A stretch of DNA of 64,000 bases from Candidatus Enterovibrio altilux (GTDB lineage Bacteria; Pseudomonadota; Gammaproteobacteria; Enterobacterales; Vibrionaceae): NCBI RefSeq assembly GCF_002381345.1, contig NZ_CP020661.1:62001-126000 (forward strand), in the 5' to 3' direction. Numbering within the stretch: the stretch's first letter is position 1; every line of letters starts with the position of its first letter. The translations under genes were made by a program, and so were the position numbers. The notes beneath the pieces are model-generated. The model had not been told where the DNA came from. It was given only the letters and a program-made list of their open reading frames with translations, and made no database searches. Positions 1 through 64,000 of this stretch are shown here, in pieces.

Positions 1-515
1 TACTTGTTTAATACAAAATGATTTTTGTAAAATTGTCCGGTGTTATAAGCACTATCGGCTGATCTTTCATTGCTTTTCCAGCAAGTTTATTTAAGCAAAT
101 TAGGTAGCACTTCACCGTCAGTCACATTTGATGCACTTAACTTAGCAGCAATAATTGCATGCGTATTTATATTTACCGCTACACGTCGCTTATACCAGAC
201 TCACCATTTCCCATCAGTACCATGTTTTTTTACTTTCCATTAGCCTTCACAGTAGACTTTGAACCCTGTAGAATCAATGACTAAGTCACTAAATAAACGA
301 GATCTCCCATGATTACTCTGCTTCATTTGATTTCATAGCTAAACATTTTTTATCAATTCAAAATATTAGTGAATCACGATTAATTAAAGTTTGATCATAT
401 TACTTCCAGTTAATTGTTTTGTGGCTAAGCTTGTGCATAGGCCTAAATATGTAAGTGAACCTAGCTATTTAGAGCGTAGATTAATAATTTAGTTCTCTGA
501 TTTAGGAGATAAAAC
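1..515 (-). mobile_element. IS903-group IS remnant, 5' half
   Basis: Decayed transposase DNA running off the left edge of the window. It matches the 5' part of the repeat family found throughout the window, read on the minus strand, and ends at the family's outer terminus (a degenerate GGCTTTGTTTCC-type inverted repeat) near 515. The family is assigned to IS5, IS903 group, because a consensus read from the many copies encodes a protein like IS903 transposase (N-terminal TNWKQYNQALINRGSLTFW, later HLAIDSTGLKVYGEGEWKVKK). Several stops and frameshifts are present. Confidence 0.8.
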
Positions 516-959
516 CTGTCAAAAAACAATATTTCGAATCAAAAAACTTTTCAGAGGGACATTGAGTCTAAAAGACTACGATGCCCAAATTGACGAAATC
601 TTCACAATAATAAAATCGTCAAACAAACAGATAAAGCTAGGTATGCCTAACACGAAAGCGATCATCAAATAGTTAATGATACTGAAATTCGCTATTGAAA
701 CTAAAATTAGGGAACCAAGTCCCTAAGCAATACAGTTCACTTAAATATTTAGGTTTATAGGCAAGCTTGACTCCAGAACAACCACTGAGAGCAGTATAAT
801 AAGTTTCAATTAATCGAGGCTAACTAGTACTAACATTCTAGATTGATGAAGAAGCCATTCAGCTATGGAACCCCACCAAGTAGGATAACCATGAAAAATT
901 TAATTTATTTAGTAACTTAACCGGTTTTACTATATAAACTCGAATCAGGAAACAAAACC
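516..959 (+). mobile_element. Two rearranged IS903-group fragments
   Basis: Positions 516-722 are the 3' end of the element on the plus strand. Positions 723-959 are a 5' fragment (from just inside the left end to the helix-turn-helix coding part) fused to the 3' terminus. Together with 1-515 this is a nest of at least three pieces of the same IS, all non-coding. Confidence 0.75.
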
Positions 960-1355
960 GACAAAATACGTAATATTTTTCTATGCTAAACAAAAACTAA
1001 ACTTTCCTTCCTCCCGTGAGCACCATATAACAATAGAATGAACGTTCCATTAATTTAGGCATCTAAACTTCATAATTTATTGTATGCACTTTATTTGCTG
1101 CTACCTCACCACAATTTTACTGAGCTCATCTCAGATCTGCGCAACTGCTTGAATATCAAGCTTAATCATCTTGATACTCAGCTGCTTTCATCAAAAAAAT
1201 CTTAATACTTAGTTGTCCAATTATTTGGGTCACTTCAAAAAAGAACATTTCTTCTATTTAATTTTTAAGTAAAATTTAACAGAATCCACTCAAACTTTAC
1301 AATAAATTACGCTAAAATTTTTAAAAAACCTCACCTTTTGGCAAAGCCTTAAATT
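960..1355. other. Intergenic stretch without recognisable gene
   Basis: About 400 bases of AT-rich DNA between IS debris and the tRNA gene. I see no open frame with homology, no IS end and no convincing hairpin. Confidence 0.5.
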
Positions 1356-1431
1356 TGGCTCCCTCTGCAAGACTTGAACTTGCGACATACGGATTAACAG
1401 TCCGCCGTTCTACCAACTGAACTAAGAGGGA
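1356..1431 (-). tRNA. tRNA-Asn (anticodon GTT)
   Basis: Read on the minus strand, a 76-nt cloverleaf begins TCCCTCT and ends AGAGGGAGCCA, so the 7-bp acceptor stem pairs perfectly and the CCA tail is encoded. The anticodon loop CTGTTAATC carries GTT, for asparagine. The D loop (AGTTCAGTTGGTAGA) and T arm (GTTCAAGTC) are normal. The gene sits alone between IS remnants, with an AT-rich spacer on each side. Confidence 0.96.
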
Positions 1432-1569
1432 TTTTTTATTCAAAAATATGTTACCTTTCGAAAACAAGATAATATTAGGCAATGGGCTGAGCGCATGCAA
1501 GCACTAATTTATATTCCACGCTACAATTAGTACAAGTGGCTAATAGATGAGCTAATTAACACTATTCTG

Positions 1570-1745
1570 GGCTTTATTTTTTAAATTAGAGAACTAGATC
1601 TTTAATCAGTACTCCATACAGCTAGGCCAACTGAAATATTTAGATCTATGAACAAGATTCGCTGCAAAAGAACTAACTGGAAGCAGTACAATCAAGCTTT
1701 AATTAATCATATCTCAGCCTAATACTCGGGAAATGATGTATTATT
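1570..1745 (+). mobile_element. IS903-group 5' end fragment
   Basis: Begins with the family terminus GGCTTTATTTTTTAAATTAG and continues through the transposase start region for about 175 bases before similarity stops. Around 1846-1960 there is a faint minus-strand resemblance to part of an IS630 transposase (NLSYLDAL-like), too weak to annotate separately. Confidence 0.75.
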
Positions 1746-2024
1746 GGAACCATTTTTAACCAATTAAAACTATTTAAAATTAAACATTATCGGAGCCGTA
1801 GTTGTGTCAACTTTATGGTTCACTTGTTGACTGGACTCATAGGGTATTCATTTCGACTAAATCAACAGAGCATCAAGATAACTAAGATTGCTCCATAAGC
1901 ACTTATGAAAATTTGAGATTAAATTGTTTGCAATGGTTGTTGCTGCAATAATTAATCATTTTTTATGATTAAATTATTACAGCATGGAATTATTGTATAA
2001 CAACGCAATGAGGAACCCCACGCA

Positions 2025-2861
2025 ATGGAACAAGCTATTCGCGCAAAGATGAAAGTGCTACCGTCAATTGACCCTGAATTTGAGATTCAACGTCGTGTTA
2101 ACTTCATCAAAAAGCGTCTTAATGATTCTCTTACAACCTCTTTGGTACTGGGTATAAGTGGCGGCTTAGATTCTTCGACATGTGGTCGACTGGCCCAGAT
2201 TGCTGTTGATCAGTTAAATAAAATTACAGGCTTTAATGACTATCAGTTCATTGCTGTTCGATTACCATATGGCGTGCAAGAAGACGAACATGACGCGCAG
2301 TTAGCCTTAAGCTTCATTTGTCCTACCCACTCTGTGAGCGTAAATATCAAAGATGGTGTAGATGGGCTTCATACATCAACGCTTACATCACTTTCCAAGA
2401 CTAACTTACTATCAACGGGCCATGAAAAAATCGATTTCATTAAAGGCAATGTTAAAGCACGTGCACGTATGGTCGCACAATATGAAATAGCAGGGATTGT
2501 TGACGGCTTAGTGTTAGGTACTGACCACTCGGCAGAAAATATCACCGGTTTTTACACCAAATTTGGTGATGGCGCATGCGATTTAGCACCTTTATTTGGT
2601 TTAAGTAAACGTCAAGTTCGTCAGCTTGCGGCACATCTGGGTGCACCTGACTTATTAATTGTAAAAACACCCGCTGCTGACTTAGAAGAACTTGCATCAC
2701 AGAAGTCTGATGAAGATGCATTACAATTAACCTATGACGAGATCGATGATTTCTTAGAAGGTAAACCTGTAGAGGATCGTGTTACTGAACGATTGATTTC
2801 TATCTATAAAATTACCCAACATAAACGTCAACCTATCCCAACTATTTATGACGAAGAGTGA
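2025..2861 (+). CDS. nadE: NH3-dependent NAD synthetase NadE
   Basis: Converts deamido-NAD (nicotinate adenine dinucleotide), ATP and ammonia to NAD, the last step of NAD biosynthesis, in the cytoplasm. The 278-residue protein has the usual length for the short, glutaminase-free type of Gammaproteobacteria. The PP-loop ATP pyrophosphatase motif SGGLDS lies at about residues 45-50, followed by the family blocks [18 protein letters not shown] and TKFGDGACD, and the protein ends [12 protein letters not shown]. The ATG at 2025 is preceded by GAGGAA at a normal distance. It stands alone between IS remnants. It closely resembles V. cholerae NadE, which is on that species' chromosome II. No stop or gap disturbs the frame, so it is probably functional. 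Confidence 0.97.
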
Positions 2862-2897
2862 GTGTCATACTTTAATTGTTTGAGTCTAACGAAGGAC

Positions 2898-3928
2898 TTG
2901 GCCTCCTGATTTAAGTACAAGTAGCAAAGCCCAACACAATTCATTATTTCATTGTGTGCTCACTTTTATTTTAAACATACCTAGTCCTATCAGCGTATTT
3001 AACGCTTTTACCATGGGATAAGTTTCGCTAATTGAAGCATTGCGATCTCTTAGGCTGAATGTTCTTCCCAGTAATTTTTTATTTCAAAACATTTCCGTCT
3101 CCAAAAGGGAACATTTATTGTAACTATACCTCGTTTTTTACACTAATTTGAACCGTATAAGTGCTGGTAATTACTCGCTAAATTACGCGGATAACTTCGT
3201 TCCAAAAATTGCGATTTTTCTTAGTGAGGTGATTGGAACCACTCATTTAATATGAACGACATCGTAAGCTCCATTGCCTGTTATTTCATTGATTTTTCAG
3301 TGTATCTGCTTGAATAAATTAGATAGTACTTCACTATCAGTCACATTTGATGCACTAACTCAGCAGCAGTAATTTCATGCGTATTTATATCTACAGCTAA
3401 ATGTAACTTGTACCAGACTCACTGTTTTCCATCAGTGCCATGCTTTTTTACTGTACATTAGCTTTCACCATAGACTCTGAGCTCTGTAAAATTAATGGCT
3501 ACGCACTGGGTGATCTCTTTAGTCTTCGTTTTGAGCGCGACATTAACCGTTTTAGCTCGCTTGCAAATGCATAAATCGTAAGGGCATGACAACGGCAGTT
3601 GAGCAAATTTGAAAACAACATTAATGAATCTTGGCAAACCTTGCAATGACCTTAAGAATACGCATTTAACCATGAGAGCTATCGTAATGGCTAAATTGTT
3701 AAATAAACGAAGCCTCCCATAATTACTCTGATTAATTTGATTCCATATTTGAAAGACTTCTGTCTTAATCAACAATATTAGTGAACCACGATTAATTGAA
3801 GCTTAATTACACTGCTTCCAGTCAGTGGTTTTGTGGCTAAATTTGTTCATAGACTTGAACATTTAAGTTAGCGTAGCTGTTTAGAGCATAAATTGATAAT
3901 GTAGTTCCTTGATTTAGGAAACAAAGTC
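2898..3928 (-). mobile_element. Near full-length dead IS903-group element
   Basis: About 1.03 kb with both family termini, minus orientation. The best surviving open stretch is about 105 codons (3458-3775) covering the part around LRLFNNLAITIALMVKCVF and SCPYDLCICKRAKTVNV, followed by stops and frameshifts. It is a useful copy for reconstructing the element because most of its length is present. Confidence 0.85.
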
Positions 3929-4511
3929 AAGATGAATGAAAAAATTTAAAAAATATACGTTGATGGGAGATGGCTAGTTTGGGGTAAGTTACATTTAGAG
4001 GTAGATGTAAATACGCATGACATTATTGCTGCTGAATTAATGTCATCAGACGTGACTGCCGGTAAAGTGCTACTTTATTTGTTCAAATAGATCCACCGCA
4101 GTATGGATGAAATATCAAGTGATGGCACTTATGATATCAGACAATGTTACGAAATCATTCGTATTAAACGAGCGGTTCCACTCACCCTTCTAAGAAAAGG
4201 AGCAATTTTCAAAAATGAAGTTATCCACAGAATTGAGCGATCAATTACCAGCATTTCTACGGCTCACATCAGCATTGAAAAATAAAGTGTAGTTATCATA
4301 CGTGTTCCTTATTAAAAACAGTAATGTTGCGAGTGAAGAAACTCTTCTAAGAGGCATTTAACCTAAGGAATTACAATACTCAGATTAGCGAGGCCTACGC
4401 AATGATAAAAGCGTTAAATAAGCTGACAGAGCTAAAGATGCCTACACGGAAGCAATCATCTAATAATTAGTCACAATAGGATTTATTATCCTAACTCAAA
4501 TTAAAAAACAA
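3929..4511 (+). mobile_element. IS903-group 3' half
   Basis: Plus-strand second half of the element, directly abutting the previous inverted copy. It contains a 60-codon residual frame (4103-4285) with the second-aspartate region (DGTYDIRQCYE) and ends in the degenerate 3' terminus near 4511. Confidence 0.8.
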
Positions 4512-4632
4512 ACACTCATTGACTTCGTTCACCCAACGTAAGCAATAAGAATCATTCAAAAAAGTTAATATATTATGCTAGGTTTAATTTCATGAATGCA
4601 TCACTCGTAATTGCGTGTCATTTACGATTCAA

Positions 4633-7600
4633 TTAAAATAATGATGAAGTACTTTCTTCTTCATCATCTTCCAGAGATTCCAGCACAATCTCAAGCTTCT
4701 TAGAAGCTATTTCATATTCAAATTTACGAATAGCATTTTCTATGTGTTCCAGATTTACTGCTATATTTTTAGATTTTTTTTTAATTTTTGCAATGAAATC
4801 AACGGCTTGCGTATCAAAATTGTTCAATAATATTTGAAGTTGCTCGAGTTCTATACGAAACTCCTTAAAAGTATAACCCATAAAGCTGACTTGAACGGAG
4901 CTTTTTTCATTTTGTTTTATTGGGATATACCGTTGGATTTTTAGCAACATACTTTGTATTTTGTCTATTAAAATGACTTCTATTTCGTTTGTACTGCCCG
5001 CTTGATCTTCTAAATTACCTGCAAGTACCGCCAATTTTTTTGCAGAGACATTCGCAGCAGCGCCTTTCAATGAGTGTGCAAATAGCGTTACTTCTTTTCG
5101 GTTGCCCTCAGCCAAAGCATAACGTATTTGATTAATTGTTCCCAACTGACTGTCAGTAAAAGCTGTCATCACTTTCCAATATGCGGCAGTGTTACCGCCG
5201 ATACGACGAGTACCTTCATTGGCATCTAGCACTAAAGGGTCTATGTCACTAAAATTTAAGCACGACTGTGTTTCTACTTCTTTTTGCTCGTTAGCTATCA
5301 CTGCAGTCTTAACTACTTCTTGTGATGCAGACGTCCAACGATAAAGAGCTTTTAACAATTCGTTTACATTTATTGGCTTCGAAACATGATCATTCATGCC
5401 TGCTTCTTTACATTGTTGCACGTCACGTTCCATTGCATTTGCTGTCATTGCAACAATCGGTAGCACAGATAATGATTTAATTTTACGAATTTTTTTCGTT
5501 GCTGTCACCCCATCCATTATGGGCATTTGCATATCCATTAATACAATATCGTACTGTTTTTTTTGTATCATATACAAAGCTATTTGACCATTATTAGCAA
5601 CATCTATATTCGGCTGAAATTGCTCCAATATGCCTTTTGCAACTTCCTGATTAATAACATTGTCTTCAACAAGTAAAATATTCAAACCTGTAAAATCATA
5701 ATTATCAACATCCGAATCTTCAGTGTTACGCAAATTAACTAATTTTAGTTCTTCTTTTCCGAATACTTTCATCAGTGCATTAAACAAAGCAGATGCGTTA
5801 ATAGGCTTCACTAATATGGCATCAAAAATGCTTTGCATATTATGATTGACAAGATCAGCGTTTTCACCGTAGGCCACCACGAGAATAATCTTCGGTATTT
5901 TATCGAGAGGCATCGCTTGAATCTGCATAGTTGCTTCATATCCGTTTATGTCTGGTATTTCCCAAGCCATAACGATGATATCAAAGCCATCAAAATTTTT
6001 ACTTGCAGTTGCAACCTCATATATAGCCTCTTTACCATTTGAGGCATCTGTAACACGCAAATCAAGATTGTCGAGTAGCTTACACATAATATTTTTAAAT
6101 GCCGGATTATCATCCACCACTAGCACGCGTTTGTCATGCAAAATGGTGCTTTTAGCTACTTGCTCTTTGATACTATAATCACTGTGTCCACAACGGATGG
6201 TAAATGAAAAAGTGGATCCTTGACCTACCTCACTTTTAACCCAAATGCGGCCACCCATCAGCTCAACAAAGCTCTTAGAGATGGTCAAGCCGAGGCCTGT
6301 ACCACCATACTTTCGGGTAATTGAACCATCAGCTTGTGAAAAGGATTGGAATAAATGCGCCATCTGTTCATCATTCATACCAATACCGCTGTCTTGAATA
6401 TCAAACTGAATTTCCACCATCTCATCATCATCCATCATTTTTTTTGCACGAATGATAATTGCACCGCTTTCAGTAAATTTCACCGAGTTACCAGTAAGAT
6501 TTATAATAATTTGACCAAGCCGGAGTGGATCCCCCACTAAATTATTAGGCAAATTGGGATCTATATTGAAGATAAGTTCTAAATCTTTCTCTTTTGCTTT
6601 CACGGAAATAATATTTTTGATGTTGTCCAACACTTCGCTAAAACAGAATTCAATATGCTCGACCGTGAGCTTTCCGGCTTCAATCTTCGAAAAATCAAGG
6701 ATATCATTAATAATACCGAGCAAAGATTTACCAGCTTTTTCTATATTTCCTATATAGTTACGCTGTTTATCATTTAAACTCGTTAATAACGTTAAATGTG
6801 ACATACTCAAAATAGCATTCATTGGCGTACGGATTTCATGACTCATGTTTGCCAAAAATTCACCTTTTGCTTTACTTGCTTCAGTCGCTTGATCTTTTGC
6901 AGAAATAAGGTCAATTTCAAGACGTTTTTGTGTCGTCACATCGACAAACAAACCAACAATTCCCAGTGGTTGTCCATCGCCACCATAATATGTGGCTTCA
7001 TAAACCGTCATGGTACGAACATCACCATCCGCATTTGCAAGCTTAATGTCATAGACATGAGAACCTGGCTTTTGAAGAAGCAGTTTTTCTTCTTCTTCGA
7101 ACATAGCTGCTACATCGCCTTTAAACAATTCGCTGGGTGATTTACCCACTATATCCACATAAAACAAGCCAAGAAAATCAGTAAACGCATCATTAACACC
7201 AATATAATGACCTGATGTATCACGAAAATATGTGGGATTTGGCATCGCATTGATAATTTGTTGATTCAGCTTTAGTTGTTCTGATATGCGGTGCTCAGCT
7301 TCAATTTGAAGCTCTGCATTCATGGTTAATTGAATCCCTACCGCCAGGTCTTCTTGGGCTTCAGTTAACCAATCAATTTCTTTATCAGACAACACACGTA
7401 CTGATCCAAGTTCTAACACACCCACCATATCATTGTTAACACATAACGGAATGAAATACATTTCCGCCAGTTTCAGAATACCAGCAGGTAAGGTCAGTGA
7501 AAACTGTTCATTTTGGTTACGAATACGCAAAAATTCTTTAGACTCAATGATGGCGCGGTGAAATGATACACTTTCAGCTTCCATCACTTTTGTTTGCTCA

Positions 7601-8685
7601 TCAACGCCTACTCCTCCCACTAAATGCAATTTTTCGTTCCGTAATACGTAAATTGCAGAATAGGGAATTTCGAAACGTTGTAAAAAAAAGATGGGAATTC
7701 GATTACCAAGATCTTTGGTATCAACACATCCCCGAATAAGATCAGAAAAAACTTTGATTTGGCGGCTAAATTCGAAGCGTTCAGCTATCTCCTCTAACAC
7801 TTTATTTTGCGCTGTCGCGAGATCTTTTAATTCTCCTTGACTATCCACATCTAGCTTAAATTCAAATTCTTTATTACGAACCTTACTTACGATTGTTCGC
7901 CTAATATTATCAAGCGGTTTCAAAAATTGCACCCACAGCAACATGGTTGTAATAGCAACAGTGAAAATCAGTAGGTACGCCATTGACACGGCAATACGAT
8001 CCATATTGTGTTTATCTTGAATTAATTGCTTAAGCTCTTTTCGCGTACTTTGATCGATAGCATCATAAAAAGCCCCTATTGGTCCCATGATTTTATTTTT
8101 TTCATGAATATAATCTGGACTAAATAGCATCTGTTGTACACGTTTAGGGTCAGGGATAACCCGCTCAATACCTCTAGCTGTATGCTTTTTACCCTGCATT
8201 AAGTCCATCGCACGTTGCTCGATGGCGATTAACTCTTGAGAACGATACAGTGCTTGTGTGAGAAACGTTAAATGTGCTTCGCTGATACCTACATTGCGTA
8301 ATCGACTTAACAATGATGGATAATCAGGACGAACTGGCACATCAAGTTGTTGCACCTCATAACTAGGATCAGACATCTGTGCCCAATAGTCAAAATTATA
8401 CCTTTCTGGCAGAGGTAATTGACCGTCCCGAATGCCTTTTACACGTTCAAATAGATAACTCCAGCGTTTATCAGATGTCACGGCGTAGTTTCGCGCAAAC
8501 AATGTTAATAAATCAGAACTTTGTTTCAGCTCTATAGCTAACGCATATTGCTGATAGCGCTGTTCATAAATAGTGTTAATATTTTTGCCTAACACTCCAG
8601 AATGAAGAACCGCGAAAATGATTGAAATTCCTAAGATGAGAATGAATCCCATAAATGCAAAATACACGTACCGAATTGATCTCAT
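4633..8685 (-). CDS. Hybrid sensor kinase with GAF, PAS, two receivers and HPt
   Basis: A 1350-residue inner-membrane phosphorelay kinase. Helices at about 8-29 and 233-254 flank a periplasmic sensor of some 200 residues. Then follow a GAF-like domain (310-460), a PAS domain (475-590), HisKA with phospho-histidine H616 in NMSHEIRTPMN, HATPase_c with N733, DSGIGM at 765-770 and GTGLGL at 795-800, receiver 1 (852-975), receiver 2 (1001-1115), and an HPt domain with H1204 in FAHSLKG. A helical tail of about 100 residues ends the protein. Receiver 2 keeps its acidic pair (E1007, D1008) and phospho-site D1051 (LMDMQMP). Receiver 1 reads IIVMAWEIP, with alanine at the phospho-site (907), so it is probably a pseudo-receiver. 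The architecture resembles BarA/EvgS-type phosphorelays. No partner regulator lies nearby and I cannot name the signal. The frame is intact. Confidence 0.93.
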   Translation of the reverse strand: MRSIRYVYFAFMGFILILGISIIFAVLHSGVLGKNINTIYEQRYQQYALAIELKQSSDLLTLFARNYAVTSDKRWSYLFERVKGIRDGQLPLPERYNFDYWAQMSDPSYEVQQLDVPVRPDYPSLLSRLRNVGISEAHLTFLTQALYRSQELIAIEQRAMDLMQGKKHTARGIERVIPDPKRVQQMLFSPDYIHEKNKIMGPIGAFYDAIDQSTRKELKQLIQDKHNMDRIAVSMAYLLIFTVAITTMLLWVQFLKPLDNIRRTIVSKVRNKEFEFKLDVDSQGELKDLATAQNKVLEEIAERFEFSRQIKVFSDLIRGCVDTKDLGNRIPIFFLQRFEIPYSAIYVLRNEKLHLVGGVGVDEQTKVMEAESVSFHRAIIESKEFLRIRNQNEQFSLTLPAGILKLAEMYFIPLCVNNDMVGVLELGSVRVLSDKEIDWLTEAQEDLAVGIQLTMNAELQIEAEHRISEQLKLNQQIINAMPNPTYFRDTSGHYIGVNDAFTDFLGLFYVDIVGKSPSELFKGDVAAMFEEEEKLLLQKPGSHVYDIKLANADGDVRTMTVYEATYYGGDGQPLGIVGLFVDVTTQKRLEIDLISAKDQATEASKAKGEFLANMSHEIRTPMNAILSMSHLTLLTSLNDKQRNYIGNIEKAGKSLLGIINDILDFSKIEAGKLTVEHIEFCFSEVLDNIKNIISVKAKEKDLELIFNIDPNLPNNLVGDPLRLGQIIINLTGNSVKFTESGAIIIRAKKMMDDDEMVEIQFDIQDSGIGMNDEQMAHLFQSFSQADGSITRKYGGTGLGLTISKSFVELMGGRIWVKSEVGQGSTFSFTIRCGHSDYSIKEQVAKSTILHDKRVLVVDDNPAFKNIMCKLLDNLDLRVTDASNGKEAIYEVATASKNFDGFDIIVMAWEIPDINGYEATMQIQAMPLDKIPKIILVVAYGENADLVNHNMQSIFDAILVKPINASALFNALMKVFGKEELKLVNLRNTEDSDVDNYDFTGLNILLVEDNVINQEVAKGILEQFQPNIDVANNGQIALYMIQKKQYDIVLMDMQMPIMDGVTATKKIRKIKSLSVLPIVAMTANAMERDVQQCKEAGMNDHVSKPINVNELLKALYRWTSASQEVVKTAVIANEQKEVETQSCLNFSDIDPLVLDANEGTRRIGGNTAAYWKVMTAFTDSQLGTINQIRYALAEGNRKEVTLFAHSLKGAAANVSAKKLAVLAGNLEDQAGSTNEIEVILIDKIQSMLLKIQRYIPIKQNEKSSVQVSFMGYTFKEFRIELEQLQILLNNFDTQAVDFIAKIKKKSKNIAVNLEHIENAIRKFEYEIASKKLEIVLESLEDDEEESTSSLF

Positions 8686-9179
8686 TTTACTTTCACACTC
8701 TCATTTTCGTGACATGTATATTATTTCAGCGTAGACTCTAACTTTTAATTAATAAAGTGAGAAGAAGTAAAAGTCTATTAATTGATGTATTTATATTCAA
8801 AGAATGTCACTAAGTAGATGGTCAATCATTCATTACTCGTTTCAATTATTGCTAAAAATAAAATATTATTGATAATATATAAAGCTGTATTTTCGAAACA
8901 AAGCAACTTAATCATTAACTTGCAACCTAAACAGCTAAGTGAACTTAAATACCTAAATTTATGGTAAAGTCTAGTTACAAAATAAAGCCCTTTGAATGCG
9001 TAAATATTTAGGCATATAAGGAAACAATTCGGTATTATTCATAGTAATATCTTTTACATAAATATGATGTGCCAATATTTTTTAAAAATTAAACAACTCA
9101 TTGAAATTTACCAATGAACTGACTAACCTTGGTCTAACTTTGGTCGCTCCTATATGAATGATATTTATTTGTTTGGGTG
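8686..9179. other. AT-rich divergent intergenic region with an IS scrap
   Basis: Roughly 490 bases between the divergently transcribed kinase and the secreted-protein gene, presumably holding both promoters. Positions 8928-8990 contain a 60-base scrap of the IS903-group 5' end (AACAGCTAAGTGAACTTAAA) followed by a terminus-like AAATAAAGCC. Nothing else is recognisable. Confidence 0.5.
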
Positions 9180-9752
9180 ATGACTGCAATCACTGCATGC
9201 AAGGGCCTCATTATGAGTGCAATATTTTTAACACTTAGCTGCAATGCAAGTGCGTCACTTTTAGAAGCCACTCAAACGGTAATGCGCCTAGGATTTTGGA
9301 GTGGTGATGCGTGCACGAATGAAAAACGTTTACCTGAACAAAAATTTTTAGATGCTATAAATACAACAATATCAACCATTCAGTATGAGACAACCGATTG
9401 GGGTAATAAATATTATGATATCATTGAATCTGATAATCAAATTTGCTACTTTGATGAAATTAGTATGCACAAATTAAATGATGCAGTTATCTTTGTTCGA
9501 TGTGCAGAAGAAATGCTTCGAATCCAAGTAGAAAGTACATTTACATGTCAAACAAATGTACTCACTCCGGAAGTTTTATCGGCAATTGGTCAGTTAAAAG
9601 TTACAGTACAACAGTTACGTATATCAGTTGAAAGTATCATTAAAGTTGAGCTCAAATTGCAACGCGAAGAGGCAACTGATGAAGCAAGTTTTGATGCATT
9701 CGTTGAAACATTACAGGCAATGAAAAAAATAAAAACAACTAGATATCATTAA
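9180..9752 (+). CDS. Putative secreted protein of unknown function
   Basis: I do not recognise a family. With the ATG at 9180 the product is 190 residues. A hydrophobic stretch after one lysine (GLIMSAIFLTLSCNASAS) looks like a signal peptide cleaved near an A-S-A motif, so export to the periplasm is likely. Two alternative starts exist: GTG at 9177, and ATG at 9213 with AAGGG in front, which would shorten the n-region. The mature part has four cysteines (in DACTN, QICYF, VRCAE and TFTCQ), compatible with two disulfides. Its C-terminal third is charged and probably helical. The gene is isolated and upstream of IS debris. The uninterrupted frame amid so much decay suggests selection or recent loss. 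Confidence 0.65.
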   Translation: MTAITACKGLIMSAIFLTLSCNASASLLEATQTVMRLGFWSGDACTNEKRLPEQKFLDAINTTISTIQYETTDWGNKYYDIIESDNQICYFDEISMHKLNDAVIFVRCAEEMLRIQVESTFTCQTNVLTPEVLSAIGQLKVTVQQLRISVESIIKVELKLQREEATDEASFDAFVETLQAMKKIKTTRYH

Positions 9753-9989
9753 TTTTTTTATTTAGATATATGCTAGGGTTTAGAAGAACAGTCGTGGTAA
9801 CGAGATCTAATTACTCATTACTTAAATTCTTTGCAAATAGTTTCGAGAAGTTAGTTATGTATTCAACGGATCGAGCGTAGTGTGATGTCTCCATTTTTTA
9901 TGAAGTAATTATTGTGGTTACTATTGATGTTAAGTATCGTTTGCTGTTAGCAAACCAGTGCAGTTCAAAGGTAGTTAATAGCCAGGATG

Positions 9990-10664
9990 GGCTTTGTTTC
10001 CTCATTCAAATTCAAATGGCTAATTTCAACAGAATGAGCTATTAGACGATCGTTTTAGACATACCTAATCCTACCAATATATTTAACGCTTTTATCATGG
10101 TGTAGCTTTCGCCAACCTGGATATTGTAATCTTTTGAGCTCAATGTCTATTCAAGTAATTTTTTAACTCGAAACAGTACCTTTTTTAATAGGGCATACTT
10201 ATGGTATACATACTTCATTTTCAAAAAATTGCTCTTTTTTAAAGGATGAGTGGAACCACTCATTTAATACGAATGGTTTCGTAACATTCTCTGATGTTGT
10301 AAGCTCCATCACCTGCTATTTCATAGATTATGCGGTGAGTCTTTTTGAGCAAATTAGGTAACACTTCACCATAAGTCACATTTGATGCACTCAGTTCAGC
10401 AGTAATGATTGCATGTGTATTGACACCTACCGCTACATGTAATTTGTACCAGACTCAACGTTTACCGTCAGTACCATGCTTTTCACATTCCATTCACCTT
10501 CACCTTAGACTTGAAGCACTGTAGAGTTAATAGCTAAGTAGCCACATAAATCAAGCCCTCCCACGATTACTCGGCTTAGTTTGATTCCATACTAAATATT
10601 TAAGTGAGCCCAGCTGTTTAGAGCGTAGATTGATAATTGAGTTCTTGATTTAGAAAACAGAATT
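9990..10664 (-). mobile_element. IS903-group element with internal deletion
   Basis: Starts GGCTTTGTTTCCTCATTC at 9990 (3' terminus, minus orientation) and ends at the 5' terminus near 10664. Only about 675 bases remain of roughly 1.03 kb, with most of the N-terminal transposase part deleted. The preceding 9753-9989 is AT-rich with no recognisable gene. Confidence 0.82.
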
Positions 10665-10868
10665 ACCACCTATTTGAAGGAACTGTGTTAAGCAAAATAC
10701 ACGGCAACGAGAGTGATCCAGTATCTTCATCATAATACATTCAATTATAAGATGCTAGAAGGGAACCTACACAAATTTAATGCTGACAAACAAAACGATT
10801 ATACTCGTCGCTATGATGTCTTGAAAGCCCATTTCACTAAGAACACACCCATTTTATTCATTGACACG
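10665..10868 (+). other. Orphan 200-bp island between two IS copies
   Basis: Non-IS DNA trapped between the 5' ends of two oppositely oriented IS remnants. One plus-strand frame is open from 10713 into the next IS (it reads YLHHNTFNYKMLEG early and THKFNAD-like residues later). It probably represents an internal piece of a former host gene. I cannot assign it to a family. Confidence 0.4.
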
Positions 10869-11739
10869 GCCTTGTTGCCTAAATCAGAGAACTAAATTAT
10901 CAATCTACGCTCTAAACAACTGGGCTCACTAGCATTCTGGATTGATAAAGAAGCCGTTCAGTTACGGAGTCACACTAACCCGTACAATCGTGGGAGGTTT
11001 TCAATCATATAGCTATTTAGCCATGTCTGACAGCTCTCATGGTCAAAACATATTTTTAATGCCATTGAGAGGTCTGCACAGATTCAATAATCTTATTTTT
11101 TAAACTTACTCACTTTCCATTGTCATGCTCTCAGTATTTATGCGTTAGCAAACGAGTCAAAACGGTTAACGTCGCGTTCAAGATGAATACTAAAAGAACC
11201 ATTCAGCATTTAGCCATTGATTTTGCGGGACTCAAAACCTATGGCGAAGACGAATGGCAAGTAAAAAAACATGACAAAGATAGTGAAGTGCCATCTAACT
11301 TACTCAAATAAACACACCGCAGCATCAATGAAATATCAGGCGATGGAACTTGGGGCACCAGACAATGTTACGATACCGTTCGTATTAAATGAACGGTTCC
11401 ACTCATTCCTCCAAGCAAAGGAACGACTTTTGGGGAATGAAGTCATCCGCATAATTTAGCGGTTAGTTACCAGCCGTTATACGGTTCAGATCAACATTGG
11501 AAAATGAACTATAATTACCACAAATGTTTTCTATTAAAAACGGTAATGTTTCGAGTCAAAATACTACTGGAAGAGACATCAAGCCTAAGGGGTCACAATA
11601 CTCAGATTAATGAAAGCTAAGCCATAATAAAAGTGTTAAATAAGATGATCGGGCTAATTATGCCTAAAATAAAAACGATTGTTTCATAGTTAATCCTGTT
11701 GAAATTTGCTATCCTAACTCGCATTAAAAATAAAGTCCG
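10869..11739 (+). mobile_element. IS903-group element, decayed
   Basis: Begins GGCCTTGTTGCCTAAATC at 10869 and ends near AAATAAAGTCC at 11739. Two residual frames (about 11120-11311 and 11271-11459) encode transposase pieces in different phases. Around 11400 the reading frame through PPSKGTTF is continuous, which shows the ancestral transposase was a single frame here. Confidence 0.83.
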
Positions 11740-12027
11740 TTGACATCTTTCACCCAATGCAAGCGATCAAAATGACGCATAGATGAATACGCAAAAGTAA
11801 AATTAAGCCCTCTAAACGACGGAGAGCAGTAGCAGCTTAAGTTTTATTAGCGGCCTAAATTTTTTGAAATACTCTTGGTGATATAATGCGCAATTATGAA
11901 TACAATAAATAGTAAAAAATAAAGCCTATTTTTTAATAAATTAAAAAAATTATTCATCCATTTATTAATTCCATATTGTTATCTATGGAGCGAAGTAATA
12001 TTGTTAAACATACAGTCTTAGTTCTAA

Positions 12028-12265
12028 ATGTTGAACCACATTACCTTCCACATTATAGCCCATATCTCAACCTAATAGAATAGCTATGGAAGGTGATGAA
12101 TGGACAATCAATAAAAAAGGTTTTCCCCAAAACTCAGCGTTACTTCAAAACAAGGCTATTAAATAATTTTTTGCGGTTACTTTTTCAGAGATTGCAAGCT
12201 CTTTAATATGTCCTCAATAAATAATAAGTTTCAGGTTCTCAAACCTTCATCTTCAAGTTGATTGA
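12028..12265 (+). mobile_element. IS630-family transposase C-terminal remnant
   Basis: The translation reads HYLPHYSPYLNLIE, a stop, then LWKVMN, the hallmark of the third catalytic residue of IS630/Tc1-type DDE transposases (usually SPYLNPIERLWK). Further degraded similarity (FAVTFSEIASSL) continues to about 12265. Several stops make it dead. The flanking 11740-12027 shows no gene, and 12275-12315 holds a 40-base IS903-group terminus scrap. Confidence 0.7.
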
Positions 12266-12372
12266 GTATAGGGCTTAAATTGATGATGTAGTTCCCAAGT
12301 TTAGAAAACAAATTTATTTTGTTAATAAAATTTAACCATCCCTGAAATACTACTCAAAACGGAGTATGTAAG

Positions 12373-13377
12373 ATTATAAGTCTAATTCAAGTATTACTTC
12401 TGTGCGGCGGTGGCAGTGCAGAACATGAAGTTTCCATGGTCTCAGCGAACTATCTCGAATCAGAGCTTCAAAAATTGCTTACAGTCGTTGTAACTCGTGT
12501 TGAAATAACAAAAAATGAAGGATGGAAAGATTCAAACGGACAAACTTGTCGCTTAAATTTTGATAAAAGCTTAAACATTGGCAGCGATATTATTGCTATT
12601 GATTATGTTGTGCCATGTATCCACGGTTTCCCAGGTGAAACGGGTAATATTCAATCTCTACTTGAATTATTAGGCCTGCCCTTTATGGGTTGTGATGCAT
12701 CTGCAAGCATTGTTTGTTTTAACAAGATTGCATCAAAACTTTGGTTTGATGCCATTGGCATACCGAACACCCCGTATGTTTTCCTGATCGATAATAACAA
12801 CGACAGTGTGTTGAAAGCGGAAGAAGCATTCAATCGTTGGGGTACTATTTTTGTGAAGGCATCTTCCCAAGGTTCATCTATTGGATGTTATAAAATCATC
12901 GATAAATCAGAAATTAAAAAAGCGGTAGAGAATGCCTTTACCTTCTCAAATCAAGTGTTAGTTGAAAAAGATATGCATCCAAGAGAGTTAGAAATTGCAA
13001 TATACTATTATAATGGCGAAGTTATAGTGACGAACCCTGGTGAAATCAGCTTTCCAGTTGATTCATTCTACACATATGAAGAAAAATACAGCATAATGAG
13101 CCACAGTATAACAACACTAGAACCAGCTAATCTAACAGATATGCAAATTGCAACAATGCGTGAATACGCAAAAAGGGCATTTATGCACTTACGATTGAAA
13201 GATTTGTCGCGTATTGACTTTTTTTTGACAGACGACGGAAAAATACTATTAAATGAAATTAATACATTTCCAGGAATGACACCAATTTCAATGTTTCCAA
13301 AATTACTAGAACATAATGGACACACATTTATAGATTACCTGGATAGTTGTATCAAGAGTGGGATTCATCAGTATTAA
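12373..13377 (+). CDS. ddl: D-alanine--D-alanine ligase with damaged start
   Basis: ATP-grasp enzyme joining two D-alanines for peptidoglycan precursors in the cytoplasm. Homology to Vibrio Ddl is continuous from about 12370: LLLCGGGSAEHEVS (first D-Ala and ATP region), CIHGFPGETG, SSQGSSIGCYK, RIDFFL, and the metal-binding C-terminus LNEINTFPGMTP. The first canonical in-frame start is ATG 12436, which would drop the essential GGGSAEHE segment. An ATG at 12366 sits behind a good GGAG but is followed directly by TAA. Removing one T at 12369 would restore the expected M-K-I-I start. The gene therefore either starts at a rare codon (ATT 12373 is spaced correctly) or is newly silenced. I give 12373 as the functional minimum. 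The rest of the frame is intact. Confidence 0.87.
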   Translation: MISLIQVLLLCGGGSAEHEVSMVSANYLESELQKLLTVVVTRVEITKNEGWKDSNGQTCRLNFDKSLNIGSDIIAIDYVVPCIHGFPGETGNIQSLLELLGLPFMGCDASASIVCFNKIASKLWFDAIGIPNTPYVFLIDNNNDSVLKAEEAFNRWGTIFVKASSQGSSIGCYKIIDKSEIKKAVENAFTFSNQVLVEKDMHPRELEIAIYYYNGEVIVTNPGEISFPVDSFYTYEEKYSIMSHSITTLEPANLTDMQIATMREYAKRAFMHLRLKDLSRIDFFLTDDGKILLNEINTFPGMTPISMFPKLLEHNGHTFIDYLDSCIKSGIHQY

Positions 13378-13433
13378 GTCCTCTCCAGTTTGCGTTTGAG
13401 TTTATCCATAGACACGTGTTTCACTTTTTAGTT

Positions 13434-14190
13434 AGCTTTGTTTTCTAATTTAAGTGCAGATAGCCATTCCCAGCATAGTTCACTATTAAACAATCACTTT
13501 CGTGTTAAGCATACCTAGTCCTATCAGATTATGGAACACTTTTATTATAGCGTAGATTTCTTTAATTTTAGCATTATGATTTTTTACGCTCAATGTCCCC
13601 CCCGAGGAGTTTTTTAATTCGAACCATTTCCGTGCTCTGATAGAGAACGTTTATGGTAACTATACCTCGTTTTTCAGTGCTAATTTAAACCGTATATTTT
13701 CTGGCAACTAACCGCTAAATTACACGGATGATCTCGTTTCCAAAAAAGTGCTCCTTTTTTGTGTGAAATTAATGGAACCACTCATTTTATACGAACGGTT
13801 TCGTAATATTTTTTAATTTCATAAGCACCATTGGTTAATATTTCATTAATCTTTCGGCAGGTCTGTTTGAATGAGTTAGGTAGCCCTTCACCGTCAGTCA
13901 CATTTATTGCACTTAATTCAGCAGCAATCATTTCGTGCATATTTATATCTACCGCTAAATGTAGCTTGCTCCAGACTTTCCGTTTTCATCAATACCATGC
14001 TTTTTACTTCCCATTCTCCTTCATCATTGGCTTTGAACCTAAAGGATCATGCAACTCAGATTAGTGCAACCGACGCCATGACAGAAGCGTTCAATAAGCT
14101 AACAAAGCTAGGTATGCCTAAAACGAAAGTGATTATCTCGTAGTGAATTATGTTAAAATTGTCGATCTGGACTTTAATTAAGTAATAAAG
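13434..14190. mobile_element. Inverted pair of IS903-group fragments
   Basis: Positions 13434 to about 14038 are the 3' two-thirds of the element on the minus strand. From about 14039 to 14190 the 3' terminal piece follows on the plus strand, so both outer ends are 3' ends of the same IS. In the minus-strand part the frame through HKKGALFWKRD is uninterrupted, with decay elsewhere. Confidence 0.8.
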
Positions 14191-14474
14191 TTTTTATTTA
14201 CTGATAAAACTAGACTTAACATCAATGGTATCCACAATAATAACTTTAAAAAAATTTATTTTATAAAGTTGAATTAATTTAATACGTATTTTAAAATAAT
14301 AAGTAACAGTGTTCAGGTAACTTATACATGATGCTATCTCTTGAAATAATCGGAAAAAGAACAACTTTGAACAAGCATAGAAATCAGGTCTTGCAAGTTT
14401 CTTGACTACAACATTCAATTTAGTGATTATTCACCAAATAATAACATGTTACCACTACGACAGTGTACAAAAGT

Positions 14475-16469
14475 TTACTTAACCAGCTCTTTTGATATTT
14501 TAATAATGTTTGTAATGGTGAAGCCAAACATTTCGAATAACTCATTGGCTGGTGCAGATTCACCGAACGAATGCATGCCGATAATACGACCATCAAGACC
14601 AACATACTTGTACCAAAAATCCGCAATGCCCGCTTCAATTGCAACACGTGCAATTACATCTGAAGGCAGTACTGATTCACGGTAAACCACGTCTTGCTTA
14701 TCGTACACATCGGTTGCAGGCATAGATACCACGCGTACTTGTTTACCGTCTACCATCAATTGCGCAGCCACTTCTACGGCTAGTTCAATCTCTGAACCAG
14801 TTGCAATCAAAATAAGCTCCGGTTTACTTGTGCAATCTTTCAGGATATAACCACCCTTCTCGATATCAGCAACTTGATCCGCAGTACGATCTTGTTGAAC
14901 CAAATTTTGACGCGAGAAGATTAACGACGTTGGGCCGTCTTTGCGTTCAATAGCCAGTTTCCATGCAACAGCCGATTCAACTTGGTCACATGGACGCCAT
15001 GTGCTCATGTTTGGTGTTAAACGCAGTGACGCGATCTGTTCAACCGGTTGGTGTGTTGGACCATCTTCACCCAAACCGATTGAATCATGAGTATATACTT
15101 GAATGTTCTGAAGTTTCATTAATGCCGCCATTCGCATTGCATTATGTGCGTACTCCATGAACATGAGGAAGGTCGCGCCATAAGGCACGAAACCACCGTG
15201 TAGCGCGATACCGTTAATGATAGCAGTCATACCGAACTCACGTACGCCGTAGTGAATGTAGTTGCCTGATGCATCGTCAGCAGTAATAGCTTTTGAGCCA
15301 GACCACATAGTCAAGTTTGATGGTGTAAGGTCCGCTGAACCGCCCATTAATTCTGGCAGCATTGCGCCGAATGCTTCCAGTGTATTTTGTGATGCTTTAC
15401 GTGATGCAATATTTGCTGGATTTGCTTGTAAATCCACAATAATTTGGTTAGCTTTCGCTTCCCATTCAGTTGGCAGGTGACCGTTAAGACGGCGTTTAAA
15501 CTCAGCTGCAAGCTCAGGGTATGATGCTTCATAAGCTACAAATTTTTCATCCCACATCAATTCCTTTGCTGCACCTGCATCTTTTGCAGACCACGCGGAA
15601 TAAATGTCTTGTGGTATTTCAAACGGTTCATATTCCCAGCCCAATTGCTTACGGGTTGCGTCAATTTCATCGTTGCCTAATGGAGCGCCGTGACAGCCGT
15701 GAGTACCTGCTTTATTTGGTGAACCAAAGCCAATTACGGTTTTAGTACAAATAAGAGTTGGGCGACCTGTTTCCGATTTTGCCGTTTCAATTGCCGTATT
15801 AATTGCAATAGCGTCGTGACCATCAACTGAGGGAATCACATGCCAGCCGTACGCTTCAAAACGCTTAGGCGTATCGTCTGTGAACCAGCCTTTAACATGA
15901 CCATCAATAGAAATACCGTTATCATCCCAAAATACAATTAGTTTACCTAGACTTAACGTACCCGCTAATGAACATGCTTCATGTGAGATACCTTCCATGA
16001 GGCAACCGTCACCTAAGAACACATAAGTATTATGGTCGACGACATCGTCACTTCCACGATTAAATTGAGCTGCCAGAGATTTTTCTGCTATTGCCATACC
16101 TACTGCATTAGTAATACCCTGACCCAAAGGACCTGTAGTAGTTTCTATGCCTGGGGCGTAACCATATTCAGGATGACCGGGGGTTTTTGAATGCAGTTGA
16201 CGGAAATTTTTGAGATCTTCGATCGATAAGTCATAACCTGTTAAATGAAGTAAAGAATAGAGCAACATAGAAGCGTGACCATTCGATAAGACAAAGCGAT
16301 CACGGTCCGCCCATTCAGGGTTTTGTGGGTTATGATTCATGTGATCGCGCCACAAGACTTCAGCAATGTCTGCCATGCCCATGGGGGCGCCTGGATGACC
16401 GGAGTTCGCTTTTTGTATGCCATCCATGCTTAATGCTCGGATGGCATTAGCAAGAGTTTTACGTTCCAT
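14475..16469 (-). CDS. tkt: Transketolase
   Basis: Thiamine-diphosphate enzyme of the non-oxidative pentose phosphate pathway. It moves two-carbon ketol units between sugar phosphates, linking ribose-5-P and erythrose-4-P supply to glycolysis. I choose the ATG at 16469 (664 residues, the family length) because it gives the conserved N-terminus [17 protein letters not shown] and has AAGGT upstream. An ATG at 16499 would add ten unconserved residues. SGHPGAPMG, the diphosphate-binding [13 protein letters not shown] to DDNGISIDG block, the [12 protein letters not shown] motif and the C-terminal domain are all present. It has no operon partner here. The 280 bases downstream hold no convincing gene. 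Intact. Confidence 0.97.
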
Positions 16470-16548
16470 CTTAAGCTTACCTTGTGTAATTATACTCAAA
16501 TTTTATAACAATCAACAGAATGATATATGAAATAAAATAGCGGTAATA

Positions 16549-16909
16549 TATTAAAGCTTAATTATACTGCTTCCAGTTAGTTGTTGTGTAGCCAGGATTG
16601 TTCATAGACCTGAATGCTTAAATAAGCCTAACTTTTTAGAGTGTCAATTAATAATTTAGTTCCCTAGTTTAAAAAATAAAGCGGGTTACCATAAACCTTA
16701 CCTAGCAGAGACAGCAATGGTTTGAGTTACAAAACTACTGGGAGGGACATGCAGTCTAAGGGATCACGTAACTCAGATTAGTAAAACCTGCGCCATGATA
16801 AAAACGTTAAATAAATTGGAAAGACTAAATATGCCTAAAACGAAAGTGATTGTCTAATAATGGATAATATTGTGATTTACTGTCTGAACTCGGATTAGGA
16901 AACAAAGCT
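16549..16909. mobile_element. Short chimeric IS903-group element (5' scrap plus inverted 3' end)
   Basis: Positions 16549-16680 are the 5' end on the minus strand. At about 16682 it joins the 3' end on the plus strand, starting GGTTACCATAAACC and ending GGAAACAAAGC at 16909. This is one of ten occurrences of essentially the same head-to-tail-inverted junction. Confidence 0.8.
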
Positions 16910-17297
16910 AGTTTTTATGACTCAAATAAATAAACAGCAGAATATACTAAAAAATAAAAGATATACGCTACATTTTAATACTAGCTAGTTAGCGATACAC
17001 TGTATGAACTCAGCTGTAAAATATCAGTTTTTTAATATCTGTTTTTTGCATATATGTCTTGAAAATCACGCTGCTCATGGTGAATGATCTCAAAAGGAAA
17101 CAAACTAAACACATATTAAATATGCTTTTTTATCTCTACATTTATTAAGTTTATTTTTCTATATTTATGTTAAAAATTGAAATTAAACACTATTTTTTAA
17201 AAAAATAGCAGCTATTTGGTAAATATTTTGCTCTAATAACATTCAATTTTATGGAAAATTTACCGCTTTTGTATTGTGATACTAAGGTGAGAAAGAG
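16910..17297. other. AT-rich upstream region of alaE
   Basis: About 390 bases of very AT-rich DNA with no frame, IS end or hairpin that I can support. It presumably contains the alaE promoter close to the gene. Confidence 0.45.
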
Positions 17298-17756
17298 ATG
17301 AGAGGTACTTGCAAATTTCGTTGTGTTGTGGCTGATATGTTTGCCATGGTAGTGTTCTGTTTTGTAACTGGCATGATAATTGAAGTTTTTGTATCACGTA
17401 TGACATTTGAACAGTCGTTAGCGTCACGTTTATTGGCAATTCCTGTCAATATTTTTATCGCGTGGCCATATGGTGTATTCCGTGATGGTATGATTAAATT
17501 TGTGCAGCGTCATTCTACCACCAAGGTCGTAAAGAAAATGGCAGATTTTTTTGCTTATATGGCTTTTCAATCCCCAACCTATGCAGTGATCCTATTTATT
17601 GTTGGCGCAGATCCAAGTCAAATCTTAACTGCTGTAGTTAGTAATGCGGTACTATCCGGTGCATTAGGCATTTTTTATGGTGTGTTCCTAGAACGTTGTC
17701 GTCGTTTATTTCGAGTTCCTACCCCAGTGCAAGTTGATGCTTCGTTAAATATGTAA
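17298..17756 (+). CDS. alaE: L-alanine exporter AlaE
   Basis: Inner-membrane protein that exports L-alanine, relieving toxic alanine or dipeptide build-up. The 152 residues match the ~149-residue AlaE (YgaW) family along the whole length. Diagnostic blocks are [42 protein letters not shown] and ERCRRLFRV. About four hydrophobic segments are visible. A strong GGTGAGAAAGAG precedes the ATG. The gene is single, with AT-rich DNA on both sides. Intact. Confidence 0.93.
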
Positions 17757-18222
17757 ATTATAGTCCTATATCACGAGGGGATGATTTGTATAAAATATAT
17801 TTTTTGCTATTATAGCAATCATTGACACTAAATATCGTTACTGCTAGGATACAAAAATAATTTAAAAAGTATTTTTTTAGCAAAGGGTAGACACTAACTC
17901 TAGGATTGTCAGGCATTTTACCTACTCTTTCACTTTAAACATACATACACAGTATTTCTTGGGAAGTGGAGAGAATATTACACTAAGTTCAATGCATTGA
18001 ATGTATAATCGGAAGTAGTATTTATCTGCTAAGTGAATGAGCAATGACTTTTCGCGGTAGCACAAACCCCCCCCTCACTGACTTTAGTATACTTGGGCAC
18101 CTAAATTAAAAAATTATTTAATGTTTTATTGAATCATTTATCAGTATTCAAAATTATATTTCAAAGTACTGATGATTTTAAACGTACACTTCCTTCCTTG
18201 AAATCAACATGTTGTGAATAAG
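17757..18222. other. Intergenic stretch with small hairpin
   Basis: About 465 bases without a supported gene. A short perfect stem TTGCTA/TAGCAA (about 17806-17820) lies 50 bases after alaE and could act in mRNA 3'-end formation, though it lacks a clean following T-run. A C8 homopolymer is at about 18068. Confidence 0.4.
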
Positions 18223-19284
18223 GGTATTATTCTCTAATTCAAGTTCAGATAGCAAATCCCACCATGATTCATGATTAAATGCTCACTTTTATTTTAAGCA
18301 CACCTAACCCACTATCAGCTTAGTGAAACTTTTTTTATGACATAGATTTCACCAACCTCGCATCATAATCCCTGGGGCTCAATGTCCCTCCGAGTAGTTT
18401 TTTGACTCAAACCATTGCCGTCTCTAATAAAGAACGTTTATGGTAACCATCCTCGTTTTCCGAAGGCTAATTTGCACCGTATAATTTCTGGCGACTGACC
18501 GCTAAGTTACGTGGATAATCTCGTTCCTAAAAAGTTGTCTTTTTGCTGAGATGAGTGGAACCGCTCATTTAAACCGAACAATATCGTATGCACCATCGGT
18601 TGATGTTTCATTGATTTTTCAACGGGTCTGTTTAAGTAACTTAGGTAGCACTTCACCACCAGTCACTGTTGATGCACTTAACTCAGCAGTAATGATTGCA
18701 TGCATATTTATATCTACCGCTCAATGTAACTTGCGCCAGACTCGCTGTTTCCCATCAGTACCATGCATTTTTATTTTTTATTCTCCTTTATCGGAGACTT
18801 TTATCCTCGTAGAATCAATGGCTAAACCGCTAAATAAACGAAATCTTCCGTGACTACTCTGCTTAGTTTGATTGTATAACTGAATAGTTTTCTCGTCAAT
18901 ACAGAATATGAGTGAACCACGATTGATTAAAGTTTGATTCTACTTCTTCCAGTTAGTTATTGTGTAGCAAAGATTGTTCATAGACCTGAATATGTAAGTG
19001 AGCTTGACTGTTTAAAATGTCGATTGAAAATTTAGTTTCCTTATCTAGAAAATAAAGCCGATTACCATAAACGTTTCCTGTTTAGGGATGGCAATGCTTC
19101 GAGTCAAAAGACTGCTCGGAGAGACATTAAGCCTGAGGGATCACGATGCTTATATTAGCGAAACCTATGCTATGATAAAAGCGCTAAATAACCATCTGAG
19201 CTAAGTATGCATAACATGAAAACAATTATTTAATAGTAACTCATGTGGAGATTTGCTATCTGAACTCGCATTAGGAAAAAAGCC
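18222..19284. mobile_element. Chimeric IS903-group element, nearly complete
   Basis: Minus-strand IS from about 18222 to 19057, then the shared junction (AAATAAAGC joined to CGATTACCATAAACG) and the 3' end on the plus strand to 19284. Both outer extremities are therefore 3' ends of the IS. I looked for a 9-bp target duplication around it and saw none. The transposase is broken throughout. Confidence 0.83.
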
Positions 19285-19351
19285 TCTTTTTGCGCCAAAC
19301 AAAACCTGATACAAATCTTATTCAACAACAGTATGTAATCTAGGAAATACC

Positions 19352-19900
19352 ATGGTACTTAAAGCAACGGTGTATAAAGCATCACTTAGTGTGGCAGATA
19401 TGAATCGTCAGGTCTACCTCAATCATTCTGTAACGCTTGCTAAACATCCGCCTGAAACAGAGCAACACCTTATGCTGCGACTTATTGCATGGACACTATA
19501 CGCAGATGAGCGGTTACAATTTACAAAAAGCATCTGTGATAAATCAAAGCCAGAACTTTGGATTCAAAATTACAGCAATGAGATTGAACTGTGGGTTACG
19601 CTTGGTTTGCCTGATAGCAAGCGCATCAAGAAAGCATGTAGTCAAGCGAAACAAGTTATTTTGTTCACGTATGGTGATGATGCAGCCGCTACTTGGAGAT
19701 CTCAACTGCTGAATAAACTTCATCCTTTTAAAAACTTGACGGTAATTAATATTATGGATGAGGTATTGTTGGCAGCAGCAGCCTTCTCTAACCGCAACAT
19801 GGTGATTCAAGCGACCATCGAAGATGGGCAGGTTTGGTTTTCTGTGGGTGAAACAGTCCTGTTAATTCAGCCTGATATATGGAAAATATCGAACGCATAA
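19352..19900 (+). CDS. yaeQ: YaeQ family protein
   Basis: A 182-residue member of the YaeQ family (PD-(D/E)XK nuclease-like fold, physiological role unsettled; in enterics a plasmid copy can compensate for loss of the RfaH antiterminator). Family-wide blocks are ATVYKASLSVADMNR, LMLRLIAWTLYADERLQFTK, ELWVTLGLPDSKRIKKAC and MVIQATIEDGQVW, with standard length. AGGAA lies nine bases before the ATG. It stands alone. Intact. Confidence 0.93.
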   Translation: MVLKATVYKASLSVADMNRQVYLNHSVTLAKHPPETEQHLMLRLIAWTLYADERLQFTKSICDKSKPELWIQNYSNEIELWVTLGLPDSKRIKKACSQAKQVILFTYGDDAAATWRSQLLNKLHPFKNLTVINIMDEVLLAAAAFSNRNMVIQATIEDGQVWFSVGETVLLIQPDIWKISNA

Positions 19901-20048
19901 TTTTAATAAGCAGTCTAATTTCCGCAGTCTAACATCCAATGATGTATACCTTAAATTGAACTTATAATATACTTGTAAACATTGATAGTGATTGATTTTT
20001 AATGTTTTTAAGTAACATTCATAAATTATAAAAGCTTTGCTAACCGAT

Positions 20049-20072
20049 AGTCCAGAATAAAAATTCTGGACT
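20049..20072. repeat. Perfect 10-bp inverted repeat (hairpin)
   Basis: AGTCCAGAAT, a four-base A loop, then ATTCTGGACT. It is 150 bases downstream of yaeQ, has no T-run, and is followed by CAGAATGACAAG, the style of small dispersed palindromic repeats in Gammaproteobacteria. I did not find a second copy in this window. Confidence 0.6.
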
Positions 20073-20121
20073 CAGAATGACAAGACTAGTAATAGTCGAA
20101 TGGGTAGCTATTATAATTAAT

Positions 20122-20645
20122 AATTTTGTTTCCTAACTCGAGTTCAGATAAAAAATTTCACCATAATAAACTATTTAAGTATTACTTTCATTTTAGGCAT
20201 ACCTAGCTCGGCCAGCTTGTTTAACTTTTTTATGATTGTGCAAATTCCACAAATATGAGCATGGTAATCCCTGAGGCTTCACATTCCGCTGAGTAGTTTT
20301 TTTAACTCGAAATCTTACCGTCTTTGATGAGGAACCTTTATAGTAACCATACCTCATTTTTCAAAACTAATTTTAACCATATCACCTCTGATAACTGACC
20401 GGCTTTATTTCTTGACTCGAGTTCAGATAGCAGATTTCAACATTATTCACCGTTAAACAATTGCTTTTATGTTAAGCATATCTAGCCTTGTCAGCTTATT
20501 TAACGCTTTCATCATAGCCTAGGTTCTATGAATCTGAATTACGGTGATACCTTAGGCTCAACGTCCCTCTCAGTAATTTCTTGACTCGAACCATTGCTGT
20601 CTCTGCTAGGGAACGTTTATAATAATCGGTTTTGTTCCCTATAAT
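20122..20645 (-). mobile_element. Two tandem IS903-group 3' fragments
   Basis: The first runs from 20122 to about 20400 (3' end, minus orientation). A second, starting GGCTTTATTTCTTGACTC at 20401, interrupts it and runs to the shared chimeric junction at about 20625 (AATCGG to TTTTGTTCCC). The 5' part of that copy is then lost. Confidence 0.8.
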
Positions 20646-20840
20646 AAATACATGGTTAGTAAGCTCTATTACGCAACACATTAAGAAGAAGAATTTAACT
20701 CTGCATACTCACTTAAAGCAACTCAAGAAGAAAACGATCAGATACACAGAATCAATGAAAATGCACGATACAGTAATTAGTAAATTCATTGTGTCTGAGT
20801 ATTATCTTTGGATTAAAATCACTTTATTAAATACATGACC
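20646..20840 (+). mobile_element. IS1-family transposase C-terminal remnant
   Basis: The frame reads NLTLHTHLKQLKKKTIRY, then KMHDTVISKFI and EYYL, the end of an IS1 InsB-type transposase (usually LRTHLKRLxRKTICFS, MHDKVIGxFIE). The 5' part and the outer repeats are missing. It sits at the left edge of the replication origin region. Confidence 0.72.
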
Positions 20841-20952
20841 GATAAATTTTTTAAACTAAAAAATATATTTCTTGAAATGTTCAACTAGATAAAATAATGG
20901 AGGTTATTCATACAACATATAATCATAATTATGCAATAATGGTTACGTAAAA

Positions 20953-21150
20953 TTAAATATTAATATTTTGCACACACTCACCAAAAAGCTCCTCCTTGAT
21001 CATCTTTCCATTATGAATAACACCACAAGGAAACATGATCAAGGAGAAATAGAGGACAATAAAACACCATTTATTCTCGTCCTTATAATCCTCAATATCG
21101 AAATAATGATCAAGGAAAGACCTTATGCTTTTCTTTAACATAATAGTCAT
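20953..21150 (-). CDS. Small ORF inside the origin region, possible rctA counterpart
   Basis: A 65-codon minus-strand frame (MTIMLKKSIRSFLDHYF at the start, internal CFIVLYFSLIMFPCGV). In V. cholerae a small transcribed ORF, rctA, lies on the far side of the origin from rctB and overlaps initiator-binding sites. This frame has the same location and orientation relative to rctB and overlaps three iteron-like motifs (20992, 21035, 21106). I cannot show protein homology, and rctA is thought to act through its DNA or transcription rather than its protein. Treat it as positional resemblance only. Confidence 0.25.
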   Translation of the reverse strand: MTIMLKKSIRSFLDHYFDIEDYKDENKWCFIVLYFSLIMFPCGVIHNGKMIKEELFGECVQNINI

Positions 21151-21452
21151 GGATCAATATTTATCACAGACAAAATGACGGTTTATGCCTTTTCAATACT
21201 AGACTTATCAACGTAAATATCCGTAATCAAAATATTATAGATTCAATAATTGCTACTGAAAAAATAGTATTGAAATACATAAGCATTTACTTGATCATTG
21301 TTTCAGTTACCGGACACATATTATCCTCCGGCTAAAATACGTCTCTGGTAAAATCAATTTGTGCAAATGAACTGAACTACGGACATTAATCTATGCATTC
21401 ATAGCCTAGTTCAACGGAAACACAGTCAAAAATGCATGTACTTGATCATTTA
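20992..21452. promoter_or_regulatory. Upstream cluster of RctB-type GATC motifs (origin control region)
   Basis: Five copies of a motif like CTTGATCAT or its complement: 20992-21003 (minus), 21035-21046 (plus), 21106-21117 (plus), 21290-21301 (minus) and 21441-21452 (minus). The first two form a perfect 12-bp inverted repeat (CTCCTTGATCAT and ATGATCAAGGAG) 31 bp apart. In V. cholerae the DNA between rctA and the minimal origin carries regulatory sites for the initiator (39-mers and extra 12-mers) that restrain firing. By position and sequence style this is the equivalent. Site-by-site function is inference. Confidence 0.72.
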
Positions 21453-21517
21453 TTCGAACTTAATCGGCAATAAATCTAAAAATAAAGGAAGCAGGACAGC
21501 AATAAGATACAATTTTC

Positions 21518-21526
21518 TGTGGATAA
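21518..21526 (-). promoter_or_regulatory. DnaA box
   Basis: TTATCCACA on the minus strand, a perfect consensus DnaA box, 15 bp before the first phased iteron. V. cholerae ori2 has a DnaA box at the same edge of its iteron array. Confidence 0.85.
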
Positions 21527-21720
21527 GTTGTGCGGTATCCATGATCATGCTTTTAATTAAATGATGATCATGCTTTCAAAAGATAATGATCATTTGTCCC
21601 ATTATACCCTGATCATTCTTTCAACGCCTATTTACAATTAAAGGTTTATATTCAATGTGTTAAGATTAAATAAAAAGCTAGATCATATAATCATATAATC
21701 ATATAATCATTTTTTATTAA
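21518..21720 (+). other. Chromosome II replication origin core (oriCII)
   Basis: Order on the plus strand: DnaA box (21518-21526); four 12-mers with central GATC at 21541, 21564, 21586 and 21609, spaced 23, 22 and 23 bp, so all lie on the same helix face; then an AT-rich stretch with ATCA at 21682, 21690, 21698 and 21706, an exact 8-bp period; then rctB 130 bp later. The 12-mers (ATGATCATGCTT, ATGATCATTTGT and relatives) resemble RctB iterons whose GATC must be Dam-methylated for binding. ATCA repeats in the unwinding element are what V. cholerae RctB binds as single strand. V. cholerae has six iterons; here I find four. Confidence 0.88.
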
Positions 21721-21852
21721 AAAATGGTTAAAATAGAACCTTAAAAAATTGTTCATTATCAAATTTTTCTATTACTCTTTTTGGAAAGATGGCTTAATTA
21801 CGGTCATATGAATTCTGGTTACTGCACAGGCTTAACAAGGAACTATGGTATA

Positions 21853-23835
21853 ATGGTTTCAAATGCATCAAAAAAAATACTAATTCCATGGCCTCGTTCT
21901 CACAAGGATGGTCACCTTTTTGAAATTCCTAGAAAATTACTCGATTGGTTGCCACAATATGAATATTTTAGGGGTGTAACAAAAAGTATTATTGAATTGC
22001 TAAACTTAATATTACTCCGAAGTTTTACATCAAAAGATGGCATAGTATCAACTACTGAGTTAATTGAAGCCACGGAAGGACAACTAACACGTGCTGCTAT
22101 TCAGCAACGTTTGCGTGCTGCCGTTCAAATAGGTTTATTTACCCAACAAAGTGTGAGATTTGAAGAAGGGTTAGCAGGTAAAACAATGCTGCACCAATTC
22201 GTAAATCCGAGTCAATTAATATCCATGTTAGGGTCTGCTAGTTTACAGTCTGAAAAAACTAAAGTAATGGCAAAGCAAAAACGTTCAAAAGCATTAGCAC
22301 AGAATTATGTAAATAAGCAATTATTAAACGAACATGGCTTAGGTACACCACCTATGATGCCAGATGAAAAAGATCAAATATTGATATCACCTACTAGTTG
22401 GGCTGGTATTATTGACCAAGCATTAGCCCCACCACGCACAAAAAAAAACTATCAAAAATCAATGGTTGCAATTAGTGGTACTAAAGCCATCATCGAAACC
22501 CGCTCTTCAAAGTCAATTATGACGGTAGATGATTTGATGACATTATTTGCATTGTTCACACTAACAGTGCAATATCATGATCATCATTTACCAAATTATG
22601 AGCTTCAAATCCAAAAAGTCGGCAATAAAACACCAGTATACATTACGGATATTTTGTCATTACGAGGCAAAAAAGACAGTGGTCCTGCCCGTGACTCAAT
22701 TCGAGAAAGTATTAATCGGATTGAATTTACTGATTTCCAATTACATGAACTTACGGGACGTTGGTTAAGTAAAAATATGCCTGAAGGGTTTAAAAGTGAT
22801 CGTTTTCGCTTTATTGCTCGAACAATTACGGCGTCTGAAGAAGCCCCAAGAGAAGGTGATGACGGAGAAATACGCATTAAACCGAATCTCTACATTTTAG
22901 TATGGGAACCATCATTTTTTGAAGAATTAATGACTCGAGATTACTTTTTTTTATTTCCACCAGAAATATTACGGCAACATGCTCTGGTTTTTCAACTTTA
23001 CAGTCTCTTCAGAAGTCGTTTATCACGTCGCTTAGAAGATTCACTTACTTTGACTGACCTAAATCAAAAAATCGCCAGAAACATTGAATGGCGACGTTTT
23101 TCAAACGATCTGATACGCGAACTAAGAAAACTGGCGAAACAAAAAACACAAAGCGAGGATATTTTTACTGTTAACTTATGGGGTTATCATATGATAGTCC
23201 ATCAATTAGACAATGATAAAAAACACCCAGATTATCGTTTAGACATCCGTTGCAACGTTGATGAAGTAATCAAATTTTCGCGTGCAAAAACGTTCAATGA
23301 GGGCAAACGCTCCTTGGCACCCACAATACCTAATCCACTTCGTAATGAGATAATGCCTAAGCAAAACCTTGATCAACTTTCTGAAATTATTAACGGTGAA
23401 TTTGAACCCATCCAGCAGAAAGAGAAACGTGGCGGTCGTTTAGGGCGTCGTGTTAAACTTCGTAAATACTTAGTTGAAATCAATGCGGATGAATTAACCA
23501 TTACTTTGTCGAAATACACTTCACCTGAAGCAATGAAACGTAGTATCACTGCATTATCGGCAATGACAGGCCATCCTCCTGTAACTATCACAGAAGAGTG
23601 TCAGGGTTACATGAATAAATTGGATTGGCTACGTGTTAATGGTGAGATCATGTCGTATGAAACTTTGAGCCGTACAATTGAGTTTTATAATGCACAACAA
23701 AACTCCGGACACCTTTCAATCGAGCGATTAATCTCTAGTTTAGCAGTACGTAAAAAAGTTTGTCGCAAAGTGTATGATGGATACCTTGATAGCTCTGTGC
23801 TCGCAGTGCTGGATGAAGTAGCATCTAGTGGTTAA
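21853..23835 (+). CDS. rctB: Chromosome II replication initiator RctB
   Basis: Initiator protein of Vibrionaceae chromosome II. It binds the iterons next door, opens the AT-rich region and represses its own gene. The 660-residue product matches V. cholerae RctB (about 658) end to end. Nearly invariant blocks include HKDGHLFEIP, GVTKSIIELLNLI, GQLTRAAIQQRLRAAV, FEEGLAGKTMLHQF, SPTSWAGIIDQALAPPRT, YITDILSLRGKKDSGPARDS, RFRFIARTITASEEAP, NIEWRRFSNDLIRELR and LVEINADELTITL. I choose ATG 21853 (MVSNASKK), which has AAGGAA ten bases upstream and fits the family N-terminus. An in-frame TTG at 21781 would add 24 residues without homology. The frame is uninterrupted, so the replicon probably still depends on it. 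parAB2, usually close by, is not in the window. Confidence 0.97.
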   Translation: MVSNASKKILIPWPRSHKDGHLFEIPRKLLDWLPQYEYFRGVTKSIIELLNLILLRSFTSKDGIVSTTELIEATEGQLTRAAIQQRLRAAVQIGLFTQQSVRFEEGLAGKTMLHQFVNPSQLISMLGSASLQSEKTKVMAKQKRSKALAQNYVNKQLLNEHGLGTPPMMPDEKDQILISPTSWAGIIDQALAPPRTKKNYQKSMVAISGTKAIIETRSSKSIMTVDDLMTLFALFTLTVQYHDHHLPNYELQIQKVGNKTPVYITDILSLRGKKDSGPARDSIRESINRIEFTDFQLHELTGRWLSKNMPEGFKSDRFRFIARTITASEEAPREGDDGEIRIKPNLYILVWEPSFFEELMTRDYFFLFPPEILRQHALVFQLYSLFRSRLSRRLEDSLTLTDLNQKIARNIEWRRFSNDLIRELRKLAKQKTQSEDIFTVNLWGYHMIVHQLDNDKKHPDYRLDIRCNVDEVIKFSRAKTFNEGKRSLAPTIPNPLRNEIMPKQNLDQLSEIINGEFEPIQQKEKRGGRLGRRVKLRKYLVEINADELTITLSKYTSPEAMKRSITALSAMTGHPPVTITEECQGYMNKLDWLRVNGEIMSYETLSRTIEFYNAQQNSGHLSIERLISSLAVRKKVCRKVYDGYLDSSVLAVLDEVASSG

Positions 23836-23908
23836 TAACCATAACATAAATTGTCGAGCATTGACATAAAGGGTACGATGATACGCTAACTAGGATTAAT
23901 GACGAATA

Positions 23909-25123
23909 GACTGTTTTTCTGAATGCGAATTCAAATAGCAAATCCCAACAATATGATTCACGATTAAAAAATAACTTTTATTTTAAGCATACCTAACCTG
24001 GTCAGCTTATTTAAAACTTTTATCAGACCGTAAGTTTCGCTAATCTGGGTATTATGATCTCTTAAGCTCAATGTCCCTCCTTGTAGTTTTGTGACTCAAA
24101 ACATTGCCGCCTCTGATAGGGAACGTTTATGGTAACTATCCTTCGTTTTCCAAAAGCTACTTTTTTTCTTGGTAGTATGAGTGGAGCTGCTCGTTTAATA
24201 CGAACGGTTGCGTAACATTGTGTAGTATCGTAAGTGCCATCGGTTGATATTTCATTGATTTTCGGCGGGTTTGTTTTAGTAAGTGAAGTAGCACTTCGCC
24301 CTAAGTCACATTTGATGCACTTAACTCAGCAGCAATAATTTTATCCGTATTTATATCTACCACTAAACGCAACTTGCACCAGACTCTCAGTTTTCCATCG
24401 ATACCATGCTTTTTTACTTTCTATTTCCCTTCACCGTAGACTTTAACCCCCAATAGAATTAATGGCTAAGTGCTGTATGCTTCCTTTATTCTTCGTCTTA
24501 AACGTGACGTTAATTGTTTTGGTTCGTTTGCTAATGCATGAATAGTGAGAGCATGGCAATGACAATTGAATAAATTTAAAAATAGAATTAATGCATACTT
24601 GCAGACCTCTCAATGACATTAAAATACGCATTTAATTATGAGGGCTGTCGTAATGGTTAAGTCGCTAAATAAACAAGGTCACCCATGATTACCTTACTTA
24701 GTTTGATCCTATAGCTGAATAACTTCTTCATCAATCCAGAATATGAGTGAACCACAATTGATTAAAGCTTGATTATACTGCTTTCAGTTAGTTGTTTTGT
24801 AGTGAAGATTATTCATAAACCTGAATATTTAAGCGGGTCTACTGTTTAGAGTGTTTATTGAGAACTTAGTTCTCTTGTTTAGGAAATAAAGCCTGTTACG
24901 ATAAAATGGTACCTAGCAGAGGCAGCAATGATTCGAGTTATAAAACTATTGGGGGGGAGAACATTACGCCTAAGGAATCACACAGCTTAGATTAGTGAAA
25001 CCTACGGCATGATAAAAATGTTACATAAGCTGACAAGATTAAATATACCTAACACAGAAGCAATTGTTTAATAGTGAATCATGTTGAAATTTGGTATCTG
25101 AACTGGAATTAGAGAATAAAGCC
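23909..25123. mobile_element. Chimeric IS903-group element, longest copy
   Basis: Minus-strand full-length IS from 23909 to about 24892, the shared junction (AAATAAAGCC joined to TGTTACGATAAAA), then the 3' end on the plus strand to 25123. At about 1.2 kb it is close to the complete chimera: one whole IS plus ~230 bp of inverted 3' end. The transposase is dead, with a 62-codon residual frame at 24443-24631. No 9-bp flanking duplication is visible. Confidence 0.84.
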
Positions 25124-25314
25124 GATAAGTTCAAAAATTTATTTTTTTATTTCCTCCGCATACCTCATGTATATATATAAATTGGAAGGTTCGACAACAT
25201 GTCTGACAATTATAATCTTGGTGTCCATCATGGTTAATATTGTTTCTGTATGCTGGTTAAAACATATTTAACGTCAACGATAGCTATAATGACCTCCATG
25301 AAAGCAAATATTTT

Positions 25315-26565
25315 TTAAAAACAACTCATTGAATACAAGATATTGTTAGCATTAGCGGATGAGGAATTAGATTGGTTACTTAACACTTCCGCGAGATTAA
25401 CTCGTGAAAGTTGCCCTTGAATTTTACCGTCTTCATCGAGTACTGGCAAAGGTAACTCGTGCTTAAGTGTATCAGATATCACTGCTTCAAGTAATACATT
25501 AGCTTGAATGCTAGGGACAGTTTCAAGTATTGAACCATCAATTACATTACTATATTGCGATGAGTCAAAGGATTCTAAATGTTGACGACGGAGTACGCCT
25601 TGGTAAATACCATTATTAATGTAATATCCGTGTGCTGCCTTTGCATTGCGCATTTGTGAAATGGCCCCACCAATTGTATCAACACTCACACGGCAGTCAG
25701 GTGGCTTCATTACCGTCTCAACCGTAATTGCGCGCGCACGGTTAACATCTTTTACGAATGCTTCAACATAATAATTTGCAGGACTCATTAATATATCCAC
25801 AGGACGACCCTGTTGCACTAACTTTCCGTCACGTAAAATAGCAATACGATCACCAAGTTGCAATGCTTCATCCAAATCATGTGTGATGAAGATGATTGTT
25901 TTTTGCAGTTTCTCTTGAAGGTCAATTAATTGATTCTGCATCTCACTTCTTATCAGTGGGTCAAGTGCAGAAAATGCTTCATCCATTAGCAATATCTCAG
26001 CATCAGTACATAGTGCACGAGCAAGACCTATGCGTTGTTGTTGACCACCAGAGAGCTGGGATGGGTATTGATTTTCATACCCGGAAAGACCTACTGTTTC
26101 CAGCCAATCAATGGCTTTCTTATTTCTATCTGTTTTAGCGACACCTTGAATATGCAAGCCGTAAGCCACGTTCTGTAATACAGTTCGATGTGGCATCAAA
26201 CCAAAACGCTGGAATACCATTGACATTTTGTAGCGACGAAAATGTTGAAGGCCTTTTGCGTTAAATTTCATAATATCTTCGCCTTCAACAATAATTTGAC
26301 CTTCAGTGGGTTCAATCAGGCGGTTAAAGTGACGAATTAGTGTAGATTTACCTGAACCAGACAGTCCCATAATAACAAATATTTCACTGCGTTGAACGTT
26401 TAGGTTAATTTGTTGTAGACCAACGGTGTGACCAGTAGTAGCTAAAATATTAGCTTTTGATTTCCCTTTTTTTACAAAAGGGAGTATCTTTCGTGGTGTG
26501 TTACCAAAAATTTTATAGAGGTCCTTAACTTTAATTAATGGGTCAGTGTTATCAATACTACTCAT
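25315..26565 (-). CDS. proV: Glycine betaine/proline ABC transporter ATPase ProV
   Basis: ATPase of an OpuA/ProU-type compatible-solute importer. It has 416 residues: Walker A GLSGSGKST at 67-75, Q-loop near FQRFG (118), signature LSGGQQQR at 171-178, Walker B ILLMDEAF at 191-198 and the switch histidine at 229. The C-terminal ~120 residues form a CBS-type region that in this family senses ionic strength or nucleotides. Its start overlaps the end of proW by 8 bp, so translation is coupled. The transcription order is proX-proW-proV. Intact. With ectoine synthesis broken at 60.3 kb, import through this system may be the main osmoprotectant route (inference). Confidence 0.95.
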   Translation of the reverse strand: MSSIDNTDPLIKVKDLYKIFGNTPRKILPFVKKGKSKANILATTGHTVGLQQINLNVQRSEIFVIMGLSGSGKSTLIRHFNRLIEPTEGQIIVEGEDIMKFNAKGLQHFRRYKMSMVFQRFGLMPHRTVLQNVAYGLHIQGVAKTDRNKKAIDWLETVGLSGYENQYPSQLSGGQQQRIGLARALCTDAEILLMDEAFSALDPLIRSEMQNQLIDLQEKLQKTIIFITHDLDEALQLGDRIAILRDGKLVQQGRPVDILMSPANYYVEAFVKDVNRARAITVETVMKPPDCRVSVDTIGGAISQMRNAKAAHGYYINNGIYQGVLRRQHLESFDSSQYSNVIDGSILETVPSIQANVLLEAVISDTLKHELPLPVLDEDGKIQGQLSRVNLAEVLSNQSNSSSANANNILYSMSCF

Positions 26566-27457
26566 AACGACCTCCGCTCAAATGCTGCTGTGTACGTTTT
26601 GCGTAGCTTTGTGATACACGGTCAAAAATAATCGCTAGTGCAACTATAGCTAAACCGTTAATGAGTCCAAGTGTGAAATATTGATTAGTGATTGATTTTA
26701 ATACAGGCTGTCCTAGGCCTTTTACGCCAATCATTGATGCAATCACAACCATAGCAAGTGCCATCATGATGGTTTGGTTTATCCCAGCCATAATGGTAGG
26801 CATTGCTAACGGAAGTTGAACACTAAATAAACGTTGAGAAGAACTCGCGCCATACGCTGTTGCGGCCTCTAAGACCTCTTTATTCACCAAACGAATACCG
26901 AGATTCGTTAGTCTTATTACTGGTGGAATAGCATAAGTCACTACTGCAATGACACCAGGAATTTTACCAATACCTAGCAGCATAACGATGGGTATTAAAT
27001 AAACGAATGCTGGCATTGTTTGCATAATATCGAGTAATGGTATGATTGTTGATTGAACGCGGTTTGATCGTGCCATCGCAATACCCAGGGGTATACCAAG
27101 TCCGATGGCAACCATGGTACACACAAGAATAATACTCATGGTACGCATAGTGTCCTCCCACATACCGAAATAACCAATAACTGAAAATACAAAGATAACG
27201 CTACCAGCTAGCTTCCAAGAGCGGCTAACGAGATAAGAAATAGCTGAAAGCATAATGATCATTATCCACCATGGTGTGTTTAAAAGTAGTCTTTCAAACC
27301 AGATAAGAAAAGAAAGAAGAGGGTCAAAAAAAACTTCAAGGGCTTCACCATAGTTTCGTGAAAACTCGCGATAAGCCCTATCGAGGGTTTTTCTGATGGC
27401 GAGCAGATCTGCGCGTTCCATCTCTGGAAACTCCGTTAACCAAGAGTCGTCTATCAT
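26558..27457 (-). CDS. proW: Glycine betaine ABC transporter permease ProW
   Basis: Inner-membrane permease, 299 residues, of the same importer. Five to seven hydrophobic segments follow a soluble N-terminus (about residues 1-60). The cytoplasmic EAA loop that docks the ATPase is EAATAYGASSSQRLFSVQLP. Conserved family blocks are GIPLGIAMAR, DIMQTMPAFVYLIPI and MVVIASMIGVKGLG. It lies between proX (121 bp upstream) and proV (8 bp overlap). Intact. Confidence 0.95.
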   Translation of the reverse strand: MIDDSWLTEFPEMERADLLAIRKTLDRAYREFSRNYGEALEVFFDPLLSFLIWFERLLLNTPWWIMIIMLSAISYLVSRSWKLAGSVIFVFSVIGYFGMWEDTMRTMSIILVCTMVAIGLGIPLGIAMARSNRVQSTIIPLLDIMQTMPAFVYLIPIVMLLGIGKIPGVIAVVTYAIPPVIRLTNLGIRLVNKEVLEAATAYGASSSQRLFSVQLPLAMPTIMAGINQTIMMALAMVVIASMIGVKGLGQPVLKSITNQYFTLGLINGLAIVALAIIFDRVSQSYAKRTQQHLSGGRYE

Positions 27458-27578
27458 AACAGTACAATGTCCTCTGTTTTTATAGTGATAGAAAATATAT
27501 AAATAATTTATTGATGCTGTAACAATGTTAATGTGAAGGCAAGCGTATGAGTATAAGCTTGTCTCTTGATATGAAAAC

Positions 27579-28571
27579 TTAAAGTGCGCTTTTTACTTTT
27601 TGTGCAATCTCAGGAGATACCCACTGCATCCATACATCCGCGTGGTTGTTTAAAAAGTACTCACTTGCAATCTCGCCATCAGCTTGATTTTTTTCCATCC
27701 AAGCCAGTAAAAGGTTTAATTCTGCCGTGTCAAAAGAACGATTTGCAAGATAATTCACCACTTTTGGAGCACGCTGAGCAAAGCTCTCAGTAATCACTGT
27801 ATCTACCGCTGCAGGCGGATACATAGTAACTTTAGGGTCAAGGCATTCTGCGTCAATGGTACAGGTTTTAAAGTGTTCTTTATCAATACCTGAGCCGAAA
27901 TCCACTTTAACCATTTTATATTTGCCTAATACTGCTGTAGGCGCCCAGTAGTATCCGAACCAACCTTCACGACGTTCATACGCTTTTGCGATTGAGCCGG
28001 ATAGACCAGCGCCTGAGCCTGGATCAATTAGCTCAAAACCTTTATTTTTTAGGTTTAATGCTGCAAATAAATTATTTGAAGAAATTTGACAGCTCCAGCC
28101 TGCTGGACAGCCATAGAATGCTGCTTTTGAAGGATTCTCAGGGTGTTGAAAAAATTTTGCGTTTATAATGACGCCTTCTATGGTTGCAAGGCTTGGGTCT
28201 TTATCTACTAGGTACTGAGGAACCCAAAATCCTTCTATCCCACCTTCAGAAAAAACTTTACCTACATAACGTAGATGACCTTCGTCAACACCTCGATCTA
28301 GTGCTGTTTTTAGGCCGTTACTCCAAAATTCAGGTGCAATATCAGGCTTGCCTTTCTCAATCATTGAGATGCCAGTAGGCATGGTATCACCGGGAACGAG
28401 TTCAGCGTTACAATCGTAGCCATTAACCAGAATAAAACGGTCGATGTTCGCAATTAAGGTGGCTGAGTTCCAATTCATATCAGCAATGGTTACATTGGCA
28501 CACTCTGCTGCAAAGCTAATAACTGGCATTACTGCAAGTAGCAAAACTGAAGTGGTCAATAATTTTTTCAT
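27579..28571 (-). CDS. proX: Glycine betaine-binding periplasmic protein ProX
   Basis: Substrate-binding component, 330 residues, first gene of the operon. I choose ATG 28571 (MKKLLTTSVLLLAVMPVISFAA, a classic Sec signal peptide cleaved after FAA) with GAGAG upstream. The apparent extension starts at TTG 28586. The mature protein is of the OpuAC type (DMNWNSATLIANIDRFILV, EFWSNGL, GYYWAPTAVLGKY), whose aromatic residues cage the quaternary ammonium. Cysteine pairs in YGCPAGWSCQ and TCTIDAECLD suggest disulfides. An imperfect 7-bp hairpin at 27538-27563, between proX and proW, may set expression ratios. Intact. Confidence 0.93.
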   Translation of the reverse strand: MKKLLTTSVLLLAVMPVISFAAECANVTIADMNWNSATLIANIDRFILVNGYDCNAELVPGDTMPTGISMIEKGKPDIAPEFWSNGLKTALDRGVDEGHLRYVGKVFSEGGIEGFWVPQYLVDKDPSLATIEGVIINAKFFQHPENPSKAAFYGCPAGWSCQISSNNLFAALNLKNKGFELIDPGSGAGLSGSIAKAYERREGWFGYYWAPTAVLGKYKMVKVDFGSGIDKEHFKTCTIDAECLDPKVTMYPPAAVDTVITESFAQRAPKVVNYLANRSFDTAELNLLLAWMEKNQADGEIASEYFLNNHADVWMQWVSPEIAQKVKSAL

Positions 28572-28586
28572 GAAGTTAACTCTCAA

Positions 28587-28935
28587 TAGTTTTTACGTGC
28601 CATTAGTGTTAAATACAACTCTAACCAATTAGTTTGTCGAGGTTACATTATGTCACCCAGATTATATATAGTTTAATATATTGAAAACATATGCATAGTA
28701 AAGGTAATCATAACAAATTCTTCACGTTCATTCCTTATTACAGTTTTTTTTTAAAAAATTAGTTCGTGTTCTAAATTATATTATTATTTTTACCATCAAA
28801 ATATTTTTTAATTGCATGAATATTAGCAGTCTATGGAGGACTCTCAGGCATACAAGTTGATAGGATGAAATTATTATTTCAGAAATGAGATTTAGTTGTT
28901 AAGTTAAGATTTTCCTAGTGTTTAGTGAAATTTAT
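28587..28935. other. Upstream region of proXWV
   Basis: About 350 AT-rich bases containing the proXWV promoter region (minus strand). I cannot place a convincing -35/-10 pair and see no gene. Confidence 0.4.
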
Positions 28936-29515
28936 GGCTTTGTTTCCTACATTCAGAGACTAAATGATCAATCTACGCTCTAAACAGCTAGGTTAATTTA
29001 AATATTTAGATCTATGGGCAAGCTACGCTACAACACGGCTAACTGGAAGCAGTTAAAATAAAGTTTTCATTAATCGTGGTTCATGAACATTCTGAATTAA
29101 TAAAGAAGCCTTTTAGCTCTGGAATCAAACTAAGTAGGGTAAGTATGGGAGACTTCATTTATGTAGCGACTTAGTCATGATGACGGTTTTCGTGGTTAAA
29201 TGCGTATTTTAACGTCATTGAGAGGTCTGCATGGATTCATTAATTCTGTTTTTTAAACGTTCTTAACGACCGTTTTATGCCCTGATTATTCATGCATTAG
29301 CAAACGAGCCAAAACGGTTAATGTCACGTTCGAGACAAAGAATAAAGGAACCATCCAGTACTTAGTCATTGATCCCACAGAGCTCAGAATCTACGGTGAA
29401 AGCGAATGAAAAGTAACGAGTCTAACGTAAGTTATACTTAGTGGTAGATATAAATACGGATACAATTATTGCTTCTGAATTACATGCATTGAATGTGATT
29501 GACGTTGAAATAAAC
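28936..29515 (+). mobile_element. IS903-group 5' half
   Basis: Starts GGCTTTGTTTCCTACATTC. It covers the first ~580 bp of the element, including the helix-turn-helix and first-aspartate regions, with several stops. It ends abruptly before the origin-like motifs at 29544. Confidence 0.82.
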
Positions 29516-29543
29516 TGTTTATCAACATAGACAACTATATGAT

Positions 29544-29757
29544 AGGAAACATGATCAAAAGCAGGCTAAACTACGGCTGACGTCATTTTGATATTAAAAA
29601 TATGCAAGATCTCAGGCTTTGATGATTATTTACAACATAATTTGAGTCTAAGTAAAATAATGAATGTTGCAAAAAATTTTAAAAGAACTTGTTTTATAAC
29701 GATAAAAAATAAAAAGTAAATAACTTATACGGATGCATATAACTTGATCATCTTTCC
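29544..29757. promoter_or_regulatory. Ectopic pair of origin-type (RctB-like) motifs
   Basis: AGGAAACATGATCAA at 29544-29558 is identical over 15 nt to 21028-21042 in the origin. CTTGATCATCTTTCC at 29743-29757 is identical over 15 nt to 20995-21009. The word AACTACGG follows the first (29569) and also occurs in the origin region (21375). They sit 185 bp apart between an IS903-group fragment and an IS1 remnant, with no gene. It could be a diverged duplicate of origin DNA or a separate initiator-binding locus. Confidence 0.55.
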
Positions 29758-29972
29758 GTTATTTCTAAATCATGTATTCAATAAGTTGATTATATTTTAA
29801 AAGTAATACTTGCACTCAATAAATGTACCAATTGCTTTGTCATGTCTTTCCGTTAATTTTGAATATTTAATCATTTTTTATCGAGTTATTTCAAGCAAAT
29901 ACATATAATTACATCCTCTTTTTCAGTATGTTGCGTATAATACTTACTGCTAATGTATGGATTATCGGTAAA
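29758..29972 (-). mobile_element. IS1-family remnant
   Basis: Minus-strand relic of the IS1 transposase 3' portion, aligned by eye with the clearer copies at 63.2 kb and 51.6 kb (shared TCAATAAATGTACCAA and GTCATG regions). Heavily mutated, with no open frame. Confidence 0.55.
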
Positions 29973-29973
29973 A

Positions 29974-30760
29974 CCTTATTTTGTAAATCAGGCAACTTAC
30001 TTATTAATCTACGTTGTAAACAGTTAGGTTTACTTAGATATTTAAGTTTATGGACAAGTTTAGTTACCAAAGAACCAACTGGAGCAGTATAATTAAGCTT
30101 TAATTAGCCGTGACTCACTATTATGCTGGATTGATGAAAAAAACCATGTAACACTTGCTATTAATTCTAGGGGGCTCAAAATCTACGGTGAAGGTTAATA
30201 ATAAGTAAAAAAGCATAGCGTTGATGAAAAAAATTGTGAATTTAGCGTAAGTTATATTTAGAGGTAGATATAAGTATGCGTGAAATTATTGCTGCTGAAT
30301 TAAGTTCATTAAATGTAGCTAACGGTGAAATGCTATCTAACTGACTAAAGTATACCCGCTCAAGAATCATATAAAATATCAGACGATGGTACTTACGATA
30401 TCGTTAATACTAAAAGATTGATTTTACTCATTCCACCTCAAAAAAAAATAACTTTTAGAAAATGAGATTATCCATGTAATGTAACAGTCCGTTACTAGAA
30501 GTTATAAGGTGCAAATCAGCCTTTAAAAATAAATATGATTATAATAAATATTTTTATCGCAAACGACTATCTTTTGAATTAACAAACTGCTCGGAGAAAA
30601 ATTGAGTTTAAGGAATGATAATGCTCAGATTGAAGAAACCTATGGCATGATAAAAACATTAAATAAGCTAACTATCTTAAATATGCCTAATACGAAAGCG
30701 ATTGTCTAATAGTGAATTATGTTAAAATTTGCTCTCTGAACTCTCATTAGGAAATAAAGC
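29974..30760 (+). mobile_element. IS903-group element with internal deletion
   Basis: Runs from a degraded 5' terminus to a clear 3' terminus (GGAAATAAAGC at 30760). About 250 bp of the N-terminal coding part is missing. Around 30445 the frame through PPQKKITFRK is continuous until a CGA-to-TGA change. Dead. Confidence 0.82.
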
Positions 30761-30918
30761 TATTGAGAGGGGGGTAAAGGCAGAGAGATAGACCGCAAGC
30801 AAATGTTACAGCGTCACTAAAATATTAATTATTAGGAATATAATATTATAAACGACTGAATACGGTACAAAATAGTTCTGTGCTTACAATTAATATTATT
30901 TTTGCGGGTTAGGGAGGA

Positions 30919-31446
30919 TTATAAGCAGTCTTTTTTTTCCAGTGTTATTACCAATCTTGGGGTTGTTAATGAAGAAATATCTTCTCCTCTCTGAAGTGCA
31001 TCACGGATGTGCGTGCTTCTCACTTTGACCGTTTCAGGGCACGTTAAAATACTCCACTTTTTTATGATTTCTTTGGCTTTGTAAAACTTCATAAAATTTA
31101 AAAAATTATCCGGCCCTATAACAAACGTAAGTAATGAACATGGATATTGATTTTGAAGATGACTAAGTAATATCCAGGTAGTGACCAATGTATTTTTTGA
31201 AATATCACGCTCATCTGCACAAAGAAAAGCATTGGAAATATTTACGTCCGTAATAAATTCATTGACCCAATCGCACCGCTTATCAAAATCTGCCATTTTT
31301 TTACCCCAAGCATGCACAACACTCGGAACCAATAAAACAGTATCAAAATGAGAAAGGCGCTTAATAACACTTAAATGTCCAAGACTAGGCGGATTAAATG
31401 CGCTACCAAATACAGCAATGTGTTTTTGTTCATGCTGATTATTCAT
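30919..31446 (-). CDS. NadD-like nicotinate/nicotinamide mononucleotide adenylyltransferase
   Basis: Nucleotidyltransferase of the HIGH superfamily that would add AMP to NMN or NaMN. At 175 residues it is shorter than housekeeping NadD (about 210). The N-terminal signature GSAFNPPSLGHL (about residues 14-25) supplies the nucleotide-binding histidines, and the C-terminal RSTHIRDAL is the second ATP-binding motif (ISSTxIR type). The middle has the expected WxL and VIGPDN blocks. SD-like AGGAAG precedes the ATG. Vibrios often carry such a short paralogue beside the main NadD; the exact substrate is unknown. Together with nadE and pntAB the window is rich in NAD genes, though they are not adjacent. 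Intact. Confidence 0.85.
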   Translation of the reverse strand: MNNQHEQKHIAVFGSAFNPPSLGHLSVIKRLSHFDTVLLVPSVVHAWGKKMADFDKRCDWVNEFITDVNISNAFLCADERDISKNTLVTTWILLSHLQNQYPCSLLTFVIGPDNFLNFMKFYKAKEIIKKWSILTCPETVKVRSTHIRDALQRGEDISSLTTPRLVITLEKKDCL

Positions 31447-31630
31447 TATTTACTTTCTTCCTAGCATACAAGAATTAGTAATTTTACACAGTTATTAGCT
31501 TAAAAATGTGGTCATGCATTCAAAAGGTTATTTATCGTGCAAAAAATTCGTTTTTCATAGAGATTATTGTAGTTACCCTTGACGTGAAATATTATTTTTA
31601 TTACAATATAAAGTGTATTTTTTGAATCAT

Positions 31631-32873
31631 GGAACTAGATTATCAATCTATGCTCTAAACAGCTAGGTTCACTTAAATATTCAGGTTCATGGATAATTTT
31701 ACTGCAAAAGAGCTTTATTTCCTACTTTTAATTTAGATATACTTAGTCCTATCAGCTTATTTAACGCTGTCATCATGGCTTAAATTTTGTTAATGTGATC
31801 CCTTAAGCTCAATATCCTTCCCCTCGGTTTTTTGACTCGAAACACTGCTGTCCCTGATAGAGAACGTTTATGGTAGCTATACCTCATTTCCTGATGCTGA
31901 TTTGAACCGTATAACTTCTGATCACTAACCACTGAATGACGCGAACAATCTCGGTTTCCCAAAGTCGTTCTTTTTCGTGGTGAGAATGAATGGAACCTCC
32001 CGTTTAATACGAATGGTTTCGCAATATTATCTGGTTGTCGTAAGGTGCATCACCTGATATTGAATTGATTCTTCGGCGGGTCTGTTCAAGGAAGTTTAGT
32101 ATCATTTTACCGTCAGTCACATTTGATGCACTTAACTTAGCAGTAATGATTTGATGTGTATTCATATCTACCGCTAAATGTAACTTGCATTAGACTCTCC
32201 GTTTCCCATCAGTGTCATGCTTTTTTATTTGCTATACATCTTCACCGTATACTTTTAGCCCGTAGAATCAATGAAAAAGTACTGGATGACTCCTTCAATC
32301 TTCGTCTTGAGCATGGCCTGCTTTGGCTAGCTTACTTATGCATGAATGATGAGAGCATGGCAATGACCATTGAGCAAGCTTGAAAACAGAATTAATAAAT
32401 TTTTGCGGACCCCTCAATAACATTGAAAATACGAGTTTGACCATGAGAGTTGTCGTAATGGCTAGGTCACTAAATAAACGATGTCTCCCATGATTACCCT
32501 GCTTAGTTTGATTTCGTAGCTAAATGGCTTTTTCATCAATCCAGAATATTAGTGGGCCACGATTGATTAAAACTTGATTATGCTACTTTCAATTAGTTAT
32601 TTTGTAGTAAAGTGTGTTAATAGACTGGTATATTTAAGTTAGCTTAAATTATTTTAGTTGTTTAGAGTGTTGATTGGCAACTTAGTTCCCAGATTGAGGA
32701 AATAAAACTGATCGTTATAAACGTTCCCTAGTAAGCAGAACAATTTTTCGAGTCAAGAAACTGCTGGTAGGTGCATTGATTTTAAGAGATCACACAACTC
32801 AGATTAGTGGAACCAATGCTATGATAAAATCATCAAATAAGCTGACAAGACTAGGTATGCTTAATACGTGACG
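31631..32873. mobile_element. IS903-group cluster with chimeric junction
   Basis: Three parts: a 5' scrap on the plus strand (31631-31710); a nearly full element on the minus strand starting AGCTTTATTTCC at 31711; and, past the shared junction at about 32709 (AAATAAAACTGATCG), the 3' end on the plus strand to about 32873, where the terminal repeat is already lost. Dead. Confidence 0.8.
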
Positions 32874-33210
32874 AATAAATGAGCGAAAGTTATTAAAAAA
32901 TTTTTAACTAAGCGCTAAAAATAAAAGCTTAAAATCTAGCACGATAAGGCTCGTAATAGTGGAGTATGTGACCGTATTAAAGTGGTGCTGCTTACAGCAA
33001 TAGGTTTGCGTACTGCCTTTAATTGAGGAAACAAAGCAGGAAGAGGTGTGACCTGTGTCCATTATTGATTTACTAAAACTCGTTAGTATAATTTTATGTA
33101 ATATTTAATTATTGATTGTTTTGGGTCTCTTTACCTATAGCAATCTTGATTAAGCACTTACAATTTGTTACAAGTAATTTACTTATGTTGCTAAAAATCG
33201 GGAACTAACT
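32874..33210. other. Upstream region of pntAB
   Basis: About 340 bases with no gene. A 23-bp IS903-group terminus scrap (TTGAGGAAACAAAGC) ends at about 33038. The pntAB promoter should lie between there and 33210. Confidence 0.45.
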
Positions 33211-34758
33211 ATGCAGATTGGCGTTCCAAAAGAGATACTTGCGTATGAAACTCGAGTTGCTGCTACGCCAAAAACGGTAGAGCAGCTAATAAATATGGGC
33301 TTTGATGTTGTTATTGAAAGTAATGCGGGATTGCTTGCTAGTTTTGATAATGCTGCTTTTGAAAAAGCAGGAGCTAGAGTTGTTGATGCTGAAGCCGTTT
33401 GGCAATCAAACATCATTTTCAAAGTTAATGCACCAATTAAGCTCGAAAAAACTAATGAGTTTGAGCGTTTGAAAGAAGGAATGACACTGATTAGCTTTAT
33501 CTGGCCTGCTCAAAACGCGGTATTGATGGAACAGCTTGCTGCCAAAAATATTAACGTTCTCGCGATGGATGCGGTACCACGCATTTCTCGGGCTCAAGCA
33601 ATGGATGCTTTGAGCTCGATGGCAAATATTGCTGGTTACCGTGCGGTTGTGGAGGCCGCGCATGAGTTTGGTCGTTTTTTTACTGGCCAAATTACCGCTG
33701 CAGGCAGAGTGCCGCCAGCAAAAGTGTTTGTAATGGGAGCTGGTGTTGCTGGTCTTGCAGCGATCGGCACTGCGAGTAGTCTTGGAGCTATCGTTAGTGC
33801 ATTTGATGTTCGTCATGAAGTCAAAGAGCAGGTTGAAAGTATGGGTGCATATTTTTTGCCAGTTTCTTTCACAGAAGAAGCCAGTAGTGGAGATGGGTAC
33901 GCAAAAGAGATATCTGATAATTTCAACCGTAAAGTAGCCGAGCTATGCTTTGAGCAAGCGAAAGACGTTGATATCATCATTACAACTGCTCTTATTCCTG
34001 GTCATCCTGCACCAAGGCTAATTACCAAAAAAATGGTTAACTCAATGAAATCTGGTAGTGTAATTGTTGACTTGGCTGCAGCAAATGGTGGTAACTGTGA
34101 ATACACGGAAGCTGATAAAATTATTTTAACTGATAATGGTGTGAAAGTCATCGGTTATACCGATATGGTTAGTCGTCTACCTACTCAATCTTCTCAGCTA
34201 TACGGTACTAACTTGGTTAATTTAATGAAGTTACTCTGCAAAAAGAAGAGTGGAGATATTAATATTGATTTTGAAGATCTCATACTTCGTGGAGTTACTG
34301 TTATTAAAGAAGGTGAAGTTACGTGGCCTGCGCCACTGATGCCAATCTCTGCTCAATCACAAGTAAAATCTAAATCTGTGACCAAAGAAGCGAAAGTTAA
34401 AAAGCCTATGTCTTGTGTTAAAAGGGTCACAATGCTCTCAGTAGCAGTGGGAGTATTTGGTTGGCTAGCTTCTGTTGCACCCGTAGCTTTTTTGTCTCAT
34501 TTTACCGTATTTGTTTTAACCTGTATTATTGGTTATTATGTCGTTTGGAACGTTAATCATGCGTTACACACCCCGTTAATGTCAGTAACCAATGCAATTT
34601 CAGGTATTATTATTGTAGGTGCCCTTCTGCAAATAGGTCAGGGTAATGGTATTGTCTCGTTTCTTGCGTTTATTGCCGTTTTGATTGCCAGTATTAATAT
34701 ATTTGGCGGTTTTACAGTGACCCAACGAATGCTTGAGATGTTCCGTAGAGATAAGTAG
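33211..34758 (+). CDS. pntA: NAD(P) transhydrogenase subunit alpha PntA
   Basis: Alpha subunit of the proton-translocating transhydrogenase, which uses the proton gradient to make NADPH from NADH. The 515 residues fit the family. The NAD-binding domain I has the Rossmann motif GAGVAG (176-181) and the hydride-transfer loop RISRAQAMD (124-132). The C-terminal ~110 residues hold four membrane helices ([20 protein letters not shown] onwards) and end [10 protein letters not shown]. It is followed after 12 bp by pntB. In V. cholerae pntAB is on chromosome II. Intact. Confidence 0.97.
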
Positions 34759-34770
34759 GAGTGGTCAGTA

Positions 34771-36165
34771 ATGTCTGAAGGCTTAAGACAAGCAGCATAT
34801 ATTGTTGCTGCTCTCTTTTTCATATTGAGTTTGGCTGGTCTTTCGAAACAAGAGTCTGCGCGTGTAGGTAACTACTTCGGCATCTCAGGTATGGCTATTG
34901 CATTAATAGCAACGATTTTTGGGCCTGACTCAGCAGGGATGGCATGGGTTATTATTGCTATGGTTATAGGTGCTGGTATCGGGATCAACTACGCTAAGCA
35001 CGTTGAAATGACTGAAATGCCGGAACTTGTTGCGATGCTGCATAGTTTTGTTGGTATGGCTGCCGTACTGGTAGGTTATAATAGCTTCATTAATCCACCA
35101 ACAATTGAACTGATTAATCTGGAAGATGCACATGCTGAACATGTTATTCACATGATTGAAGTGTTCTTGGGCGTGTTTATCGGTGCAATAACTTTTACTG
35201 GCTCTATCGTTGCATTTTGTAAACTACGTGGGATCATCCCTTCTATAGCACTAGATATTCCTTATAAACATAAATTGAATTTTGCTGCGATTATGGCTTC
35301 AATCACGCTATTAATTTATTTCGTGAGAGCCGATGGCAGCATATTTGCTTTGATTATAATGACACTCATTGCATTTGCTTTCGGTTATCATTTAGTTGCT
35401 TCTATCGGTGGAGCTGATATGCCAGTGGTAGTATCAATGCTTAATTCGTATTCAGGTTGGGCGGCGGTGGCTGCCGGTTTTATGCTTGCAAATAATCTGC
35501 TTATTATAACGGGTGCATTGGTAGGTTCTTCTGGCACAATTTTATCTTATATCATGTGTAAGGCAATGAACCGCTCATTTATTAGCATTGTTGTGGGTGG
35601 TTTTGGCAAGACGGTTACAATATCTAGCGATGAAGAAGAGTGTGAGTACAGGGAAATTAGCACGGAAGATGCGGCAGAAATGCTGAGAGAGTCACGTTCT
35701 GTGATTATCACTCCTGGATACGGTATGGCGGTTGCTCAGGCGCAATGTCCGGTAAATGTGATGATTGAAAAATTACGTGCTAAAGATATTAATGTTCGTT
35801 TTGGTATTCACCCTGTAGCTGGTCGTTTACCGGGACACATGAACGTACTGCTAGCAGAAGCAAAAGTGCCATACAATATCGTTTTGGAGATGGACGAAAT
35901 AAATGAAGACTTTTCTCAAACAGACACTGTTCTTGTTATAGGCGCAAACGACACGGTTAACCCAGCAGCAATGGAAGATCCACATAGTCCACTTGCTGGC
36001 ATGCCTGTACTTGAAGTGTGGAATGCTAAAAATGTTATCGTATTCAAACGTTCTATGAATACTGGCTATGCTGGAGTACAAAACCCACTGTTCTTTAAAG
36101 AAAATACTGTTATGTTGTTTGGCGATGCGAAATCGAGCGTAGAGGCAATTTCAAAGGTAATTTAG
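34771..36165 (+). CDS. pntB: NAD(P) transhydrogenase subunit beta PntB
   Basis: Beta subunit, 464 residues. About eight or nine membrane helices make the proton channel (residues ~5-265, with a membrane histidine in VAMLHSFVG). They are followed by the NADP-binding domain III with [13 protein letters not shown] (about 308-320), [21 protein letters not shown] and the C-terminal [19 protein letters not shown] ribosome site lies in the 12-bp gap after pntA, so the two are one operon. Intact. The 240 bases downstream have no clear terminator. Confidence 0.97.
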
Positions 36166-36409
36166 AAGAACGTTTGTTTATGCTTAATGGATGATAATAC
36201 AAGCATTCACATAAAGCTGCTCGTTTAAGGATTAGTGGCATTTTAATCCCTTTTACTCGTCGGATATTACGTTGCTTTTCTTAACCAAGTCCTAAAATAG
36301 GTCTTTGTTGTATATTCGATAAATTATTTTTGTGTAAAATACCTCTTTTCATGACGGCTAATATACCTACTATTAACGTGAAATATTTTTTATTAATATA
36401 CAAAAATAG

Positions 36410-36658
36410 TTAAAAAGCATGGTGTTGTTCATGGCTAAGTGCAGGATCATTGCTTTGTTCTTCGTCTTGAACGTGACGCTAACTGTTTTGGCTCGTTTGC
36501 TAATGCATGAATAGTAAGGACATGGCAAACGGCAGTTGAATAAATTTGAAAACATAATTAATGAATTTTTGCAGACCTCTCAATGGTATTGAAGATACGC
36601 ATTTCATCATGAGGACCTCCATAACGGCTAAGTCATAAAATAAACGAGCTTTCCCAGG
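36410..36658 (-). mobile_element. IS903-group middle fragment
   Basis: Internal part of the transposase (ISKRAKTVSVTFKTKNK region), minus strand, lacking both ends. Followed by about 90 bp of unassigned DNA. Confidence 0.78.
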
Positions 36659-36751
36659 CTGTGTTTCGTTGCCCTATTAACATCAGTTTAGAAAATTTAT
36701 TATACTTTGAAAACTTGTAGTAGCTGGTAAACGATACCACCAACGTTTTTT

Positions 36752-37254
36752 GTGTGTGAAATCATTGCTGCTGAGTTAAGTGCATCAAATGTTACTGATG
36801 GTGAAGAGGAACCTAACTTGCTCAAACAGACCCGTTTAAAAATCAATGAAATATCAGCCGATGGTGCTTGCATACTAGATGATGGTACGAAACCGTTTGT
36901 ATTAAACAAGCAGTGTCACGCATCCCACCAAAAAAGGAGCAACTTTTTAAAAATGAGATCATTCGTATAATTTAGCAGTTAGTTACCAGAAGTTATACGG
37001 TTCAAATCAGTATTTAAAAACGAGGTATGGTTACCATAAGCGTTTCCGATCAATGACGACAATATTTCGAGTGAAAAAAATACTGGGAGGAACCTTGAAC
37101 TTAAGAGATCAGAATATTTAAATTAGCGAAACTTATACCATGACAAAAACATTAAATAAGCTGACCGGACTAGGCATGCCTAAAACAAAAGCAATTGTTT
37201 AATTATTAATCATATTGAAATTTACTATCTAAACTTAAATTAGGGAAAAAAGCT
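36752..37254 (+). mobile_element. IS903-group 3' half
   Basis: Plus strand, from the second-aspartate region to the 3' terminus. A 72-codon frame survives (ELSASNVTDGEE onwards) and then shifts at an A6G run. Confidence 0.82.
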
Positions 37255-37843
37255 TAATGAAAATAAAATTTTCTTAGTTTTCTGCATCAAACGTCTAGGG
37301 AATAACTTTAGGTATCTTATAACTAAACGTATTATGACAAGGTCATTGGTTTATTCCAGCTGCTGTGCATGGCACCCTAAACTGCTCATCAACACAGTCA
37401 ACAATTTGATAGGTATGGTGACCAATGAGCTTACTGAAGTGTTCAACAAGGAGCATTGTTTCAGCAGTAAAAAAATAGCTATTTAAGCCATCATTTTAAG
37501 GTTTTAGTTGCTCAGACTGCTCGTAATCTTTACGGTAACGTAGAACTATTGCTTCTTGGAAACGTAAAATTTTAAAAAATTATCGCAAAATGCTAACCTT
37601 TTAATATAAAAAATATGGCTATTATACGACATTCACTCGATTATCATGCGTTTTATTATGCTGGATTTTGAATTTTATTTGTGATTATTAGTTAGAGTAA
37701 TCTTCATAATCTACATTATGATTCTGAATCATTAAGAAATCCAGCATCTTCAATGATGACTGGTATACATGTTTCTTTACGTGACAACGCCTGCTATAAT
37801 CTTCGTCCTTATATAAGCCAGCAATTGTTTATAGAGATGAACA
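37255..37843. other. Unassigned stretch upstream of fusA2
   Basis: About 590 bases with no supported gene. The part from about 37310 to 37560 is less AT-rich (GCTGCTGTGCATGGCACCC near 37370) and may be a decayed gene or IS, but no frame gives a recognisable protein. The fusA2 promoter should be near the 3' end. Confidence 0.4.
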
Positions 37844-39931
37844 ATGATAGATCTAAGTAGATACAGAAACATTGGTATTTTTGCGCATGTTGATGCGGGT
37901 AAAACCACAACTACCGAGCGTATCCTAAAGCTTACTGGTCAAATTCATAAAACTGGTGAAGTTCACGATGGCGAATCTACTACCGATTTCATGGAACAGG
38001 AAACTGAACGTGGAATTACCATTCAGTCAGCAGCGGTAAGTTGTTTTTGGAAAGGCTACCGTTTTAATGTTATTGATACTCCGGGACACGTTGACTTCAC
38101 CGTCGAAGTTTATCGCTCACTAAAAGTACTTGATGGTGGTATCGGTGTTTTTTGCGGTTCTGGTGGTGTTGAGCCGCAGTCGGAAACTAATTGGCGTTAT
38201 GCGAATGACTCAGAAGTTGCACGTATTATTTTCATAAATAAATTAGACCGTATGGGTGCAGATTTCCTTAATGTTGTTGATCAAATTAAAAACGTTCTAG
38301 GTGCAGTGCCACTAATTATGACACTTCCCATTGGTCGTGAAGATGATTTCGTGGGTATTGTAGACGTTCTTGACCGTACAGCATACGTGTGGGATGACAC
38401 CGGATTTCCTGAAAATTACACAGTTACTGATGTTCCTGCAGACATGATTGACGACGTCGAAATGTACCGTGAAGAGATGATTGAAACGGCTGTAGAGCAA
38501 GAAGATGATCTTATGATGGCGTACATGGACGGCGAAGAGCCATCTGTCGAAGACATTAAGCGTTGTATCCGAGCGGGTACACGTACTTGTTCTTTTTTCC
38601 CAACGTACTGTGGTTCAGCATTTAAAAACAAAGGGATGCAGTTAGTGCTTGATGCAGTTGTTAATTATCTGCCAGCTCCCACAGAAGTGGATCCTCAGCC
38701 ACTGATTAATTCAGAAACTGGCGAGCAAAATGGCAAATTTGCGATTGTTTCTGCTGATGCTCCATTAAAAGCGCTTGCGTTCAAAATTATGGATGATCGT
38801 TTCGGTGCTTTGACATTTATTCGTATTTACTCTGGTAAACTAAATAAAGGAGATATTATTCTTAATAGTACAACTGGTAAGACTGAACGTATCGGGCGTA
38901 TGGTTGAAATGCAAGCGAACGAGCGTCACGAACTGGCTTTTGCGCAAGCAGGTGACATTATCGCTGTAGTAGGTATGAAGAACGTTAAGACAGGTCATAC
39001 TCTGTGTGATGTTAACCACGAGTGTACACTTGAGCCAATGATCTTCCCTACTCCAGTTATCTCAATTGCTGTTTCTCCTAAAGACAAAGGTGGGTCTGAA
39101 AAAATGAGTATTGCAATCGGTAAAATGGTTGCAGAAGATCCAACGTTCAAAGTTGAAACTGATGAAGAAACTGGTGAAACCATTCTTCATGGTATGGGTG
39201 AACTTCACTTAGATATCAAAGTTGATATCCTTAGACGTACATATGGTGTTGATCTGGTTATTGGTAAGCCACAAGTTGCATATCGAGAAACTATTACTAA
39301 AGCTATTGAAGATAGTTACACGCATAAGAAGCAATCTGGTGGTTCTGGTCAGTTCGGTAAAATTGATTACCGTATCAAACCAAGTGAAGCGAACACTGGT
39401 TTCACATTCAAGTCAGTGGTTGTTGGCGGCCATGTTCCTAAAGAATTTTGGCCTGCAATTGAAAAAGGATTTGCATCAATGATGCAGACTGGTCCTCTGG
39501 CTGGTTTCCCAGTAATGGACGTTGAAGTTGAGTTATATGACGGTAGTTTCCACGCAGTTGATTCATCTACAATAGCATTTGAAATAGCATCGAAAGGAGC
39601 ATTCCGTCAATCTATGCCAAAAGCTGGTCCACAGCTTCTTGAACCAATTATGACAGTTGACGTGTTTACTCCGGGTGACCATGTTGGTGATGTTATCGGC
39701 GATCTTAACCGTCGTCGCGGCATGATCAAAGATCAACAAGCTGGTGTTACTGGTATTCGTATCAAAGGTTATGTCCCTCTTTCAGAAATGTTTGGTTACA
39801 TAGGTACCCTGCGTACTATGACATCAGGTCGTGGTCAGTTCTCTATGGAGTTCGCACACTATGCAGCATGTCCTAACAGCATTGCCGAGTCAGTAATAGC
39901 TGAGCAAAAAAAGAAAAACGATAAGAAGTAA
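37844..39931 (+). CDS. fusA: Elongation factor G, second paralogue (EF-G2 type)
   Basis: Translational GTPase of the EF-G family, 695 residues, matching the Vibrio second copy (695 in V. cholerae) rather than the 700-plus-residue str-operon EF-G. G1 is AHVDAGKTT (14-22), switch [11 protein letters not shown]3 DTPGHVDF, G4 NKLDRMGAD. Domain IV and V blocks include [19 protein letters not shown]-like [23 protein letters not shown] and [14 protein letters not shown]. It lies alone, not beside rpsL/rpsG, which supports the paralogue assignment. Its exact role (elongation, recycling or stress) is not settled. In V. cholerae the equivalent is on chromosome I as far as I recall. Intact. Confidence 0.93.
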
Positions 39932-39933
39932 TT

Positions 39934-40452
39934 TGACGGCTCTCATGGTTGAAAGTGTATTTTTAATACGAATGGGAAATCTGCAAGGTTTTATTTTTTA
40001 TTGCGAATGCAAACTATAAATCTTAACATGATAGGCTATGTGACACTCATTTTTATTCTATGCATACCTAGCTCCGTCAGCTTATTTAACGCTTTTATCA
40101 TGGCGTAGGTTTCGTTACTCTGAGCATTGTGCTCCTTTAGACTCAACGTTGTGAAATCGTTCGTATTAAACGAGCGGTTTCACTCACATTGCCAAGAAAA
40201 GAAGTAATTTTTGAAAAACGAGGTATAGCTACCATAAACATTCCCTATCAAAGACGGCCATATTTCAAGTTAAAAAATTTTTTAAAAAATATTGACCCTG
40301 AAGGAGCACAATGCTCAGAGTAACGAAACCTACGCCATGATAAAAGCGTTAAATAAGCTGACGGAGCTAGGTATGCATAGAATAAAAGTGAGTGTTGCAT
40401 AGCTCATCGTATTGAGAGGGGCTATATGAATTTAAATTAAGAAACAAAGCCC
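39934..40452. mobile_element. MITE-like IS903-group derivative with 3' ends on both sides
   Basis: After a mid-element scrap (39934-39990), positions 39992-40150 are the 3' end on the minus strand and 40151-40452 the 3' end on the plus strand. The two ends form long imperfect inverted repeats with no coding capacity between them, ending GAAACAAAGCC. It lies 26 bp from the DedA stop codon. Confidence 0.78.
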
Positions 40453-40478
40453 TTTAAGGTCAATATATAAAGACTTTT

Positions 40479-41147
40479 TTAGATCAACTTCAATTTTGTT
40501 TGCAGTGCCTTACGAATTTTCCACGTAATAGCTGTAATAATAACTATGCTCAGAGTGATAAGAGGTGCAGCCATCAACCCCATAGTGACGATGCGGCTAA
40601 TCGGTTCAGGTAGCACTGGTAATATGAAACCAACTCCCGCAAGTAAACCTACCCATAAGCTTGCACTCAACCACGAGAAGTAATGGAAACGGGGCTCTTC
40701 ATGAACTCGCATTCCCATCATCATTGGAAGAATGGATCGTACCACAGGCACAAACCGTGCAGCAAATAGGGCTACAAGACTATGACGACAAAGCAATGTA
40801 TCCACAGTCAGCATTTGTTTTGTGGGTGCTTTGGATAACCAAGACTGCACAAACGGTAATTTATTAAGCCAACGTCCCTGAAGAAAAGCGAGCCAACTAC
40901 CTGCAGACGCAGAAATAATCAGCAAAGGAAAAATAATGATAGGCTCCAATACGCCTACGCTAGATAGCGTTCCTACTAAGATAACAATGCTGTCACATGG
41001 CAGTGGTGCTGCAGGTAAAAAGCCACTTTCTAAGCTAATCAAAATAGCGACGAGTATATATATTAAGGCTGCACTGCCAGGGGTTAGTAATGCGTTGAAG
41101 TCTTGATGCCAAATGGCAACCAGCACTTCTTTCATAGCTTCAAACAT
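40479..41147 (-). CDS. DedA-family membrane protein
   Basis: A 222-residue inner-membrane protein of the DedA (SNARE-associated/VTT) superfamily, whose members flip undecaprenyl-phosphate or phosphatidylethanolamine or support envelope proton-motive force. The family motif near residue 40 is modified (ESGFLPAAPLPCDSIVILVG), and the second motif is FAARFVPVVRSILPMMMGM, with the functionally important arginines. About five hydrophobic helices are visible. GGAG precedes the ATG by seven bases. I cannot say which paralogue it is. Intact. Confidence 0.88.
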   Translation of the reverse strand: MFEAMKEVLVAIWHQDFNALLTPGSAALIYILVAILISLESGFLPAAPLPCDSIVILVGTLSSVGVLEPIIIFPLLIISASAGSWLAFLQGRWLNKLPFVQSWLSKAPTKQMLTVDTLLCRHSLVALFAARFVPVVRSILPMMMGMRVHEEPRFHYFSWLSASLWVGLLAGVGFILPVLPEPISRIVTMGLMAAPLITLSIVIITAITWKIRKALQTKLKLI

Positions 41148-41794
41148 GGTTTCTCCAAAAGACCAATTTTTAAAAATTATGTTTATCAGGAATCATTAAC
41201 ATTTTTAGACTTTATTTTGCTGTGATTGTTGAGGTAAAAACACAATCCATTATTTATATGCAAAATGTAGAGCAAACAATCAGCGGGATTACATGAATCG
41301 CAATTAAAAATTGCTGTCATGCCATCCTGTAAAGCGATGATTGTGAGCCCAAAAAATAACTTAGAAGTAACTTTTTTATCCGACCCAAGTTATTGATGAT
41401 AGTAGCCAATGTAAAAAAATAATAAATTAAAATAGTGGTGTATTATTGGGCGATTTTATGTCTAAATATAAAATACTTTTCGTCAATGTAGCGTGAAACG
41501 ATACGATTCTTGATGACCCTCATTGAATAGCCAGCGAGCCACTCGCTGTCTGTGGGATAGAGTTTGGGTTTAAGATAGTGTCAATGCAGTTTTTATCGTG
41601 ATTGAATCTAATAGCACCGATGGCACAGCTACAAAGTAAGACCAAAAATAATATTATAATAAAAGTCCGTTTATAGATTAGAGTATGTTACATAGAATCC
41701 ACCATAAAAAAGTACTCTCTATGTACTTCTAAACATTTCAAAAGGCAATATGTTTGTTAGGGTGTAAAATACACTTTATTAAACTAGAGTTCAC
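41148..41794. other. Gene-free stretch with a possible decayed small gene
   Basis: About 650 bases. On the minus strand between about 41690 and 41440 there is a suggestive broken frame: a lipoprotein-like start (LFLVLLCSCAIGAIRF), then after a frameshift EWLAGYSMRVIKNRIVSRY. The only upstream ATG is followed at once by TAA. I regard it as a possible relic of a small exported protein, not a gene. The rest shows nothing. Confidence 0.3.
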
Positions 41795-42798
41795 GGCTTT
41801 ATTTCCGGATCTGAGTTACAATAATAAATTTCACCATGATGCACTATTAAATGATCGCTTTCATTTTAAGCATCCTAACTCTATCAGCTTATGTAACACT
41901 TTTATCATTGCGTCAATTTTGCTAATTTGAGCTGTGTAATCCCTTAGGCTTAATGTCTCCTCGAGTAGTTTTTTGACTCTAACGGTTGCTGTTTTTGCTA
42001 GGTAACGGTGATGGTAATCGACTTTATTTTTTAAATTAAAGAACTAAATTTTCAATCAATACTCTAAACAGTTAGGTTCACTTAAATATTCGAGTCTATG
42101 AATAATCTTCGCTATAAAATAACTAACTGGAAGCAGTATAATCAAACTTCACTCGATTGGGTTAACTAATACTCTGCATTGATGAAGAAGCTAGTTAGCT
42201 ATGGACTTAAACTAAGCAGGATAATCATGGAAGACCTCGTTTACTTAGCGATTTAGCCATTGATTCTACGGGGCTCAAAGTCTACGATAAAGGAGAATAG
42301 AAAATAAAAAAAATTGCACTGATGGAAAACGGTGAGTTTGGTGCAAGACGGTGAAGTGGCATCTGATTTATTCAAAGTAACTCGTTAAAAATCAATGAAA
42401 TATCAGTAAATAGTGCTTATGGCACCAGAAAATATTACGAAACGATTCGTATTAAACGAGCGGTTCCACTCATACCACCTAAAAAATAATAATTTTTTAA
42501 AATCGATGTTATCCGTGCAATTTAGTGGTTAGTTACCAGAAGTTAGATAGTTCCAATCAGTATTGTAAAACGAGGTATGGTTACCATAAACGTTCCCTCT
42601 TAGAAGCGATAATATTTTGAGTCAAAAAACTCCTCGGAGGGACATTGAGCTTCAGAGATCATAATGCTAGGATTAGTGAGACTTACGGCATGATAAAAGC
42701 GCTAAATAAGCTGGCTGTGCTAGGCATACCTAAAATAAAAATGATTGTTTAATCATTTTGGGATTTGTTATTTGAACTTGAATTCAGAAACAAAACTC
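41795..42798. mobile_element. Chimeric IS903-group element, both ends present
   Basis: Inverted 3' end (41795-42020, starting GGCTTTATTTCC), then the shared junction and the IS in plus orientation with an internal deletion, ending at the 3' terminus near 42798. Both outer ends are 3' ends. I saw no 9-bp duplication. Confidence 0.83.
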
Positions 42799-42805
42799 CA
42801 TTCAA

Positions 42806-42970
42806 CACTAACTAAAAATCCAATTATTTTTCAGTTAGTGCATTCAATAGGTGATTATAATTTAAAGATGATACTTTCGTTCAATGTATCTCCCAATCAC
42901 TCTATTATGCATTTCCATTGATTCAGAAGTTTATCCATTTAATACATAACCAGCTTTATTATCTAATTTT
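42806..42970 (-). mobile_element. IS1-family C-terminal scrap
   Basis: Minus-strand translation gives ESMEMHNRVIGRYIERKY, the last segment of an IS1 InsB transposase. Nothing else of the element remains. Confidence 0.65.
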
Positions 42971-43018
42971 GAGTTCAAATAGGTTTTTGTTTCCTGCTTT
43001 AGGAAAGACAACAAACAG

Positions 43019-43049
43019 AAAAAAGAGTCAACTATAGCTGACTCTTTTT
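43019..43049 (-). terminator. Rho-independent terminator of deaD
   Basis: A 10-bp perfect stem (AAAAGAGTCA with TGACTCTTTT, loop ACTATAGC) followed on the minus strand by a T-run, 27 bp after the deaD stop. It is A/T symmetric and may work both ways. Confidence 0.85.
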
Positions 43050-43075
43050 AACATTTATGCGTTTGCGTGACAATG

Positions 43076-44926
43076 TTACCCTCTGAATGATGAATAACTA
43101 TAACTACCACGGTCATGGTTCACACGGCGTTGCTCACTTTCACCACGCGAAGTCCCACGGTTATTCCGCTGGCCACCACGAGGACCGTTATTATCAAAAC
43201 GACGTCCACCGTTACTTGCATTGCTATTACGATCACCAGTGTTACGACGACGTGATGGTTCCATGTTCACATGCCCTTCAATCAACTGTGCTTCGGTTGC
43301 TTGCTGAAGAATACGTAGCTGCTTTAGTTGACCTAATAGTTCTTTAGGCATCTTTTTAGGGAGCTGCACATAAGTGTGTCCAGTTGCTAGTTTAATTGAA
43401 CCGATAGAGTTTTTTTCAAGACCAAGTTCATTAGCAATTGCACCAACGATATCTTTAACTTGAATGCCTTGCTCACGACCAATTTGCAATTGGTAAATAT
43501 CCCAATCATCAGCATTATAGCGTCGACGTAAGTTATCAGAATGTGGTCCACGGTTGTCACGACGCTTCCTTTCATGCTCAATCACAGAAATCATTGGATC
43601 GGAGCCAGTGTAGAACAACGGACGTTTACCTTGTTGACGTTGTAGCAACATCGCAGAAAGTGTTACAGTGTCAACTTCTATTTGCTTTTGAAGCTTCTCA
43701 ATTAAGTTTATAAAGACTTCCAAGTTGTCAGACTCTTTCTGTTTAGCTAGATCGTTCGCTAGTGCCGCTAGACGTGCAGCAGTTACTTGATTACGCATTG
43801 GAAGTTGAATTTCTCCCATTTTAGTAGACGTGACACGTTCAATGGTACGCAGCATACGGATTTGATTGGTGCGAACCAATAGGATCGCTTTACCAGTGCG
43901 ACCGGCACGACCAGTACGACCTATACGGTGGATGTATGACTCAACATCAAATGGAATATCATAGTTGAACACATGCGTGATACGTGGAACATCAAGACCA
44001 CGTGCAACAACATCAGTGGCTACTAAAATATCAATTACGCCTCGTTTAATATGGTCAATAGTACGCTCACGTAATGACTGTGGGATATCACCATGCAGTG
44101 CAGCTGCTTTGAAACCGCGTACTTGTAGCCAATCTGCTAGACGCTCAGTATCTTGACGAGTACGCACGAATACGATAGATGCATCAATTTCTTCAGTTTC
44201 AAGTAGCCGATCCATTGCTTCATCTTTGTCTACGCCTTTAACAATCCAAAATTGTTGCTCAACTTTTTCAACTGTTTGGTTGCTACCAGCAACATCAATA
44301 CGTGCAGGTTCGCGAAGAAAGCGGTTAACGATTTCTTTAACCATTGGAGGCATGGTCGCAGAGAACAACACACGTTGTGCAGTAATGGGTGCTTGTTCCA
44401 TTATCCATGTGACGTCATCAATAAAACCCATTTTTAGCATTTCGTCCGCTTCATCAAGAACAAAGGTTTTTACTTCGTCAAGTTGAAGACGATCACGCTT
44501 AATAAGATCTTTAACACGACCTGGAGTACCAACAACAATGTGTACGCCAGAACGTAAAGCACGCATTTGTTCAATGATTGAAGCGCCGCCATAGATCTCT
44601 AGCACTTTTAAACCTGCAATTCTTTGGCCAAGAAGTTTAATTTCTGCTGCAACCTGAATAGCCAACTCACGAGTAGGTGCCATAATTATTACTTGTGGCT
44701 TATATTGGCTTAAATCAAGTTTATTCAACACAGGTAATGAAAATGCAGCCGTTTTACCAGTACCAGTTTGTGCTTTACCTAGTGCATCAACACCTGTTAA
44801 TAGAATAGGGATTGAAGCTGCCTGAATAGGGGTAGGCGACATGAATCCGATTGAATTCAAAGCGGAAAGAAGAGTTTCATCTAGTGCGAGCTGACGAAAT
44901 TCAGTAATAGATACAGTATCGTGCAT
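43076..44926 (-). CDS. deaD: DEAD-box ATP-dependent RNA helicase DeaD/CsdA
   Basis: RNA helicase for ribosome assembly and mRNA turnover, especially in the cold. The ATG at 44926 (MHDTVSITEFRQLAL) gives 616 residues; an upstream in-frame start would add 18 unconserved ones. Motifs: Q-motif PTPIQAASIP, motif I AQTGTGKT, PTRELA, DEAD in VLDEADEML, SAT, and VI HRIGRTGRAGR. The C-terminal RNA-binding domain (IGREQGIQVKDIVGAIANE to GHTYVQLP) is the CsdA/DbpA type, followed by an Arg/Gly/Asn-rich disordered tail. A leader of well over 100 nt without a gene (about 44930-45100), containing a GCCTC/GAGGC stem at 45061-45077, precedes it, in keeping with cold-shock control of this gene in other bacteria. 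The terminator follows at 43019-43049. Intact. Confidence 0.95.
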   Translation of the reverse strand: MHDTVSITEFRQLALDETLLSALNSIGFMSPTPIQAASIPILLTGVDALGKAQTGTGKTAAFSLPVLNKLDLSQYKPQVIIMAPTRELAIQVAAEIKLLGQRIAGLKVLEIYGGASIIEQMRALRSGVHIVVGTPGRVKDLIKRDRLQLDEVKTFVLDEADEMLKMGFIDDVTWIMEQAPITAQRVLFSATMPPMVKEIVNRFLREPARIDVAGSNQTVEKVEQQFWIVKGVDKDEAMDRLLETEEIDASIVFVRTRQDTERLADWLQVRGFKAAALHGDIPQSLRERTIDHIKRGVIDILVATDVVARGLDVPRITHVFNYDIPFDVESYIHRIGRTGRAGRTGKAILLVRTNQIRMLRTIERVTSTKMGEIQLPMRNQVTAARLAALANDLAKQKESDNLEVFINLIEKLQKQIEVDTVTLSAMLLQRQQGKRPLFYTGSDPMISVIEHERKRRDNRGPHSDNLRRRYNADDWDIYQLQIGREQGIQVKDIVGAIANELGLEKNSIGSIKLATGHTYVQLPKKMPKELLGQLKQLRILQQATEAQLIEGHVNMEPSRRRNTGDRNSNASNGGRRFDNNGPRGGQRNNRGTSRGESEQRRVNHDRGSYSYSSFRG

Positions 44927-45177
44927 TGAGATCCCAACATATTGAATAAAGTAACGGGGCCCCTGTAAGCGGTTTCGCACTGTTATCTTTTACTAATACA
45001 GGATCACTGCAATATAAATCAGTGCTATCCTACTCTCTGTAACAGCAACTAACGCTACGGGCCTCGACAAATGAGGCACAAAGTCTGCGCTATTATATCA
45101 GAAAAAGCTAGAAAAAATTAAATAAGTTCATAACTTTTCCTACAATTGACAGTCTTTTAACTTCAACTTGACTTTAT

Positions 45178-45360
45178 GACTCTGTTTTTTAAATCAAGGA
45201 ATGAAATTAGTAATTGACGTTCTAAGCAGCTATGCTCATTTAAATGTTTAGGCTGATGAACAAGCTTCGCTACAAAATAATTAACTGGATGCAGTATAAT
45301 CAAACTTTAATGAATCATGCTTGAATTTATTATTTAAACTAGAATTAGGAAATACAGCCT
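45178..45360 (+). mobile_element. 183-bp MITE-like IS903-group deletion derivative
   Basis: Retains the 5' terminus with the first ~150 bp and the last ~35 bp with the 3' terminus (AATTAGGAAATACAGCC). The middle is deleted, so it has both ends and no coding capacity. Its right edge touches the stop codon of the EAL gene. Confidence 0.8.
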
Positions 45361-46866
45361 CTAAAAAATGCTATCTTTGTTCGTAGTAATCTGTTTAAAT
45401 TTAAAGGATTCAAAAGGAACGGGATCTGCAAAATATGAACCTTGTAGCATTTCGACACCATTTTTAATAAGATAGTCAGCTTGTACTTTAGTTTCTATCC
45501 CTTCAGCAACAACATGGAGATTTGATTCTCTTGCAAACGCTAGGATTGCCCCTAATATATTGTTTTTAAAGTCTGCCAACCCAATACTAGTTATAAACAT
45601 TCTATCAATTTTAATCGTATCAATATTCAAGATGTGTAGATACGAAAAGGCGCCATATCCCGTTCCACAGTCATCAAGCTTAATAGAAATCCCTTTAGCT
45701 GTCAGAGTTTCAATACAGGCTGCCGCTTTGTGTAAATCACTAAACTTCGTACGTTCTGTTATTTCTAATGACAGTACATGAGGATCTAATCCTACAGCCG
45801 CAATTTTATTAAGAAGCTTGTCCGCCGTATCGGTCTTTTCCAAATAGCTAGGCGAGACATTCACACTCATGAAAAAATTTTCAGGTAAGTTAAGCATCTG
45901 AATATCAGCAAGTACATTGTCAATTAATTGATCAGTGATTCTGTCAATTGTGCCATTTTGCTCAGCAATAGGAATAAAAGAGCTAGGGGGAATATATTCA
46001 CCATTTTCAGCTAACCAACGTACTAAGACTTCTGCGCCTACAACTTTGTACTTACCTCCCTCAGGCATAACGATAGGCTGATAAAATGGAATTAGCACAT
46101 TAGACTCAATTGCATCGTTCAGTAAACTGTTAAGCCCTTTATAATCAGGTTGATTGAGTTCAATCCCCACGGCGAGCAGTACACCTAAAAGTACCACTAA
46201 AATAGCAAAAAATTTGACCAAATTTCCTACAAGGAATTCAACGCCTCGTTCGTTAATATAGAGTTTTGCTCCTATTCCATTATTTAATGTCCCATTATAT
46301 ATTTCTTTGTATGGTTCATTAGTTTGGGAGTAAAGCTGGATATTTCTACCGTTGACATCCACTATTATAAATAGGCAATGGTCACAGTTAGTCAAAAAAT
46401 TACGAGGTTGTTGAAAAGCAAAGCGTAAAATGCCGCCATTACGATTAAAATGCATTTCTTTAAATTGATTTTTGCTCAAAATAATAGACATATTGTCGAA
46501 ATTTAGCTGCTCGCTCTCTGGAAACATCATCAGTTTTCGGTCAGCACGATTATTATTGTAGATAGAACAAGACTGGCTATTCTCTAGGTGTAAATCAACA
46601 TAATCAACAAAAATATTACGCATCTTTGCTTGACTCATGAGTTCAATATCACTGCGATCACAAATAAACATAAGTTGCTCTGATAATTCTCGCATTTGTT
46701 CAAAACTTTGTCTATATAAGCTGGTATACAACTGGGAAAAAGCAGTAATGTCTTTCCTGATTTTCTTTTTAACCAACCAATCTGACATTGTGACTTGAGA
46801 AAAGTAAGCGATAAGAATAGCAGTAATAATAATTAATGCTTTAAGGTGTTTCTTAAGCCAATGCAC
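45361..46866 (-). CDS. CSS-type EAL-domain cyclic-di-GMP phosphodiesterase
   Basis: Degrades cyclic-di-GMP, lowering this motility/biofilm signal. It has 501 residues from a GTG start at 46866. A membrane helix at 9-27, a periplasmic domain with cysteines typical of the CSS sensor (QSCSIY; TNCDHC), a second helix at about 213-233, then the EAL domain (245-490). Catalytic positions are kept: AEVLVRW (EAL variant EVL, glutamate present), NVSPSYL, EITER, LDDCGTGY, IKIDRMF, AEGIE and the end motif LQGSYFADPVP. In CSS proteins periplasmic disulfide state controls activity. The stop codon lies exactly at an IS-derivative boundary, so the last residues (TTNKDSIF) may differ from the ancestor. Confidence 0.92.
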   Translation of the reverse strand: MHWLKKHLKALIIITAILIAYFSQVTMSDWLVKKKIRKDITAFSQLYTSLYRQSFEQMRELSEQLMFICDRSDIELMSQAKMRNIFVDYVDLHLENSQSCSIYNNNRADRKLMMFPESEQLNFDNMSIILSKNQFKEMHFNRNGGILRFAFQQPRNFLTNCDHCLFIIVDVNGRNIQLYSQTNEPYKEIYNGTLNNGIGAKLYINERGVEFLVGNLVKFFAILVVLLGVLLAVGIELNQPDYKGLNSLLNDAIESNVLIPFYQPIVMPEGGKYKVVGAEVLVRWLAENGEYIPPSSFIPIAEQNGTIDRITDQLIDNVLADIQMLNLPENFFMSVNVSPSYLEKTDTADKLLNKIAAVGLDPHVLSLEITERTKFSDLHKAAACIETLTAKGISIKLDDCGTGYGAFSYLHILNIDTIKIDRMFITSIGLADFKNNILGAILAFARESNLHVVAEGIETKVQADYLIKNGVEMLQGSYFADPVPFESFKFKQITTNKDSIF

Positions 46867-47056
46867 TTAGATTTCCACAATAATCCCAATAGATGTGTAT
46901 AAGAATAGGACACATACAAGTGTTAACTTTGAAAATAGTAATACTTAGTTTAATTGAATCTTAACTTACGATGGTCTGTTGATCTCTGGTGTATATTAAT
47001 TGTTTAATACTGCAGTAGTAGCCACATTAATATGAGTACTAACGATAAACTTTGTT

Positions 47057-47802
47057 TCCTAATGCGAGTTCAGATAGCAAGTCTCCATGTGAGAGACTGT
47101 TAAACAATTGCTTTCGTTTTAGGCATACCTAGCCCGGTCAGCTTGTTTAAAGTTTTTGTCATGGCGTACGTTTCGCTAATTGGAACATTGTGATACACTT
47201 AACTCAGCAGCAATGATTGCATGCACATTTATATCTCCCGCTAAATGTAACTTACATCAGACTTGGCGTTTTTCGTCAGTATCATGCTTTTTTACTTTTC
47301 ATTCTCCTTCACCCTAGACTTAGAACCCCGTAGAATCCATGGTTAAGTTGCTAAGTAAACGAAGTCTCCCATGGCTATTCTGCTTAGTTTGATCCCATAG
47401 CTGAATATCTTCTTCATCAATCCAGAATGTTAGTGAGCCACTATTGATTAAAGCTTGATTGTATTGCTTCCAGTTAGTTGCTTTGTAGCGAAGATTGTTC
47501 ATAGACCTAAATATTTAAGTAAGCCTAATTATTTAGAGTGTTGATTGAAAATTCAGTTTTTTATTTAGGAAATAAAACTAGTTACTATCAACATTACCTA
47601 GCAGAGACAGCAATGGTTCGAATTAAAAACGACTCGGAGGAACATTGAGCTTAAGGGATTACAATTCTCAGATTAGAGAAACCTACGCCATGATAAAAGC
47701 GTTAAATAAGCTAATAGGACTAAGTATGCCTAACATTAAAGAGGTCATCTAATAACTAATCATGTGGGCATTTTCTATCTGAATCCGGGTTAGAAAACAA
47801 AG
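47057..47802. mobile_element. Chimeric IS903-group element with internal deletion
   Basis: Minus-strand IS from 47057 (ACTTTGTTTCCTAATGCG) missing a central piece, the shared junction at about 47579 (AAATAAAACTAGTTAC), then the 3' end on the plus strand to 47802 (GAAAACAAAG). A 60-codon N-terminal frame survives (47320-47502: RYKATNWKQYNQALI). Confidence 0.83.
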
Positions 47803-48106
47803 TTACAGAAGCGCCGTGGAAAAATTGATCGCGTATTGATCTAAAATACTGTGTATAATTTCCTTGTCTTCATTAAAGTGATCGTATGAATTTCTGGATT
47901 AATTGTGAGATTAGCTGTAATGTAATTGACTGTTACGTGGGTTCTCACTGCTCATTAAACAGCATCGATGCAGAATGAATAATGCGATCATGAGTTTGTA
48001 TGGCTAAACTGCTATCCTTCAAGCGTTAAGCTCCTGATGGCAGGATAAATACTACTATAGCTATCACATCAATGATGACTTAGTTTGTCAGAATTTAGGC
48101 AAAAAT
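47803..48106. other. Upstream region of hldD
   Basis: About 300 bases with no gene. A TATAAT box at 47854-47859 is the best -10 candidate, without a well-spaced -35. I see no JUMPstart/ops element, although it was looked for because hldD is an LPS gene. Confidence 0.4.
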
Positions 48107-49051
48107 ATGATTATAGTGACTGGCGGTGCCGGTATGATTGGTAGCAATATAATTAAAGCTTTAAACGAAAAAGGAATTAATGATATTTTAGTCGTCGATA
48201 ACCTTAAAGATGGTACTAAGTTTATTAATCTGGTCAATCTCGATATTGCTGATTATATGGATAAAGAAGACTTTATTGCACGAATCATAGCTGGTGATGA
48301 TTTTGGAATTATTGACGCTCTTTTTCACGAAGGTGCATGCTCTGCAACCACTGAGTGGGATGGCAAATACATGATGCTCAATAACTATGAGTATTCTAAA
48401 GCGCTGCTTAGTTTTTGTTTAGAGCGTGACATTCCATTTTTGTATGCTTCTTCTGCTGCGACTTATGGCAGCCGTAACCATAACTTCATTGAAGAGCCAC
48501 AATACGAATGCGCACTGAACGTTTACGGTTACTCAAAACAACAGTTCGACAACTATGTTCGGCGCCTATGGGCTAGCGCAAAAGTGTACGGTGAAACACT
48601 TTCTCAGATTACTGGCTTCCGTTACTTCAATGTATATGGACCATGTGAAAACCATAAAGGTAATATGGCGTCAGTGGTATTTCATCTAAATAACCAAATC
48701 AAAGCTGGCCAGAATCCTAAATTATTCGAAGGAAGCAACGCTTTTAAACGTGATTTCATTTATGTCGGTGACGTTTGCAAGATGAACCTATGGTTCTTGG
48801 AGAACTGTGTGTCAGGCATCTTCAACTGTGGTTCGGGCCAAGCAGAAACTTTTCGCACCGTTGCAGAAGCAGTAATCACTTACCATAATCAAGGGGAAGT
48901 GGAAGAAATTTTATTTCCGGATCACCTTAAAGGCCGATACCAAACATTCACCCAAGCAGACCTTACTAAGGTTCGTGCGGCGGGTTATAGCGAAGCATTT
49001 AAAACAGTCGCTCAAGGTATTTCTGAGTACATGGTAATCCTGAACAAATAA
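48107..49051 (+). CDS. hldD: ADP-L-glycero-D-manno-heptose 6-epimerase
   Basis: Last enzyme of ADP-heptose synthesis for the LPS inner core; epimerises ADP-D,D-heptose to ADP-L,D-heptose using bound NADP. The 314-residue extended SDR has the Rossmann motif [10 protein letters not shown] (5-14; M where F is usual), SSAATYG, and the catalytic Y140-x3-K144 (YGYSK). RYFNVYGP and RDFIYVGDV are family hallmarks. The lpxM gene follows after 67 bp on the same strand, making an LPS gene pair. Intact. Confidence 0.96.
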
Positions 49052-49118
49052 TTAAGACATAAATGTGCTTAAGCCTACTTTTTGTTTCACCGCCCGATTC
49101 AGCTGCAGTTGTGATTAT

Positions 49119-50060
49119 ATGAACAAAAAATTTAGTACCCACTATTATTTACCCAAGTTTGAATGGGTATTCCTTCATCCACGGTTTTGGGGAACATGGC
49201 TAGGTACGTTCTTTGTCATCATTCTCGCATTTGTTCCTTTTCGCCTGCGTGATAGATTTGCTGAATTTATCGCTAAGCGGTTGGTCAAACTGAATAATCG
49301 CGCTAAAAAGCGCGCAGTGATCAACCTTCAGCAATGTTTTCCAGAAAAAACAGAAGAAGAGCGTTTTGCTATCCTCGAACAAAGCTATATTAATGCAGGA
49401 TGCGTAATGTGTGGCTTTGCTACCATTATGATGCGTAGTAAGCAATATTTAAAAAAACACACCTTATTCCACAATGAGGAATTAATCATTGATTTAGTAG
49501 AACAGGGTGAAAAAATAATTTTATTCGTGCCACACAGCTGGGCAATAGACTACCCAGCTGTGCAGCTTGCTTCCCGTGGTTTGCTTGTAGCCGCAATGGT
49601 GAAAAAACAAAAAAATAGCCTGATTAATTGGCTCATGAATGTACAACGCTTGAAATACGGTGGCCGCACACACGAGCGTTCTGATGGTGTGAAACCATTT
49701 ATCAAGTCCATCCGTGAGGGTTATCTGGGTCATTATTCGCCAGACGAAGATCATGGTTTTGAGCACAGTGTATTTGTACCTTTATTCGGTGCTCAGAAAG
49801 CAACATTATCTGGAGTAGGAAGGCTAGCCAAACTGAGCCAAGCTAAAATTGTGCCACTCATGCCTGTCTATAACCGCGCCACAGGTAACGTCGAAGTTAT
49901 CGTACAGTTACCAATAGCTCCGTTCCCATCAGGCAGTGAAGAAATCGACGCCCGCATGATGAATGAACGAATAGAACAATTTTTAAAATCTGATCCTAGT
50001 CAATACATGTGGATTATGAATCTGCTCAGGTCAAGGCCGGATGGAGGTCAAAATTATTGA
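49119..50060 (+). CDS. lpxM: Lipid A secondary acyltransferase (LpxM/MsbB family)
   Basis: Membrane-bound transferase adding a secondary acyl chain to lipid A. I start at ATG 49119 (MNKKFSTHYYLPKFEW), giving 313 residues; the longer frame from 49065 begins with unconserved sequence. The single N-terminal helix (~28-42) anchors it. The catalytic HX4D motif is HSWAID (H139, D144), and YSPDEDHG and SGVGRLAKLSQAKIVPL are family blocks. In V. cholerae the homologue (LpxN) transfers 3-hydroxylaurate, so the donor here may be hydroxylated too. Co-directional with hldD. Intact. Confidence 0.93.
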   Translation: MNKKFSTHYYLPKFEWVFLHPRFWGTWLGTFFVIILAFVPFRLRDRFAEFIAKRLVKLNNRAKKRAVINLQQCFPEKTEEERFAILEQSYINAGCVMCGFATIMMRSKQYLKKHTLFHNEELIIDLVEQGEKIILFVPHSWAIDYPAVQLASRGLLVAAMVKKQKNSLINWLMNVQRLKYGGRTHERSDGVKPFIKSIREGYLGHYSPDEDHGFEHSVFVPLFGAQKATLSGVGRLAKLSQAKIVPLMPVYNRATGNVEVIVQLPIAPFPSGSEEIDARMMNERIEQFLKSDPSQYMWIMNLLRSRPDGGQNY

Positions 50061-50282
50061 AAAGTCATTAAATGTGAAGAGTAACACTAAAAATATTTTT
50101 TTAAATAGTATCATTTTTCCGCTTTTAAATAGAGCTGAAATTAGAAAAGACAATGCCACTATATTGATTTATTCCCCACAAATGAGTCACTGTTAAATCT
50201 CAGTCGCAGGCATAGATAACAGATTAATTGCCAAAGACGGCTCCAATTTAAAAGAGTACATATTGAACTTAATGGCTTAAAT

Positions 50283-51504
50283 GGGCTTAACTTTTTAATT
50301 TGAGTGCAGATAGCAAGTCTCAATATAATGAACTATTGAATAATTGCTTTTGTTTCAGGCAAACTTAACCCAGTTTAGCTTATTTAAGGCTTTTATCATG
50401 TGTCGGTTACACTAATCTGAGTTGTGTGATTTTTGAAGCTTAATGTTCCTCCAAGTGTTTTTTTGACTCGCATCATTGCTGTCTCTGCTAGGGAACATTT
50501 ATGGTAACCGGCTTTATTTCCTAAGTAAGGGAACTAAATTTTTAATCAACATCCTAAACAGTTAGGGTCACTTAAATATTCAGATCTATGAACCATTCTC
50601 GCTACAAAACAACAAACTGGAAGCAGTATAATCAAGCTTTAATCAATCGTAACTCACTAATATTCTGGGTTGGTGAGGAAGCTATTCAGTTATGCATTAA
50701 ACTAAGCGGAGTATTATGGGAGCCCTCGTTTATTTAGGGACTTAATCGTTACGACGGCCCTCATGGTTAAATACGTATTTTCAGTGTCATTGAGAGGTCT
50801 GAAAGGATTCATTAATTCTGTTTTTAAACTTGCTGAACTGTCTTTGTCATGCCCTCACTGTTCATGTATTAGCAAGCGAGCCAAAGCGGTTAACGTCACG
50901 CTCAAGATGAAGAATAAAGGGAGTATCCAGCATTTAATCATGGATTCTACGAGGTGCAAAGTTTGTGGTGAAAGAGAATGGAAAGTAAAAAAGCACGGTA
51001 CTGATGGGAAATGGAGAGTCTAGCGCAAGTTACATCTAGTGATAAATATAAAGATACATGTGATCATTGCTCCTGAGTTAAGTGTATCAAATGTGACTGA
51101 CGGTGAAGTGCTACCTAATGTACTCAAATAGATCCGCTTAAAAGTCAATAAAATATAAGTCGATGGTGCTTATGACACTAGACAATGCACGAAACCGGTC
51201 GTATTAAACGAGCGGTTCCACGCATACCATTCAAAAAAGGAAGATTTTTTGAAAATGAGGTTATTTGCATAATTTAGAGGTCAGTTACTAGAAGTCATAC
51301 GATTCAAATAAGTATTGAAAAACGAGGTGTGGTTACCATAAACGTCCCCTATCAAAAACGGCAATGTTTTGAATTAAAAAACTACTTGGAGGGACTGTGA
51401 GCCTAAGGGATTACGCAGCTTAAGTTAGTGAAATTTTCGCTATGACAAAAGCATTAAATAAGCTGACAAAGCTAGGTACGTCTAAAATGAAAGTAATTGT
51501 TTGG
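50283..51504. mobile_element. Chimeric IS903-group element cut by IS1
   Basis: Inverted 3' end (50283-50508), shared junction (GGTAACC joined to GGCTTTATTTCC), then an almost full-length IS in plus orientation to about 51504, where the IS1 remnant replaces the terminus. An 86-codon frame survives at 50763-51023 (HCSCISKRAKAVNVTLKMKNK). The preceding 50061-50282 shows no gene. Confidence 0.83.
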
Positions 51505-51715
51505 TTATAATTTAAATTGGCATTATGGTGTACCGATGGTTTTGATGTATACGATATCTTTTCCAAGAATACACACCTTGTTTGGCAAGCCTTACACGCA
51601 ACGCACTAAACAAGATAATGTGACTCCCCACACTTGTTTGAAACGACGCAACAGAAAAAAGCGATATTCAAAATTAAGAAGAATGCATAACAAAGTTATA
51701 CTAGTTTGATTTATT
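51505..51715 (+). mobile_element. IS1-family C-terminal remnant
   Basis: The frame reads YTQRTKQDNVTPHTCLKRRN then RRMHNKVILV, the InsB end (usually YTQRIEQxNLTLRTHLKRL). It interrupts the preceding IS903-group element, so it arrived later or recombined into it. Confidence 0.7.
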
Positions 51716-51815
51716 GGATACATAACTTAATTTAGTTTTTATCGCCACTGAAATAGTGTTTGGGAACATAAGAAGACTGTGATAGCGTTTAGCGATTAAA
51801 ATACAACGTAATATC

Positions 51816-51823
51816 AGGAGGTG
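51816..51823 (+). promoter_or_regulatory. Perfect Shine-Dalgarno of ppnP
   Basis: AGGAGGTG, full anti-SD complementarity, eight bases before ATG 51832. It decides for this ATG over the GTG at 51829. Confidence 0.85.
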
Positions 51824-51831
51824 GGAGAGTG

Positions 51832-52110
51832 ATGTCGAAGGTAAATGAATACTTTGACGGGAATATAAAGGCAATTAATTTTGAAAATAAAGGCCCTTTA
51901 AGTATTGGCGTGATGGAAATTGGTGAATACATTTTTAGTACTGTTGCTCCTGAACGAGTGACCATTATTAAAGGTGCGATAACTGTGAAGTTACCAGGGC
52001 GTATTGAGTGGAAAATTTACGGTACAAATGATGATTTTGAAGTTCCTGGAGATTCGTCTTTCCAAATGAAGGTTGAGCAAACCACCGCATACTTTTGCGA
52101 GTACCTATAG
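51832..52110 (+). CDS. ppnP: Pyrimidine/purine nucleoside phosphorylase PpnP
   Basis: Small cupin-fold phosphorylase splitting many nucleosides into base and ribose-1-phosphate. It has 92 residues (E. coli PpnP is 94). Family blocks are NEYFDGNIKAINFE, LSIGVMEIGEYIFST, ERVTIIKGAITVKLPG, FEVPGDSSFQMKVE and the C-terminal TTAYFCEYL. It is an island between dead IS elements but keeps an excellent ribosome site. Intact. Confidence 0.95.
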   Translation: MSKVNEYFDGNIKAINFENKGPLSIGVMEIGEYIFSTVAPERVTIIKGAITVKLPGRIEWKIYGTNDDFEVPGDSSFQMKVEQTTAYFCEYL

Positions 52111-52121
52111 TTTCGACTTTT

Positions 52122-53093
52122 ATGCTGAATTTATTTTCTTAATTAAAAAACTTAATCATCAATTTACGCTTTAAACAACTAAGTACATTTAAATATTGAG
52201 GCCTATGGGTCAAGTTTCGCTACAAAATAACTAACTGAAAGCAGTATAATCAAGCTTTAATCAATCCTGGCTTACTAACATTCAGAATTCATAAATAAGT
52301 CATCCGCTATGGAGCCATATGAATCAGAATAATCATGGGGGGACTTCACTTATTTAGTGGCCTAGCCATTATGATGGCTCATAGTGAACCGCGTATTTTC
52401 ACTGCTATTGAGAGATCTGCAGGGATTCATTGATTCTGTGTTCACACTTGCATAACTGCTGTTATTATGCTGTGTCTTAGCAAGCGAACCAGGGCAGTTA
52501 ACATCGCGTTCAAGACTAAGACAAAAGGAACTATGCAGCGTTTAGTCATTTCTTCTACGGGGCTAAAAATCTACGATGGAGGTGAATAGAGAGTAAGAAA
52601 CATGGCGCTAACGGACAACATATAGTTTGGCGCCAATTACATTTAGTGGTAGATACAAATACGCATGAAATCATTGCTGCTGGGTCAAGTGCATCAAATA
52701 TAATTGACAGTGAAGTGCTACCTAACTTACTCAAATAGAATCATCTAATAATCAAGGAAACGTCAGGCAATGATGTTTACGACATTAGACAATGTTATGA
52801 AACCATTCGTATTAAAAGAGCAGTTTCACTCATTTTACCAAATAAATAATTTTTGGAAACAGTGTATAATTAGTATAAATATTTTTTATCAAAAATAGTA
52901 ATGTTTCAAGTCAAAAAACTACTCGGAACGACATTAAGCCTAAAAAATCAGAATGCCTAAATTGATTAATCCTCTGCAATAATAAAAGCATTAAATAAGT
53001 TGATAGGATCAGGTACGCCTAACACGAAAATAATTATTGAATAGTGAGTGATGTTGGCATTTGCTATCTGAACTCAAATTGGGAAACAAAGCC
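52122..53093 (+). mobile_element. Full-length dead IS903-group element
   Basis: Plus orientation. The 5' terminus is degraded (TTATTTTCTTAATTAAAAAAC) and the 3' terminus good (GGGAAACAAAGCC). It has many stops and no usable frame, one of the more diverged copies. Confidence 0.82.
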
Positions 53094-53463
53094 TTTGCTT
53101 GCTAATGCATCAATGATGATGGGATGACGACGACAGTTGAGTAAGTTTTAAATAAAATTAATATATTCTACAGACATTCAAGAGCATTGCAAAAACTCGT
53201 TTGACTATGAGAGCCGCCATTATGGCTAAGTAGTTAAATAAACGAGGTCTCCCATGATTACCCTGCTTCATTTTATTCCATCGTCGCATGGTTTTTGCAT
53301 CCATCCAAAATGTTAATGAGCCATGATTGATTAAAATTTGATTATATTGCTTTTAGTTGGTTGTTTTGTGATTAAGTTTGTTTATAGACCTTAATATTTA
53401 AGTAAGTCTAATTGCTCAGGTCTTGACTGAAAATTTAGTTCCCTAATTTAAAAAATAAAGTCC
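53094..53463 (-). mobile_element. IS903-group 5' part
   Basis: Minus-strand N-terminal coding part and 5' terminus (AAAAAATAAAGTCC), abutting the previous copy end to end. Confidence 0.8.
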
Positions 53464-53566
53464 TTTCAGGTGGACACGCGCTCAATCACCACAAATTTTA
53501 TCAAATAAAAAATTACATTTTCATAGTTTATAATACGACTAGTAATCATCAAATAATTAAGTTTCC

Positions 53567-53746
53567 TTAATAGTTACGAGTATAATTATAGTTAGATATG
53601 CAGATTCTATGGCTTCCAATCTCTATGCTGCCACTCATATCTAGACATGGGTCAGGATTGGTAAAATTGTGGTACTCCATGCCTAGCACAAAAGCACCTA
53701 TAATAAGTATTACTACGATAGTCCATTGGAATACTTTCAATATCAT
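53567..53746 (-). CDS. Small single-helix membrane protein (59 residues)
   Basis: An open frame too short for most gene callers: ATG 53746 to TAA 53567. It encodes MILKVFQWTIVVILIIGAFV (one N-terminal membrane helix), a short linker, then a two-cysteine tail with C34 in DPCLDMSG and C49 in HRICIS. GGTAAGGA lies upstream of the ATG at a longish distance. The layout (helix, then acidic CLD-GG-like motif and a second cysteine) is familiar from uncharacterised small proteins of marine Gammaproteobacteria, where the tail would be periplasmic and disulfide-bonded. I cannot name a function. It stands in otherwise gene-free DNA between IS remnants and is not IS-like, and the clean frame is the main support. 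Confidence 0.5.
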   Translation of the reverse strand: MILKVFQWTIVVILIIGAFVLGMEYHNFTNPDPCLDMSGSIEIGSHRICISNYNYTRNY

Positions 53747-53884
53747 GTCAAGTTTTATATCCTTACCAATGTAATGCTTATATTCAATTAACTTGAAGAT
53801 AGAGACTGGAGCGCCCGAAACTTATGGTTATGCAGGACGTAAAAAAATGATGATTTTTGAAATAATCACAGTGAAGAATTATGT

Positions 53885-54140
53885 AATAGCCTTTTTGGAA
53901 CAACGTTTACTTTTGAAGTAAATCTTGCTTCTTAATTGTGAATCTGTTGCCTTCCATAGCTGCCCTATCAGGTTGTGATTGGGGTTATAAAGAGGAAGGT
54001 AGTGAAGCTTAAAATTAAAAATAAATGCAGCATCTTTGACAAGGTTACTTCGATGGCATCCAGCACCATCTAGAATAGTATGGAATTGATGAGTTAATGG
54101 GAAACTTTCTCAAATTTTAAAAAATGGATAATAACTTCAC
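53885..54140 (-). mobile_element. IS630-family transposase remnant
   Basis: Minus-strand frame gives HTILDGAGCHRSNLVKDAAF (second catalytic Asp region) then LHYLPLYNPNHNLIGQLWK (third catalytic region, with G replacing the catalytic glutamate). Both ends are lost. Confidence 0.75.
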
Positions 54141-54218
54141 TTTTTATTGTCTCATTCGCGCTGACTATGATGCTCATAATTCCGCAAAAATTTAAGGACC
54201 ACTAATATTTAACTAACA

Positions 54219-55165
54219 TGGTAACCATACTTCGTTTTCCAATGCTGATTGGAACCGTATAATTTCTGATAACTAATCGCTAAATTACGCAGATGATCCC
54301 GTTTCCAAAAAATTATTTCTTTTTTGGTTGTACGAGTGTAACGTTGTCTGGTGTCGTAAGCACTATCGGCTGATATTTCATTAGTTTTGCGGCGGATTTG
54401 TTTGAGCAAGTTAGGCAGCATCTCACCGTCAGTCACATTTAATGCATTTAACTCAGCAGCAATGATTGCATGTGTATTTATATCTACGGCTAAATGTAAT
54501 TTGTACCAAATTCTCCGTTTCTCATCAGTACCATGCTTTTTACTTTTCGTTTTCTTTCACCGTAGACTTTGAGCTCCGTAAAATCAATGGCTAAGTGCGA
54601 GACGTTTCCTTTACTCTTCGTCTGGAACGTGAAATTAATCATTTTGGCTCGCTTGTTCATGCATGAATAGTGAGGGTATGACAATGGCAGTTGCGTAAGC
54701 TTGAAAATAAAATGAATGAATTTTAGTAGGCTCTTAATGGCATTGAAAATACATTTTTAACCATGAGGGTTATCGTAATGGTTAAACCGCTGAGTAAACG
54801 AAGTTTTCCGTGATTATCCTGTTTAGTTTGTGCAATAGCTGAATAGCTTCATTATCAATCCAGAATGTTAGAGAACCAAGATTAATGAAAATTTCATTAT
54901 ACTGTTTCCAGTTAGTTGTTTTGGAACGAAAATTTTTCATAGACCTGAATATTTAATTTCTTTATTTAGAAAATAGAGTTGGTTATGATAAACGTTCCCT
55001 ATTAACAACAGCAATATTGCGAATCAAAAAATTTTTCAGAGGGACATTGAGCCTAAAAAGTTACAATGTCCAGATTAACGCAATCTACGCCATGATAAAA
55101 GCGTTCGTTTAATAGTTCCTTATGTTGGGATTTACTATCTGCACTAAGTTTTAGGAAACTAAGCC
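54219..55165. mobile_element. Chimeric IS903-group element, left end truncated
   Basis: Minus-strand IS from 54219 (3' end lost next to the IS630 relic), shared junction at about 54980, then the plus-strand 3' end to 55165 (GGAAACTAAGCC). A 75-codon minus frame (54209-54436) reads on through TTKKEIIFWKRDHLRNLAIS without a shift, evidence that the ancestral transposase was one ORF. Confidence 0.83.
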
Positions 55166-55367
55166 ACGTTATTAAATTTTTTCTTTCATTTTATTGTTGA
55201 TCAATGAGTAACTAGTACCGTATTATCCGGTCCTACTCGTTATGCAGTCCTTTAAAAATAGACTGCTAAGAAGAACATTTGCCTAGAGATTATGATTAAC
55301 TTGCATTACTGGTTAATAAAAACACAATAACGAATACAGTGCTCGTATTATTAAGAGGAGATCCTTA

Positions 55368-55916
55368 ATGTCATTTAAGTATATTACAGAAATTCTTGGT
55401 TGGACTTCAGTTATTTTTTATATTTCTATAACTATTTTCAACTCCATGAAGTTGACGCGTTACGCAGTTTACGGTTCTGCTATTAATGACATATTATGGG
55501 CCATCTTGATGGGTTGGTGGCCAAAAGTGATTCTTAATATTTCTGTAGCATCCTTGAATACTTACCGTTACATTAAGGATTTTACAACAGCATCACAAGT
55601 AGTCATTTTAGGGATGGGTGGTGTAATGGCGTCTGGTATTCTTTATATTACCTATTTTGCGGTCGTAGCATTCATTGCTGATCCTACACTTCCTGTTGCA
55701 TTGCAGTTTGCTGACCTTGGTGTGATTCTCATAGCGCTGTACATGACTACGCTGTCTAACTATCGTAAGTTGATGTTGTTATCTGGATTTATTGGTATGG
55801 CGGCATATTTTGGTAATGCGCAGATGATGATCATCAAACTACTTGTTATTGGAATGATGATTTACAAGCTGTTTTTTGATAAGTCCAATGAAACGATAGA
55901 AACAACTACTGCGTAG
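55368..55916 (+). CDS. Multi-helix inner-membrane protein, YgjV/PQ-loop-like
   Basis: A 182-residue, very hydrophobic protein with about six predicted helices (e.g. ILGWTSVIFYISITIF, AINDILWAILMGW, VVILGMGGVMASGILYITYF, MLLSGFIGMAAYFGNA) and a short hydrophilic C-terminus. The pattern of an N-terminal GW-helix pair followed by a lone asparagine in LNISVASLNTYRY recalls YgjV/PQ-loop-type proteins, but the resemblance is structural, not motif-proven. A strong AAGAGGAGA site precedes the ATG. Single gene, intact. It may transport a small solute; unknown. Confidence 0.7.
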   Translation: MSFKYITEILGWTSVIFYISITIFNSMKLTRYAVYGSAINDILWAILMGWWPKVILNISVASLNTYRYIKDFTTASQVVILGMGGVMASGILYITYFAVVAFIADPTLPVALQFADLGVILIALYMTTLSNYRKLMLLSGFIGMAAYFGNAQMMIIKLLVIGMMIYKLFFDKSNETIETTTA

Positions 55917-55952
55917 TAACCTGCATTTTCGGTAAGGATATTGGGCGTTACA

Positions 55953-56025
55953 ATGAGCTTTGTTTTTTAATGCAAATTTAGATAGCCAAGCTCAATAGTG
56001 ATTCACTATTAGATGATTGTTGTCT
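55953..56025 (-). mobile_element. IS903-group 3' end scrap
   Basis: AGCTTTGTTTTTTAATGC at 55953 and some 70 bp of the 3' end, then similarity stops. Confidence 0.7.
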
Positions 56026-56116
56026 GGTTGCATTATGCTTAGCAAGCATAGAGGATTAACCTTGAGGTTGTTCTTCTTTTTATTTGATGAATAATTAACA
56101 AAAATAGCGCATGAAA

Positions 56117-57061
56117 TTAGCGTTTATTACGCAAGTAGCGCTTACGACGTTCTTCTTTTACTTTCGCTTTCTCTTCTGTTTTTTTTCGTGCGGCTTCTTC
56201 AGCGTGAATAAGTTCATCATCTATCATCTTTGGATGCTCAAAAGTGATTCTACCTAACATGCCATTACGGAGATCGTTAATTAAAATTTCAGAAGCTTTA
56301 TGTAGGTCAATGCGTCCACCGGAGCGTAAACAACCCCGCTTCTCTCCTATGGTCGTCATTAGCTCAATATCAGTCTCTGGTAGCACTTCGATATTGTATC
56401 GTTTTTTCAAAAATTCAGGATATGCTTTTACTAGATACTTTACAATGTAGAAAGCAACTTCATCATATTTCATTGCGGTGTCTTTGATTGCACCTGTTGC
56501 TGCCAAACGAAAACTACTGTATGGATTCTCTACCTTTGACCATAAAATCCCTGGAGTATCTAATAACACGAGACTGTTTTGTAGATTGATACGCTGCTGC
56601 TGCCGAGTTACCGCGGGTTGATTACCAGTTTGCGCCACCACGCTACCAGCAAGAATATTAATAATGGTGGATTTTCCTACGTTAGGAATGCCCATTATCA
56701 TTGTAAAAATTTGTTTGCCTATTTCTTCATAATGAGGTGTGAATTTTCGACAAAGAGCGATGATTCTGTTCACCTCACTAATCTGTCTCGTAGTGATTGC
56801 CATTGCTTTTACGCCTTGTTTTTTTTCAAGGTGAGAAAGCCAAAATGCTGTCATTTCTGGATCGGCAAGGTCACGCTTATTTAATATTTTGATTACCAGC
56901 TTGTTTTTACAGATATGATGGATTAGTGGGTTTTGACTGCTAAACGGTATACGAGCATCAAGAACCTCTATAATAATATCTACTTTCGGAATAACCTCTT
57001 CAATTTTTTTTCGGGCTTTATGCATGTGGCCAGGAAACCACTGAATCGAGTTATTAGTCAT
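56117..57061 (-). CDS. ylqF: Ribosome biogenesis GTPase YlqF/RbgA
   Basis: Circularly permuted GTPase acting in late 50S assembly. ATG 57061 (MTNNSIQWFPGHMHKARKKI) gives 314 residues; a TTG at 57085 would add eight. The permuted order is clear: G4 LNKRDL (about 60-65) precedes G1 GIPNVGKS (about 123-130), then the TRQQQ switch and G3 DTPGI. The N-terminal WFPGHM hallmark is present, and the C-terminus is strongly basic (KVKEERRKRYLRNKR), suited to rRNA. Intact. Confidence 0.95.
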   Translation of the reverse strand: MTNNSIQWFPGHMHKARKKIEEVIPKVDIIIEVLDARIPFSSQNPLIHHICKNKLVIKILNKRDLADPEMTAFWLSHLEKKQGVKAMAITTRQISEVNRIIALCRKFTPHYEEIGKQIFTMIMGIPNVGKSTIINILAGSVVAQTGNQPAVTRQQQRINLQNSLVLLDTPGILWSKVENPYSSFRLAATGAIKDTAMKYDEVAFYIVKYLVKAYPEFLKKRYNIEVLPETDIELMTTIGEKRGCLRSGGRIDLHKASEILINDLRNGMLGRITFEHPKMIDDELIHAEEAARKKTEEKAKVKEERRKRYLRNKR

Positions 57062-57184
57062 GTAAATGATTGCCTTTTGAAACAAACGTTGTGTTTCGCC
57101 TGTTTATTCACTATTTTTCATAGTCACTCTATCGAGTTGAGGTTTGGACTATAAAGAGTAGGGGGGGAGTAATTCTCAATATTG

Positions 57185-57438
57185 AGAACGAATACTGCAT
57201 TTTGCTAGAGCTACTTCGATGATATCTTGCTTCCTTAAGAACGATATGGAGCTGACGAGTTAATTGGTTATTTTACTCTTAGTATATAGAACGAATGAAT
57301 AATCTTTTCATTAATCATTGTATCATATTAGCTGACTTCAGTATGCGCAATATCGAGAGTATTTAGGGCATCAATAAAATTAAGATAACTAAGGTTATTC
57401 GTCATTTCGAAAACTTTTGTCATTTGTGTATTCATCAA
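57185..57438 (-). mobile_element. IS630-family transposase remnant, badly decayed
   Basis: Minus-strand translation gives LHIVLKEARYHRSS, matching the second-aspartate region of the IS630 copies (HIILDGAGYHRSN type), and downstream parts align loosely. No frame survives. Confidence 0.55.
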
Positions 57439-58226
57439 ATTCTGTTTCCTACATTAGGAAAATAAATTAGTAATCTACGTTCCCAACAGTTCTGTTCATT
57501 TAAACACTTAGCTCTATGAGCAAACTTCGTTACATAACACCCGGCTGGGAGCAATATAATTAAGCTTTGATTAATCGTGGCACACTGATATTCGGAAGTT
57601 CCTACTAAGCACTTAGTCATTAATTTTACGGGGCTAAAAGTCTACGGTGAAGACGAATGAAAAGTAAAAAAGCATGGCACTGATAAAAAATTGCGAGTCT
57701 GATGTAAGTTACATATGACGATAGATATAAATACGCATGAAATTATTGTTACTGAGTTAAGTGCATCAAATGTGACGACGGTAAAATACGACTTAACTTG
57801 CTCAAGCTGATCTATCAAAAAATCAATGAAATATTAGCCGACGGAGCGTACGACACCAAACAATATATGAAACTATTTGTATTAAACGAGCTGTTCCACT
57901 CATCCCATAAAAAAAAGGAGCAGCTTTTTGGAAACGAGATCATCCGCGTAATTTAGCGGTCAGTTACACGGTTCAAATAAGCGTTGCAAAACGAAGTATG
58001 GCTACCATAAAAATTCCCTAGCAAAGACTGGAAGGGTTCGAATCAAAAAACTACTTGGAGTGGCATTGAGCCTAAGAAAGAACACAACTAAGATTAGCGA
58101 AACCTACGCTATGAATAAAACGTTAAATAAGCTGACAAGACTAAGTATGTTTAACACGAAAGTGATTGTCTCATAGTGAATCATGTTTGGGTTTGCCATC
58201 TGCATTAAAATTAGGAAACCAAGCCT
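57439..58226 (+). mobile_element. IS903-group element with internal deletion
   Basis: From 5' terminus TCTGTTTCCTACATTAGG to 3' terminus GGAAACCAAGCC at 58226, lacking part of the N-terminal region. Around 57905 the frame KKGAAFWKRDHPRNLAVS is continuous after one stop. Dead. Confidence 0.82.
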
Positions 58227-58391
58227 GCCTATAGGACTCACAAAGCGCATCAAGCCACAACAAAAATTATAAATTCATTACACATCTAATTATTATAATT
58301 TTCATTAAAATAGAATTGATTTCTATAAAGACTACATAATAACGTATTTTTTAAAAATATAACAAAAACTTGATAATTTATGAACTAACTG

Positions 58392-58407
58392 TATTATTAT
58401 AATAATA
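58392..58407. promoter_or_regulatory. 16-bp perfect palindrome upstream of ectA
   Basis: TATTATTATAATAATA, 35 bp before the ectA start. Ectoine operons of vibrios are controlled by the MarR-type regulator CosR and others, so an operator is possible. The pure A/T content in an AT-rich leader makes chance likely too. Confidence 0.3.
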
Positions 58408-58441
58408 TAAATGTTTATAGCTCTAATAAATATATAATTAA

Positions 58442-58987
58442 ATGAACACATCTATCATATACCAAAGAACAGCATTATCACATTTGTATCAAAATGAAGA
58501 TACTTGGGTATTCAAACTTCCATCGCATGATGATGGTATCAAGATCCACAAGCTAATCGCCAGTTGTCCTCCGCTTGATGAAAACTCATCTTATTGTAAT
58601 TTCCTCCAGGCTTCCCACTTCAACAAAACCTGCATTCTTGCAGAGCATAAAGGTGAAATTACAGGTTTTATTGCAGCTTATTTAAAACCAGATGCTAATA
58701 ATGAGCTTTTCATTTGGCAAGTAGCAGTATTACCCACAATGCGTGGCAAAGGTCTTGCATTTCACATGTTGAAAGAGCTGCTTATGCGTAAACATGTACA
58801 AGATGTTCAGGTAGTAGAAGCAACAATCGCTAAATCTAATAACAGTTCGTGGAGTTTGTTCAAGAAACTCGATAAAGCTCATGGTGAATGGGGTACTATC
58901 TCTGTATTCCTAGATAAGCAACAGCATTTTAAAAATCACCACGACACAGAATTTCTTTATCATATTCCTTTGAATAACAACAAATAA
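58442..58987 (+). CDS. ectA: L-2,4-diaminobutyrate N-gamma-acetyltransferase EctA
   Basis: GNAT acetyltransferase that acetylates diaminobutyrate with acetyl-CoA, the second step of ectoine synthesis. It has 181 residues, typical of EctA. The acetyl-CoA loop VLPTMRGKGLAFHMLKEL is present, as are the N-terminal KLPSHDDGIKIHKLI and C-terminal VEATIAKSNNSSWSLFKKL blocks. First gene of ectA-ectB-(ectC)-(ask); ectB starts 23 bp later. No clear SD is visible before the ATG. Open reading frame intact, although the pathway downstream is broken. Confidence 0.96.
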   Translation: MNTSIIYQRTALSHLYQNEDTWVFKLPSHDDGIKIHKLIASCPPLDENSSYCNFLQASHFNKTCILAEHKGEITGFIAAYLKPDANNELFIWQVAVLPTMRGKGLAFHMLKELLMRKHVQDVQVVEATIAKSNNSSWSLFKKLDKAHGEWGTISVFLDKQQHFKNHHDTEFLYHIPLNNNK

Positions 58988-59010
58988 ATTGAAGTTAAAA
59001 TGGAATTTTT

Positions 59011-60276
59011 ATGGATATTTTTAAGAAACAAGAATCAAATGTTAGATTTTACGCAAATAACTTCCCGGTAGTTTTTTCTTCGGCTAAAGGGTGCTGGTTG
59101 AAAACCAAAAATGGCGCTAGTTACATTGATTTTCTTGCTGGTGCTGGTTCACTTAACTATGGTCACAACAACTCAATACTTAAAAAGGCACTCATTGATT
59201 ATATTAATAGTGATGGTGTAGCGCATAGTCTTGATATGTTAACCGAAGCGAAAGCAGCATTCCTAACCGCTCTCCGTAATCATATCTTAGTACCAAGAGA
59301 GCTTGATTACAAAGTGCAGTTTACCGGCCCTACTGGCACTAATGCCGTTGAAGCAGCAATGAAGTTAGCTCGTAAGGTGACAGGGCATACTAATATCGTC
59401 ACGTTTACAAATGGCTTCCATGGTTGCACCTATGGCGCGCTTGCCGCCTCGGGTAATCAACACCATCGTGGTGGTTCAGGCATTCCACTTACGGGAATAT
59501 CTCGTCTACCGTTTGAAGGGTACGCAGGCATTGATGGCTTGGCATTATTTAAAACCATGCTTAATGATAATTCCAGTGGTTTAGACAAACCAGCCGCAGT
59601 GTTGCTTGAAACACTACAAGGAGAAGGAGGTTTGAATGTTGCATCTAATAAATGGTTACAACACCTTAGCAAGATCTGTAAAGATAACGATATTTTAATG
59701 ATCGTGGATGATATTCAGGCGGGCTGTGGCCGTACTGGTACTTTTTTTAGCTTCGAGCCTTCCTCTATTAAACCAGATATGGTGATTTTATCTAAATCGA
59801 TTGGTGGTTATGGTTTGCCTATGGCTGTAGTTCTGCTTAAGCCAGAACTTGATGAATGGTCTCCGGGTGAGCATAACGGTACGTTCCGTGGTAATAATCA
59901 CGCTTTTGTTACAGCGACTAAAGCAATTGAAAATTATTGGTCTAATGATGAATTTGCGAAACACATTATTGAACGTGGTCAGCAGGTGAGGACAGTCATT
60001 GAGCGGGCACTTCAGCGTTTTCCTTCATTATTTATTCGTGCAAAAGGTCGTGGCATGATGCAAGGCATCGAGTGTCATGGTAATGACTTTGCTTCTGCAA
60101 TTGTACGGAATTGTTTTGAAAAAGGCATGATAATTGAAACTGCCGGCCCAAAGGACGAAGTCATTAAATTTTTCTGCCCATTAACCATCAGCGAATCAGA
60201 ACTTGAACAAGGCCTTCATATCTTTGAATATTCGGCAGAATGCGTTTCGCAAGTCTTGACTCGCAAAGCATCCTAA
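59011..60276 (+). CDS. ectB: Diaminobutyrate--2-oxoglutarate transaminase EctB
   Basis: PLP-dependent class III aminotransferase converting aspartate semialdehyde and glutamate to 2,4-diaminobutyrate, the first ectoine step. It has 421 residues, as expected. TGPTGTNAVEAAMKLARK binds the cofactor phosphate, VDDIQAGCGRTG contains the ring-stacking Asp (about 233-234), and K262 in SKSIGGYG is the Schiff-base lysine. Fully open. Its product now has no terminal cyclase, since ectC immediately downstream is a pseudogene. Confidence 0.97.
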   Translation: MDIFKKQESNVRFYANNFPVVFSSAKGCWLKTKNGASYIDFLAGAGSLNYGHNNSILKKALIDYINSDGVAHSLDMLTEAKAAFLTALRNHILVPRELDYKVQFTGPTGTNAVEAAMKLARKVTGHTNIVTFTNGFHGCTYGALAASGNQHHRGGSGIPLTGISRLPFEGYAGIDGLALFKTMLNDNSSGLDKPAAVLLETLQGEGGLNVASNKWLQHLSKICKDNDILMIVDDIQAGCGRTGTFFSFEPSSIKPDMVILSKSIGGYGLPMAVVLLKPELDEWSPGEHNGTFRGNNHAFVTATKAIENYWSNDEFAKHIIERGQQVRTVIERALQRFPSLFIRAKGRGMMQGIECHGNDFASAIVRNCFEKGMIIETAGPKDEVIKFFCPLTISESELEQGLHIFEYSAECVSQVLTRKAS

Positions 60277-60288
60277 GGAAATAGATAC

Positions 60289-60677
60289 GTGATTGTAAGA
60301 ACTCTATAAATGCGAAAAAATAGTGAACGCTACATAGCATCAGAAACGTGGGAAAGCATTCGGATGCTACTAAAAAATGACAAAATAAATTTTTTAAAAT
60401 TATTACAATATCCGAAGACACCCAAACTCATATTCATTATAAGAGCTATTTAAAATCAGTGTATTGCATGTCTGAAGATGGTAAAATTTAGGTTGTTGAA
60501 GGTGTAGTTCATCCCATTAAACCTGGCACTTTGTGCATTTTAGACCGACACGATGAGCATTCTCTGTGCACGTACTCTGATAAAGGTAAGGAAATCATTA
60601 TTACATATATGTTTAACCCACTAATCGCTGGAGATGAAGCCCACGATGACAAGGGTGTCTATCCATTAGTCGACTAA
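60289..60677 (+). pseudogene. ectC: Ectoine synthase EctC, pseudogene
   Basis: Would cyclise N-gamma-acetyl-diaminobutyrate to ectoine. The whole ~129-codon gene is recognisable: VIVRTL at the start, WESIRMLLKND, THIHYKSYLKSVYCMS, HPIKPGTLCILDRHDEHS, then VYPLVD and TAA. It carries a TAA at codon 7, a frameshift around 60390-60410 and a TAG near 60492. The cupin histidine and tyrosine region (HIHYK) survives, so decay is recent. It sits 12 bp after ectB, keeping the operon order. Confidence 0.93.
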
Positions 60678-60740
60678 ATTCGACCTCTTTATAGAGGTTC
60701 ACATGCCCTTTGTCTCCCCTTCAAAGTTAATGCATGACTT

Positions 60741-61294
60741 ATGACGTATACCATAAAGAAAATCAGTGGTACATCCATGTCAATATTTGACGCTGTCTTA
60801 GACAATGTCTTTTTGCACCCAATTTTTTCATGTAACTGTGTTTTTATTGTTTTGCTTACGATGCATTTTTAAAGTATAAATTTTTCAGTAAGCCTGGAAT
60901 TTATTAGCTTATAGCCAAATAGAATGACAATTGGAGGAGTGCTCTTGTCTTCGTAAAATAGCGTATGATAATGATCAACGTGAACTTGTTCGTAGACCTT
61001 TTGGCCCGTAAACGCACTGGTAAACTCATTTTTGAGTGTTTAGATGATGCTCAAAACTGTATTACTAATATTTTTGCAATATACAAATGCGGTTAGTTCA
61101 CACTTCGACAGTACCTCCTACAAATTTGAAAATTTTTCTCCTCGAGCAGCGAAGTCTACAGTGCCTTTAATACTATCCGGGAGCTAAAAAATTTTGAAAT
61201 GAATGCACGTTTTATTGATTTATCCGGTTGGAACAATAGCCTTTCAGGTAATCTAGACATTGTTATTCAAAGTGCTTTTTCTGACAGTAGTTAA
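60741..61294 (+). pseudogene. Ectoine-type aspartokinase, truncated pseudogene
   Basis: Remnant of the specialised aspartate kinase that ends ectABC-ask operons. The start MTYTIKKISGTSMSIFDAVLDN matches the family N-terminus (normally VEKIGGTSM). After deletions, DDAQNCITNIF, FTLRQYLLQI and MNARFIDLSGWNNS match later parts in shifting frames, with several stops. Only about 550 bp of a ~1.4-kb gene remains. All catalytic C-terminal and regulatory parts are gone. Confidence 0.75.
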
Positions 61295-61577
61295 AATTCA
61301 AAATTTCGCATGAAAAAGTCTATAATATTTGTGTATATTTTTGCATAAAAATTACACTTTTTGCATACGTAAGCTGGAATACTTGCTATGTTTTTTCATG
61401 CTCTACGTATTCACGAAATAACAGTTCTACGTCATTTCAAAGAACACTGGCAGCCTGAAAAACTGAAATCAGGAAGTGGAGTTTCAGATAACTATCTTTT
61501 CATGGCTGAGATAAGGATCATTATTGAGCACCTTAATAAATTTACTTGTTTCTATATTTATCAAATTGTTGCCTATG
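61295..61577 (+). other. Unassigned stretch with an IS-truncated frame
   Basis: A 64-codon plus-strand frame (61388-61582, with LRIHEITVLRHFKEHW and GVSDNYLFMAEIR) runs into the IS fragment at 61578, so whatever it was is 3'-truncated. It looks protein-like in composition but I recognise no family. Upstream 61295-61387 is AT-rich. Confidence 0.35.
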
Positions 61578-61705
61578 CTTGATTATATTGCTTCTAGTGG
61601 GTTGTTTTGTGGCAAAGCTTGTCCATAAACCTGAACATTTGAGTGCACCTAGCTGCTTAGAGCTTAGGTTAATAATTAAGTTCCCTGATTTAGGAAGCAA
61701 AGCCT
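61578..61705 (-). mobile_element. IS903-group 5' end scrap
   Basis: Minus-strand 5' terminal ~128 bp ending TTTAGGAAGCAAAGCC. The following 61706-61846 shows no gene. Confidence 0.78.
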
Positions 61706-61846
61706 AATACCATCACGAATCGAGCATGTATTCATCAAATTGAACTTACTGCGCGACTTTTATTTTTAAATAAAACCTTTAAATCCCAGTCAATTTATTG
61801 AAGACATGACTTATAAGTTTAGATGACATAATCAACATGCTTAAGG

Positions 61847-62959
61847 TTAAATGTCGACCTTTCGGCCTATTGGCATAGCATACATTCCGCGAACAATGTC
61901 AGCAATACCATCAGGTAGTGCTGATAGTTTATTATCAAACTGTTGGCGTTCTTGCTCGGTCACTGAATCGTGTTCTTGTCCTGCTGCAATGTAGTTTGAA
62001 GGGAATAAATGATAATTTTGGTAAATTTGCCTATCAATTTCTGTAGCCAAAGCATCTGGTGTCTCAAATTCATTACCAATTACATGGCCAAACGACACGT
62101 GAATACGGCGTTTCGGACCCATAATTCCTTGAACAATACTTTCAAGATCTTCAAATTCACTTTTTTCATAGGCGCCTTCAGTTACTTTTCTATAAAGTTC
62201 GTTAGCTTTTGCTACGTCACATGGATCATTTTCATATGAAATTGTTACTGGCACGATACGAAGCTGTGCAGTGTATTCAGAAAAGCCTAATTTTTGATTA
62301 CGACCTTCCATAAAGAACATTTTTAAAACCGCAGGATCAGTCTTGTCATTACCATCTTTTGCCCGTCCTTCTTTTTGTGCAATCCAAATAGATTGCTTTT
62401 CATCTAGGGACATTTTAATGTAAGCAGATAACTGCGTCAGTGCTTTCATCATTTCACGTGGCCCTTTCGCCGAACGTTTAACAATGAAGCTCTTATTCAA
62501 TTTCATCAATTCAATCGCACACGGTTTTTTCAATAAATTATCGCCAATCGCAATGCGAAGTGTATCAAAATTATTTTGGTAGAGACACCAATTCACCATC
62601 ACTGGGTCCATAGCGATGTCTCGATGGTTAGAGACAAATAAGTAACTTTGATTTGGATCAAGAGAATCTAGACCACTCGTCGATAATCCTTCTGACGTAT
62701 TTTTGATCATTGATTCCATGTATTTCGCTACGTGTAGTTGCACGTCGCGTACTGTCATTATTTTCCCCCACTTAATACGTAAACACTGCTTTAGGATAGG
62801 TTTTGCTAACCAACCAACAACACAAGTTAACCTCGGAAAGCGATATTTCAAAATTGCCGTGATAAATTCTTCATCATTAACTAAACGTGCTAGTGCATGT
62901 GGCACTTCATCATCGCGGAAAGGACGAATTTCTGAAAAAGGATCATTAATTTGTTGCAC
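61847..62959 (-). CDS. PlsC-type 1-acyl-glycerol-3-phosphate acyltransferase-like protein
   Basis: Membrane-associated acyltransferase of 370 residues from a GTG start. The acyltransferase domain has motif I LFVSNHRDIAMDP (the H and D are spaced by five rather than the usual four residues, as in the related vibrio proteins I can recall), motif II around NKSFIVKRSAKGPREM, and IAQKEGRAKDG as the phosphate-binding motif III (EGR). The N-terminal ~100 residues are extra compared with PlsC. The exact substrate (lysophosphatidate or another lysolipid) is unknown. Single gene, intact. Confidence 0.85.
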   Translation of the reverse strand: MQQINDPFSEIRPFRDDEVPHALARLVNDEEFITAILKYRFPRLTCVVGWLAKPILKQCLRIKWGKIMTVRDVQLHVAKYMESMIKNTSEGLSTSGLDSLDPNQSYLFVSNHRDIAMDPVMVNWCLYQNNFDTLRIAIGDNLLKKPCAIELMKLNKSFIVKRSAKGPREMMKALTQLSAYIKMSLDEKQSIWIAQKEGRAKDGNDKTDPAVLKMFFMEGRNQKLGFSEYTAQLRIVPVTISYENDPCDVAKANELYRKVTEGAYEKSEFEDLESIVQGIMGPKRRIHVSFGHVIGNEFETPDALATEIDRQIYQNYHLFPSNYIAAGQEHDSVTEQERQQFDNKLSALPDGIADIVRGMYAMPIGRKVDI

Positions 62960-63167
62960 GATATTCCACTTACTCCATTGAAAGTCACGTTATCCTACGT
63001 GGATAAAGCATTTAGAACATTGATTTGAGAATAAACCATTACAGATTCAAGGTCTTATCTCAAATTCTCAACTTTAGAATATAACAAATTAGTGAATCTT
63101 TCCTTAAACAAAGCATAAATAGTTTGCTCTATACGACAAAAAAATATGTATAATACCTTGTAATGAA

Positions 63168-63408
63168 AAAGATATCATGTATTAAATGAGTGGTTTCAAA
63201 GGTAATACTCATGTTCAATGAATGTACCAATGACTTGGTCATGCACTCTCATTGATTGTGAGTATCCAATCGTTTTCATATCGAGTCGTTTGAAGCGAGT
63301 GCGCAAGGTTAAATTTGTTCTTTCAATATGTTGTGTATAGAACTTGTCAATAAGGTGTTTATTCTTAGGAAGGATATGGTATACATCAAAATCATCGGTA
63401 CACTATAA
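63168..63408 (-). mobile_element. IS1-family C-terminal remnant, best preserved
   Basis: Minus-strand frame reads DDFDVYHILPKNKHLI, FYTQHIERTNLTLRTRFKRL and RVHDQVIGTFIEHEYYL, the second half of an IS1 InsB transposase, nearly unbroken. The first half and the outer repeats are missing. The preceding 62960-63167 has no gene. Confidence 0.8.
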
Positions 63409-64000
63409 GGCTTTATTTTTTAATTCAAATTTAGATAATAAATCCCAACATGATTCACTATGAAACAATTGCTTTTGTTTTAGGCATATTTAGTCCTGCC
63501 GGCTTGTGTAACGCTTCTATCATGGCGTCGGTTTCACTAATCTAAGTTATGTTATTCCTTAGGCTCAATATGCCTCCCAGCAGAGTTTCTTTGACTCGAA
63601 CCATTGTTGTTTTTGCTAGGAAACGTTTATGATAACTAATTTTATTTTTTAAATAAGGGACTAAATTTTCAGGCCTATGAACAATCTTCGCTACAAAGCA
63701 ACTACTAGAATCAAACGAAGCAGAGTAATCATGGGATACCTCGTTTGTTTAGTGACTTAGTCATTACTACGGTCCTCATGGTTAAATACGTATTTTCAAT
63801 GCCATTGAGAGGTCTGCAAGGACTAATTAATTTTGTTCTCAAACTTGCTCAATTGCCGTTGTCATGCCAGCATTGTTCATGCATTAGCAAGCGATCCCAA
63901 ATGGTTAACGCCATGTTCAAGACGAAGAATAAGGGAAGCACCCCATAACTTAGCCATTGATGTTACATGGCCCAAAGTTTACGTCTATGATGAAAAAAAA
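63409..64000. mobile_element. Chimeric IS903-group element running off the window
   Basis: Inverted 3' end (63409-63638), shared junction (ATAACTAATTTTATTTT), then the IS in plus orientation to the window edge. A 67-codon frame survives (63745-63948: ISKRSQMVNAMFKTKNK). Confidence 0.8.

Follow-up and report, generated by a model that had tools for sequence, protein, structure and literature searches.

A four-iteron chromosome 2 origin on an apparently plasmid-sized second chromosome of 'Ca. Enterovibrio luxaltus'

Introduction

How much of the ori2 of Vibrionaceae is left at the rctB locus of 'Ca. Enterovibrio luxaltus' CC26, and which replicon does it serve? The locus lies in a stretch of 64,000 nucleotides (contig NZ_CP020661.1, positions 62,001 to 126,000; hereafter the window, whose numbering is used for all features unless a contig is named). 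The bacterium is a light-organ symbiont of deep-sea anglerfish. According to two papers, ori2 of V. cholerae comprises six 12-mers, a DUE with six ATCA, one DnaA box, a 29-mer, two 39-mers and parS2 (PMC6090056, PMC11711613).

Results

The core origin has four iterons

The first-pass annotation read this stretch as the origin of chromosome 2 in a decaying Vibrionaceae genome, and that reading was confirmed. The intact rctB, the DnaA box, the four 12-mers spaced by 23/22/23 bp and the four ATCA at 8 bp are all present, and alignment with relatives agrees that the iterons are related to the RctB 12-mers. As in other ori2, a single DnaA box, TGTGGATAA (21518-21526; an exact match, TTATCCACA on the minus strand), is in phase with the first iteron, its start being 25 bp from the first iteron GATC, as in relatives. 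Head-to-tail iterons follow at about 23 bp, four instead of six, with their GATC at 21543, 21566, 21588 and 21611. Scored with a matrix of 120 iterons from relatives, iterons 1 (21540-21555), 2 (21563-21578) and the DUE-proximal iteron 4 (21608-21623), all on the plus strand, reach 20.2, 24.0 and 19.4 bits, and iteron 3 (21585-21600, plus strand) is weak at 8.8 bits; the weakest iteron per origin in 20 relatives has a median of 16.7 and a lowest value of 7.3. The alignment gap falls at iteron 2, which may combine ancestral iterons 2/3 with iteron 4, two units having been lost. The DUE (21682-21709, plus strand) is at a distance of 70 bp from iteron 4, as in Enterovibrio relatives; it is AT-rich with regular ATCA at 21682, 21690, 21698 and 21706, the fifth and sixth ATCA of relatives being mutated away. 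The span from DnaA box to DUE is 164 bp compared with 207-222 in relatives; this ori2 is missing two iteron units of 23 bp plus a single base, and the phasing of box and DUE is kept. When the window was simulated 60 times with a first-order Markov model, no run produced three TGATCA spaced by 22-23 bp or four ATCA with an 8-bp period, which places the pattern beyond chance.

A motif walk found the order DnaA box, iterons and ATCA-bearing DUE in 47/47 homologous Vibrionaceae loci, five of which were also aligned base by base. Every one of these loci has six core iterons, in agreement with the earlier claim of four core iterons where V. cholerae has six. To obtain the count, we stepped back from the DUE and tolerated at most 3 mismatches to TGATCANNNTTNC. 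Strict counting of TGATC, which gave 3-5 iterons in some relatives, was dropped, as the tolerant walk gave six in all 47; in the window, as in five relatives (L082, L098, L118, L121 and L122), it also gave an extra site with 3 mismatches, 21 bp outside the array, which was taken as spurious and left uncounted. Since six is the count common to relatives and is not shown to be required, we regard the four-iteron ori2 as a variant; to call it a "minimal natural ori2", as had been proposed, is a functional inference and too strong. Four ATCA in the DUE are also present in Vibrio CK2-1, V. litoralis and V. rumoiensis, with a period other than 8 bp.

The two missing iterons could also have been lost in the computer, by collapse of a six-iteron array during assembly. 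The array is tandem, the reads are short, and the four-iteron version comes from one metagenome-derived assembly, listed at 14x in the published table. Even so, the array measures about 115 bp in relatives from first to last iteron, well below the 250-base reads, and its units differ in sequence, which makes a collapse highly improbable.

The regulatory half is eroded and partly displaced

The 29-mer-like site for RctB autoregulation in the rctB promoter (21782-21817, ends approximate, plus strand) aligns with its core TTACGG intact. The 39-mer no. 2 (21150-21195, plus strand) has decayed to 26.0 bits and its core TTACGG reads TGACGG; for the training set of 39 sites the median is 47.5 and the minimum 27.3 bits, and the maximum in 20 simulated contigs was 12.9. 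Near that simulated maximum stands a weak 39-mer-like sequence of 13.7 bits (21311-21356, plus strand), which is present in 'Ca. Enterovibrio escacola' too, at 12.8 bits. The inc half (20995-21456) retains five iterons of 16.0-20.3 bits, at 20995, 21028 and 21099 (both on the minus strand), 21290 and 21441. Its left end was found displaced at 29544-29758, with dispersed repeats at both sides; it holds an iteron (29743-29758, 19.4 bits) and a 39-mer-like site (29545-29590, 16.9 bits) that is weak but above the simulated maximum and lies 8 kb off, beyond rctB. The 29-mer is kept; as to the two flanking 39-mers, one has decayed, and a 39-mer-like site is weak as well as displaced. Remnants of IS-like dispersed repeats border the locus at the left edge of ori2 (20122-20648) and downstream of rctB (23902-25131), with 56 and 109 matches to other copies on the contig, respectively. 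Calling this origin "complete", as the first-pass annotation did, is therefore too strong, given the decayed 39-mer, the displaced inc end, the weak iteron and parAB2, which is 38 kb from ori2; its statement that the whole origin logic is preserved holds only in part, since the left regulatory part is displaced and a 39-mer has decayed.

rctB (21853-23835, plus strand) has 660 codons from ATG 21853, and its product matches Pfam RctB_central (608 bits) and HTH_55 (184 bits). The reading frame is open to 23835 from either TTG 21781 or ATG 21853, the latter being the more likely start. The protein is 81-89% identical to RctB of Enterovibrio and Grimontia, and in the RctB tree E. luxaltus and E. 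escacola stand beside E. norvegicus/baiacu with support 89/92, the inner order not being separated. The intact rctB adjoins the origin and is the only RctB match in the genome. RctB has not been left untouched, since 14 changes fall at columns conserved in at least 95% of 43 relatives.

The replicon is a 135-kb circle with chromosome 2 genes

The contig that carries rctB, C3, has 135,458 bp, and an exact 199-bp overlap of its ends gives a circle of 135,259 bp. This circular replicon, missed by the first-pass annotation, is more surprising than ori2 itself. The smallest rctB contig among 17 genomes of 2-3 contigs has 597 kb, and C3, at 135 kb, is not larger than plasmids, as a chromid should be. 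The gene content of C3 is that of a chromosome 2. Orthologs of chromosome 2 genes of a relative (1.599 Mb fetched of 1.759 Mb) account for 36/57 C3 ORFs of at least 150 aa versus 1/167 on the 343-kb contig C2; they were also found for 11/162 ORFs in the stretches of C1 that were taken (18 stretches, 0.36 of 1.605 Mb) and for 3/33 on C4. Among the 37 C3 proteins listed against that chromosome, ParA2 (89%) and RctB (87%) have the top identities. The single nadE match of the genome is on C3; nadE is generally an essential gene.

We considered that the circle might be an ordinary plasmid that captured ori2 with some chromosome 2 genes, the true chromosome 2 being C2. Plasmid-type DNA is in fact present on the circle, as Tra-like fragments at 36-38 kb of C3. 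However, the split of chromosome 2 orthologs between C3 and C2 argues against such a capture, as does the only RctB match of the genome being the one on C3. Moreover, C2 and C1 are identical over 112 bp at ends that fall within aceF, aceE standing at one side of the junction and the remaining aceF and lpd at the other, and one tested 20-kb piece of C2 had the large contig, chromosome 1, as its best match in 6/6 genomes. We therefore hold a capture to be very unlikely; judging from the overlap, C2 is joined to chromosome 1. The GC skew of the C1 sample was tried as further support for this placement and dropped, as a recount did not discriminate. With C3 closed and carrying the chromosome 2 orthologs, and C2 joined to C1, the second chromosome that nearly all relatives carry is apparently now plasmid-sized, and the published replicon labels of CC26 are probably wrong. 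The CC26 genome paper labels both plasmids as circular; for C4 we found no exact overlap of the ends.

Signs of replication from ori2

A symmetric model of GC skew over the circle places the best origin at C3 83,500, which is ori2, rank 1 of 270 positions, with an amplitude that exceeds block shuffles. The skew check proposed by the first-pass annotation is favorable only in this form: the unconstrained minimum is at C3 90,797, 7 kb from ori2, with the maximum not opposite, and the C3 ORFs lack fork co-orientation (28/57). One exact match to the published crtS consensus is on C1, in chromosome 1, and dam and seqA are kept in the genome. No exact matS was found on C3, whereas the retrieved portion of chromosome 2 from the relative has 21, and a search with a dif-like motif gave nothing convincing on either. 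Under a slope-1 rule of termination timing, E. luxaltus is off by 548 kb, but two Salinivibrio-like genomes, G038 and G009, are also off, by 441 and 374 kb. When the regression is left free, 10 genomes give a prediction of 531 kb, with 615 observed; whether E. luxaltus is a timing outlier thus depends on the model.

The two lost iterons, the weak one, the decayed 39-mer and the 14 unusual RctB changes would also suit a dead relic, the circle replicating by another route. Against this, the rctB frame is unbroken from end to end, the identities of ParA2 and RctB are the highest of those listed, crtS is exact and the symmetric skew fits best at ori2. In addition, RctB is the sole replication initiator named in a Pfam or NCBIfam scan of the 57 C3 ORFs, at E-value limits of 1e-3 to 1e-90 and with some ORFs lacking any match. 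A relic appears quite unlikely to us, and we are fairly sure that E. luxaltus has a working chromosome 2 origin here and a chromosome 2 reduced to the 135,259-bp circle.

Discussion

E. luxaltus and V. cholerae have in common RctB, GATC iterons, the DnaA box, the ATCA-bearing DUE and the 29-mer, together with dam, seqA and crtS on chromosome 1. E. luxaltus differs in its four iterons and four ATCA, in one 39-mer being decayed and one displaced, in parAB2 being 38 kb away and in the size of the replicon, 135 kb versus about 1 Mb. In E. luxaltus, RctB would still bind the Dam-methylated iterons and, with DnaA, open the DUE, while repressing its own gene at the 29-mer; replication of crtS would license ori2, and ParAB2 would segregate the circle from its distant position. 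The two iteron units were probably lost in one slippage or recombination event between repeats. Loss of iterons should weaken initiation and loss of a 39-mer should relax inhibition, so the two may offset each other. We propose that the replicon persists because single-copy genes such as nadE are still aboard.

We give an even chance to the idea of a dying chromosome, with chromosome 2 more than 90% shorter, an origin shedding initiator and inhibitor sites in parallel, and crtS intact but not moved towards ter1. If so, crtS would be retained for licensing rather than for synchronous termination, and the end state would be that of Photodesmus-like genomes without rctB, crtS and parA2. Two reduced Vibrionaceae genomes of luminous-symbiont size (G160 and G170, 1.0-1.1 Mb), in which RctB, crtS and a ParA2 ortholog were all looked for and none found, likely represent that state, and E. 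luxaltus would be intermediate between them and two-chromosome Vibrionaceae. In V. cholerae, mutations have served to study how iterons are bound, how 39-mers inhibit and how crtS sets the timing; here evolution offers its own deletion series, a natural test of how little ori2 needs before the chromosome dies. Having a chromosome 2 of 135 kb, four iterons and a crtS that has not moved, E. luxaltus pulls apart questions that usually come together: the fewest iterons that suffice, whether inhibition is dispensable in a small replicon, and whether selection acts on synchrony of termination. A further probable outcome is a correction to the replicon labels of the published genome.

Another small replicon of RctB type, the 299-kb chromid of Plesiomonas shigelloides (PMC8826520), resembles this one in its regularly spaced iteron-like repeats; it differs in having six 8-mers, a larger size and a host of another bacterial order. 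Closer is E. escacola MJ02, an anglerfish symbiont as well, whose ori2 is on a 62.8-kb contig with ends that do not close on each other. There, too, additional DNA separates par, inc and core from one another, and the 22-bp spacing ahead of our iteron 3 recurs between the matching pair, its iterons 4 and 5. Unlike E. luxaltus, it retains six iterons and a strong 39-mer of 44.3 bits.

The rctB contig as the probable chromosome 2

The genome under study has 2,143,356 bp in four contigs, of which C1 has 1,604,691 bp and the rctB contig, C3, 135,458 bp. The window covers positions 62,001-126,000 of C3. In PMC6020299, 'Candidatus Enterovibrio luxaltus' CC26 is described as living in symbiosis with the anglerfish Cryptopsaras couesii. 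In a tree of RctB, the protein of the genome under study groups among Enterovibrio. C3 begins and ends with the same sequence of exactly 199 bp, a length that we take to be k-1 of the Discovar assembler, and we read this identity as a putative closure into a circle of 135,259 bp. We compared the contigs with 1.599 of the 1.759 Mb of chromosome 2 of a congeneric three-contig genome (G051), calling orthologs at at least 55% identity over at least 60% of the length, or at least 65% identity in a stricter variant. C3 has 57 ORFs of 150 aa or more, of which 36 had an ortholog there (34 at the stricter limit), against 1/167 (none) on C2, 3/33 on C4, and 11/162 (4) in the 18 stretches taken from C1. 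On this gene evidence, C3 is chromosome 2. When 28 of its retained loci were placed on the G051 map, 9 were no more than 220 kb from ori2, 15 were close to the terminus (660-880 kb), and 4 fell between these zones. The smallest rctB contig among the 17 genomes of two or three contigs whose length was seen is 597 kb (G004), and the Plesiomonas chromid is given as 299 kb.

The contig C2 was also considered as chromosome 2. Its start overlaps that of C1, inverted, by exactly 112 bp inside aceF: C1 carries aceE, and C2 the remainder of aceF and lpd. This overlap and the single Chr2 ortholog rule C2 out. At the opposite ends, C1 has a LapA domain and C2 has RTX repeats, with a common match of 73 bp (79%), and the two are probably parts of one broken LapA/RTX repeat gene. 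A 20-kb piece of C2 matched the large contig best in 6/6 genomes, with minor second-contig matches in two. The skew of the C1 samples changes sign at 1.0-1.1 and 0.1-0.2 Mb. With C2 included, the arms would measure about 0.8-0.9 and 1.0-1.1 Mb, and without it 0.8-0.9 and 0.7-0.8 Mb, so the skew favours neither layout. On gene evidence, chromosome 1 has about 1.948 Mb plus a gap of unspecified size. From size and closure, C3 would be plasmid P1 and C2 the 'chromosome II' of the published genome (PMC6020299); since C2 shares part of aceF with chromosome 1, and its opposite end may belong to one gene with that of C1, that contig looks like chromosome 1, and the symbiont's chromosome 2 was probably mislabelled. 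The assembly section of the same paper gives the plasmids 1-3 copies per genome, a number that would hold for C3 if it is P1, and both plasmids are described as circular. The accessible parts of the open literature on RctB and iterons, anglerfish symbionts, Photodesmus and small chromosomes contained no mention of such a mislabelling, of a 135-kb circular Vibrionaceae chromosome 2, or of four core iterons. An exact end overlap was looked for in C4 (59,689 bp) and none was found; this contig has three short ParA-like matches (41-46% identity).

The origin of the circle

Under a symmetric skew model, which sets the terminus opposite the origin on the circle, position 83,500, which is ori2, fitted best among 270 on C3, and the runner-up was 84,000; block shuffles reached the observed amplitude in 0/1000 cases at 0.5 and 1 kb, in 0.2% at 2 kb and in 0.8% at 4 kb. 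Two results count against ori2, however: once symmetry is no longer required, the best-fitting origin moves to 90.5 kb, 7 kb away, and the C3 ORFs show no co-orientation with the fork (28/57). Scans of all 57 C3 ORFs with Pfam or NCBIfam, at differing E-value limits and with some ORFs giving no match, named no replication initiator other than RctB. ParA2 (89%) and RctB (87%) have the highest identities among the 37 C3 proteins listed. At columns conserved in at least 95% of 43 others, the RctB of E. luxaltus is changed 14 times, where that of E. escacola has 12 changes and those of four free-living relatives 0, 0, 0 and 1, and so it evolves fast.

Structure of ori2

An ori2 of this general kind is well known. 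In the window, rctB is full length. Its upstream region contains the DnaA box at 21518-21526, four core iterons with GATC at 21543, 21566, 21588 and 21611, and a DUE with four ATCA at 8-bp intervals (21682-21709). By a tolerant rule, each of the 47 comparison rctB loci from named genomes has six iterons, against the four of the window, and the distance from DnaA box to DUE is 164 bp, against 207-222 bp. The start of the DnaA box is 25 bp from the first iteron GATC, and the last iteron is 70 bp from the DUE, both as in the Enterovibrio relatives; the array was therefore shortened internally, by two 23-bp units plus one base. In V. cholerae, transformation dropped greatly when the DnaA box was shifted by 5 bp with respect to the iterons (PMC5872114); the phase kept in the window fits this. 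E. escacola, unlike the window, has kept six iterons, spaced 24/23/23/22/23. Three of the four iterons score high, at 19.4-24.0 bits; the weak one is the third, with 8.8 bits against a median of 16.7 and a lowest value of 7.3 for the weakest iteron per origin in 20 relatives. In the DUE, ATCA nos. 5 and 6 are mutated; Vibrio sp. CK2-1, V. litoralis and V. rumoiensis also have four ATCA, but without the 8-bp period.

The 29-mer upstream of rctB has its TTACGG intact. With a matrix built from 39 39-mers of 20 Enterovibrio, Grimontia, Veronia and Salinivibrio loci, one 39-mer of the window was found at 26.0 bits, its core altered to TGACGG. The training sites have a median of 47.5 and a minimum of 27.3 bits, and 20 simulated contigs reached 12.9 at most. 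Beyond rctB, a weaker 39-mer-like site (16.9 bits) and an iteron (19.4 bits) at 29544-29758 are, in our reading, the displaced left end of the regulatory region. The parA2 and parB2 genes, which adjoin rctB in G051, lie at C3 43,027-45,216, 38 kb from ori2, and near them, at C3 45,401, is TTTACAATGTAAA, parS2-like by what we take to be the parS2 motif. Dispersed repeats cover 48-84% of each of five tested flanks, with 53-109 other-copy matches per flank and zero for a control gene. Degraded IS5 copies are described as very numerous in the symbiont genome (PMC6020299); the repeats at the origin flanks are presumably IS5, and recombination between them may have broken up the origin. The ori2 region of E. 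escacola (L129-L132, G014:C24) is stretched, with 6.4 kb between parA2 and rctB and additional DNA on either side of the 39-mer. Outside the window, at C3 36.1-38.5 kb and less than 5 kb from parAB2, are disrupted conjugation genes (TraH, and TraG split into two parts), so plasmid-type DNA is present on the Chr2 circle.

Trans-acting factors and probable loss of the system

C1 carries intact dam and seqA genes. The crtS consensus (PMC5854411) has one exact match, at C1 1,391,457, and at up to three mismatches one match in each of the 16 genomes searched. With ori1 assumed to be at mnmG, crtS lies 359 kb away, at a replichore fraction of 0.37, where 10 other genomes have 0.38-0.51; its relative place hence did not follow the shrinkage of Chr2. 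The stretch left from crtS to ter1 is 548 kb longer than the Chr2 replichore; in the other ten genomes the excess is 18-441 kb. Under the published idea of end control Chr2 would finish early; this is suggestive only, as a free regression on the ten genomes predicts 531 kb from crtS to ter1 and 615 were observed.

Of 329 Vibrionaceae genomes, 325 have RctB_central. The four that lack it comprise two incomplete genomes (65 and 79%) and, at 99% completeness, G160 and G170 of 1.0 and 1.1 Mb. G160 and G170 also lack crtS, which is present in both incomplete genomes and in a control, and no ParA2 ortholog was found in them (best identity 24 and 29%, against 74, 77 and 85% in three others). We infer that these two, presumed to be 'Ca. 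Photodesmus' katoptron and blepharus, have lost the chromosome-2 system. Both keep nadE, whose only match in E. luxaltus is on C3, which would be a reason for keeping the circle. In a 2.6-Mb genome presumed to be Paraphotobacterium marinum, for which a paper on that species reports that crtS was not found, rctB lies in two frames joined near residue 370 (L241, G001:C2:980001-1000000), which could be a sequencing slip.
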